NCBI GenBank assembly: GCA_030835845.1
Contig: JAUROD010000056.1
Coordinates: 1 to 38,704, forward strand
Length of the DNA stretch: 38,704 nt
Reading direction: 5' to 3'
Source: Flavobacteriaceae bacterium
Lineage (GTDB): Bacteria; Bacteroidota; Bacteroidia; Flavobacteriales; Flavobacteriaceae
Below are positions 1 to 38,704 of this stretch, one piece after another. A program made the position numbers and the translations under genes. The notes beneath the pieces were generated by a model. That model was not told the DNA's origin, ran no database searches, and saw nothing but the letters and a program-made list of their open reading frames with translations. Within the stretch, counting starts at the first letter, position 1, and every line of letters begins with the position of its first letter.

Positions 1-19
1 ATTTCATAAGACTTAAATA

Positions 20-58
20 TTTGTAAAAAGTATGAAAAAAAGGCATTCTTTTTACAAA
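20..58. repeat. 11-bp perfect inverted repeat (hairpin)
   Basis: TTTGTAAAAAG at 20-30 is matched by CTTTTTACAAA at 48-58 around a 17-nt A-rich loop whose ends (ATG/CAT) can pair further. It could be the 3' stem of a transcript entering from outside the window or an operator upstream of the GH16 gene. It lacks a classic GC-rich stem, so neither reading is firm. Confidence 0.4.
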
Positions 59-167
59 GTCACACTACAATTTTTAATTTAAATGTCGTGTTCCAATTCT
101 TTTACTCTAAAAACATAAGATATAGTCATCGTTTTTAAGTGCAATAGAGTATTTTTGTGAACAAAAT

Positions 168-175
168 TAGGTTTG
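168..175 (+). promoter_or_regulatory. Candidate -7 box TAGGTTTG upstream of the GH16 gene
   Basis: TAGGTTTG matches the Bacteroidota -7 consensus TAnnTTTG. A start about 7 nt downstream would give a leader of a few bases to the ATG at 186, or about 20 bases to the ATG at 204. No TTTG -33 element is seen at the usual 19-22 bp spacing, so only the -7 half is supported. Confidence 0.35.
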
Positions 176-185
176 TAATTAAACC

Positions 186-1931
186 ATGCTTAATAGAAAT
201 AATATGATTTCACAAAATAAAATAGCGTATTCTACCTTTTTTATTTTGTTTCTTTTTCTCGTTAACTGTTCTGCCGAACAACCATTAGCAGAGGAAGAAG
301 CCACGGAACAAACAAGTGAAGTAGTTACGGAATATGTTCGTATTGAGGCGTCAGCAGCAGACGGTGGTAAAGTATCCAATGTAAATTCAAGTTATGCCAA
401 GGGAGAAAAAATTATTCTTATTGCGACACCAGATCCAGGGTATATTTTTGAAAAATGGTCCAATAATTCGACTAAAAATCCTCTTGAAATGACATTGGAT
501 TCTGATACAGAGGTAATTGCTTATTTCACCTTAGTTGATCGTGATTTGGATGGTATTAATGATGAAAATGATCAATGTCCAGATAGTCCTGCAAGGCATG
601 AAGTAAATGAAAATGGATGTGGTATTTCACCGATTATTGTGGCGCAAAAACCGACCATACCTGCCGACGAAGTCGTCTCTATTTATTCTGATTCGTATAC
701 AAACAACAGGGTTGATTTTTTTCTTACCAATTGGTCAAATGGTGAAATTGAAGAAGTGTATTATTACGAAAACAAGGTTAAGAAATATTCTAAACTTGGT
801 TTTTTTGCTATTGAAACAGCCGTTCAGCAAATTGATATATCCACAAGACTATATTTAGAATTTGATCTTTGGAGTCCAAACCTGAACGAATTTAGAGTCA
901 AGTTAGTTGACTTTGGACCGAACGGAACCTATGAAGGAGCTGGACAAGGTGATGATACAGAAGCTACAGTAACTGTGGATGCGATTGAAAAATCAGAGTG
1001 GGTACACATCAAAATTCCGTTGACTGATTTTACTGAATTACAGCACAGAGAAAACATTGCACAATTTATTTTTTACAGTACTGAAGGAGAGGAAAACTAT
1101 GTCTATATAGACAACATTCTTTTTTCTGGACCTGCACCTGAAGTGGATGAAGTAACTCCTCCTGAAGAACCTCAAGAGGGTCCACTGAATCTTGTTTGGA
1201 ATGATGAATTTGATGTTGATGGACGGCCGGATACTGACAAATGGCATCACCAAACATATGCACCCAATGGGGGAAGTTGGTTCAACGGTGAGTTACAGCA
1301 TTACGTCAATAAAGCAAGTACCACTTATGTCAGTGAGGGAAAATTAAAGATTGTTGCAAAAAAAGAACCTTACACGACCCAAAACAGACGAAAAGAATAC
1401 ACCTCGGCTCGATTGAATTCAAAATTTAGTTTCAAATACGGTCGGGTAGATGTACGTGCTAAACTACCGGGGGGTGAAGGAACATGGCCTGCTATTTGGA
1501 CACTTGGAACAAACATTGACGAAGCTGGAAACTACTATGGAAGTCGCGACGGAAGTGTGGGATGGCCTTCTTGTGGGGAAATTGACATACTCGAACAAAA
1601 CGGTTGGGATAAAAGCCAAGTCTATGGATATTTTCACTGGGGTAACCCTTTAAATCAGGGTGCCTATGAAAATGCTGGAACGACTACTAGGGTAAATAAT
1701 ACCACCACTGAATTTCATATTTACTCGCTTATTTGGGATGAAAACGAAATGAAAATTGCTGTAGATGACGTCGTCTTCTTTACCCTATCAAATAATCCGA
1801 CAAACCCCTACAAAAACCCACATTACCTCCTACTCAATATTGCCGTGGGTGGGAATCTTGGTGGAAATGTTCCTGCCTCTTTCAATACGGAAATTATGGA
1901 GGTAGATTATGTGCGGGTGTATCAACGTTAA
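186..1931 (+). CDS. GH16 family endo-beta-glucanase (laminarinase-like) lipoprotein
   Basis: This is a surface lipoprotein predicted to cleave beta-1,3(-1,4)-glucans such as laminarin. A hydrophobic signal ends in a lipobox (LVNC, Cys28 counted from the ATG at 186). An InlB-B-type bacterial repeat domain follows (about 50-116), then a thrombospondin-3-like calcium stretch (DRDLDG..., about 118-147), a beta-sandwich region resembling a carbohydrate-binding module (about 160-320), and a GH16 domain to the C-terminus. The GH16 signature GEIDILE places the nucleophile at Glu465, Asp467 in the middle and the acid/base at Glu470. The ATG at 204 gives an equally good signal peptide and may be the true start. 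No SusC/SusD or second glycosidase is next to it in the window. Substrate specificity within GH16 is inferred from the motif type only. Confidence 0.9.
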   Translation: MLNRNNMISQNKIAYSTFFILFLFLVNCSAEQPLAEEEATEQTSEVVTEYVRIEASAADGGKVSNVNSSYAKGEKIILIATPDPGYIFEKWSNNSTKNPLEMTLDSDTEVIAYFTLVDRDLDGINDENDQCPDSPARHEVNENGCGISPIIVAQKPTIPADEVVSIYSDSYTNNRVDFFLTNWSNGEIEEVYYYENKVKKYSKLGFFAIETAVQQIDISTRLYLEFDLWSPNLNEFRVKLVDFGPNGTYEGAGQGDDTEATVTVDAIEKSEWVHIKIPLTDFTELQHRENIAQFIFYSTEGEENYVYIDNILFSGPAPEVDEVTPPEEPQEGPLNLVWNDEFDVDGRPDTDKWHHQTYAPNGGSWFNGELQHYVNKASTTYVSEGKLKIVAKKEPYTTQNRRKEYTSARLNSKFSFKYGRVDVRAKLPGGEGTWPAIWTLGTNIDEAGNYYGSRDGSVGWPSCGEIDILEQNGWDKSQVYGYFHWGNPLNQGAYENAGTTTRVNNTTTEFHIYSLIWDENEMKIAVDDVVFFTLSNNPTNPYKNPHYLLLNIAVGGNLGGNVPASFNTEIMEVDYVRVYQR

Positions 1932-1999
1932 AATTATTCAATTTTTGTTTCATGTTTAATTGTATCTTCAATTTCAAATCATCTTGAAACAACCACTTA

Positions 2000-2167
2000 A
2001 TGGCTACAATTAAAATTGAAAACAAACGTATCACCGTACTTGATGCACTTAGAGGCTTTGCACTTCTTGGTGTGATTTTGATGCATATGCTTCAGAGTTT
2101 TGGAATTCAATCTTTACCTAACGACAATGATTTTCTTGTCATACCCGTAATCGGCAAAAAAGATTAA
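2000..2167 (+). pseudogene. 5' stub of a DUF418/YeiB-type membrane protein
   Basis: From the ATG at 2000 the frame encodes 55 residues and stops at 2165-2167. The first 35 or so (motif ITVLDALRGFALLGVILMHM) match the N-terminal membrane segment of the DUF418/YeiB/HGSNAT-like acyltransferase-related family, whose members are several hundred residues with multiple membrane spans. Everything after the first span is missing, and the last 15-20 codons (about 2115-2167) look unrelated. The end lies on top of an antisense stub (2114-2242), suggesting a deletion fused two facing genes. It cannot make a functional family member. Confidence 0.7.
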
Positions 2168-2242
2168 AAAAGATTGTGCCTGTGTTGTTACTGAACTTCC
2201 CAACACAAAGGCTAGTAATGTGAAAACTTTAATTGTATTCAT
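2114..2242 (-). pseudogene. 5' stub of a secreted protein (signal peptide only)
   Basis: Reading leftward from the ATG at 2240-2242 gives 42 residues. The first 24 form a textbook Sec signal peptide: MNTIK, a hydrophobic core TLLAFVLGSSVTT, and a TQA|QS-like cleavage site. After it the frame runs antisense through the tail of the DUF418 stub and stops at 2114-2116. The mature protein is therefore absent and its identity unknown. With the opposing stub, this marks a deletion junction at roughly 2140-2180. Confidence 0.55.
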
Positions 2243-2262
2243 ACTTCCTGTTTTTTTGAGAT

Positions 2263-2421
2263 TTGAATGCATTAAAACAAAGACATGCTTTGTCTGAATT
2301 AAATAATAGACTCCAAAATGTGCTAAAAATAGAATGCGTAGGCAATCAGAAAGTAGAACAGATTTGGAGTGATTTATCGACCAATATAATAAAAAACAAG
2401 TTTCTACCTAATCGATATTAG
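2263..2421 (+). CDS. Possible small or remnant ORF, 52 aa, unknown
   Basis: A 52-codon frame beginning at a TTG (2263) encodes a polar sequence with coding-like composition, including RLQNVLKIECVGNQ and KVEQIWSDLS, and ends at TAG 2419-2421 inside a small hairpin. There is no ATG, and the frame is blocked upstream by a TGA at 2257-2259. It lies divergently from the signal-peptide stub and may be another fragment left in this eroded patch. I do not recognise the family, and chance is possible in AT-rich DNA. Confidence 0.2.
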   Translation: MNALKQRHALSELNNRLQNVLKIECVGNQKVEQIWSDLSTNIIKNKFLPNRY

Positions 2422-2428
2422 GTTTTTG
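2406..2428 (+). terminator. Weak hairpin with short T run
   Basis: ACCTAAT (2406-2412) and ATTAGGT (2417-2423) pair around CGAT and are followed by TTTT, overlapping the stop of the 52-codon frame. The stem is 7 bp and AT-rich, so termination would be weak at best. Confidence 0.25.
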
Positions 2429-2489
2429 TAAATACTGTAAATGAATAAAAATTAGAAGTAAAAAAGGGTGAAAGAAAAGAAAACAGTTG

Positions 2490-2564
2490 TGGGTGTTGAG
2501 GGATTCGAACCCACGACCTCTACCCTGTCAAGGTAGCGCTCTAAACCAACTGAGCTAAACACCC
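2490..2564 (-). tRNA. tRNA-Val (anticodon GAC)
   Basis: On the minus strand a 75-nt cloverleaf can be drawn: acceptor GGGTGTT/AACACCC with discriminator A, D arm GCTC...GAGC, anticodon stem CTACC/GGTAG with loop TTGACAG giving anticodon GAC, 5-nt variable loop, and T loop TTCGAAT. CCA is not encoded. The T stem (GTGGG/CCCTC) has one U-U mismatch at its second pair, which is tolerable but unusual. The isoacceptor reads GUC and GUU. Confidence 0.93.
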
Positions 2565-2572
2565 TAGGGCAG

Positions 2573-2580
2573 CGAAGATA
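2573..2580 (-). promoter_or_regulatory. Candidate -7 box for tRNA-Val
   Basis: The minus strand reads TATCTTCG, seven of eight matches to TAnnTTTG, 8 nt upstream of the mature tRNA 5' end. That spacing would place transcription initiation almost at the tRNA start. A -33 element is not convincing. Confidence 0.3.
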
Positions 2581-2749
2581 CAAATTCTTCGTTCAAGTTT
2601 TTCGTTTTATTGCATTTTGAGTAACTAGAGACAGAAATTTTAACCAAACAAGCATAAGCAATAAATGAATTCACTTTAATTTGGTTAAATCACTATAAAA
2701 CACAAGAAAAAATGATTGCCTGATACCCTTATTTTGGCTAGTCAAACTA

Positions 2750-3507
2750 TTGATTCATATTATATTATCCCCCCCCATGGGTTGGGGAATAACCATAAAA
2801 TCAATAAATGATATAACAACCTGGGATGTAAGTAGTGTGACCAACATGAGTAAGATGTTCGATGAAGCCTCACGTTTTAATCAAGACATTACCCATTGGG
2901 ATGTGAGTAGTGTAACGGATATGAGTTTTATGTTTAGAGATGCTGATGATTTCGTTCAAGAAATTGGAGTATGGAATGTCTCCAGTGTAACGACTATGCA
3001 GGAAATGTTTATTTATGTTAGCTTATTCAATCAAGATATTAGGAATTGGGATGTGTCTTCAGTTACTGATATGAGCTATATGTTTTTTTCGGCTAGTAAA
3101 TTTGATCAGTCCATTGGAGGTTGGAACGTAAGTAGCGTGACCAACATGGCTTATATGTTTAAAGAAACACCTTTTGATCAAAATATAGGTAACTGTGGGA
3201 TGTGTCCTCAGTCATAGACACGAGCCATATGTTTAATTAGGCACAAAAATTCAATCAAGACATCGGGAATTGGAATGTTTCTTCCGTTACAAACATGAAT
3301 CAGATGTTTTATCAAACAGTCTTGTTTGATAAAAATATAGGAAATTGGAATGTGAGTAGCGTAACCAACATGGGTTATATGTTTTCAGGTTCTCAGGCAT
3401 TCAATCAAAACCTAAGTAGTTGGGACGTAGATCAAGTGACCAATCATGGCAGTTTTGCTACTAACTCCAATGTAAATTGGTTAGCGGATCATAAGCCTCA
3501 ATTTTAG
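2750..3507 (+). pseudogene. BspA-like (DUF285) repeat surface protein, frameshifted
   Basis: The translation is a run of about 26-residue repeats with the core W[DN]VSSVT[DN]MSxMF typical of BspA/DUF285 surface proteins. Two lesions are visible. A 2-nt insertion at about 3194-3197 (AACTGTGGGAT where AACTGGGAT is expected) sends the first frame to a TAG at 3215-3217. After restoring the frame, a TAG at 3238-3240 lies where repeat context expects Gln (MFN*AQKF). The final segment (3295-3507) ends in WLADHKPQF, a usual C-terminus for such proteins. No ATG or signal peptide precedes the repeats in frame; only TTG 2750 or the ATG at 2777 after a C8 tract is available, so the 5' end also looks lost. 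Confidence 0.8.
2822..3456 (+). repeat. Nine tandem ~78-nt BspA/DUF285 units
   Basis: Units begin at tryptophan codons spaced about 78 nt apart. The first Trp is at 2822 and the last, degenerate unit (WDVDQVTNHG) is at 3421. Units 1-5 are in one frame; units 6-9 are displaced by the 2-nt insertion near 3195. Such near-identical units favour slippage and recombination. Confidence 0.75.
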
Positions 3508-3582
3508 GAATCGAAAATAATTCAAAAGAATAAAAAAACCATAGACCTAAGATGGTGCGAAGCGGGTAAGAGTTAGGTTCAT

Positions 3583-3613
3583 TAAAAGCACCCCAATACG
3601 GGGTGTTTTTTTT
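3583..3613 (+). terminator. Rho-independent terminator
   Basis: CACCCC (3589-3594), loop AATAC, GGGGTG (3600-3605), then eight T (3606-3613), preceded by AAAAG. This is the strongest plus-strand terminator in the window. It would end the transcript of the broken BspA gene and insulate the alanine dehydrogenase downstream. Confidence 0.85.
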
Positions 3614-3659
3614 GGGATAAAAAAAGTAAAAAATAAAATAAAAATATCACACATTTAAT

Positions 3660-3667
3660 TAGATTTG
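3660..3667 (+). promoter_or_regulatory. Candidate -7 box TAGATTTG for ald
   Basis: TAGATTTG is a full match to TAnnTTTG, 14 nt before the ATG at 3682, just after the terminator at 3583-3613. A start about 7 nt downstream would leave a leader under 10 nt. The upstream A-rich stretch lacks a clear -33 TTTG. Confidence 0.45.
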
Positions 3668-3681
3668 TTAAAAAAACGAGG

Positions 3682-4773
3682 ATGATTATCGGTGTTCCAA
3701 AAGAAATAAAAAACAATGAATCACGGGTCGGTTTAAATACGGCAAGTGTGCATTCCCTCACATCGCAAGGACATGAAGTGTATGTCCAAACATCAGCAGG
3801 CTTGGGTAGTGGCTACTCAGACAGAGACTATGTAGATGCAGGTGCAAAAATATTAAATAGTGCAAAGGAAGTCTATGCCTTTGCGGAGCTAATTGTCAAA
3901 GTAAAAGAACCTTTAGAGGCAGAATATAAGCTAATTCGCAAGGGACAAATTCTTTTTACTTATTTTCATTTTGCCTCGAGTCAATCACTTACCGAAGCAA
4001 TGCTAAAAAACGGTGCAATTTGTATTGCGTATGAAACTGTGGAAGATGAGAAAGGTCGTTTGCCATTGCTAACACCCATGTCTGAGGTTGCCGGAAGAAT
4101 GTCCGTGCAACAAGCAGCCAAATATTTGGAAAGTCCTCAAAAAGGAAAAGGAAAACTATTGGGAGGAGTTCCGGGAGTTGCACCTGCCAAAGTATTGATC
4201 ATTGGAGGGGGTGTAGTTGGTGCAGAAGCTGCTAAAATGGCTGCTGGTCTTGGTGCTCAAGTCTATCTTTTTGACATCAACTTGGATCGTCTTCGTTATT
4301 TGAGCGAAGTTTTACCAGCCAATGTATTTACACTGTATTCGTCCGAAGAAAACATAAACATACACCTTGTAGATTGTGATGTGATTATCGGAGCTGTGTT
4401 GGTTCCAGGAGCCAAAGCTCCTAAAATTATTCGCAAAGAAATGCTTTCTTCTATGGAAGCGGGAACAGTGCTTGTGGATGTAGCGGTTGATCAAGGAGGT
4501 TGTTTTGAAACATGTCGAGCTACCTCGCACAAAGATCCTGTTTTTATCGAAAAAGATATCGTACACTACTGTGTAGCCAATATTCCTGGTGCAGTTCCAA
4601 TGACTTCGACCAATGCATTAAATAATGTGACCTTAAAATATACCCAATTGATTGCTTCCCAAGGTTGGGAAAAAGCATGTGAATCAAATGCTGCACTTGC
4701 AAAAGGATTGAATATTGCTTCTGGAAAAGTAATGTATCAAGCGGTTGCCGACGCATTTGACCTAGACCTTTAA
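3682..4773 (+). CDS. ald: Alanine dehydrogenase
   Basis: NAD-dependent interconversion of L-alanine with pyruvate and ammonium in the cytoplasm (EC 1.4.1.1). The 363 residues match the family's usual 360-375. Family active-site positions are visible: Arg15 (ESRVGL), Lys75 (VKVKEPL), His96 (YFHFASS) and Asp270 (VDVAVDQGG). The Rossmann glycine motif IIGGGVVGAEAAKMAAGLGA lies at about 172-191. It is transcribed alone after a strong terminator, with a full TAnnTTTG box just upstream. It may feed alanine nitrogen into central metabolism alongside the aconitase downstream, but nothing links them beyond position. Intact. Confidence 0.95.
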   Translation: MIIGVPKEIKNNESRVGLNTASVHSLTSQGHEVYVQTSAGLGSGYSDRDYVDAGAKILNSAKEVYAFAELIVKVKEPLEAEYKLIRKGQILFTYFHFASSQSLTEAMLKNGAICIAYETVEDEKGRLPLLTPMSEVAGRMSVQQAAKYLESPQKGKGKLLGGVPGVAPAKVLIIGGGVVGAEAAKMAAGLGAQVYLFDINLDRLRYLSEVLPANVFTLYSSEENINIHLVDCDVIIGAVLVPGAKAPKIIRKEMLSSMEAGTVLVDVAVDQGGCFETCRATSHKDPVFIEKDIVHYCVANIPGAVPMTSTNALNNVTLKYTQLIASQGWEKACESNAALAKGLNIASGKVMYQAVADAFDLDL

Positions 4774-4814
4774 TTCGCTATTAAATTGGTACATTTACGG
4801 TATAAATAAAACCA

Positions 4815-6194
4815 ATGATAGAGGAATTGATTGCTCTTTTGGGCAGCAGCAACGTACTGGCAAACGGAGAAGAAAAAAGTCGTTTTTCACATATCTGGAA
4901 AACAGATATTCCGTTGACTGCCCTTGCAGTTGTTTTTCCAAGATCAACCGAAGAAGTTGCTACCATTATGCGATTGTGTAATTCTAATAAGCAACAGGTG
5001 GTGGTTCACGGAGGATTGACCAACTTGGTAGGTGCTACCCAAAGTGAAACTTCACAACTTGTAATTTCATTGGAAAAAATGAATTCCATCGAGGAAATCG
5101 ATGAACAAAGCCGAACACTAACTGTTGAAGCAGGCGCAATTTTGGAACATGTGATTGATGCCGCGAATGAAAAAAATCTTTTTCTACCCTTGAGTTTTGG
5201 AGCAAAAGGATCTGCTCATGTGGGAGGAGTAATTTCAACCAATGCAGGAGGTCTTCGTGTGTTTCGCTATGGAATGACCAGACAAATGGTGTTGGGTCTT
5301 GAAGTGGTTTTGGCAGATGGTACAGTAATTAGTTCCCTAAAAAAAATCATCAAGGACAATTCAGGATACGACCTAAAACAACTTTTTATTGGTGCTGAAG
5401 GTACCCTTGGAATAGTAACCAAGGTTGTTTTTCGATTGCATGAAAAACCAAAAAGTCGCTCCTCGGCAATTGTGGGTATTCAGTCCTATCCTGAAGTAGT
5501 GAGTTTACTTAAATTTCTTGAAAAAGGACTTGCAGGAACATTGACAGGATTTGAATTGATGTGGCAAAGGACCTATCAAGCAATGACACGTCCACCGTCG
5601 GGCTACCCAGCTCCCCTACCCGATCATTTTCGATACTATGTCTTTATTGAAACACTTGGTAGCAGTCCAGAAAGTGACTTCAGTCGTTTGGAAGAATTGA
5701 TTGCTCAAGCCATGGAAAAAGAATGGATTGAAGATGGTGTGTTGGCTCAAAGTGAACGTGAATTGCAATCCATTTGGAAAATTCGAGAAGATGTATCAGT
5801 CTTGGCAGATTTAGCGGACTATGACCAACATTTTGATATTTCTTTTCCAATCAATGTAATTGGTGAAGAAATTGACCTTGCAGTCGAGGCGCTTGAAAAA
5901 CTTCCATTTGTCCGTTGTATTTTTCCCTTTGGTCATGTTGCTGATGGAAATATTCATTTCATTATCGGAAAGGAAGATAATGCACCTGAAACAATTGAGG
6001 CAATCAACGAAATTGTCTATGCAAACTTAAAAAAGAATCGAGGTTCAGTCTCAGCTGAGCACGGCATAGGATTGGATAAAAAAGCGTATTTAGGTACTTC
6101 GCGTACTCCAGAGGAAATTCGATTGATGCAACTCTTAAAAAAGAGTTTAGACCCCAAAAACCTTCTAAATCCAGGACGAATAATCAGTCTTTAA
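4815..6194 (+). CDS. FAD-linked D-2-hydroxy-acid dehydrogenase (GlcD/D2HGDH type)
   Basis: A flavoprotein of the VAO/PCMH fold oxidising a D-2-hydroxy acid such as D-lactate, D-2-hydroxyglutarate or glycolate; the exact substrate cannot be read. The N-terminal FAD_binding_4 domain (about 35-205) carries [14 protein letters not shown], the [17 protein letters not shown] loop and [11 protein letters not shown]. The C-terminal FAD-oxidase_C domain (about 215-457) has [20 protein letters not shown] and the terminal [12 protein letters not shown]. Length 459 is usual. It is 41 nt after ald, in the same direction. Its stop (TAA 6192-6194) interlocks with the stop of the convergent aconitase gene over TTAA, so no terminator separates them. 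Confidence 0.85.
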
Positions 6195-8458
6195 ACTGCG
6201 TTTTGCTTCTTGATTAAATTCAATGCAGACCCTTCTTTAAACCACTCAATTTGTTGTTGGTTATAGGTGTGATTTGCTTGGATTGTATCAGACGAACCAT
6301 CCGCATGAATAATTTCAACAGTGATTGTTTTTCCTGGTGCAAATGCACTTAGGTCTGTAAAATTGAAGGTATCATCTTCTTGAATCAAGTCATAGTCTGC
6401 TTCATTTGCAAAAGTAATTCCTAGCATTCCTTGTTTTTTCAAGTTAGTTTCGTGAATACGAGCAAAGGATTTAACCAATACCACTTTAACACCGAGGTGT
6501 CTTGGCTCCATTGCAGCATGTTCCCTTGACGAGCCTTCACCATAATTGTGATCTCCAACAACAACAGTTTCAATTCCAGCTGCTTTATACTGACGTTGTA
6601 CATCGGGTACACCACCGTAGTTTCCAGTAAGTTGATTTTTTACAAAGTTTGTTTTTTCATTAAAGGCATTTACTGCACCAATCAAACAATTGTTTGAGAT
6701 GTTGTCAAGATGTCCACGAAAACGCAACCAAGGACCAGCCATTGAGATATGGTCTGTGGTACATTTTCCTTGAGCCTTGATAAGGAGTTTTGCTCCGATT
6801 AGGTTTTGTCCGTTCCACGGAGCAAAAGGAGTAAGTAATTGCAAACGCTCAGAATCATCTTTTACGACCACATTCACAGACGAACCGTCTTCTTGTGGAG
6901 CGAGATATCCATTGTCTTCAACATCAAACCCTCTTGGAGGAAGTTCCAATCCAGTTGGTGGATCAAGTTTTACTTCTTCCCCTTCTTGGTTAATCAATAC
7001 ATCAGTCATAGGATTGAAATCCAAACGACCAGAAATTGCCACAGCAGCAACCATTTCGGGGGAAGCTACAAAGGCATGTGTATTTGGGTTACCATCTGCA
7101 CGTTTTGAAAAGTTTCTGTTGAAAGAATGTACAATTGAATTGCGTTCTTGTTTGTCGGCTCCTTCTCTTGCCCATTGTCCAATACAAGGTCCACAAGCAT
7201 TGGTAAATATTTTTGCATTCAAATCTTCAAAGATTCCAAGTAATCCATCTCTTTCAGCAGTATATCGTACTTGTTCTGAACCAGGGTTAATTCCAAATTC
7301 AGCTTTGGTGATTAATTTTTTATCAACGGCTTGTTTTGCAATCGAAGCAGCACGGGATAAATCTTCATAAGAAGAGTTGGTACATGAACCAATCAATCCC
7401 CACTCCACTTGTAATGGCCATCCATTTTCTTTGGCTACCTTACTCATTTGATTGACAGGAGTTGCCAAATCTGGAGTAAAAGGTCCATTGATGTGAGGAC
7501 TAAGGGTATCCAGGTCAATTTCGATAACCTCATCAAAATAAGCAGCAGGGTCTGCATAAACTTCAGGGTCTGCTGTGAGGTGTTGACGAACTTGATTTGC
7601 AGCATCAGCTACATCATCACGACCAGTCGAACGTAAATAACGCTCCATAGAATCGTCGTATCCAAACGTAGAAGTGGTTGCACCAACTTCCGCACCCATG
7701 TTACAAATAGTTCCTTTTCCGGTACAAGACATTGCCTTTGCACCATCTCCAAAATATTCAATTATAGCACCTGTTCCTCCTTTTACAGTAAGGATTCCAG
7801 CAACTTTAAGGATGACATCTTTAGGAGCTGTCCATCCATTTAATTTACCCGTAAGTTTTACACCAATAAGTTTAGGGAATTTTAATTCCCATGGCATATC
7901 AGCCATAACATCCACAGCATCAGCACCACCAACACCAATGGCAAGCATTCCTAATCCACCTGCATTAACGGTATGTGAGTCAGTTCCAATCATCATTCCT
8001 CCAGGGAATGCATAGTTTTCAAGAACAACTTGGTGAATAATCCCTGCCCCTGGTTTCCAAAAACCAATTCCATATTTATCAGAAACCGATTCCAAAAAGT
8101 CAAATACTTCAGCAGAGGTACTGTTGGCAGATTTTAAATCTTGTTTTGCACCTTCTTTCGCTTGAATAAGGTGATCACAATGAACGGTAGTGGGGACAGC
8201 TACTTTTGCTTTTCCAGCTTGCATAAATTGCAAAAGAGCCATTTGTGCAGTTGCGTCTTGACATGCAATTCGATCAGGAGCAAAGTCCACATAATCTTTC
8301 CCTCTTGTAAAGGGTTTTGTCGCTTTTCCATCCCACAAGTGAGCATATAAAATTTTCTCTGAAGCGGTAAGTGGTTTCTCTGTTAATTCTCTTGCTTGAG
8401 CTACGCGGTTTTCAAGTCGAGCGTAAACTCCTTTGATCATTTCAATATCAAAAGCCAT
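6191..8458 (-). CDS. acn: Aconitate hydratase, mitochondrial type
   Basis: TCA-cycle enzyme converting citrate to isocitrate through cis-aconitate with a [4Fe-4S] cluster. The 755 residues are the length of mitochondrial-type aconitase. Cluster ligands are Cys359 ([10 protein letters not shown]), Cys422 and Cys425 (ACGPCIGQW), one residue off the bovine numbering. [24 protein letters not shown] and the C-terminal swivelling domain with [19 protein letters not shown] are also present. A TACTTTTG box lies just upstream, and an inverted repeat at 8556-8615 lies between it and the divergent small gene. The 3' end interlocks with the preceding plus-strand gene. Long antisense frames inside it are codon-bias shadows. 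Confidence 0.97.
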
Positions 8459-8475
8459 AGTTCTAAAATTTGTCT

Positions 8476-8483
8476 CAAAAGTA
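8476..8483 (-). promoter_or_regulatory. Candidate -7 box TACTTTTG for aconitase
   Basis: The minus strand reads TACTTTTG, a full TAnnTTTG match, 17 nt upstream of the ATG at 8458. No TTTG is at the expected -33 spacing, so an activator may be involved. Confidence 0.4.
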
Positions 8484-8555
8484 CAAAATAATCAAATGAA
8501 AATGGGCATTGAATATAGCGCAAACAGAATTTTTTAAAAATTCATCTTTTTGCTT

Positions 8556-8615
8556 GTGGTAAAATGAATTTTATGGAATGAAAATTAAAAAAATCTAAAA
8601 ATCAAATTTTACCAC
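8556..8615. repeat. 10-bp inverted repeat with 40-nt spacer, candidate operator pair
   Basis: GTGGTAAAAT at 8556-8565 is perfectly repeated in inverse as ATTTTACCAC at 8606-8615, in the 195-nt gap between the divergent aconitase gene and the small membrane-protein gene. The spacer is too long for a simple dimer site but fits two half-sites about five helical turns apart, or a DNA cruciform. No T run follows, so it is not a terminator. Confidence 0.4.
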
Positions 8616-8653
8616 TTCACAAAAAAGAAGTAATTTGAAGCAAACTAAATTGT

Positions 8654-8857
8654 ATGCAATCATTTTTTCAAAAGTACAAAGCAATCATTTTGCTTCTTTT
8701 CCTAGGAGGCTATATTACTGTGATTGACAAACTTGTTCTTAACGGCTATTTTAAAGGAATTGAGGAACAAAAACATTTTGTGTATATCGCAGCACTAATC
8801 GTTGGCTTGGGTGTGGTTTTATTCCTTTTATTGAAAGAAGATTCACCATCAGATTAA
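8654..8857 (+). CDS. Small membrane protein, two predicted spans, unknown function
   Basis: 67 residues with a short basic N-terminus, a hydrophobic segment at about 11-30 (AIILLLFLGGYITVIDKLVL), a polar connector, and a second span at about 43-60 (YIAALIVGLGVVLFLLL), ending in an acidic tail. I do not recognise the family. It is the first gene of a plus-strand run with the flavin reductase-like and O-methyltransferase genes (21 nt to the next start) and faces the aconitase gene across the inverted repeat at 8556-8615. Confidence 0.6.
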   Translation: MQSFFQKYKAIILLLFLGGYITVIDKLVLNGYFKGIEEQKHFVYIAALIVGLGVVLFLLLKEDSPSD

Positions 8858-8878
8858 TCTTATCTTTGACAAAAAAAG

Positions 8879-9496
8879 ATGCGGTATTTTTCAAAGCAAA
8901 CCCTTGACGCGCTAGAGGTTCGCTACAAAAACAATTTAATCAACAGTATTTCAGGGTATAAGTCTGCAAACTTGATTGGAACAAAATCCATTGAGGGAGT
9001 TTCAAATCTAGCTGTATTTAATTCGGTTGTTCATTTGGGAAGTAATCCCGCTTTACTTGGGTTTATTCTTCGTCCAACAACCGTTCCTAGGCACAGTTTT
9101 GAAAATATGCAAGCCAACGGAATGCTGACCATTAACCATATTGATGCAACTCAAATAAAAGATGCGCATCATACCTCTGCAAAATATCCAGCCACAGTTT
9201 CTGAGTTTGATCAAACAGATTTGGAAGAAGAATACAAAGAAGGTTGGGAAGCTCCTTTTGTAAAAAATGCTCCAGTCCAAATTGCTTGTCGTTATGTCAA
9301 TCATTATCTGATCAAAGAGAACGATTGTTTGCTTGTTGTGGTTTCAATTGAACATCTATTTTTACAAGACCACATGCTCTTGGATGATGGTTGGGTTCAA
9401 CTCGACCAAGGAGATATCGTCACTATTAATGGTCTTGATGGTTATGCGCTTCCCAAATTACTTGACCGTTTTCCTTATGCACGACCAAACGAATAA
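8879..9496 (+). CDS. Flavin reductase-like (FMN-binding split barrel) protein
   Basis: A 205-residue protein with the flavin-reductase-like domain: SISGYKSANLIGTKS, then the NLAVFNSVVHLGSNPALLGFI strand-loop and RPTTVPRHSFENM, ending in a HHTSAKYP segment. Family members bind FMN and either use NAD(P)H to supply reduced flavin or act as flavoproteins of unknown substrate. It lies 3 nt before an O-methyltransferase gene and 21 nt after the small membrane protein, so the three are probably one transcript. Whether it partners an oxygenase cannot be said; none is nearby. Confidence 0.8.
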   Translation: MRYFSKQTLDALEVRYKNNLINSISGYKSANLIGTKSIEGVSNLAVFNSVVHLGSNPALLGFILRPTTVPRHSFENMQANGMLTINHIDATQIKDAHHTSAKYPATVSEFDQTDLEEEYKEGWEAPFVKNAPVQIACRYVNHYLIKENDCLLVVVSIEHLFLQDHMLLDDGWVQLDQGDIVTINGLDGYALPKLLDRFPYARPNE

Positions 9497-9499
9497 ACA

Positions 9500-10141
9500 A
9501 TGGATTTTATTTCATCTACTCTTTTCGATTATGTGGTTGCTCACTCCCAAGAAGAACCCGATTTATTAAAAGAATTAACACGAGAAACACACCTAAAAGT
9601 GCTTTTACCTCGTATGTTGAGTGGTCCACTTCAAGGACGTTTTTTGAGTTTGTTGTCTAAATTAACACAACCTAAACATGTACTGGAAATTGGGACCTAT
9701 ACCGGATATGCCACACTATGCCTAGCAGAAGGTCTGGCAGAAAACGGGTGCATTGACACCATTGACAAAAATGAAGAGCTCTTCGATTTTCAACGTTCTT
9801 TTTTTGATCGATCTGCTCATGGTAGTCAGATTCATCAACATATTGGAGATGCAGTTGAAGTGATTCCAAGTTTGGAAAAAAGCTATGATTTGATTTTTTT
9901 GGATGCAGACAAGCGAAATTATTTGGTTTACCTCGATTTACTTTTGCCTAAACTCAACAAAGGAGGTCTTTTAATTTCCGACAATGTATTGTGGAGTGGA
10001 AAAGTATTGGAGGCTACCCAACCCAAAGATGAAGATACTCAAGTTTTAAAGAAATTTAATGGGCGTTTGGCAAATCATCCGGCACTAGAAACTGTCCTGC
10101 TTCCGCTTCGAGACGGATTGACACTAAGCCGGAAAATTTAA
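9500..10141 (+). CDS. SAM-dependent O-methyltransferase (family 3, COMT-like)
   Basis: 213 residues, typical of the bacterial class I O-methyltransferase family related to caffeoyl-CoA and catechol O-methyltransferases. SAM motif I is HVLEIGTYTGYATLCLAEGL. The acidic residue of motif II is in DTIDKNEELF, and the metal/catalytic segment is LIFLDADKRNYLVYLDLLLP followed by GGLLISDNVLWSGKV, where Asp and Asn ligate Mg2+ in the family. The substrate is unknown. Its stop interlocks with the stop of convergent tatA over TTAA at 10138-10141. Confidence 0.88.
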   Translation: MDFISSTLFDYVVAHSQEEPDLLKELTRETHLKVLLPRMLSGPLQGRFLSLLSKLTQPKHVLEIGTYTGYATLCLAEGLAENGCIDTIDKNEELFDFQRSFFDRSAHGSQIHQHIGDAVEVIPSLEKSYDLIFLDADKRNYLVYLDLLLPKLNKGGLLISDNVLWSGKVLEATQPKDEDTQVLKKFNGRLANHPALETVLLPLRDGLTLSRKI

Positions 10142-10422
10142 AACTTACGTTTTACTGAATTGGTCAGTTTGTCAAAATCTTCTTTGACCTCGTTGATTTC
10201 TTTTTGAATGTTGGAACCAATTTGTTTAGTTGGATCAAGATCAGCAGATTTCTGAATTTCAGATTTTATTTCGTTTGTTGCCTGTTTTACTTGCGTAATT
10301 CCCTTAGCAAGACCGCGCGCGATGGTAGGTATTTTATCGGCTCCAAAAATAAGTAAGACGATAAAGAAAATAAAGACAATCTCAGCTCCGCTTATAAATA
10401 ACATCACTATATTTTTTTTCAA
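10138..10422 (-). CDS. tatA: Twin-arginine translocase subunit TatA/TatE
   Basis: A small inner-membrane subunit that oligomerises to export folded proteins. A single N-terminal membrane helix (GAEIVFIFFIVLLIFGADKIP) is followed by the conserved FGADKIPTIARGLAKG amphipathic helix and a polar coiled tail, 94 residues in all. The start could also be the second ATG at 10404 (MLFISGAE), a common N-terminus in this phylum. No tatC is in the window. It lies directly downstream of the M1 peptidase terminator, so it must have its own start of transcription or depend on read-through. Confidence 0.9.
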   Translation of the reverse strand: MKKNIVMLFISGAEIVFIFFIVLLIFGADKIPTIARGLAKGITQVKQATNEIKSEIQKSADLDPTKQIGSNIQKEINEVKEDFDKLTNSVKRKF

Positions 10423-10431
10423 AGATAAACG

Positions 10432-10465
10432 AAAAAAAAAGCAGCGAAAAGAATCGCTGCTTTTT
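10432..10465 (-). terminator. Rho-independent terminator for the M1 peptidase gene (bidirectional shape)
   Basis: GCAGCG (10441-10446) and CGCTGC (10455-10460) form a GC-rich stem around an 8-nt loop. Nine A precede it (10432-10440), which read as a T run on the minus strand, and five T follow it. It lies 21 nt after the stop of the minus-strand M1 gene, so the minus-strand role is the natural one. Confidence 0.85.
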
Positions 10466-10486
10466 CTGTTTTATATTTCAAAATTT

Positions 10487-12724
10487 TTACCCTTGAACTT
10501 TGGTTTTAAATTTATCAAAATCAGTATCAGCCTCTTTTTTAGGCCAAGCATTGTTGGTTAAATCAACATCTGCAGTTTCAGCATCTGGATCAATAGTAAC
10601 CCCAATTAGCTCTTTGTCTGAAGTAACTAATTTTTTAACTGAATCGTCATTTTTACGCCAAACTTGAACTGGATAAGTGACTCTTTCTTTTGTTCCATCT
10701 GCATAGCTGTATTCAACTATTATAGGCATCACAATTCCACCTGGCTTTTCAAATTCAATTTGATAGAAATACTTCGGTAATTTCTTTCCTTCAGCAAGAC
10801 CCTCTTTCAATAGATCAGAGTGATCCTCTAAATTACCTTCGGCAAGGCTAGGGTCAAAAGCCTCATCATCTTCTCCTACCATAAACACAGAAGGGTTTAA
10901 ATCTTCTAAGGTCATTCCAAAACTCGCTAACCTTTCGTTCACTTCCTTACTTGGATTAGGTGATACATAGAATCGTTTTACTTCTTTTACTCCTATATCA
11001 ACAACATCAGTAGAATAGAACCAACCTCTCCAAAACCAATCTAAATCAACAGCAGAAGCATCTTCCATGGTACGGAAAAAATCTTCAGGAGTTGGGTGCT
11101 TAAACATCCAACGTTGAGAATATGTTTTGAAAGCAAAATCAAATAGATCTTTACCCATAATTGTTTCACGAAGAATATTTAATGCAGTAGCTGGTTTTCC
11201 ATAGGCATTCGGTCCAAGCTGATACACATTTTCAGGGTTCGACATAATCGGACTGATAAAGTCTTGATCACCTGACATATACCGTACAATTTTTGCTGGG
11301 TCTCCACGACGTGATGGATAATTTGGTTGAAATTCTTGCTCGGTAAGGTATTGCATGAATGTATCTAACCCTTCATCCATCCATCCCCATTGACGTTCGT
11401 CAGAATTTACAATCATTGGAAAATAGTTGTGCCCAACCTCGTGAATAATTACACTGATCATTCCGTACTTTACACGATCAGAATAGGTTCCATCGGGATT
11501 TGGACGACCATAATTCCAACAAATCATTGGGTATTCCATTCCTTGATTTTTCGCATGAACAGAAACTGCTTTTGGATAAGGATAATCAAAGGTGTATTTT
11601 GAGTAAACCTCAAGGGTGTGTGCAACAACTCTTGTAGAATATTCTTCCCAAAGTGGATTTCCTTCTTTTGGATATAATGATGAAGCAATGATGTTTTTTC
11701 CTCCCACATTCACCGACATCATGTCCCAAATAAAACGACGTGAAGTTGCAAAACCAAAGTCACGAACATTTTCAGCAACAAATCTCCAAGTGTTTGTTTT
11801 GGTCGATTTTGTTTTCTCTTTTTCGATAACCTCGTCTTGCGTAACGATCATAACAGGATCATCAAACGAATTAAGAGCTGTTTTATAACGCTGGTATTCT
11901 GTTCTAGATAAAACTTCTTTCGGATTTTGAAGGCTTCCAGTAGCTTCCATGACATGGTCACTTGGTACCGTAATGTTCACCTCATAATCTCCAAAGTTAA
12001 GGGCAAATTCTCCATTGCCCCAAAATTGATAGTTTTGCCATCCTTCCACATCATTATAAACCGCTAGTCGAGGAAAAAACTGTGCAATTACATACGCACG
12101 GTTGTCGTCCTCAGCAAAGTATTCATACCCCGAACGCGCACGGTCGGTGACGTGATTGTTGATTTTATACCACCACTTGATTGAAAAAGAATACTGTCCT
12201 CCACTCTGAATGGGTGTGGGCAAATCTACACGCATCATTGTTTTATTAATCGTATACTTTAAGGGTGTTCCATTGCTGTCTTTCACCTCTTCGATGTTAA
12301 ATCCTCCGACAAATTTCTCGCCAGTATAGTCTGCAATAAAACGCTCAGGACTGGTTAACATCGGAGCACCAGAAGGATTTTTAGCCGTCTCCATATCATT
12401 TTCATTACGGATATTTTGATCGAGCTGAATCCATAAGTAAGGAAGTGCATCAGGTGAATTGTTAGTGTATGTAATAGTTTCTTCACCATAGAGTTTTGTG
12501 TTTTCATCGTCTAAAGTGATATTCATTTTATAATCTACCTTTTGTTGGTAGTAGTCTACACCAGGAGCTCCTGAAGCAGTACGAAAAGTGTTTGGCGTTG
12601 CAAACTCCTCGTATAATTGTTTGAATTTGTTGTTGTTTGGGTGTCCCTGCTTTGCTGCAGAATCTTGTGCAAGTACTACACTTGCAAAAAGAAGTACGAT
12701 TGGGACTAAATAATTTCGAGTCAT
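10487..12724 (-). CDS. M1 family zinc metallopeptidase, secreted
   Basis: An exported aminopeptidase-like enzyme of 745 residues. The signal peptide ends near VVLAQ|DS. The gluzincin zinc site is complete: His428, Glu429 and His432 in HEVGHN, with the third ligand Glu451 after 18 residues (WGWMDEGLDTF). The exopeptidase GxMEN motif is changed to QGMEYPMICW, as in a Bacteroidota subgroup of M1 proteins, so true aminopeptidase activity is uncertain. The C-terminal half carries the DUF-like beta domain typical of this subgroup. A TATATTTA box lies 20 nt upstream, and a strong terminator follows. The neighbouring DUF6702 and CarboxypepD_reg genes are on the same strand but separated by a broken gene. 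Confidence 0.92.
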   Translation of the reverse strand: MTRNYLVPIVLLFASVVLAQDSAAKQGHPNNNKFKQLYEEFATPNTFRTASGAPGVDYYQQKVDYKMNITLDDENTKLYGEETITYTNNSPDALPYLWIQLDQNIRNENDMETAKNPSGAPMLTSPERFIADYTGEKFVGGFNIEEVKDSNGTPLKYTINKTMMRVDLPTPIQSGGQYSFSIKWWYKINNHVTDRARSGYEYFAEDDNRAYVIAQFFPRLAVYNDVEGWQNYQFWGNGEFALNFGDYEVNITVPSDHVMEATGSLQNPKEVLSRTEYQRYKTALNSFDDPVMIVTQDEVIEKEKTKSTKTNTWRFVAENVRDFGFATSRRFIWDMMSVNVGGKNIIASSLYPKEGNPLWEEYSTRVVAHTLEVYSKYTFDYPYPKAVSVHAKNQGMEYPMICWNYGRPNPDGTYSDRVKYGMISVIIHEVGHNYFPMIVNSDERQWGWMDEGLDTFMQYLTEQEFQPNYPSRRGDPAKIVRYMSGDQDFISPIMSNPENVYQLGPNAYGKPATALNILRETIMGKDLFDFAFKTYSQRWMFKHPTPEDFFRTMEDASAVDLDWFWRGWFYSTDVVDIGVKEVKRFYVSPNPSKEVNERLASFGMTLEDLNPSVFMVGEDDEAFDPSLAEGNLEDHSDLLKEGLAEGKKLPKYFYQIEFEKPGGIVMPIIVEYSYADGTKERVTYPVQVWRKNDDSVKKLVTSDKELIGVTIDPDAETADVDLTNNAWPKKEADTDFDKFKTKVQG

Positions 12725-12743
12725 GTGTTCTAATTTAAGAAGT

Positions 12744-12751
12744 TAAATATA
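12744..12751 (-). promoter_or_regulatory. Candidate -7 box for the M1 peptidase gene
   Basis: The minus strand reads TATATTTA, seven of eight matches to TAnnTTTG, 20 nt before the ATG at 12724. No -33 element is visible. Confidence 0.25.
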
Positions 12752-12883
12752 AGATTATTTAGAGTCATAAAATGTTAATTTTTTTCCTTTTTCAGCGAAC
12801 TCATTTGTGTTCTGTTTGTGATCCAATTGATCAAAAAAAGATCAAAACCAAGGTTCATTTAGAAAGTATGTCATTTCGTTCAT

Positions 12884-13584
12884 TTAGTCTTTTGCGTCTG
12901 TTCTTGTCCTTAAAATTCCAATGGAAGCACCTACACCAAACCTGACAAAGGAAAAATTTCGATTAATTTGAACCCTTGCAGAAAGATACAGACCAATAAA
13001 ACGGGTAAATGGAAACTCAAGTTTTGGGTTGAGCACCAAACTGACTGAAGTATGTTGCAATATTTCCCAGGAATAATTATATCATCCCTCGGTGTTGTCT
13101 CTCCTTTTCCATTGTTCATACTTGTTATTTGTTGAAATACCTATCCCAGCAGACATATTGGCTCTTAGGATTCTTTTTTGATTGAGGTAGTTCACTTTTC
13201 CAAACATAATAGATGCCGTTTTAATCAAGGTTTGGTCTGAGTAAGCATCTGAAAATGAACCAAATGCAGCTAGTGAATCCAATTCTTTATTCCCAAAACT
13301 TTGATACATTAAGTCACTAGGTAATTGTGTGAATATTGAATTTAAACTTGTTGTATTATCATTGCTATATTCAATTATGATAGATTTACTATCCTTATGA
13401 ATATACTCAAGCATAAAAATATTTTTGTTGGCTGTTGATTCATTTTCTTCCCCTGGAAAAGGATTAATTCTGTACTCTGTTGAAGCATATAATGCTCCGT
13501 TTTTTAAAAATTGTGCACTTAGAACACTAAGCTTACACAAGAAAATAAATACAAGAAAGAGAATGTTAAAATAGGTTTATTCAT
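12884..13584 (-). pseudogene. Outer-membrane beta-barrel-like secreted protein, broken by frameshift and TGA
   Basis: Three pieces join into one protein. The ATG at 13584 begins a hydrophobic leader, but one base is missing soon after: adding an A at the AAA run at 13576-13578 gives MNKTYFNILFLVFIF... ending LSVLSAQF, a good signal peptide with cleavage before QF. The body (to about 13085) reads without ATG from 13540 to an in-frame TGA at 13082-13084. The same frame then continues for 65 codons to TAA 12884-12886, with alternating aromatic/polar strands (LEFPFTRFIGLYLSARVQI..., FVRFGVGASIGIL) typical of outer-membrane barrels. TGA is one step from CGA or TGG. I do not recognise the family. 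The gene separates DUF6702 from the M1 peptidase gene. Confidence 0.65.
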
Positions 13585-13886
13585 GGGGTGAATTTTTGTC
13601 ATCAGGATATTCAGTTAAAGGATTCGATCAGGGGTTCAGAGAGGCTCAAGTTTCGCTCACGGATAATAGTAAATCGTGTATGCAAGTTTGTTACTTGAAA
13701 ACAGGAAAGCAGCTGAAAATAAATTTCTATAACCACATTTAGATTTGTTTATCATTATTAAGTTGATTTAAATTAAACTTCTTTACAATAAACATAGTGG
13801 TTTTTCGCTTCGTGTAAGCAATTCGAAAAGTAGAAAAAAAATGGAAAACAAAAAAAGAATACATTTAAAAACTGTGCTTTTAGGTC
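13585..13886. other. Intergenic, 302 nt, no gene recognised
   Basis: No RNA gene or coding region is convincing here. A plus-strand TAGATTTG box (13740-13747) and a 22-codon frame starting at ATG 13841 exist, but the frame runs into the 3' end of the opposing DUF6702 gene. The stretch probably holds the 5' region of the broken outer-membrane gene and decayed DNA. Confidence 0.4.
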
Positions 13887-14393
13887 TTAATCAGCAAGTG
13901 TATAAGTAAGATTGGTGTTTTTTTGATGCAACAAAAAACTCTTTTTATTGGTCGGGGTTGTGATATGAATAATATTTTGCTGTGTCTCAAAAGTATCCAT
14001 AAGTAAGGTGTTTTTTACCTCGAGTTTTTTGACTGAAAACACATCGATTACTTCTGCATAAATAACAAGCAAATCTTCCTGATATTCTCTACCTAAATAA
14101 TTGATTTCAGTTGAGGAATTGTCTATTTGAATAGTAAAATGCGAAGCGAAATACGTCGCTATAAACTGATCGATTTGAACTTGATCCGTATCGGGTTGTA
14201 AAACGAAGTCTTTATTGAGCTCGTTCTGTATAATGGTTTCCATATCTTCAATGAAAAGTTTAGATACAAGTTGAATTTGTCCCTTTTCAGACACCCATTT
14301 AATAGAGGTTGTACCCACAAAATAGTCGTGAGCGCTTGTCCCTAATTCAGTGAAAATCAGAAAAAGGAAGGCAAAAAGTTTAATTTTCAACAT
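13887..14393 (-). CDS. DUF6702 family exported protein
   Basis: A small exported protein of unknown function, 168 residues from the ATG at 14393 (an in-frame ATG at 14423 is less likely because it precedes the signal). The signal peptide MLKIKLFAFLFLIFTELGTS is followed directly by AHDYFVGTTSIKWV, the family's characteristic HxxY/F-V-T-I start. An acidic ...LFIEDMETIIQ segment and a short beta-rich tail follow. The start overlaps the stop of the upstream CarboxypepD_reg-like gene by 14 nt, implying translational coupling. I recall DUF6702 genes near M1 metallopeptidase genes in related genomes; here a broken gene sits between them. Confidence 0.75.
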   Translation of the reverse strand: MLKIKLFAFLFLIFTELGTSAHDYFVGTTSIKWVSEKGQIQLVSKLFIEDMETIIQNELNKDFVLQPDTDQVQIDQFIATYFASHFTIQIDNSSTEINYLGREYQEDLLVIYAEVIDVFSVKKLEVKNTLLMDTFETQQNIIHITTPTNKKSFLLHQKNTNLTYTLAD

Positions 14394-15168
14394 ATCGTTC
14401 TTTGTGAAACGCATCAAATGCATTGATTACATTTTGATGGGCATTAATCTTAAAGTGATAGGCAATATCGGAATTTTCAGCACAACCTAGTACAAAATCA
14501 TATACTTGATCTATGTCTAAATTATAGTTCTCAATAAAGAAATATACCCCATAAAATTCAATGGCTTTAACAACAAAATTAAATTGACTTTGATTGGCTC
14601 GTTTTTTCTTGAGGCTCTCGTAATAGCCAGACAAATGCTTATATACAGCTTCAATATTTATCCCACCAGAAATGGGGAGCAATAGGGTGCTTAAAAGCAA
14701 ACTTTTTCCAGAAACAATTTTTTCTTTTCGAACTCCTTCAAATCCTGGTATCCCCACATCTTTGAAGTTAAGAGTTGGTTTAGAGGTTGATGAATTCAGG
14801 TCAGAGGCAAGGTTCCCTGATAAGTTATGGGGTTTCACAACAACCTCATCCAACTCAGTAACAAAAGCATCTAGGTAAACAATAAGGTCTTTGGATTGAA
14901 TAATTTCCTCGGTGATATACAGGTCGCGTCGTTTGAATTGAATTGCAGAAAAAACTAGTGTTTCTCCAAGCTGTACAGAAATACTAAATACTCCTTTAGC
15001 ATCAGTAATTTCCGCACCTCCTCTTGTGGAATTAATGACATGAATACCCTCCAAAGAAAGTCTTGGATGCGACACACGACCTTCAAGTAAATAATATTCT
15101 TGTGACCAAAGGGTAGTTGTAACTCCAAGGAAAAAGGAAATCAACCAAACCGCTTTTTTGACTATCAC
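14380..15168 (-). CDS. CarboxypepD_reg-like exported protein, copy 2
   Basis: A 262-residue exported protein. A signal peptide (ending TLWSQ|EY) is followed by one carboxypeptidase-D-regulatory-like beta sandwich (about 23-110: LLEGRVSHPRLSLEGIHVINSTRGG, with the TDAKGVFSISVQLGETLVFSA core). A helical C-terminal region of unknown function completes it. Such domains occur at the N-terminus of TonB-dependent receptors, but the barrel is absent here. The start is GTG (15166-15168), overlapping the TGA of the upstream paralogue as GTGA, so translation is probably coupled. It shares domain order with the gene upstream (15165-15890), suggesting an old tandem duplication. Confidence 0.75.
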   Translation of the reverse strand: MIVKKAVWLISFFLGVTTTLWSQEYYLLEGRVSHPRLSLEGIHVINSTRGGAEITDAKGVFSISVQLGETLVFSAIQFKRRDLYITEEIIQSKDLIVYLDAFVTELDEVVVKPHNLSGNLASDLNSSTSKPTLNFKDVGIPGFEGVRKEKIVSGKSLLLSTLLLPISGGINIEAVYKHLSGYYESLKKKRANQSQFNFVVKAIEFYGVYFFIENYNLDIDQVYDFVLGCAENSDIAYHFKINAHQNVINAFDAFHKERYVEN

Positions 15169-15890
15169 TTTCGACTCGCTTTATATGATTCACTTTGCCC
15201 GTAAAGGAACTCAATCAATTCGAATTCTTTTTCCTTTTTAAGAAGTTTATCCGATGGTAACACACGGTCTAAACGCTCCATAAAAAGAATAATTTCATTT
15301 TGAGGAATACCTAGATCTTCAACAAAGAAACTGTCCTCAAAAATTAAAGGAAGTACTTTAGAAGGCTGTAATAAACGTTTTTCTCTTTCGTTTTTGCGAA
15401 TCGCTTTTACCAAAAGTTTTCCAATATTGATCATATTCAACCCATTTGTCAACTGATTTTGTCGCATTATGGTATTGTCAATTTGGGTGGATTTATCTTG
15501 AAGATAGTCTACACGAGTAAATTCTTCCTTTTTTAAATCCAAGAATTTTTCGGTGTTTTCAGGTCCAATTACAATTTCGTCAAGGATGGTAATTCGTTCA
15601 TTCACCTCAACAACTAGTCTGTTTTTTTGAATAATCTCAGGTGTAATTGTAATGGTTCTTATTCGAAATTCTACCGAAGAAAAAATAATTTCATCACCTA
15701 CACGAGCAGGGATGGCAAATTCACCTTCACCATTTGTAATTGTATTTAACTGAGCTGAATTATTAACTACGTTGGCTGCAATTACATTGCTGTTTCTATA
15801 AAGTAATTTGCCTCTAAGTATATTGCGTTTCTCTTGGGCTGTAACAAGAAAAAAAAACAAGGCTAAAAATGTAGTTAAAAAGTGCTTCAT
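15165..15890 (-). CDS. CarboxypepD_reg-like exported protein, copy 1
   Basis: 241 residues with a signal peptide (FFFLVTAQ|EK), then a CarboxypepD_reg-like sandwich (about 24-105: LRGKLLYRNSNVIAANVVNN, TNGEGEFAIPARVGDEIIFSS, and ILDEIVI at its end). A charged helical C-terminal part follows. It is the first gene of the minus-strand set CarboxypepD_reg 1 - CarboxypepD_reg 2 - DUF6702, with 4-nt and 14-nt overlaps. Function is unknown. The strand ITILDEIVIGP resembles the plug-entry linker of TonB receptors, so an ancestral link to that family is likely, but no receptor is present. Confidence 0.75.
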   Translation of the reverse strand: MKHFLTTFLALFFFLVTAQEKRNILRGKLLYRNSNVIAANVVNNSAQLNTITNGEGEFAIPARVGDEIIFSSVEFRIRTITITPEIIQKNRLVVEVNERITILDEIVIGPENTEKFLDLKKEEFTRVDYLQDKSTQIDNTIMRQNQLTNGLNMINIGKLLVKAIRKNEREKRLLQPSKVLPLIFEDSFFVEDLGIPQNEIILFMERLDRVLPSDKLLKKEKEFELIEFLYGQSESYKASRK

Positions 15891-15965
15891 TGTCTAAAAA
15901 TAAGCATTATCTAGCAACCCAAAATGGATTGTGTTGTTAATTGTTTAATAAAGTGTGTTTGAAAG

Positions 15966-16038
15966 AGCGGGAGACCGGGTTCGAACCGGCGACATTCAGC
16001 TTGGAAGGCTGACGCTCTACCAACTGAGCTACTCCCGC
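15966..16038 (-). tRNA. tRNA-Gly (anticodon TCC)
   Basis: A 73-nt cloverleaf on the minus strand: acceptor GCGGGAG/CTCCCGC with discriminator T (usual for glycine), D arm GCTC...GAGC, anticodon stem TCAGC/GCTGA with loop CTTCCAA giving TCC, variable loop ATGTC, and T arm GCCGG-TTCGAAC-CCGGT. CCA is not encoded. It decodes GGA and GGG. Confidence 0.95.
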
Positions 16039-16053
16039 ATTATTTTTAATACT

Positions 16054-16061
16054 CAAAGATA
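16054..16061 (-). promoter_or_regulatory. Promoter -7 box TATCTTTG for tRNA-Gly
   Basis: The minus strand reads TATCTTTG, a full TAnnTTTG match, 15 nt upstream of the tRNA 5' end. A TTTT-containing segment 18 nt further upstream could serve as a weak -33 element. Confidence 0.5.
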
Positions 16062-16136
16062 AGCCATTCGAACTTTCTTAAAAGATTTTATCGCATTAAT
16101 TTCTTCCACTCGAGCATAAATTAGTATTTTTCATCA

Positions 16137-16589
16137 ATGAATAAAAAACTTGACATCCGTTCAATAAAAGCGAAAGAAACGCATGGCGTAAGACATCCCA
16201 TTCTCCGTGCAGGTCGTCCTTTGTCAAGTTGTGTATTTGATGGCGATGAATCGGCAACAACCCTTCATATAGGTGCTTTTTACGGAGATAAATTGGTTGG
16301 TGTTTTGTCTGCCTATGAAAAAAAACACATCTCCCTAAAACAAAAAAATAGTTACCAAGTTCGGGGGGTAGCTGTACTTGAAGATTTTCAAAATCATGGA
16401 ATTGGTAAAAAATTAATGGCACATATCGAACATACTATTCCACACAATTCTATGATTTGGTTAAATGCAAGAGAAAGAGCAGCAAATTTTTACCGACAAT
16501 TAAACTACAAGCAATACGGGGATATGTTTATGATTGAACCCATCGGATGGCATTATTGTATGTATAAAACCATAAGTCATGCGTCTTAA
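16137..16589 (+). CDS. GNAT family N-acetyltransferase
   Basis: A 150-residue single-domain GNAT protein. Motif A, which binds the acetyl-CoA pyrophosphate, is YQVRGVAVLEDFQNHGIGKK (Q-x-x-G-x-G form), followed by the helix LMAHIEHTI. Motif B is seen in WLNARERAANFYRQLNYKQYG. The substrate is unknown; the compact form resembles ElaA/YitI-like members. Its 3' end overlaps the start of the next gene by 11 nt, so the two are probably cotranscribed. Confidence 0.85.
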   Translation: MNKKLDIRSIKAKETHGVRHPILRAGRPLSSCVFDGDESATTLHIGAFYGDKLVGVLSAYEKKHISLKQKNSYQVRGVAVLEDFQNHGIGKKLMAHIEHTIPHNSMIWLNARERAANFYRQLNYKQYGDMFMIEPIGWHYCMYKTISHAS

Positions 16590-17286
16590 ATTTTTATTCT
16601 TTTATATTTTTATAGGATTTTTTGTATCTGGTCAAGAACTCAGAACAAACCCAATTGATTCCATTTCAATTTTAATGGGTAAATACTCCATAAATCAATT
16701 ATTACCAGAAGTGACACAGGCTTTTTTGGAAATGCAATCTGCTGCAAAAAAAGAAGGAATAGCATTGCATATTGTTTCTGGATATCGTTCTTATGAAGCC
16801 CAACGTGGTATCTGGAATCGAAAATACAAACGGTTCATATCCGAGGGGTTGAGTCCACAAGAAAGTATTCAAAAAATAATTGAATATTCTACCCTCCCTG
16901 GAACTTCACGTCATCATTGGGGTACTGATATTGACCTTATAGATACAATTAAAAACGTAAAAGGAGATGTGCTTTTAGCTTCTCATTTTCATGGAGGAGC
17001 ATTTGAAGAACTTCGTTTTTGGTTGATGTCAAATGCAAAAAAATATGGATTTGAGCTGGTTTATACCAATGAGCCCAATCGATCTGGGTTTAATTATGAA
17101 CCCTGGCATTATAGCTATGCTCCAATTTCAATCCCTTTACTGAAAGCTTACAAATCAATGGATGTGATTCATAAAATTAAAAATGATAGTATGCTGTTGG
17201 GAAACACATTCCTTGACAAGGTGTTCCTTGATGCCTATTACAAGACTCATATCCTTGGAGTTTCTCCTGTATTGAACAGGGACTAA
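16579..17286 (+). CDS. M15 family D-alanyl-D-alanine / L,D-carboxypeptidase (VanY/LdcB-like), exported
   Basis: A peptidoglycan-trimming zinc peptidase with a signal peptide (ending FFVSGQ). M15B motifs are present: SGYRSYEAQRGIW, the zinc-binding TSRHHWGTDIDL (His and Asp ligands), and EPWHYSYA with the catalytic Glu-x-x-His. The 235 residues fit a single catalytic domain. It removes the terminal D-alanine or acts as an L,D-carboxypeptidase; motifs alone do not separate these. It follows GNAT with an 11-nt overlap and ends on the stop of the convergent LytTR gene over CTAA (17283-17286). Confidence 0.88.
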   Translation: MRLKFLFFYIFIGFFVSGQELRTNPIDSISILMGKYSINQLLPEVTQAFLEMQSAAKKEGIALHIVSGYRSYEAQRGIWNRKYKRFISEGLSPQESIQKIIEYSTLPGTSRHHWGTDIDLIDTIKNVKGDVLLASHFHGGAFEELRFWLMSNAKKYGFELVYTNEPNRSGFNYEPWHYSYAPISIPLLKAYKSMDVIHKIKNDSMLLGNTFLDKVFLDAYYKTHILGVSPVLNRD

Positions 17287-18038
17287 TCTCCTTTAAGATA
17301 TTTCATTAGTCCTTCGAAACGTCTCCTCGAAATAGGCAATAAAACACCATTGGTCATTTCGCAATAATTTCCAGCAAGTTTGTTGATTTTAAGCAAGTGT
17401 GTTAAATTGACTAAATGAGAATTATTAACCCTATAAAAAAGGGTTGTATCAAGCGCATTTTCATAATCTCCAAGAGACTGAGAAGAAACAACTTTACGTT
17501 TTTTATTTGTTAGGTAAAATTCAGTGTATCTACCCGAAGAAGTAAGATAAATAATTTCCTCCGGACGGATAAAATCAACGCGATCAACTCCTACAATGGT
17601 AATATAATTCTTAGGATGATTTCCCAAAATAGTAGTGGATAAACCACGTATTTGTTCCTCTTTGAGAAAATTGTTTTTCTTGTGTTGTTCAATCACTTTT
17701 TTTGTAGCCTCAACTAAATCGTCAATGACTACTGGCTTGAGGAGATAATCTACCGTATTGTACTTAAATGCCTTGACCGCATATTCGTCGTATGCTGAGA
17801 CAAAGATGATATGGAATTGTTGGCTATCCAATTCACTTAACAAATCGAATGATGTACCTCGGTCTAAAACAATATCCAAGAAAACAAGATCAGACTTAAA
17901 TTCATTAATATCATGAACTGCCTCGTCATAACTCAAACAAGTTGATACAATCTGTAATTGAGGGCAATATTTTTCAATAAACTATTGCAATAATTCAAGA
18001 TTGTTTTTTTCATCGTCAACAAGAATTGTTTTTAACAT
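17283..18038 (-). pseudogene. LytTR-family response regulator interrupted by a premature TAG
   Basis: From the ATG at 18038 the frame begins MLKTILVDDEKNNLELLQ, the usual receiver start with acidic pair DDE, then meets TAG at 17982-17984 (codon 19) and continues in the same frame to 17283. The rest is well preserved: phosphoacceptor Asp55 in LVFLDIVLDRG, the receiver Lys in YLLKP, and a C-terminal LytTR DNA-binding domain (IIYLTSSGRYTEFYLTNKKR ... RVNNSHLVNL ... LPISRRRFEGL). TAG is one C-to-T change from CAG (Gln). A TTG at 17936 could restart translation, but the product would lack the first third of the receiver including the acidic pocket. It pairs with the broken kinase 16 nt upstream. 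Confidence 0.8.
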
Positions 18039-18054
18039 TTTTCTGTTATTGTAG

Positions 18055-18887
18055 TTAAGTATTAATTTTTTTAGGAATGGTTAAGACAGCTCGAGTCCCT
18101 ATTATTCGAGCGTTTTTGACAAGATCCTCAAGATAAAATTCAGATTTAGCCTTTTCTAAATAATTTAAAAGGTCAATGCGTTCTTTCAGAATTTTTGTAG
18201 CATGGGATTTATGTTGGACCATATTTAATTTCTTTTTATCGAGTGATGCTTTTCTTCCTATCCCGTCATCTTCAATGACCAAATGAAGCAAATCTTGACT
18301 TGTACGTGCTTTAATAACGATATTCCACGAACGTTTAAGTGAGGAAAGTCCATGAAGAACAGAATTCTCAATAATTGGCTGAAGAAGCATTGGTAGAATT
18401 AAAACTTTTTGAGGATTAATGTTTTCATCAAACTCCGTCACTATTTTAATAGGGTACTCCAAACGGATATTTTGAAGTAATACATATGATCTTAAGTATT
18501 CGATTTCATCCGCTAGAGATAGATTTTCAGAAACAGCCATATCCATTGTCGTACGCAACATTTTTGAAAATACACCCACATATTTATTTGCCATTTCCTC
18601 CCCTTTCAATATCATTATACTTTGGATTCCATTGATGGTGTTGTAGATAAAATGGGGATTCATCTTTGCTTTAAGGGACTTTGCCTCAAGAAGAGCAATT
18701 TATTCCTTATATGCAGCTTTTTGCCTAGAGCGATCCCTGCAAAAAATACGATCAGTGCCAACGTTACAAAGTTTATGACAAAAATAGGTACGGTTAACTC
18801 GTTGTCCAAGGTTTCTTATTTAGATATTTGAATGTAATTCAAAAAAACTAGATATCTTAAATTACGATAAATGATATAAATAAACAA
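18055..18887 (-). pseudogene. LytS-type sensor histidine kinase, multiply disrupted
   Basis: The intact C-terminal part (from ATG 18663) has the His_kinase signature MNPHFIYNTINGIQSIM with the phospho-His, then LPMLLQPIIENSVLHGL (N box) and EDDGIGRKA (G box). Upstream, the same protein continues in pieces. IALLEAKSLKAK precedes the Met in frame after a TAA at 18700-18702 (Gln expected). A one-base loss in an A run at about 18714-18718 separates this from the membrane segment LTVPIFVINFVTLALIVFFA. A further TAA at 18816-18818 interrupts ISK*ETLD. Upstream reading fades near 18887, so the N-terminal sensor seems lost. The ATP domain alone could be translated but would be soluble and uncontrolled. 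Confidence 0.75.
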
Positions 18888-18920
18888 TTAAGAAGAAAGG
18901 TTTGTTCTTTAAACAAGAAT

Positions 18921-18953
18921 CTTTAGCTCAGAAAATAAAAATATGTAGCTTTG
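18921..18953 (+). promoter_or_regulatory. Promoter of the arsenosugar operon
   Basis: The -7 box TAGCTTTG (18946-18953) fully matches TAnnTTTG. A CTTTAG (18921-18926) 19 nt upstream is a plausible -33 element. Transcription from about 18960 would leave a leader of roughly 20 nt to the ATG at 18979. Just upstream, TTGTT (18902-18906) and AACAA (18912-18916) form a small inverted repeat that could bind a regulator; it is not a recognisable ArsR site. Confidence 0.5.
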
Positions 18954-18978
18954 AGAGATAGACAAATTTATACCCACA

Positions 18979-19314
18979 ATGGACAAGCAATATTACACCC
19001 CCAAGGATTTAAAAAATTTTAGTAACATCACAGAATGGAACAAAGAACTCGGAGATAAATTTTTCGACTATTACAACAGTGTCTTCAAAGAAGGTCATCT
19101 TTCTGCTCGTGAAAAATCGCTCATAGCACTTGCTGTTTCTCATGTAGTACATTGTCCCTACTGTATTGACGCATACACAAAAGATAGTTTACAACGTGGT
19201 ATTGAAAAAGAAGAAATGATGGAAGCTGTGCATGTTGGAGCAGCAATTAAAAGTGGAGCTGTTCTCGTTCATGGAGTACAAATGATGAATCGTCACGATC
19301 AACTGAGTATGTAG
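18979..19314 (+). CDS. AhpD/CMD-like 'arsenosugar biosynthesis-associated peroxidase-like' protein
   Basis: A 111-residue all-helical carboxymuconolactone-decarboxylase-fold protein. The AhpD-type redox pair is present as HVVHCPYC, Cys59 and Cys62, with LSAREKSLIALAVSH before it and a final GAAIKSGAVLVHGVQ helix. Family knowledge: this subtype sits beside ArsS in many genomes and is annotated as peroxidase-like; its reaction is not established. A role in reducing or protecting the trivalent methylarsenical or a thiol partner is my inference. It is first in an eleven-gene plus-strand operon, 2 nt before arsS, behind a TAGCTTTG promoter. Confidence 0.85.
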   Translation: MDKQYYTPKDLKNFSNITEWNKELGDKFFDYYNSVFKEGHLSAREKSLIALAVSHVVHCPYCIDAYTKDSLQRGIEKEEMMEAVHVGAAIKSGAVLVHGVQMMNRHDQLSM

Positions 19315-19316
19315 TT

Positions 19317-20369
19317 ATGGCAAAATCACTTCAAGCACGAAAAAGTGAACTTTCTGATCAAGAAATGCAATTAAAGATTTTATCTGGAGGAGCATTTGAA
19401 ACAGGAGAACTTCCCACTTTTAAAGCGCAATTATCGAAGCATAAAATTCAAACACTTCGTCCCAAAACTTTTTCCATCCTTCAACTTAACATTGGCTATA
19501 TGTGTAATCAAGTGTGTAGCCATTGTCATGTTGACGCTGGTCCAGACAGAAAGGAAATGATGACGCGCAAAACAATGGAGGAATGCCTCAACGTAATGAA
19601 AGAGTTTACTATTGAGACTGTTGATCTAACTGGAGGTGCACCTGAAATGCATCCTGATTTTGAATGGTTTGTAGAACAAATACGTCTGACTGGAGTTTCC
19701 GAAATTATCGTTCGATCAAACTTAACGATCATTTTGGCTAACAAAAAATACCATCAGTTGCCCGGATTTTTTGCAAAACACTCGGTGCACGTGATTTCTT
19801 CTCTACCCTTTTACAAAAAAAACAAGACAGACAGTCAACGAGGTAAAGGTGTTTTTGATACTTCCATAACTGCTATAAAAATGCTCAACAAAGTTGGGTA
19901 TGGTCAAGCTAATTCAAATCTTAAACTCGACCTGGTTTATAATCCATCTGGTGCTTTTTTACCTAGCGATCAAGTCGCATTAGAACGGGATTTTAAAAAA
20001 GCTTTAAAAACTGATTTTGATATTGATTTCAACCAACTTTTCACAATCACCAATCTTCCAATTAGTCGGTTTTTGGATTACTTAATCGCTTCAGAAAATT
20101 ACGAGGAATATATGCAGTCATTAGTTGATGCATTTAACCCAACTGCTGCCGAAGATGTAATGTGCACAAATACACTCTCTGTAAGCTGGGAAGGAAAAAT
20201 TTTTGATTGTGATTTCAATCAAATGTTGGGACTTAAAAGTGCAGTAAAAAATCCCCATATCAGTCAACTAAATCAAAATGAACTTATGCAACGTGAACTT
20301 CAACTCTCCCAGCATTGTTATGGATGTACAGCTGGCGCAGGAAGTAGTTGTCAAGGGAGTATCGCTTAA
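19317..20369 (+). CDS. arsS: Arsenosugar biosynthesis radical SAM protein ArsS
   Basis: A radical SAM enzyme that in characterised homologues joins the 5'-deoxyadenosyl group of SAM to dimethylarsenite, giving 5'-deoxy-5'-dimethylarsinoyl-adenosine, the first arsenosugar precursor. The radical SAM cysteines are Cys63, Cys67 and Cys70 (YMCNQVCSHCHVDAGPDRKE). VDLTGGAPEMHPDFEW provides the GGE-like SAM site. The C-terminal half has the family's MCTNTLSVSWEGKIFDCDFNQML and the terminal HCYGCTAGAGSSCQGS, likely ligands of extra cluster or arsenic sites. 350 residues is usual. Some homologues are selenoproteins, but here all positions are encoded by Cys and no in-frame TGA occurs. It lies 2 nt after the CMD gene and 3 nt before the DUF2064 gene. 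Confidence 0.93.
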   Translation: MAKSLQARKSELSDQEMQLKILSGGAFETGELPTFKAQLSKHKIQTLRPKTFSILQLNIGYMCNQVCSHCHVDAGPDRKEMMTRKTMEECLNVMKEFTIETVDLTGGAPEMHPDFEWFVEQIRLTGVSEIIVRSNLTIILANKKYHQLPGFFAKHSVHVISSLPFYKKNKTDSQRGKGVFDTSITAIKMLNKVGYGQANSNLKLDLVYNPSGAFLPSDQVALERDFKKALKTDFDIDFNQLFTITNLPISRFLDYLIASENYEEYMQSLVDAFNPTAAEDVMCTNTLSVSWEGKIFDCDFNQMLGLKSAVKNPHISQLNQNELMQRELQLSQHCYGCTAGAGSSCQGSIA

Positions 20370-20372
20370 CAA

Positions 20373-20993
20373 ATGAATCGTAAATCTTTACTTATTGTCT
20401 TTGCAAAAAATACTGTCTTAGGAAAAGTAAAAACTCGTCTTGCAAAAACTGTAGGGGATATAAATGCACTCAATGTTTATATCAAGCTAAAAGAAAAAAC
20501 AGCAGAAATTATTCAACAAACATCATATGAGACGCACTTATTCTACAGTGATTTTATCGAACAAGATACTGTTTGGTATAATGTTGTAAAGCAAAAACAT
20601 ATTCAGCTTGGAAACGATTTAGGTGAACGAATGTCGAATGCCTTTCAACGTTCATTTAAAGAGGGATATTCGAGGGTAATCTTGATTGGAACCGATTTGT
20701 GGACCCTAGAAAAAGAGGATATTATCCAAGGGTTTGAAACCTTGAAGGAACATTCATTTACAATTGGACCCGCTCAAGATGGAGGCTACTACCTGATTGG
20801 AATGACAAGATTTAAACCCGATCTTTTTCAAGATAAAAAATGGGGAGAATCCGATGTTTTTGAAAAAACAATGAAAAATTTAGTTGATGAAAGTGTCTAT
20901 TTATTGAAAGAAAAAAACGACATTGACTATTATGAAGATCTTTTACCATTTGAAGAATTAAATAAAATAATCAAAACAGATGATGAAAAATAA
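20373..20993 (+). CDS. DUF2064 glycosyl/nucleotidyl-transferase (TIGR04282 arsenosugar type)
   Basis: A 206-residue GT-A-fold protein of the DUF2064 family, annotated in arsenosugar loci as a glycosyltransferase (TIGR04282). Visible motifs are the N-terminal LLIVFAKNTVLGKVKTRLAK nucleotide loop, LGNDLGERM, VILIGTDLWTL (family GxDxPxL, here with Trp at the Pro position), and GPAQDGGYYLIGM. The fold also resembles CofC/MobA nucleotidyltransferases, so activation of a sugar-1-phosphate is an alternative to glycosyl transfer; neither is proven. It overlaps the next gene by 14 nt. It lies between ArsS and a nucleoside phosphorylase, which fits handling of the arsenoribose released from the nucleoside. 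Confidence 0.85.
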   Translation: MNRKSLLIVFAKNTVLGKVKTRLAKTVGDINALNVYIKLKEKTAEIIQQTSYETHLFYSDFIEQDTVWYNVVKQKHIQLGNDLGERMSNAFQRSFKEGYSRVILIGTDLWTLEKEDIIQGFETLKEHSFTIGPAQDGGYYLIGMTRFKPDLFQDKKWGESDVFEKTMKNLVDESVYLLKEKNDIDYYEDLLPFEELNKIIKTDDEK

Positions 20994-21795
20994 ACTTAAG
21001 GAAAGCGTAGACTTTTTAGAGCGTAATGGAATTTCCTCAGCTGAAGTTGGTATCGTTCTTGGCACTGGTTTAGGTGATTTAGTGTCTCACATTTCAATTG
21101 AAAAGGAAATTAATTATAGTGATATCCCACATTTTCCAGTCCCTACAATGGAACATCAAAAAGGACGTTTACTTTATGGGAAATTAGAGGGTAGCACTGT
21201 CGTAATTTTAGAAGGAAGATTCCATGCGTATGAGGGCTTGAGTTATTTTGAAATTACATATCCCATCCGTGTACTTGGACAAATAGGTATTAATTACCTC
21301 GTGTTAAGCAATGCTGCAGGGGCAATTAATCAAAACTTTAATAAAGGAGAATTGATGTTAGTCAATGATCACATAAACCTACAAGGAGGATCTCCTCTCG
21401 CAGAAAAAGGAATGGCTGAATTTGGAAACCGTTTTGTAGATATGAGTGAGCCATATGATCACAACCTGATGAAGAATTGTCGTCAAATTGCAAGAGAAAA
21501 TAATCTCTCTCTACATCAAGGGGTGTATGCAGCAGTAGTAGGACCTCAACTTGAAACAAAAGCAGAATATCGCTACTTGAAAATTATAGGTGCAGATGCA
21601 GTTGGAATGTCAACTGTTCCTGAAGTTATTATAGCGAATCAACTTCAAATTCCATGTATTGTAATTTCTGTTTTAACCGATGTTTGTGACCCAAATAATC
21701 TTCAGCCTATCGATATTGATGATATAATGGCAATGGCTAAAAAGGCTGAAAAATCTTTGATTGTATTAATAAAAAAGTTAATTTCAAGAAAATAA
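20980..21795 (+). CDS. Purine nucleoside phosphorylase (class I, PNP/MTAP family)
   Basis: Trimeric NP-I family phosphorylase, 271 residues. Phosphate and ribose motifs are GIVLGTGLG, GRFHAYEGLS and LSNAAGAINQNFNKGELMLVNDHINL. Base-site residues are Glu192 (GPQLETKAEY) and Met210 (VGMST). The position that is Asn243 in 6-oxopurine-specific human PNP is Asp234 here (ISVLTDVCD), as in methylthioadenosine phosphorylase, which points to adenine nucleosides. I infer that it cleaves adenine from dimethylarsinoyl-adenosine to give an arsenoribose-1-phosphate; housekeeping purine salvage is the simpler alternative. It sits inside the operon, overlapping the gene upstream and 8 nt before arsM. Confidence 0.85.
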   Translation: MMKNKLKESVDFLERNGISSAEVGIVLGTGLGDLVSHISIEKEINYSDIPHFPVPTMEHQKGRLLYGKLEGSTVVILEGRFHAYEGLSYFEITYPIRVLGQIGINYLVLSNAAGAINQNFNKGELMLVNDHINLQGGSPLAEKGMAEFGNRFVDMSEPYDHNLMKNCRQIARENNLSLHQGVYAAVVGPQLETKAEYRYLKIIGADAVGMSTVPEVIIANQLQIPCIVISVLTDVCDPNNLQPIDIDDIMAMAKKAEKSLIVLIKKLISRK

Positions 21796-21803
21796 AAGCT
21801 CCG

Positions 21804-22772
21804 ATGAATTATCTAGAAGTCACTAAAAATGTATACAAAAAAGCAGCACTTACTCCTGATGTAGGTTTGTGCTGTACGACCACTCCCATATGGCAATTTC
21901 CTGGTCTAAAAATACCAACCATTATGCAAGAAATGAATTATGGTTGTGGTTCGACCGTTCACCCAAGAGACTTGGTAAATAATCCAAAAATACTCTATGT
22001 AGGCGTGGGTGGAGGAATGGAACTATTACAATTCGCCTATTTCTCTAGACAAAAAGGAGGGGTTGTTGGTATCGATGTAGTAGATGAAATGCTAGAAGCC
22101 TCACGTAAAAACTTTGAACGTGCAGAACAAGAAAATGATTGGTTTCAATCAGACTATGTGCATCTAAAAAAAGGAGATGCACTTAATTTACCTGTGGAAG
22201 ATGAATGTATTGATGTAGCCGCACAAAATTGCCTCTTCAATATTTTTAAAATGGAGGAATTAAAACAAGCATTAAGTGAAATGTATCGGGTACTAAAACC
22301 TCACGGTCGATTAGTTATGAGCGATCCTACTTGCGAACAACCAATGAATGATACACTAAGAAATGATAAGCGATTACGCGCACTTTGTCTTTCTGGTTCA
22401 ATTCCAATCAATGATTATGTAAAAATGCTCACCGAAGTTGGTTTTGGAACAATTGAAATTCGTGCTCGCAGACCCTATCGAATTTTAGACCCTGCACACT
22501 ATCCGACGGACGAAACTATTTACATTGAAAGTGTTGAAGTATGTGCTATTAAAGATCCAATGCCAGCTGATGGCCCCTGTGTATTTACTGGACGTACTGC
22601 CATTTATTTTGGATCAGACGACTATTTTGATGACAACAAGGGGCATGTTTTACTTCAAAATCAACCATTGGCTATTTGTGATAAAACTTCAAATGCACTC
22701 CAAAACTTAAAACGAAAAGATATTCATATCAGCGCGTCAACTTATCATTATGACGGTGGAGGTTGTTGCTAA
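21804..22772 (+). CDS. arsM: Arsenosugar-type arsenite methyltransferase ArsM
   Basis: A SAM-dependent methyltransferase of 322 residues that methylates arsenite. SAM motif I is ILYVGVGGGMELLQFAYF. The two ArsM-type cysteines are Cys143 (AAQNCLFNIF) and Cys195 (RALCLSGSI), with further candidates at Cys23/Cys24 (GLCCTTTP) and Cys48 (NYGCGS). The protein ends in GGGCC, a vicinal cysteine pair that could deliver or bind arsenic. The N-terminal part differs from detoxifying ArsM and matches the form that accompanies ArsS. It should supply dimethylarsenite for ArsS. It is 8 nt after the phosphorylase gene and 11 nt before the DUF547 gene. Confidence 0.88.
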   Translation: MNYLEVTKNVYKKAALTPDVGLCCTTTPIWQFPGLKIPTIMQEMNYGCGSTVHPRDLVNNPKILYVGVGGGMELLQFAYFSRQKGGVVGIDVVDEMLEASRKNFERAEQENDWFQSDYVHLKKGDALNLPVEDECIDVAAQNCLFNIFKMEELKQALSEMYRVLKPHGRLVMSDPTCEQPMNDTLRNDKRLRALCLSGSIPINDYVKMLTEVGFGTIEIRARRPYRILDPAHYPTDETIYIESVEVCAIKDPMPADGPCVFTGRTAIYFGSDDYFDDNKGHVLLQNQPLAICDKTSNALQNLKRKDIHISASTYHYDGGGCC

Positions 22773-22783
22773 AAAAAATAAAA

Positions 22784-23512
22784 ATGCGACTCATTTTATT
22801 CCTTATTGTTTTAATCGCTTTTCCGCTTCGTGCACAAAAAAGCATCCATACTATTTGGACCGCAGAACTACAAAGGTATGTAGATGAGAAGGGTGATGTC
22901 GATTACGCATCTTGGCAAAAAAATACAGAAATACTCAATAATTATATCAAAACTCTTGAAGAAAATCCACCCGCACACTACTGGAGTAAAAATGATTCGT
23001 TGTCCTATTTTATCAATGCGTACAATGCAGTTACTGTAAAGTTAATTTTAGACAACTACCCCTTAAAAAGCATTAAAAATTTAATCACTCCGTGGTATTT
23101 TAAACGATTTAATTTGAATGAAAAAAAAGTATCACTGAACTATATAGAGCACGAAATACTGAGAAAAATGAATGAACCAAGAATTCATTTTGCAATAAAT
23201 TGTGCTTCAAAATCTTGTCCGAAGTTATTGAATTTTGCTTTTGAGCCTCATCGAATTAACAGACAACTTGAAGAAGCAACGAAGCATTTTTTAAATGACC
23301 CAACTAAAAACACAATCACTGTAAATCAACTAAAACTGTCCAAAATATTCCAATGGTTTTCAAAAGACTTTGGAAATAACCAAACACGATTAGCATTTAT
23401 CCATAAATATACTTCTATTCAAATTGACCCTAAAGCGTCAATCAAATTTTTGGAATATGATTGGGGTTTAAATAATAGTGATACTAACCTCCAAGAAAAA
23501 ATGGAAAAATGA
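22784..23512 (+). CDS. DUF547 family exported protein
   Basis: An exported protein of unknown function, 242 residues from the ATG at 22784. That start was chosen because it opens the signal peptide MRLILFLIVLIAFPLRA|QKS and clears the upstream stop by 11 nt; an in-frame upstream codon at 22763 would overlap arsM. DUF547 motifs are DVDYASWQKN, SYFINAYNAVTVKLIL, WYFKRFNLNEKKVSLNYIEH and RIHFAINCASKSCPKL with its conserved CxxxxC pair. DUF547 proteins often accompany membrane redox and arsenic or selenium loci, but no reaction is known. Downstream is a 57-nt gap with a 6-bp hairpin (23514-23529), the largest break in the operon. Confidence 0.85.
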   Translation: MRLILFLIVLIAFPLRAQKSIHTIWTAELQRYVDEKGDVDYASWQKNTEILNNYIKTLEENPPAHYWSKNDSLSYFINAYNAVTVKLILDNYPLKSIKNLITPWYFKRFNLNEKKVSLNYIEHEILRKMNEPRIHFAINCASKSCPKLLNFAFEPHRINRQLEEATKHFLNDPTKNTITVNQLKLSKIFQWFSKDFGNNQTRLAFIHKYTSIQIDPKASIKFLEYDWGLNNSDTNLQEKMEK

Positions 23513-23569
23513 TTGTGTTCGTAAACACACAAATTTTCCAATCTAAATATTTCCATTAACTTAGAAGCT

Positions 23570-24868
23570 ATGAAAAGAACCCAAACTTCATTGCCTATAC
23601 TTATCATCGGAAATGGAATTGCAGGAATTACAGCTGCCCGTCATATCCGAAAAAACAGTAACCAAAGAATCGTAGTCATATCAAAAGAAAGTGACTACTT
23701 TTTCTCACGAACAGCCCTAATGTATGTTTTTATGGGACATATGAAATGGGAACATATTGAACCCTATGAAAAATCATTTTGGAAAAAAAATAAGATTGAA
23801 CTTATACAAGATGAAGTCTGTTCCATTGACGCAAAATCAAAATCGATTCGACTCAAGTCAAATGATATTTACTCCTATGACTCCTTAATTTTAGCTGTTG
23901 GCTCAACTCCAAATCTGTTTGGGTGGAAGGGTCAAGAATTAAATGGAGTTCAGGGCTTGTATAGTAAGCAAGACTTGGAAAAACTTGATAAATGGTCGTC
24001 TACTTCCCGAAAAGCAGTCATTGTTGGTGGTGGATTAATTGGTGTCGAACTTGCAGAGATGCTCCACTCCAGAGGTATTCATGTAAGCTTCTTAGTACGT
24101 GAATCTTCTTTTTGTGGAAATGTATTCCCAAAAGGAGAATCAGAACTAATCGGGAAACATATTCTCGCTCACGGAATTGATTTAAGATACAATACTAATT
24201 TGGTTGAAATTTTATCTGATGACAATGGTCGTGCAAGAGGAGTTATCACAGACAAAGGTGAACAAATTGACTGTGAATTGGTTGGTCTAACAGCTGGAGT
24301 GCGTCCTAATATAGATTTTTTGAAAGATACTGAACTTGAAATTGGAAGAGGGATTTTGGTAGATTCAATGCTCCAAACCAACTTGGAAGATGTATATGCA
24401 ATTGGAGATTGCGCAGAATTAAAAACTCCACAACCTCATCGTCGATCAATTGAAGCCGTTTGGTATTCAGGTCGAATGATGGGAGAAACGATTGCAGAGA
24501 CACTTACAAAAAAACCTACTCCTTATCTACCAGGAAATTGGTTTAATAGTGCTAAATTTTTTGATATTGAATATCAAACTTATGGACAAGTAACTGCAGA
24601 ACCTAATTCTGATGAGTTACAATTTTACTGGGAGCTAAATGAAAAAAATTGTGCTATTCGAATTGCCTACAAAAAGGAAAACAATCAATTTATTGGAATC
24701 AATAGTTTTGGTATTCGATTAAGACATGTAGAAATTGACAATTGGCTCACACAAAAAATAAAGGTAGATGAAGCGATAGAAAAACTATCTACAGCCTTTT
24801 TTGATCCTGAATTTTATCCTAACTATCACAAACAAATCAAATCAGCATGGAAGCAATATCAAAATTAA
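23570..24868 (+). CDS. NAD(P)/FAD-dependent oxidoreductase
   Basis: A two-dinucleotide-binding flavoprotein of 432 residues. FAD loop: ILIIGNGIAGITAARHIRK (about 10-28). NAD(P)H loop: AVIVGGGLIGVELAEMLHSRG (about 149-169). The second FAD motif is DVYAIGDCAEL (about 272-282). It resembles the reductase portion of NirB- or ferredoxin/rubredoxin-reductase-like enzymes. It overlaps by 22 nt the gene for a membrane polyferredoxin, so the pair most likely forms an electron path from NAD(P)H through FAD to membrane iron-sulfur clusters. Whether electrons serve radical SAM chemistry by ArsS, arsenic reduction or another acceptor is not shown. It starts 57 nt after DUF547 and may have its own weak promoter. 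Confidence 0.85.
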   Translation: MKRTQTSLPILIIGNGIAGITAARHIRKNSNQRIVVISKESDYFFSRTALMYVFMGHMKWEHIEPYEKSFWKKNKIELIQDEVCSIDAKSKSIRLKSNDIYSYDSLILAVGSTPNLFGWKGQELNGVQGLYSKQDLEKLDKWSSTSRKAVIVGGGLIGVELAEMLHSRGIHVSFLVRESSFCGNVFPKGESELIGKHILAHGIDLRYNTNLVEILSDDNGRARGVITDKGEQIDCELVGLTAGVRPNIDFLKDTELEIGRGILVDSMLQTNLEDVYAIGDCAELKTPQPHRRSIEAVWYSGRMMGETIAETLTKKPTPYLPGNWFNSAKFFDIEYQTYGQVTAEPNSDELQFYWELNEKNCAIRIAYKKENNQFIGINSFGIRLRHVEIDNWLTQKIKVDEAIEKLSTAFFDPEFYPNYHKQIKSAWKQYQN

Positions 24869-26379
24869 ATTGGTTAGCAGTTGGTAAAAACACTGCACTA
24901 ATCATAGGGCTAAGTGGTCTAGGATTACTTTTTCTTCCTCTTATTTCACCAATTTTTTCATCTTCTATTTGGCTAACAACTGCTCTTTTATGTATCGTTG
25001 TTGGGACTCTATTTTATAGTAATTTTCTATATAAAAATAGCCCAGCCGGAATTAAAAATAATGGTGTATGGTTTGATGGACTCAGTAATCGTGGTGTGTT
25101 AGGGTGGTTTATTGCTATGGCTCTTACTGGCTTCTACATTGTACTTTATTTTTACCCAGAGATATTGGGTTATAATTCAGAGAAAAGCACTGGTTTGATT
25201 GCATTTTTCGACCCGCTAAGTTTGTTTATGAACGGTAATCCTGCCTCACAATGGTTTGTTTATGGCTGTTTATATACACTGGCTATTTTAATTTTTGGAG
25301 TGAAGTTTATTTTTAAATATCGAAGTAATCCTTATCAAATAATTCGAACCTTATCCGTAATGTTTTTTCAATTTGGATTCGCGTTTTTAATTCCAGAATT
25401 GCTAACACTTTTTAATCCAGATACTCCTTATTTTGCTAAGGATTTAAAAAATATGTGGCCTTTAAATTATTCATTCTTTGATTCTTGGCATTTAAAAAAT
25501 ATGCTGAATGGTGGAAATCTTGGCATTTTCATGTTATTATCAGGGGTATTAATGATTTTTGTGGTCTCCCCGATTTTAACTTATCAATACGGAAAAAGAT
25601 GGTACTGTTCTTGGGTATGCGGATGTGGTGCATTAGCTGAAACTGCTGGCGATCCTTTTCGTCAGCTTTCAAGTAAAAAAATTAGTGTTTGGAAACTTGA
25701 GCGTTGGTCAATTCATGTCATACTTGTGTTTGTATTACTTACAACAATTGCTGTGATTTGGTCTTTTTTGAGTTCAAACCCTAATTTAAGTTCATTTTCT
25801 CGCGAAACATTTGTCATCGGTACAGTTAGTTTTTTATCAGTACTAATCGCGTTAATCTATTTTTTTAAACGCAAAGAAATGGATAAAGATGCTATTTACA
25901 GCATGTTATCCATTGGTATAATCATTGTTGGAACATTAAGTATTCAAGCGTTTTCAGGAGGAAAACACGTGCTTTTTATAAACAGTTATACTTTGTCAAA
26001 GTGGTATGGATTTGGAGTTGGTGCAGCTTTTTCAGGAGTACTTGGAGTTGGTTTTTATCCTTTACTAGGAAGTCGAGTTTGGTGTCGTTTTGGATGTCCA
26101 ATGGCAGCTATTTTGGGACTCCAACAACGTTTATTATCCCGATTTAGAATCACCACAAACGGGGGTCAGTGTATTTCATGTGGGAATTGTTCTGCTTATT
26201 GTGAAATGGGAATTGACGTCAGGGCATATGCTCAAAAAGGGCAAAATATTGTCCGCTCCTCATGTGTAGGTTGTGGTATCTGTTCAGCTGTATGTCCACG
26301 AGGTGTTTTAAAACTTGAAAATGGATCCCCTAAAAATCGAACAGATATACCAAATTATCCACTTGGAAATACATTATAA
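24847..26379 (+). CDS. Membrane polyferredoxin (NapH/NosR/CcoG-like 4Fe-4S protein)
   Basis: An integral membrane protein of 510 residues with about ten predicted spans. Two CxxxC loops typical of the NapH/NosR/RdxA group are present, RWYCSWVCGCGALAE and RVWCRFGCPMAAILG. A C-terminal soluble pair of [4Fe-4S] sites follows, CISCGNCSAYCEMG and CVGCGICSAVCPRG. Such proteins move electrons across or along the membrane to partner enzymes. It overlaps the FAD oxidoreductase gene by 22 nt and is followed 6 nt later by a glycosyltransferase gene. A membrane electron carrier within an arsenosugar operon has no function that I know of. Confidence 0.85.
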   Translation: MEAISKLNWLAVGKNTALIIGLSGLGLLFLPLISPIFSSSIWLTTALLCIVVGTLFYSNFLYKNSPAGIKNNGVWFDGLSNRGVLGWFIAMALTGFYIVLYFYPEILGYNSEKSTGLIAFFDPLSLFMNGNPASQWFVYGCLYTLAILIFGVKFIFKYRSNPYQIIRTLSVMFFQFGFAFLIPELLTLFNPDTPYFAKDLKNMWPLNYSFFDSWHLKNMLNGGNLGIFMLLSGVLMIFVVSPILTYQYGKRWYCSWVCGCGALAETAGDPFRQLSSKKISVWKLERWSIHVILVFVLLTTIAVIWSFLSSNPNLSSFSRETFVIGTVSFLSVLIALIYFFKRKEMDKDAIYSMLSIGIIIVGTLSIQAFSGGKHVLFINSYTLSKWYGFGVGAAFSGVLGVGFYPLLGSRVWCRFGCPMAAILGLQQRLLSRFRITTNGGQCISCGNCSAYCEMGIDVRAYAQKGQNIVRSSCVGCGICSAVCPRGVLKLENGSPKNRTDIPNYPLGNTL

Positions 26380-26385
26380 TAGTCA

Positions 26386-27078
26386 ATGGAAAATATCAAA
26401 GTGATTATACCAGCTCATAATGAAGAAAAGGCAATTGGTCTAGTCATTGATAAAATACCATCTATAGTCAGCGAAGTTATAGTGGTTAATAACAATTCAA
26501 CAGATTCAACTTCAGAGGTTGCCAAAACACACGGAGCAACTGTTTTAGAGGAAAAACAAAAAGGATACGGACACGCCTGTCTTAAAGGAATAAATTATTT
26601 GAAAAACAAAAGTAATCCACCTGATATTATCGTCTTTATAGATGGTGATTATTCAGACTATCCAGAGGAAATCACCCACATCCTTCAACCAATACTAGAT
26701 AATGAAGTAGGTTTTGTGGTGGGTTCACGAGTCGCAGCACTCCGTGAAAAAGGTTCAATGACACCTCAACAATTAGTTGGAAATGCATTGGCAAGTATGC
26801 TTATGAAACTACTTTATGGCTCGAAATTTACTGACCTTGGTCCTTTTCGTGGCATTCGGTGGGAAAGTTTGATGAGCTTAAACATGAAAGATAAAACTTA
26901 TGGGTGGACAGTCGAAATGCAGCTCAAGGTTTTACGGCAAAAAATAGCTTATACTGAAGTCCCTGTCTCTTACAAAAAAAGAATAGGTGTCTCTAAAGTT
27001 TCTGGAACAATAAAAGGGACTATCTTTGCCGGAGTAAAAATAATTGGTTGGATTTTCAAACATTATTTTAGCAAATAG
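26386..27078 (+). CDS. GT2 family glycosyltransferase, polyprenyl-phosphate type
   Basis: A 230-residue soluble or peripheral GT2 enzyme: IKVIIPAHNEEKAIGLVIDK, the donor site EVIVVNNNSTDST, the DXD-like FIDGDYSDYP, a VGSRV loop and DLGPFRGIRW. This resembles dolichyl/polyprenyl-phosphate glucosyl- or mannosyl-transferases (DPM1/ALG5-like) without the membrane anchor. It is not the TIGR04283 arsenosugar GT, which carries an RGRAxQMNxGA-like motif. Its likely product is a polyprenyl-phosphate sugar, which would suit the GT-C enzyme two genes downstream. Spacing is 6 nt before and 7 nt after. Confidence 0.8.
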   Translation: MENIKVIIPAHNEEKAIGLVIDKIPSIVSEVIVVNNNSTDSTSEVAKTHGATVLEEKQKGYGHACLKGINYLKNKSNPPDIIVFIDGDYSDYPEEITHILQPILDNEVGFVVGSRVAALREKGSMTPQQLVGNALASMLMKLLYGSKFTDLGPFRGIRWESLMSLNMKDKTYGWTVEMQLKVLRQKIAYTEVPVSYKKRIGVSKVSGTIKGTIFAGVKIIGWIFKHYFSK

Positions 27079-27085
27079 ATTATAA

Positions 27086-28588
27086 ATGGAAAAATTCTGG
27101 TTGTATCTTTCTATCCTTACAATGGGTGTTTATGGACTTTCATTGGTTTTAGTATTGCTATATAGCCTTGCTCAATTGAATTTATTGATCAATTATAAAC
27201 GTGCTCAAAAAAATAAAAAAATACTTAAAAATCTAGACATCTCTAATTCATCTGAGATTCCTTATGTAACTATTCAACTACCTGTCTTTAACGAGCTATA
27301 CGTGATGGAACGTTTGCTTAAGTGCATGAGTAAAATGAAATATCCATCAGATAAGCTTGAAATTCAAGTCCTAGATGATTCCACAGATGAGTCCATTGAC
27401 TTGACCAAAAAACTAGTTGCTGACTTAAAAAAGAAAGGGATTGACATTCAGCATGTACAAAGGGAAAAGAGAATTGGGTTTAAAGCTGGAGCATTAAAGG
27501 AAGGTTTAAAAACTGCAAAAGGAGAATTCATTGCAATTTTTGATGCTGATTTTCTTCCGAAAACAGATTGGTTGCTGAAAACAATTCCTCATTTCAATCA
27601 AAAAAATGTGGGTGTGGTTCAGACAAAATGGTCTCACATCAATCGAGATTATTCTGTACTAACTCAGGTACAAGCATTTGCACTTGATGCGCATTTTACA
27701 CTTGAACAAGTTGGTCGAAATGCAAATGATCATTTTATAAACTTCAATGGAACTGCTGGAATTTGGAGAAAAGAAACTATTATAGATGCAGGGAATTGGG
27801 AGGGAGATACATTGACTGAAGACCTTGATTTAAGTTATAGAGCACAGTTAAAAAAATGGAAATTTATCTACCTAGAAGATGTGCAAACACCTTCAGAATT
27901 ACCCGTGGTAATGAGTGCAATTCGTTCACAACAATTTCGATGGAATAAAGGAGGTGCTGAAAATTATCAGAAGATGATAAAAAAGGTTATTCGCCAAAAA
28001 GACCTCCCCTTATCTACCCGAATCCACTCCGTTTTACACTTATTGAATAGTACCATGTTTTTAAATGTATTACTCGTTGGACTTCTAAGTATTCCAATGC
28101 TATATATTAAAAATGAATGGGGACATTTGGCTTGGTTTTTTAACGTTTCATCGCTATTCATTGTAAGTACATTAATCTTTTTCTATTGTTATTGGGAATT
28201 ATATAAACGACAAAATGGAAGTGGATTAATGTCTTTTTTGGACTACATAAAAACTTTTTTTACATTTTACACTGTAGCGATGGGATTTTCATATCACAAC
28301 TCAATTGCAGTGCTTGAAGGTCATCTGGGAAAGCGAAGTGAGTTTGTTAGAACACCAAAATTCAATATCAAAAACCTCAATGATAGTTGGAAAAAAAATA
28401 AGTACATCCCCAAAAAAGTATCAAAAAATACACTTATTGAAGGCTTACTAACACTCTATTTTATCTTTGGAATCTACAGTGCCTTTATTGTTGGGAATAA
28501 TGGTGATTTTGGACTATTCCCATTCCATTTATTACTCACCATCGGCTTCGGCTTTGTCTTCGTTAATTCATTTAGAAGTCAGGGCTAA
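27086..28588 (+). CDS. Membrane GT2 glycosyltransferase, cellulose-synthase/CslA-like
   Basis: A processive-type GT2 of 500 residues. One N-terminal span (about 5-28) precedes the catalytic domain: VTIQLPVFNE, QVLDDSTDES, FDADFLP (DxD), TEDLDLSYR (TED) and SQQFRWNKGG (Q-x-x-R-W), a complete D,D,D,QxxRW set. Three or four C-terminal spans follow. The closest family sense is glucomannan-synthase (CslA) or ceramide-glucosyltransferase-like, adding hexose to a lipid or chain on the cytoplasmic face and possibly extruding it. Its stop TAA shares one base with the next ATG (TAATG at 28586-28590). Confidence 0.85.
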   Translation: MEKFWLYLSILTMGVYGLSLVLVLLYSLAQLNLLINYKRAQKNKKILKNLDISNSSEIPYVTIQLPVFNELYVMERLLKCMSKMKYPSDKLEIQVLDDSTDESIDLTKKLVADLKKKGIDIQHVQREKRIGFKAGALKEGLKTAKGEFIAIFDADFLPKTDWLLKTIPHFNQKNVGVVQTKWSHINRDYSVLTQVQAFALDAHFTLEQVGRNANDHFINFNGTAGIWRKETIIDAGNWEGDTLTEDLDLSYRAQLKKWKFIYLEDVQTPSELPVVMSAIRSQQFRWNKGGAENYQKMIKKVIRQKDLPLSTRIHSVLHLLNSTMFLNVLLVGLLSIPMLYIKNEWGHLAWFFNVSSLFIVSTLIFFYCYWELYKRQNGSGLMSFLDYIKTFFTFYTVAMGFSYHNSIAVLEGHLGKRSEFVRTPKFNIKNLNDSWKKNKYIPKKVSKNTLIEGLLTLYFIFGIYSAFIVGNNGDFGLFPFHLLLTIGFGFVFVNSFRSQG

Positions 28589-29916
28589 TGCGTCCTTTAT
28601 CACGTCTTTACTTTTATCTCTTTACCATCCTGTCTAGTGCAGGATACTATGCTTTTGGGTATCTTATTGAACGTGAACAAAGTCTCATTCTAACTGGATT
28701 GTTTGGTCTGCTTTTTTGTGTAATTTATTTTGTCAACCATCGGCTAAGTACGAACCAAATTTTTTGGTCTGGTTTAATTTTTAGGTTTCTTTTCATATTC
28801 TCAATTCCAATCCTGTCTCAAGATTTCTATCGATTTATCTGGGATGGCCTTTTACTGAACAATGGATGGAGTCCCTATGCATTCAGTCCAAATGAATTCA
28901 TGACTAATAATCTTGTCGTTGAAAATCCAATTTTTGAAATATTACATAGTAAAATGGGTGAATTGAGCGCCCAACATTATTCAAATTATCCTCCTCTAAA
29001 TCAACTAGGATTTTCCCTTGCAACATATTGGTTTCCAAATTCAATATTTGGAAGTATACTACTTATGAGGTTACTGATTATACTGGCAGATTTAGGTGTT
29101 TTCTTTGTTGGTAAATCACTTCTAAATCACCTTGGTTTACCTATTGAACGGATAGGCTGGTATTTTCTAAATCCATTGATAATTATAGAATTAACAGGGA
29201 ATCTTCACTGGGAGGGTGTAATGCTTATTTTCTTCTTGTTAGGTGTTTGGTTATTGATCAACAATAGAGTTATTGGTGCTGCAATTACTTTTGGACTATC
29301 TGTCCTGACAAAACTAATTCCATTGTTGTTTCTAGCTGTTTTTATAAGACATCAAACCATTAAAAGAAACCTTTTGATGGGAGTATCGGGTGTCACATTT
29401 TGTGTATTATTTTCTCTTCCTTTCTTCTTCAGTGTTGGACTCGAAAACTATTTAAATACGCTACAGCTATGGTTTAAAAATTTTGAATTTAATGGGAGTA
29501 TTTACTACATCATTCGTTGGATTGGATATCAAGTAAAAGGATATAATATTATTCGTCAACTGGGAGAAATAACTCCTTTTATCATCCTTTTTGCTGTTTT
29601 TGCATTTAGTTTTTTTCGATCAAAAAAGAAATTGGATAAAGTGTTTGAATCGATGCTTCTTTTATTGGCATTCTACTATTTTATTGCATCCATAGTCCAT
29701 CCTTGGTACGTAATTACCCTGGTTAGCTTGAGCCTATTTACACGATACCGCTTCGCTTTGGTATGGAGTGCGCTTGTCCCAGTCAGTTATGTCACCTATG
29801 GAAATCCAAACTTCTCAGAAAATTATTTACTTATTGGACTTGAATATAGTCTAGTGTATGGAGTTTTACTGTATGAATTAGTTCGAAAGGAGACTTTATT
29901 TAAGCATCTTCAGTAA
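28588..29916 (+). CDS. Polytopic GT-C-like mannosyl/glycosyl-transferase
   Basis: An integral membrane protein of 442 residues with about eleven hydrophobic segments. Motifs of polyprenyl-phosphate-dependent GT-C enzymes are visible: an acidic first loop SQDFYRFIWDGLLLNNGWSP and the conserved YPPLNQLGF. Related proteins are annotated as mannosyltransferases or GT87-like. It presumably uses a polyprenyl-phosphate sugar on the outer face of the inner membrane. It ends the operon, overlapping the convergent pseudouridine synthase gene by 21 nt, with no terminator between. Sugar and acceptor are unknown. Confidence 0.75.
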   Translation: MRPLSRLYFYLFTILSSAGYYAFGYLIEREQSLILTGLFGLLFCVIYFVNHRLSTNQIFWSGLIFRFLFIFSIPILSQDFYRFIWDGLLLNNGWSPYAFSPNEFMTNNLVVENPIFEILHSKMGELSAQHYSNYPPLNQLGFSLATYWFPNSIFGSILLMRLLIILADLGVFFVGKSLLNHLGLPIERIGWYFLNPLIIIELTGNLHWEGVMLIFFLLGVWLLINNRVIGAAITFGLSVLTKLIPLLFLAVFIRHQTIKRNLLMGVSGVTFCVLFSLPFFFSVGLENYLNTLQLWFKNFEFNGSIYYIIRWIGYQVKGYNIIRQLGEITPFIILFAVFAFSFFRSKKKLDKVFESMLLLLAFYYFIASIVHPWYVITLVSLSLFTRYRFALVWSALVPVSYVTYGNPNFSENYLLIGLEYSLVYGVLLYELVRKETLFKHLQ

Positions 29917-30630
29917 GTTAACTTCTTGCGCATTTAAATGCCTCCAACGACCTCTTGGAAGGTCGCGTTTATTTAAATGTGCATACGTCATTAAGTCCAG
30001 TTGTTCTACTTTATAATCAAGTGCTTCAAAAAGCATCGGAATAGCCTTGTATAGTTGCGAATAAATTTCTATGCCAACCACGCGTTTTGGTTCTCCAGAC
30101 ACAAAACTGATATCCTCAACTTCAATTTTCAAATCCTTATTAACCACTACACCAGCTTTGATCTTTTCAATGTCTTTAGAAGTAATGTTTTTATCTAAAA
30201 TAACCTGATAGATTTTTCGAATTCGTGTTTTGTTAGCACGTAATTTGTCCAATATTATTTGATCATTTGTAAAAAGAAGTAAGCCCGTTGAAGGTCGGTC
30301 CATAGCATGGACAGGGTCAATACGAAAAGGTGCTGCTAATGAAACAAGTTCCAGCACATCTTTCTTATAATTTCCTAGCTTCAGAGATGCTAAAAAACCT
30401 TTTGGTTTATTGAGCAATACATAGGTTGGCTTATCCGAATTAATACGTTGACCATCAAAACGGACTTCATCTCCTGTCTTCACCTGATAACCCATTTCGG
30501 TAACAACTTTGCCATTTACTTTTACTGTTCCAAGTGAAATGTGCATGTCTGCCTCTCTTCGCGAACACATCCCTGAGTTTGCTATATATTTATTTAGACG
30601 AATGGTAGGTGTCTCTCTTTTTGATGCCAT
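29896..30630 (-). CDS. RsuA/RluB-family pseudouridine synthase, divergent
   Basis: 244 residues with an N-terminal S4 RNA-binding domain (IRLNKYIANSGMCSRREADM...GTVKVNGK) and a pseudouridine synthase domain. The catalytic Asp is present (Asp111), but the family motif GRLDxxTxGLLLLTND reads HAMDRPSTGLLLFTND here. The C-terminal RNA-contact motif, normally G-x-N-R-x-V-R-R-M-F, reads SQLYKAIPMLFEAL. The ending DLPRGRWRHLNAQEV is normal. Family role: isomerising a uridine in 16S or 23S rRNA. The altered motifs suggest a changed target or weakened activity. It precedes the isoprenoid genes in transcription order only by position: it lies 48 nt downstream of ubiA. Confidence 0.85.
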   Translation of the reverse strand: MASKRETPTIRLNKYIANSGMCSRREADMHISLGTVKVNGKVVTEMGYQVKTGDEVRFDGQRINSDKPTYVLLNKPKGFLASLKLGNYKKDVLELVSLAAPFRIDPVHAMDRPSTGLLLFTNDQIILDKLRANKTRIRKIYQVILDKNITSKDIEKIKAGVVVNKDLKIEVEDISFVSGEPKRVVGIEIYSQLYKAIPMLFEALDYKVEQLDLMTYAHLNKRDLPRGRWRHLNAQEVNLLKMLK

Positions 30631-30678
30631 AATTTTTTCTTCATTTATGTACTTTACTCAACTATAATTTTTTAAAAT

Positions 30679-31581
30679 TTAATGGAGGGAAGTACGAATA
30701 AATACAATACAAAAGACCCCAGCCAAAATTAAAAATTTGAGTAAATTATGAATCCAAAGATACGCCTTTTGTGTGGTTGACCTCCATATAAGTATAAGGA
30801 TTACAAGTAAATATGGAACACACAGAATAAAGTAAAAGTACATACCACCCAAAAGATCTCTATGTTGGATCATTTTAAAGATCGGTATGAACGAAAAAAG
30901 AATTAAAGCAGAGAGAATTTGCTTTGTTATTATAACACCAAAAGTAATTGCCACTGTTTTGTATTGCCTCACCCAATCGCCACGAAAATTTTTTAAGTCT
31001 TTTACTAAATCTCTTACAAGTATTATTATAAAAAGGAAAAGTGCATGGTATAATACCCAAATGGTCATGTTATCGTAGTAAAGTCCAATCGCAAAAAAAG
31101 GAGTGATTGCGAGAAAAGCTGCAAAAAGATTACTTGCCCAAAATTCTTTTTTGAGTAAGTGACTGTATAACCAAATCCCTCCTATATATATAAAGAAGAA
31201 AAGAAGTGCTCTAAAACTAACACTTGCAGCTAATACAAGAGATATCAAATTTAAAAAAGCATAGAGAAAAAGTTGCTTACGTATTGATACAATTTGATGA
31301 ATTAAATATTGTTGTGGACGGTTAATTTGATCTTTTTCTGCATCATAAAAATTATTTATCAAATACCCTGCAGCAATAGCAAGTGAAGAGGATAATACCA
31401 GAAAAAAAAGATGTTTATCGGTTAAATGCGTCCACCAGCTAAATTGAGGTGCCAAAATATAGCGGGCACTTAGATATTGAGCAATAACTAAAATAAAAAT
31501 GGTGTACGCCCGTGCTGAAGCAAAAATTGAAAAAAAAGAATGGAGAAAAGTAGTATACAATTTATTTCTCTCGGAGTTCAT
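30679..31581 (-). CDS. UbiA-family prenyltransferase (GGGP geranylgeranyltransferase-like)
   Basis: A polytopic membrane prenyltransferase of 300 residues from the ATG at 31581; an upstream in-frame start at 31680 would run 95 nt into the kinase gene. The two aspartate-rich motifs are NNFYDAEKDQINRPQ (N-x3-D-x3-D) and RDLVKDLKNFRGDWVRQYKT. Bacteroidota members of this type are annotated as digeranylgeranylglyceryl-phosphate-synthase-like; the native acceptor (a quinone precursor, glycerol phosphate or heme) is unsettled. It lies 4 nt after the mevalonate-type kinase gene, linking it to isoprenoid supply. Typical fold with about eight spans. Confidence 0.82.
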   Translation of the reverse strand: MNSERNKLYTTFLHSFFSIFASARAYTIFILVIAQYLSARYILAPQFSWWTHLTDKHLFFLVLSSSLAIAAGYLINNFYDAEKDQINRPQQYLIHQIVSIRKQLFLYAFLNLISLVLAASVSFRALLFFFIYIGGIWLYSHLLKKEFWASNLFAAFLAITPFFAIGLYYDNMTIWVLYHALFLFIIILVRDLVKDLKNFRGDWVRQYKTVAITFGVIITKQILSALILFSFIPIFKMIQHRDLLGGMYFYFILCVPYLLVILILIWRSTTQKAYLWIHNLLKFLILAGVFCIVFIRTSLH

Positions 31582-31585
31582 TGCC

Positions 31586-32509
31586 TTAGAAATTGTAAAC
31601 AACTTCAATTTGGTGACCAGCCAGCGCCTTTTTAGCTTTAGAAATATCCTCAGTAAATCCAAGAATATATCCACCCCCACCTGAACCGCAAAGTTTTAGA
31701 TAATAATCATTGGTCTCTAAACCTTTTTTCCATAACTCATGGAACTGAGAAGGAATCATTGGCTTAAAGTTAGTAAGTACTAACTGTGATAGCTTCTTTG
31801 TGTTGGAAAATAGTGAGCGAACATTACCATTGAGAAAAGCATCGACACATTGATCTGTGTAAGTAATAAATTGTTCTTTCATCATCTTTCTAAAAGGTTC
31901 ATTTTCCATATTTTTCATGAAAATTGAAACCATTGGTGCAGTTTCACCTACTTTACCACTATCCAATAAAAATACTGCTCCCTTTCCTTTTGGGTTTTGA
32001 GAAGGAATGCCTGTTGGCTCAACGCTATCTTTTGAATGGATTAAAATTGGTAAGCTTAAATAACTATTTAAAGGGTCTAATCCTGAAGATTTTCCATGAA
32101 AGAAAGATTCCATCAACGAAAAAATCTGTTTAAGTTTAAGAAGTTTGTCTTTGGTAAGATTTTCTAAAACTGTCACTTTATCTAATGCATATTGGTCATA
32201 AATGGCTGCAACTAAAGCCCCGCTACTTCCAACTCCATAACCTTGTGGAATGCTGCTGTCAAAGTACATTTTTTGTGAAAGATCATTTTCTAATTGCTCC
32301 CAATTAAATTGAACAATATCAGTTGGCAAATCACGTAAATAGTCACAAAAGGCAACTAATTTTTTATGCGAATCCAATGACTCATCATTGGTTGGCAGTT
32401 TCAATGCACCTCTATAAAAATTATAAGGAATAGAAAGACCTTTGGAGTCACGGATAACACCGTACTCACCAAAGAGAAGAATTTTAGCGTAAAACAATGG
32501 ACCTTTCAT
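31586..32509 (-). CDS. GHMP kinase, mevalonate kinase type
   Basis: An ATP-dependent small-molecule kinase of 307 residues from the ATG at 32509 (MKGPLFYAKILLFGEYGVI), chosen because it opens the conserved N-terminus and clears the upstream stop; a longer frame to 32557 overlaps it. GHMP motif 2 is PQGYGVGSSGALVAAIYD and motif 3 is KLCGSGGGGYILGFT. SGLDPLNSYLSLPILI is typical of mevalonate kinases. Between diphosphomevalonate decarboxylase and a UbiA transferase, mevalonate phosphorylation is the natural role; phosphomevalonate kinase is the alternative. Confidence 0.85.
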   Translation of the reverse strand: MKGPLFYAKILLFGEYGVIRDSKGLSIPYNFYRGALKLPTNDESLDSHKKLVAFCDYLRDLPTDIVQFNWEQLENDLSQKMYFDSSIPQGYGVGSSGALVAAIYDQYALDKVTVLENLTKDKLLKLKQIFSLMESFFHGKSSGLDPLNSYLSLPILIHSKDSVEPTGIPSQNPKGKGAVFLLDSGKVGETAPMVSIFMKNMENEPFRKMMKEQFITYTDQCVDAFLNGNVRSLFSNTKKLSQLVLTNFKPMIPSQFHELWKKGLETNDYYLKLCGSGGGGYILGFTEDISKAKKALAGHQIEVVYNF

Positions 32510-32522
32510 AACTTTAACAAAA

Positions 32523-33599
32523 TTACATTTTTTTTGCTCCATCACCAATTTGATCATTTATGTAGTGATTGTTTTGACAATACATGGCAAGTTCGTCAGC
32601 GATAAATTGCTGTATCGTTGTTGCATTTGATTTTGGATAAAGAAGATGGACATTTGCCCCTGCATCAAGTGTAAAACACAAAGGTAGGTCTGTTTCCTTT
32701 CTGTATTCCCAAACTTTATTTATCACCTCTAAAGTACCTGGATGCATCAAGATAAAAGAGGGGTTAGATGCCATCATAAGCGCGTGCAAGGTGAGTGCTT
32801 CGTGCTCTACTAGTGTAATGAAATCTGTCAGTGAACCAGAAGATAAAATTTCAATTAAACGAGATATATTTTGATGCGCTTGTTTAAATCGAATATCTGC
32901 ATAGGGATGTTTTTCCATCAGTTGATGACCAAGTGTACTACTTACTTTCTTTTGTCCTTTATCAATCAAAAGAATAGTGTCTTGATAATCTGAGAATACA
33001 GAGTGAATTCCTGAATTTATATGTGTTGCATATTCTTGAGAACTACCCTCAATAAAAGGGGAGTGACCCCATGACATGACGGGTCCTTGTATGCTTCTTG
33101 CTGCACTTCCTGAACCCAAACGAGCTAAAAAAGATGCCTTATTTAAAAATTGTTCTTCGGTCAAACCTACCCTCTCTTTTTCAATTGAAAGTAGTGACAG
33201 AGCAAGTGCACTCATACCGGATGCAGATGAAGCTATTCCGCTACTGTGTGGAAAAGAATTTGAAGATGAAATGATAAATTCGTGATCGAGTACGTAAGGA
33301 CAATACGGAGCAATTCGATCTAAAAATTGTTCAATTTTTGGATGAAAATCAGGTTTTTGTTCTCCTTCAAATAAAAATGAAAAAGTGTATTTTTTTGAAT
33401 TTGATTTACGCGGTTTATATTCAACCTTCGTAGTTGTATGACAATTCGAAAGTGTCAAACTCAACGAAGGATTTTGAGGAAATTGATCTCCATATTTTCC
33501 CCAATATTTAACTAATGCAATGTTAGATGGTGATTGCCAGGTGATTTTACCCTCTAGGGAATTAAACGGTTGAGAAATAAAATCCATATTTTTTTTCAT
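32523..33599 (-). CDS. mvaD: Diphosphomevalonate decarboxylase
   Basis: Converts mevalonate diphosphate to isopentenyl diphosphate with ATP. The signature WQSPSNIALVKYWGK, the GHMP motif PHSSGIASSASGMSALALSL and LGSGSAARSIQGP are all present, and FTLDAGANVHLLYP carries the catalytic Asp. The start is the ATG at 33599 (MKKNMDF) or the one at 33587, which leaves a leader after the TATATTTG box. 358 residues is slightly longer than the usual 320-340, as in other Bacteroidota. First gene of the operon mvaD - kinase - ubiA, with a 13-nt gap to the kinase. Confidence 0.92.
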   Translation of the reverse strand: MKKNMDFISQPFNSLEGKITWQSPSNIALVKYWGKYGDQFPQNPSLSLTLSNCHTTTKVEYKPRKSNSKKYTFSFLFEGEQKPDFHPKIEQFLDRIAPYCPYVLDHEFIISSSNSFPHSSGIASSASGMSALALSLLSIEKERVGLTEEQFLNKASFLARLGSGSAARSIQGPVMSWGHSPFIEGSSQEYATHINSGIHSVFSDYQDTILLIDKGQKKVSSTLGHQLMEKHPYADIRFKQAHQNISRLIEILSSGSLTDFITLVEHEALTLHALMMASNPSFILMHPGTLEVINKVWEYRKETDLPLCFTLDAGANVHLLYPKSNATTIQQFIADELAMYCQNNHYINDQIGDGAKKM

Positions 33600-33605
33600 A
33601 TGAAA

Positions 33606-33641
33606 CAAATATACATCTTCAACATGATATTATTGCAAAAG
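33606..33641 (-). promoter_or_regulatory. Promoter of the mevalonate operon
   Basis: The minus strand has CTTTTG (33636-33641) and, 22 nt later, TATATTTG (33606-33613), a full TAnnTTTG match. Initiation near 33600 would place the ATG at 33599 at the transcript end, favouring the ATG at 33587 or leaderless translation. It faces the tspO gene. Confidence 0.5.
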
Positions 33642-33664
33642 AAAAATTACTACCTTGGTTGATT

Positions 33665-34147
33665 ATGAATCAAAAAACTAAGCGAATTGTAGGTATATTA
33701 GTAGGCATCAGTCTTTGTCTGGCACTTGGAACTATTTCTGGTTTTGTCACAAAAGAGGCTATTCCGACATGGTATGCAGGTTTAAATAAGCCATTTTTTA
33801 CTCCTCCCAACTGGTTGTTTGCCCCTGTTTGGACGTTACTTTATATGATGATGGGGATTGCAGTAGGATGGGTTTGGTCGTTTGGTAGTCACCATAGATG
33901 GGTAAAAACAGCACTTTACCATTTTTTAGCTCAATTTATTTTAAATGGTTTGTGGAGTATGGTTTTTTTCGGATTAAAAAAACCTTTGATTGCTTTATTG
34001 GTTATCCTGTCTCTTTTGATCCTTATCCAACGAACTATTCATTGGTTCCTAATTATACACAAGCCAAGCGGATATCTTCTTTATCCTTATTTTGCATGGG
34101 TGAGTTTTGCCACTCTTCTAAATATCGGGATTATCTATTACAACTAA
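33665..34147 (+). CDS. tspO: TspO/MBR family tryptophan-rich sensory protein
   Basis: A five-helix membrane protein binding porphyrins and related ligands. The family hallmark is clear: PTWYAGLNKPFFTPPNWLFAPVWTLLYMMMGIA, followed by LNGLWSMVFFGLKKP. The ATG at 33665 (MNQKTK) gives 160 residues, the normal length; an upstream TTG at 33659 is possible. It is divergent from mvaD with a short shared promoter region and convergent with the GDPD gene. No tetrapyrrole gene is nearby. Confidence 0.93.
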   Translation: MNQKTKRIVGILVGISLCLALGTISGFVTKEAIPTWYAGLNKPFFTPPNWLFAPVWTLLYMMMGIAVGWVWSFGSHHRWVKTALYHFLAQFILNGLWSMVFFGLKKPLIALLVILSLLILIQRTIHWFLIIHKPSGYLLYPYFAWVSFATLLNIGIIYYN

Positions 34148-34168
34148 TACGAAAAAAGTGCTAGTCAA

Positions 34169-34192
34169 TTACTTTCATCTCGTTTAAAGTAA
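34169..34192. repeat. 7-bp hairpin between convergent tspO and GDPD genes
   Basis: TTACTTT (34169-34175) and AAAGTAA (34186-34192) pair around a 10-nt loop. Neither strand has a good T run after the stem, although T-rich DNA flanks it on the minus strand. It may mark 3' ends of both transcripts. Confidence 0.3.
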
Positions 34193-34230
34193 AAAATAAT
34201 TTCTTCAAATTTAATATAAGGGTATTAGAC

Positions 34231-34989
34231 CTATGGATTTACACGGTCTGGAAAGTCAGTAATAATTGCATCTACACCTATTGATTTCATGTAATCAATA
34301 TCTTCATAAGAGTTTATAGTCCATGGGTAAACCTCAAATCCTGCTTTATGCATTTTTTGAAAGTTACTTTTTGTTAAGCTTTTAAAATCAGGATTGATTG
34401 CAAATGCATTTAACTTTTTAGCTATAGGAATTGCATCTAGTGGGTCACCTTCAGTCAAAACTGCAATAGGAATTCCGTTAGATTCTTGATAAAACAAAGT
34501 CAATTCTTCCCAATTAAAACTTGAAATAAAGACATCATTAGGAGTTAATTTACCGCTTTCAAAATAGATTTTTAGTAAGCTAATTGTTGGAAGAGCTGTT
34601 TGACTTCCCTTTAATTCGATATTTAAAGTCACTTTCCCATCAATCACATCCAGAACTTCTGAGAGTGTTGGGATAGGTTCTTTATCTAGGACAGTAATTT
34701 TACGAATTGAGTCCAAGTCAAGTTGCTCAATATAACCAGAAGCATTAGTTAATTTTTCTAATGTTTGATCGTGAAAAACTACTAATTCACCTGTTTTGCA
34801 ACGAAAAACATCTATTTCAATTCCATCTACACCCAATTCAAGTGCCTTTTTAACAGAGGCTACTGTGTTTTCAGCAACATATCCTCGAGCACCTCGGTGA
34901 CCAATTACAAGAGGTGAATTTTTAGTTTGGACACAGGAAGTTGAAACACTAATCATGAGTACTAAGCTAAGAGAAAAAAACGATTTCAT
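34231..34989 (-). CDS. Glycerophosphodiester phosphodiesterase, lipoprotein
   Basis: Hydrolyses glycerophosphodiesters to glycerol-3-phosphate and alcohol. Lipoprotein signal with lipobox STSC (Cys19). GDPD motifs: VIGHRGARGYVAENTVASV, GVDGIEIDVF (metal-binding Glu/Asp) and LVVFHDQTLEKLTNASG, with the C-terminal YPWTINS...GVDAIITDFPD. 252 residues, a complete TIM barrel. The start is 9 nt after the stop of the GH13 lipoprotein gene, so the two are probably cotranscribed, giving a pair of envelope-anchored nutrient hydrolases. Confidence 0.93.
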   Translation of the reverse strand: MKSFFSLSLVLMISVSTSCVQTKNSPLVIGHRGARGYVAENTVASVKKALELGVDGIEIDVFRCKTGELVVFHDQTLEKLTNASGYIEQLDLDSIRKITVLDKEPIPTLSEVLDVIDGKVTLNIELKGSQTALPTISLLKIYFESGKLTPNDVFISSFNWEELTLFYQESNGIPIAVLTEGDPLDAIPIAKKLNAFAINPDFKSLTKSNFQKMHKAGFEVYPWTINSYEDIDYMKSIGVDAIITDFPDRVNP

Positions 34990-34998
34990 TGCTTTGGA

Positions 34999-36363
34999 TT
35001 AGTTTGTTAATATCCAAAATTCCCATGGACGCATTCTATATTCGTAGGAGAAAGAAAGTCTTTTTTGACGTCCATCTTCAAATCGTTTAAACTTACCATT
35101 ATAAGGTGAAGTAAATCCAATGTGTTCATTTGATAAGTTTGCCATGAAAATAATGGTATCTCCTTTTTTTGAACGTTCAAAAGCAAGTACCTTTTCATTA
35201 AGCGATGTCTCTATTCGAGTAAAGCTTCCTGCTTCTTTTCCTGCATTTAAAGCCGGATGAGTTCGTTTGAGTTCACCGAGTTTTTGAAGAAGTTTATAGG
35301 TGTCACCTTTCACTTTAGGAAAACTATCTTTTTCAAAAAACAACAGACGTTTATCCAAATCATATTCAACTCCACTATAAATAAAAGGCATTCCAGGCAT
35401 TGTATAATTGGCTGCCATAATTGCCTCTTGAGCTTTTCCAAAACGTTCACGAGCTGTCCCATTCCAAGCATTTTTATCATGAGTGCTGACAAAATTGAGT
35501 AAGTGATGAGAGGGGTCGTGGTCTTGAACAAATTCAACAAGGTGTGTGTCGATATCGAGGACATTTTTTTTTCCTTGAGCAACTTCAACATTAATTTCAT
35601 ATCCAGGGAAATCATATGATCCATCAAAATATTTAAGATATTCGTTTTGACCTGAATGCTGTTCTATTTCACCCATGATAAAAACAGGTTTAATTTCACG
35701 AATAGCTGAAAAACTATCTTCAATAAAGTCTATCGGAATAGCATAAGATTGATCTACTCTATAACCATCAATATCTAACTCTTTTACCCAATACAACATA
35801 GCTTCTTTCATTGCCTCTCGCATTGTTGGCTGATCGTAATCCAAATCGGCAACATCTGTCCACCCAAAAGATTGTCCGGTCCTTGGGTCAATTGGATCAA
35901 TAATTTTTCCTGCATCATTTTTAAGATAATATTCTGGATGATCATTTAACCAAACATGATCCCAACCAGTGTGTCCAGGGACCCAATCAAAAATTACATA
36001 TATCCCCAATGCGTGAGCTTGGTCAACAAGATTTTTTAATTCCTCTAGGGTTCCAAATTCAGGATTCACTCCTTTATAATCAGAAACAGCATAATAACTT
36101 CCTAAAGGACCTTTACTCTTAGTTGTCGAAATTGGATACGTTGGCATTAACCACAAAATATTGACTCCTAGTTCTTTGATACTAGGAAGTTCCTTTACAA
36201 ATGCATTGAAAGTTCCCTCTTCCGTAAACTGACGAATGTTAACCTCATATATAATTCCCTCGGCCATATCTTGAGGGCTTATCGGTGAAATGGTTTTTAC
36301 TTCAGTGGTAGATTGACAAGCTGATACGAATACGAATAATAAAAGAAGAATACTGTTTTTCAT
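34999..36363 (-). CDS. GH13 alpha-amylase family glycosidase, lipoprotein
   Basis: An alpha-glucan-acting enzyme anchored by lipid. The ATG at 36363 opens the lipoprotein signal MKNSILLLLFVFVSAC (Cys16); a longer frame to 36417 overlaps the ferredoxin gene. The catalytic triad is nucleophile Asp204 (DGYRVDQSY), acid/base Glu232 (FIMGEIEQ) and Asp296 (VSTHDKNAW). The first conserved region is FDWVPGHTGWDH, and a small C-terminal beta domain ends the 454 residues. Specificity (amylase or oligo-glucosidase) is not readable. It starts 16 nt after the ferredoxin stop, in line with Mrp - Nfu - Fdx, an unusual pairing. Confidence 0.92.
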   Translation of the reverse strand: MKNSILLLLFVFVSACQSTTEVKTISPISPQDMAEGIIYEVNIRQFTEEGTFNAFVKELPSIKELGVNILWLMPTYPISTTKSKGPLGSYYAVSDYKGVNPEFGTLEELKNLVDQAHALGIYVIFDWVPGHTGWDHVWLNDHPEYYLKNDAGKIIDPIDPRTGQSFGWTDVADLDYDQPTMREAMKEAMLYWVKELDIDGYRVDQSYAIPIDFIEDSFSAIREIKPVFIMGEIEQHSGQNEYLKYFDGSYDFPGYEINVEVAQGKKNVLDIDTHLVEFVQDHDPSHHLLNFVSTHDKNAWNGTARERFGKAQEAIMAANYTMPGMPFIYSGVEYDLDKRLLFFEKDSFPKVKGDTYKLLQKLGELKRTHPALNAGKEAGSFTRIETSLNEKVLAFERSKKGDTIIFMANLSNEHIGFTSPYNGKFKRFEDGRQKRLSFSYEYRMRPWEFWILTN

Positions 36364-36379
36364 TTGATATGAATTTAAT

Positions 36380-36703
36380 TTAAATTTCCTCAGGAGCAAT
36401 TTGAATTTGAAGACCATTTAAGCCCTCTGTGATCGGTATTTGACATCCTAAACGGCTTGAATCTTTAACGAAAAAGGCTTCAGAAAGCATCGCCTCCTCA
36501 TCCTCTGAAATTGCTCCAAGAACATGATCAGAAAGAATATAGCACTGACATGAGGCACACAATGCCATACCTCCGCATGTTCCTTCAATTGGCAGTTCAT
36601 AGGCTTTACAAACTTCCATTAGATTCATGTTCATGTCTGCAGGTGCATTGAGTTGGTGACTAACTCCTTCACGATCAATTACGGTAATTCGAACGTCAGA
36701 CAT
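36380..36703 (-). CDS. fdx: [2Fe-2S] ferredoxin, adrenodoxin type
   Basis: A 107-residue electron carrier. The cluster ligands are in GTCGGMALCASCQCYI (C-x5-C-x2-C) and the distal LGCQIPIT. The vertebrate-adrenodoxin-like spacing and acidic helix (SEDEEAML) match bacterial Fdx used in iron-sulfur assembly. It lies 7 nt after the Nfu-like gene, and Mrp is next upstream, so the three form a cluster-assembly unit. Confidence 0.92.
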   Translation of the reverse strand: MSDVRITVIDREGVSHQLNAPADMNMNLMEVCKAYELPIEGTCGGMALCASCQCYILSDHVLGAISEDEEAMLSEAFFVKDSSRLGCQIPITEGLNGLQIQIAPEEI

Positions 36704-36710
36704 AACTAAC

Positions 36711-36944
36711 TCACAATGCTAAATTGATTACTTCCTCAATTTGAGGTGCGTGTTTTTTAATTGTCATTTCTACACCTGATTTTAATGTCATTTGATTGAC
36801 AGAGCAACCCGCGCATGCTCCCTGTAACTGCACTGTTACAACTTTTTCATCTTCAATACTAACTAGCGATATATCACCTCCATCTGCTGCCAAAAAAGGT
36901 CTTATTTCATCTAATGCGAGAAGTACTTTTTCTTTTAATTCCAT
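36711..36944 (-). CDS. NifU C-terminal-domain (Nfu-type) iron-sulfur scaffold
   Basis: 77 residues, a stand-alone NifU C-terminal domain: LDEIRPFLAADGGDISLV and QLQGACAGCSVNQMTLKSGVE with the CxxC that binds a bridging [4Fe-4S] cluster between two subunits. It delivers clusters to apo-proteins. Plausible local clients such as aconitase or ArsS are conjecture. It lies 10 nt after the Mrp stop. Confidence 0.92.
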   Translation of the reverse strand: MELKEKVLLALDEIRPFLAADGGDISLVSIEDEKVVTVQLQGACAGCSVNQMTLKSGVEMTIKKHAPQIEEVINLAL

Positions 36945-36954
36945 TGTAATAGGT

Positions 36955-38082
36955 TTATTTTACTGCCGAACACCCCGCCATAGTAGTTATTTTGACTGCT
37001 TGTGTGGGAGGCAAATGAGTATTTCTTTTAATTAATTCTGACACAGTGTTACGTGTTATTGATTGAATCGCTTCACCAATTTTTGAGTTGGATTGAAGTG
37101 CAGCAGGACGTCCAACATCAGCTGCTTCTCGAACACTCTGTACAATAGGTATTTCTCCTAAAAAGGGAACATTTTTATCTTCTGCCAAATTCTTTGCTCC
37201 TTCTCTTCCAAATAAGTAATATTTATTTTCAGGCAATTCATCAGGAGTGAAATATGCCATATTTTCAACTACACCAAGCACTGGAACATTGATATTTTCT
37301 TGTTGAAACATTGCTATTCCTTTTCGTGCATCTGCCAAAGCCACATTTTGTGGTGTTGAAACAACGACTGCTCCGTTAATGGGCAGGGATTGGACAATAC
37401 TTAAATGAATATCTCCTGTTCCAGGAGGCAAATCAATAAGAAGAAAATCGAGGTTTCCCCAGGCTGCATCAAAAATCATTTGATTTAGAGCTTTTGCTGC
37501 CATAGGTCCTCTCCAGATAACAGCTTGGTTTGGCTGTGTAAAAAAACCTATCGATAAAACTTTTACTCCATAATTTTCAATGGGCTCCATTTTTGAGACA
37601 CCATCTATGTTAACTGAAAGAGGTCGTGCACCTTCCATATCCATCATTGTTGGTATTGATGGACCATAAATGTCTGCATCTAAAATACCAACCTTAAATC
37701 CCATTTCGGCAAGACTTACAGCCATATTACTTGTGACCGTAGATTTTCCTACTCCACCTTTTCCAGAAGAGATTGCGATAATGTTATCAATGCCTGGAAT
37801 TGGTTTTCCTTTTATTTCCTCTTGCTTAGGGGGCGCTTCAACTGTTATATTGATTTTGACCTTAGCTTTTTCGTGAACCTCTTTATGGATACATTTTAGA
37901 ATTTCAACCTCAAGCTTTTTTCTAGCCTGTAAACTTGGGTTATTCAGCACCAAATCTAAGACAAGCTCGTCGCCAAAAACAACAATGTTTTTGACTGCTC
38001 CACTCTCCATCAAATGTTTACCCTCACCCGGAAGTGTCAATTGGGTTAATGCAGACTCAACTTTTTGTTTAGATATGTTCAT
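36955..38082 (-). CDS. mrp: Mrp/NBP35-type iron-sulfur carrier ATPase
   Basis: A P-loop NTPase that carries [4Fe-4S] clusters to target proteins. An N-terminal DUF59/MIP18 domain (about 1-85) is followed by a deviant Walker A at residues 107-114 (SSGKGGVGKST), then ILDADIYGPSIPTMM and LIDLPPGTGDIHLS (Walker B region). The C-terminus bears AGCS. Length 375 is usual. It heads a tight minus-strand run (Mrp - Nfu - Fdx - GH13 - GDPD) with gaps of 16 nt or less. The usual CxxC near the C-terminus of NBP35 is not seen. Confidence 0.93.
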   Translation of the reverse strand: MNISKQKVESALTQLTLPGEGKHLMESGAVKNIVVFGDELVLDLVLNNPSLQARKKLEVEILKCIHKEVHEKAKVKINITVEAPPKQEEIKGKPIPGIDNIIAISSGKGGVGKSTVTSNMAVSLAEMGFKVGILDADIYGPSIPTMMDMEGARPLSVNIDGVSKMEPIENYGVKVLSIGFFTQPNQAVIWRGPMAAKALNQMIFDAAWGNLDFLLIDLPPGTGDIHLSIVQSLPINGAVVVSTPQNVALADARKGIAMFQQENINVPVLGVVENMAYFTPDELPENKYYLFGREGAKNLAEDKNVPFLGEIPIVQSVREAADVGRPAALQSNSKIGEAIQSITRNTVSELIKRNTHLPPTQAVKITTMAGCSAVK

Positions 38083-38157
38083 CCAGCTTTTTTATATTGA
38101 TTCTAAATTACAAATATACTTGTAAGAAATGGACTAAAAAAAGTTTAGGTAGGAAAG

Positions 38158-38496
38158 CTATTTTAATCCCATTTTATTTGGGTCCCAAAAAATATTTTCA
38201 AAATCTTGAATTTGATTTGCAATCACTTTAATTCCCTCATTTTCGAGTAATTGTTGCATCAATCCAGTTCCTTCAAAATGATATTTCCCTGTTAGCAAAC
38301 CCATTCTATTAACAACTCTATGAGCTGGCACTTCGAGTCGATTATGTGAGGCATTCATTGCCCAACCAACCATTCGTGCACTTTTAGGTGTTCCTAAAAA
38401 TCGTGCAATCGCTCCATAAGAGGTAACTCTACCCTCGGGTATCTGAGCAACAACCTCATATACACGTTCAAAAAAGGAGGAGTCAGTCTTTGACAT
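38158..38496 (-). CDS. Alkyltransferase-like protein (Atl), MGMT fold
   Basis: A 112-residue protein with the O6-alkylguanine-DNA-alkyltransferase C-terminal fold: IPEGRVTSYGAIARFLG (winged helix with the Arg finger) and ARMVGWAMN. The active-site motif PCHRV reads VPAHRVVNR, so the methyl-accepting Cys is Ala. That defines Atl proteins, which bind alkylated guanine and flag it for nucleotide excision repair instead of repairing it directly. Its start overlaps the trmB stop by 14 nt, so both are probably one transcript. Confidence 0.9.
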   Translation of the reverse strand: MSKTDSSFFERVYEVVAQIPEGRVTSYGAIARFLGTPKSARMVGWAMNASHNRLEVPAHRVVNRMGLLTGKYHFEGTGLMQQLLENEGIKVIANQIQDFENIFWDPNKMGLK

Positions 38497-38704
38497 TTGG
38501 AAATTGAAATCGTAGGTAAGTAATTGCCTTTTTTTCTTTTAGGAAAAGTTGCTCATAATGAGTCTGAATAGCAGTGACGTCTTTAGGCCCGTGAGGGTTG
38601 GAATAAACATCATGATGTGAATATTCAGGAACAATGTCCATTGCTTGTAATAGCCCAAGAGTATATCCATGTAAAAACTCACTATCAGTTTTAAGATGAA
38701 TAGA
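38483..38704 (-). CDS. trmB: tRNA (guanine-N7)-methyltransferase TrmB, 3' part (5' end outside window)
   Basis: The last 73 codons are visible, running from the window edge to TGA at 38483-38485. HLKTDSEFLHGYTL is the family's characteristic segment after the SAM domain, and THYEQLFLKEKKAITYLRFQ is its usual C-terminus. The enzyme makes m7G46 in tRNA using SAM. The catalytic part lies beyond the edge. It overlaps the atl start by 14 nt. Confidence 0.85.
   Translation of the reverse strand, partial: SIHLKTDSEFLHGYTLGLLQAMDIVPEYSHHDVYSNPHGPKDVTAIQTHYEQLFLKEKKAITYLRFQFPNVKD

Follow-up and report, generated by a model that had tools for sequence, protein, structure and literature searches.

Comparison with described systems

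The closest described counterparts of the segment reported here are the DUF418 (PF04235)/YeiB-like proteins of the transmembrane acyltransferase (TmAT) superfamily, for which a DxxR motif in the first helix has been described (PMC12423673). The first 51 residues encoded by an open reading frame in the window, i.e., the whole 38,704-base stretch of DNA that was analyzed, align to intact members of this family, the DxxR motif included. Yet, the remainder of the protein, including the part modeled by Pfam, is missing, and the piece cannot be a working member of the family.

The locus may also be compared with pseudogene remnants and rearrangement junctions in bacteria, at which short tandem duplications occur. 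It shares with them an abrupt end of homology, a repeat at the junction, a fused pair that is not conserved, and a broken DUF285 gene nearby. It differs in that there is no parent sequence from which the mechanism could be read. We consider it likely, though well short of certain, that the segment is a non-functional scar, in which a break or rearrangement joined a cut DUF418 gene to the beginning of an oppositely oriented secreted-protein gene. Such a scar is probably a rearrangement or deletion breakpoint, and most likely an ordinary product of gene loss or rearrangement rather than a new system.

Overall organization of the locus

The window is one whole contig of the 1.56-Mb draft genome of a marine flavobacterium (61 contigs, 84% complete). 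As general background, Candidatus Arcticimaribacter belongs to the marine NS5 group (PMC9122927). Two short frames overlap head-on at the locus: a plus-strand ORF at 2000–2167 (55 aa; translation MATIKIENKRITVLDALRGFALLGVILMHMLQSFGIQSLPNDNDFLVIPVIGKKD) and a minus-strand ORF at 2272–2114, which has an inner ATG at 2242. When the segment 1900–2800 was searched for known RNAs, only the tRNA-Val gene reached the gathering score. The features are as follows:

186–1931, plus strand: GH16 family protein, directly 5′ of the DUF418 remnant, on the left side of the junction
2000–2152, plus strand: first 51 codons of a DUF418/YeiB-like membrane protein gene, a 5′ remnant that keeps LDALRG (DxxR, first membrane helix)
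2153–2167, plus strand: non-homologous tail GKKD and stop, read through the junction (from the ORF translation and the ortholog alignment)
2156–2175, no strand: perfect tandem 10-bp duplication, AAAAAAGATT twice, marking the junction
2174–2242, minus strand: "B", a signal-peptide-like 5′ stub of 23 codons from ATG 2242 to Ala-Gln, a putative gene start
2353–2367, minus strand: CCAAATCTGTTCTAC, a 15-nt non-coding motif with dispersed copies, located upstream of B
2489–2564, minus strand: tRNA-Val (GAC), which lies with ald on the conserved side of the synteny break
3682–4773, plus strand: ald, alanine dehydrogenase, the anchor of a neighborhood conserved in congeners

A second damaged gene lies near the scar, between tRNA-Val and ald: a DUF285 (BspA-like) repeat gene at 2750–3507, which is split in two frames (2750–3217 and 3295–3507).

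Truncation of the DUF418 gene

An earlier note on this DNA had read the ORF from ATG 2000 as a DUF418 N-terminus, and homology searches confirm that it is the true 5′ end of a DUF418-family gene. Matches at E 0.001 or better were obtained in 49 of 299 family genomes (own genome counted), which had been drawn evenly from a larger group. The best match outside the own genome, L085, shares 69% identity over residues 8–52 and continues as an open frame of 422 codons; the second best, L086, shares 60%. Among 19 genomes of the genus, matches were limited to the own genome and to G004 (52% identity, open frame of 444 codons). The Pfam model covers only the C-terminal part of the protein (residues 238–408 of L085), and the fragment takes its DUF418 label from the full-length orthologs. 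The Pfam scores of the fragment itself were all below the cut-off (HGSNAT_cat, E 0.003; Acyl_transf_3, E 0.003; Holin_SPP1, E 0.12, regarded as noise), and the nearest NCBIfam model was YeiB for both the fragment and the intact L085 protein, again below the cut-off. The DxxR motif of the N-terminal helix is present as LDALRG at residues 14–19, in alignments with three and with eight relatives. A plasmid or phage origin of the piece found no support, with one weak match per collection (54.5% identity over 60% of the query).

The fragment comprises 55 codons, compared with a family length of ~400 aa and with 415–476 aa for eight intact orthologs translated here. In tblastn searches of the window, each of these eight gave one strong match from 2024, which ended at 2152 (five orthologs), 2146 (two), or 2131 (one), and none of the other matches was below E 0.6. 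A HMMER search of the genome with a full-length ortholog returned 2021–2155 and no other piece at E 10 or better, and the C-terminal DUF418 domain is lacking in the fragment, in the window, and, on a search with an intact ortholog, in the genome. At the position where the window reads GKKD and a stop, all eight intact orthologs continue with the block D...WIG.NI.MGRFIN.F. Everything after codon 51 is missing from the DUF418 gene in the window and in the searched genome, a result as solid as the assembly, which is 84% complete. An inversion inside a DUF418/DUF4440 pair was rejected, as no 3′ part of DUF418 is present on either strand of the window.

The remnant shares 53–72% identity with the orthologs over 43 codons, and the intact orthologs share 56–81% with one another. 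Its differences are commonest at third codon positions against each of the eight orthologs (10, 6, and 28 at the three positions against L085). This third-position excess, together with an identity near the intact range, suggests that the DUF418 gene was probably under selection until fairly recently.

The intact frame and this codon-like pattern of differences are also what a retained small protein with one membrane helix, as opposed to debris, might display, and a short DUF418 5′ piece does occur in Anaerophaga thermohalophila DSM 12881 and Valhall (L120, 4797–5063; L121, 7908–8174). The Anaerophaga homology stops at L085 residue 59, five codons past the stopping point in the window, and the frame ends in a stop codon that overlaps with the start of the following same-strand gene. 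The two pieces are thus alike in that their homology ends within five codons of each other, but the Anaerophaga piece has no head-on partner, and no perfect tandem repeat of 7–15 bp was found there. Moreover, only these two of the 78 fetched DUF418 loci carry the short form, which occurs in no congener, whereas 73 loci run at least 300 codons from the match. Apart from L120 and L121, the loci that fall outside this group are L123, whose gene is broken at 170 codons; L185, whose long frame is interrupted by a single stop; and L194, which runs off its contig. Both Anaerophaga strains bear the same species name, so that a single event may explain the two pieces. Retention of the window's piece as a small protein is therefore regarded as very improbable. 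The Anaerophaga piece nevertheless makes it harder to claim short DUF418 pieces as a peculiarity of the window and slightly lowers our confidence in a scar; short DUF418 forms may sometimes be kept, and the similar cut point may or may not be chance. As a caution, the two short protein-like frames at the locus are probably remnants and should not be used for small-protein annotation without more evidence.

The junction and its tandem repeat

The two frames had been proposed to be joined near 2140–2180, and the junction indeed falls inside that range, at 2152–2176: the DUF418 homology ends at 2152–2155 and the tandem repeat begins at 2156. The repeat, AAAAAAGATT twice, is the sole perfect period-10 tandem in the 38,704 bases of the window. 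No such tandem occurred in 18 of 20 Markov surrogates of the window, and the two others had one and three. In 245,612 bases of genus loci, one was detected, in L219, which is the window's own DNA, and the other loci had none. The repeat starts four bases past the clear DUF418 homology and ends within the Gln codon of B. A search for microhomology at the junction, as recommended in the earlier note, or for filler revealed a 10-bp tandem duplication; microhomology can be read only with the parent sequence. We infer that the repeat was made during joining. Slippage during joining, filler synthesis, and the footprint of an excised element are all conceivable origins.

For the favored scar, the following course is proposed. 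A break or rearrangement would have cut the DUF418/YeiB-like gene after codon 51, and the cut end would have been joined to the beginning of a secreted-protein gene running on the opposite strand, with the ~20 bp of the 10-bp tandem duplication in between. The right side would come from the ald/tRNA-Val neighborhood of the genus, and the left side would be a GH16/DUF418 piece. Both stubs, that of DUF418 and that of the secreted-protein gene, would be without function at present.

The two gene starts open with similar 18-nt stretches, and an origin from inverted copies of one gene start was also considered. It was rejected, the alignment between the two sides being at chance level: with two scorings, 30% and 51% of 1000 Markov surrogates reached the score of their local alignment.

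The two sides, 2.15 kb on the left and 36.5 kb on the right, might lie apart in the cell and have been brought together only in the assembly. Such an artificial join is suggested by the draft state of the genome (61 contigs) and by the position of the join 2.15 kb from a contig end; in addition, the join is confirmed by no other genome. We nonetheless regard it as quite improbable. A repeat of 20 bp gives an assembler little sequence on which to join, and the left side resembles the right in GC content (0.368, compared with a mean of 0.356 and an sd of 0.020 in equal blocks of the right side) and in trinucleotides, which lie within the right-side spread, although this compositional evidence is weak because the DNA of a related organism would look alike.

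The segment 1880–2480 matched in 4 of 40 genomes, own included, and the non-self pieces measured 43–56 bases, none extending over the junction. In the 19 genus genomes, the non-self matches of the segment 2200–2420 did not exceed 56 bases. It had been reasoned that a short head-on pair conserved in relatives would point to a real pair of small genes; the pair occurs in no genome searched, and a conserved small-gene (microprotein) pair is not supported on this basis. A literature search for flavobacterial gene remnants gave no hits.

The putative minus-strand stub B

From ATG 2242, B reads MNTIKVFTLLAFVLGSSVTTQAQ and then runs antisense through the junction and the DUF418 piece. By eye, it resembles a good signal peptide, with a lysine-bearing start, a hydrophobic core, and a well-placed Ala-Gln ending. 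An ORF passing a signal-peptide rule was present in 6 of 2000 Markov surrogates of the segment 1932–2488, a count to be read in the light of a rule set after B had been seen. Of the minus-strand signal peptide claimed previously at this ATG, the ORF and its signal-peptide-like character are borne out, whereas its membership in a gene finds no backing from any convincing relative. With 42 residues of B as the query, 59 of the 299 family genomes (own included) matched at E 1 or better, none of them convincingly, and the best non-self match (E 0.0018) lay in a frame with a stop. With 23 residues, 3 of the 19 genus genomes (own included) matched at E 5, again without a convincing relative (best non-self E 0.32). 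The only NCBIfam hit, ArfB_Rv0900, scored 14 bits where the cut-off is 40 (E 0.048) over 11 residues of the hydrophobic core and was taken as chance.

Neighbors of DUF418 genes were also considered as a source of B. In close relatives, DUF418 frequently shares its strand with small secreted proteins, which we take to be DUF4440-like, and with other proteins, presumably aldo-keto-reductase-like. The identification of B as the start of a DUF4440-like secreted protein is not supported; the likeness is limited to the signal peptide, and the strand is wrong.

The ald/tRNA-Val neighborhood in congeners

Besides the own genome, 14 genus genomes had an ald match, and for 11 of them the DNA upstream of ald was fetched (L237–L247). 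In 10 of these 11 stretches, the printed ORFs contain, by eye, a large sortilin-like protein followed by murF and gldJ on the opposite strand and by porV; the names Sortilin-Vps10, murF, GldJ, and PorV rest on profile searches of G005 only. The genes after ald, usually a small secreted protein and then the sortilin-like protein, point in the direction of B in 10 of the 11 stretches, and a small predicted secreted protein comes first in 8 of the 11 (shortened in G016). As for exceptions, murF and gldJ are in pieces in G013, and the 3.6 kb of G003 contain none of the neighborhood genes. The tRNA-Val gene is present in 4 of the 11 stretches: it lies beside ald in G005 and G011, and G009 and G013 have it upstream of ald.

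The order ald/(tRNA-Val)/small secreted protein/sortilin-like/murF/gldJ/porV is thus common to most stretches of the genus, and it is broken here (window 2489–6194). The window keeps ald, the following FAD-linked oxidase, and tRNA-Val; leftward, these are followed by B, the junction, the DUF418 remnant, and GH16. By tblastn, none of the sortilin-like, murF, gldJ, and porV genes was found in the 38.7-kb contig. Conversely, GH16 and DUF418, which form the left side of the window, were not seen beside ald in the congener stretches. The locus combines a seemingly recent gene loss with a synteny break beside a tRNA, in a genus with small genomes.

B starts 246 nt past tRNA-Val, on the strand of the tRNA. 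The small secreted protein starts 284 nt past it in G013 and 326 nt past it in G009, while it is farther away in G011 (963 nt) and lies behind another small gene in G005. B therefore resembles the congener secreted-protein genes beside tRNA-Val/ald in position and direction, which favors its being the start of a secreted-protein gene; it differs from them in that its 23 remaining codons show no demonstrable sequence similarity. Direct orthology with the small secreted protein of the congeners is not supported: the distance fits two of the four genomes, and no likeness in sequence could be demonstrated. On this evidence, B is likely, though unproven, to be the gene start of a secreted protein.

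It is possible, although we do not expect it, that B is no gene start at all and that DUF418 was truncated by joining to intergenic DNA near tRNA-Val. The lack of a convincing relative in the 299 family and 19 genus genomes speaks for such a chance ORF, as does the DNA upstream of B, which aligns to congeners only at the tRNA and its immediate flank. The features of B argue in the opposite direction: its ATG, lysine-bearing start, hydrophobic core, and Ala-Gln end, seldom reproduced in the surrogates by the post hoc rule, and the agreement of its position and direction with the congener genes.

Probable deletion or rearrangement

The earlier note had explained the segment by one deletion between two convergent genes. 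Part of this holds, in that DUF418 is truncated after codon 51 and its partner is signal-peptide-like, but relatives give no support to the deletion itself. Such a single local event between neighbors that were already convergent, DUF418 and a secreted-protein gene, is a narrower form of the scar favored here. It fits the geometry of two 5′ ends and the truncation of DUF418, and a convergent setting would be natural at the site, where congener genes on the strand of B meet murF head-on. The arrangement that it presupposes, DUF418 convergent with a secreted-protein gene, was looked for as the earlier note had proposed, and it occurs in none of the 38 neighborhoods scored (78 fetched). The next ORF downstream was convergent in 4 of the 38, and none of these four was signal-peptide-like by the rule, which is crude. 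In L123 and L125, what was scored as the "next ORF" is still the DUF418 gene itself, namely its second part, leaving 36 of the 38 informative. Furthermore, DUF418 was seen in none of the 11 congener ald stretches, and G004 is the only congener with a detectable relative. A local deletion between existing neighbors is accordingly somewhat doubtful.

The whole congener block, i.e., the genes in the direction of B up to the convergent sortilin-like/murF pair, is missing here, which suggests a larger event. The synteny break is accounted for no less well by a rearrangement, or by an insertion followed by a deletion, than by a local deletion. A more elaborate proposal is that a chromosome rearrangement had its breakpoint in the neighborhood common to 10 of the 11 congeners, that the 10-bp duplication is an end-joining or excised-element footprint, and that DUF418 tends to break, or to stay short, just before the WIG.N block, as the Anaerophaga piece hints. 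Taken together, these three elements make an unlikely combination.

A dispersed 15-nt motif near the locus

A 15-nt motif is located at 2353–2367 of the window (GTAGAACAGATTTGG on the plus strand, CCAAATCTGTTCTAC on the minus strand), and further copies are present in L002 and L212–L224. Exact copies number 13 in 9 of the 19 genus genomes, compared with 0 for a reversed control, a count that is somewhat circular because the motif was chosen from matches in these same genomes. Outside the genus, the motif is near chance, with matches in 8 of 394 genomes and control matches in 5; three of these eight matches (L233, L234, and L235) have a wider context in common. The site has no Rfam match, and the motif has no consensus fold. 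Several copies lie 40–80 nt past a stop codon; a TATATTTG-like box precedes them, and ATG..AAACCTA follows closely. A copy with two mismatches lies in G004 (L008, 1223–1237), ~200 bp upstream of the intact DUF418 gene of that genome.
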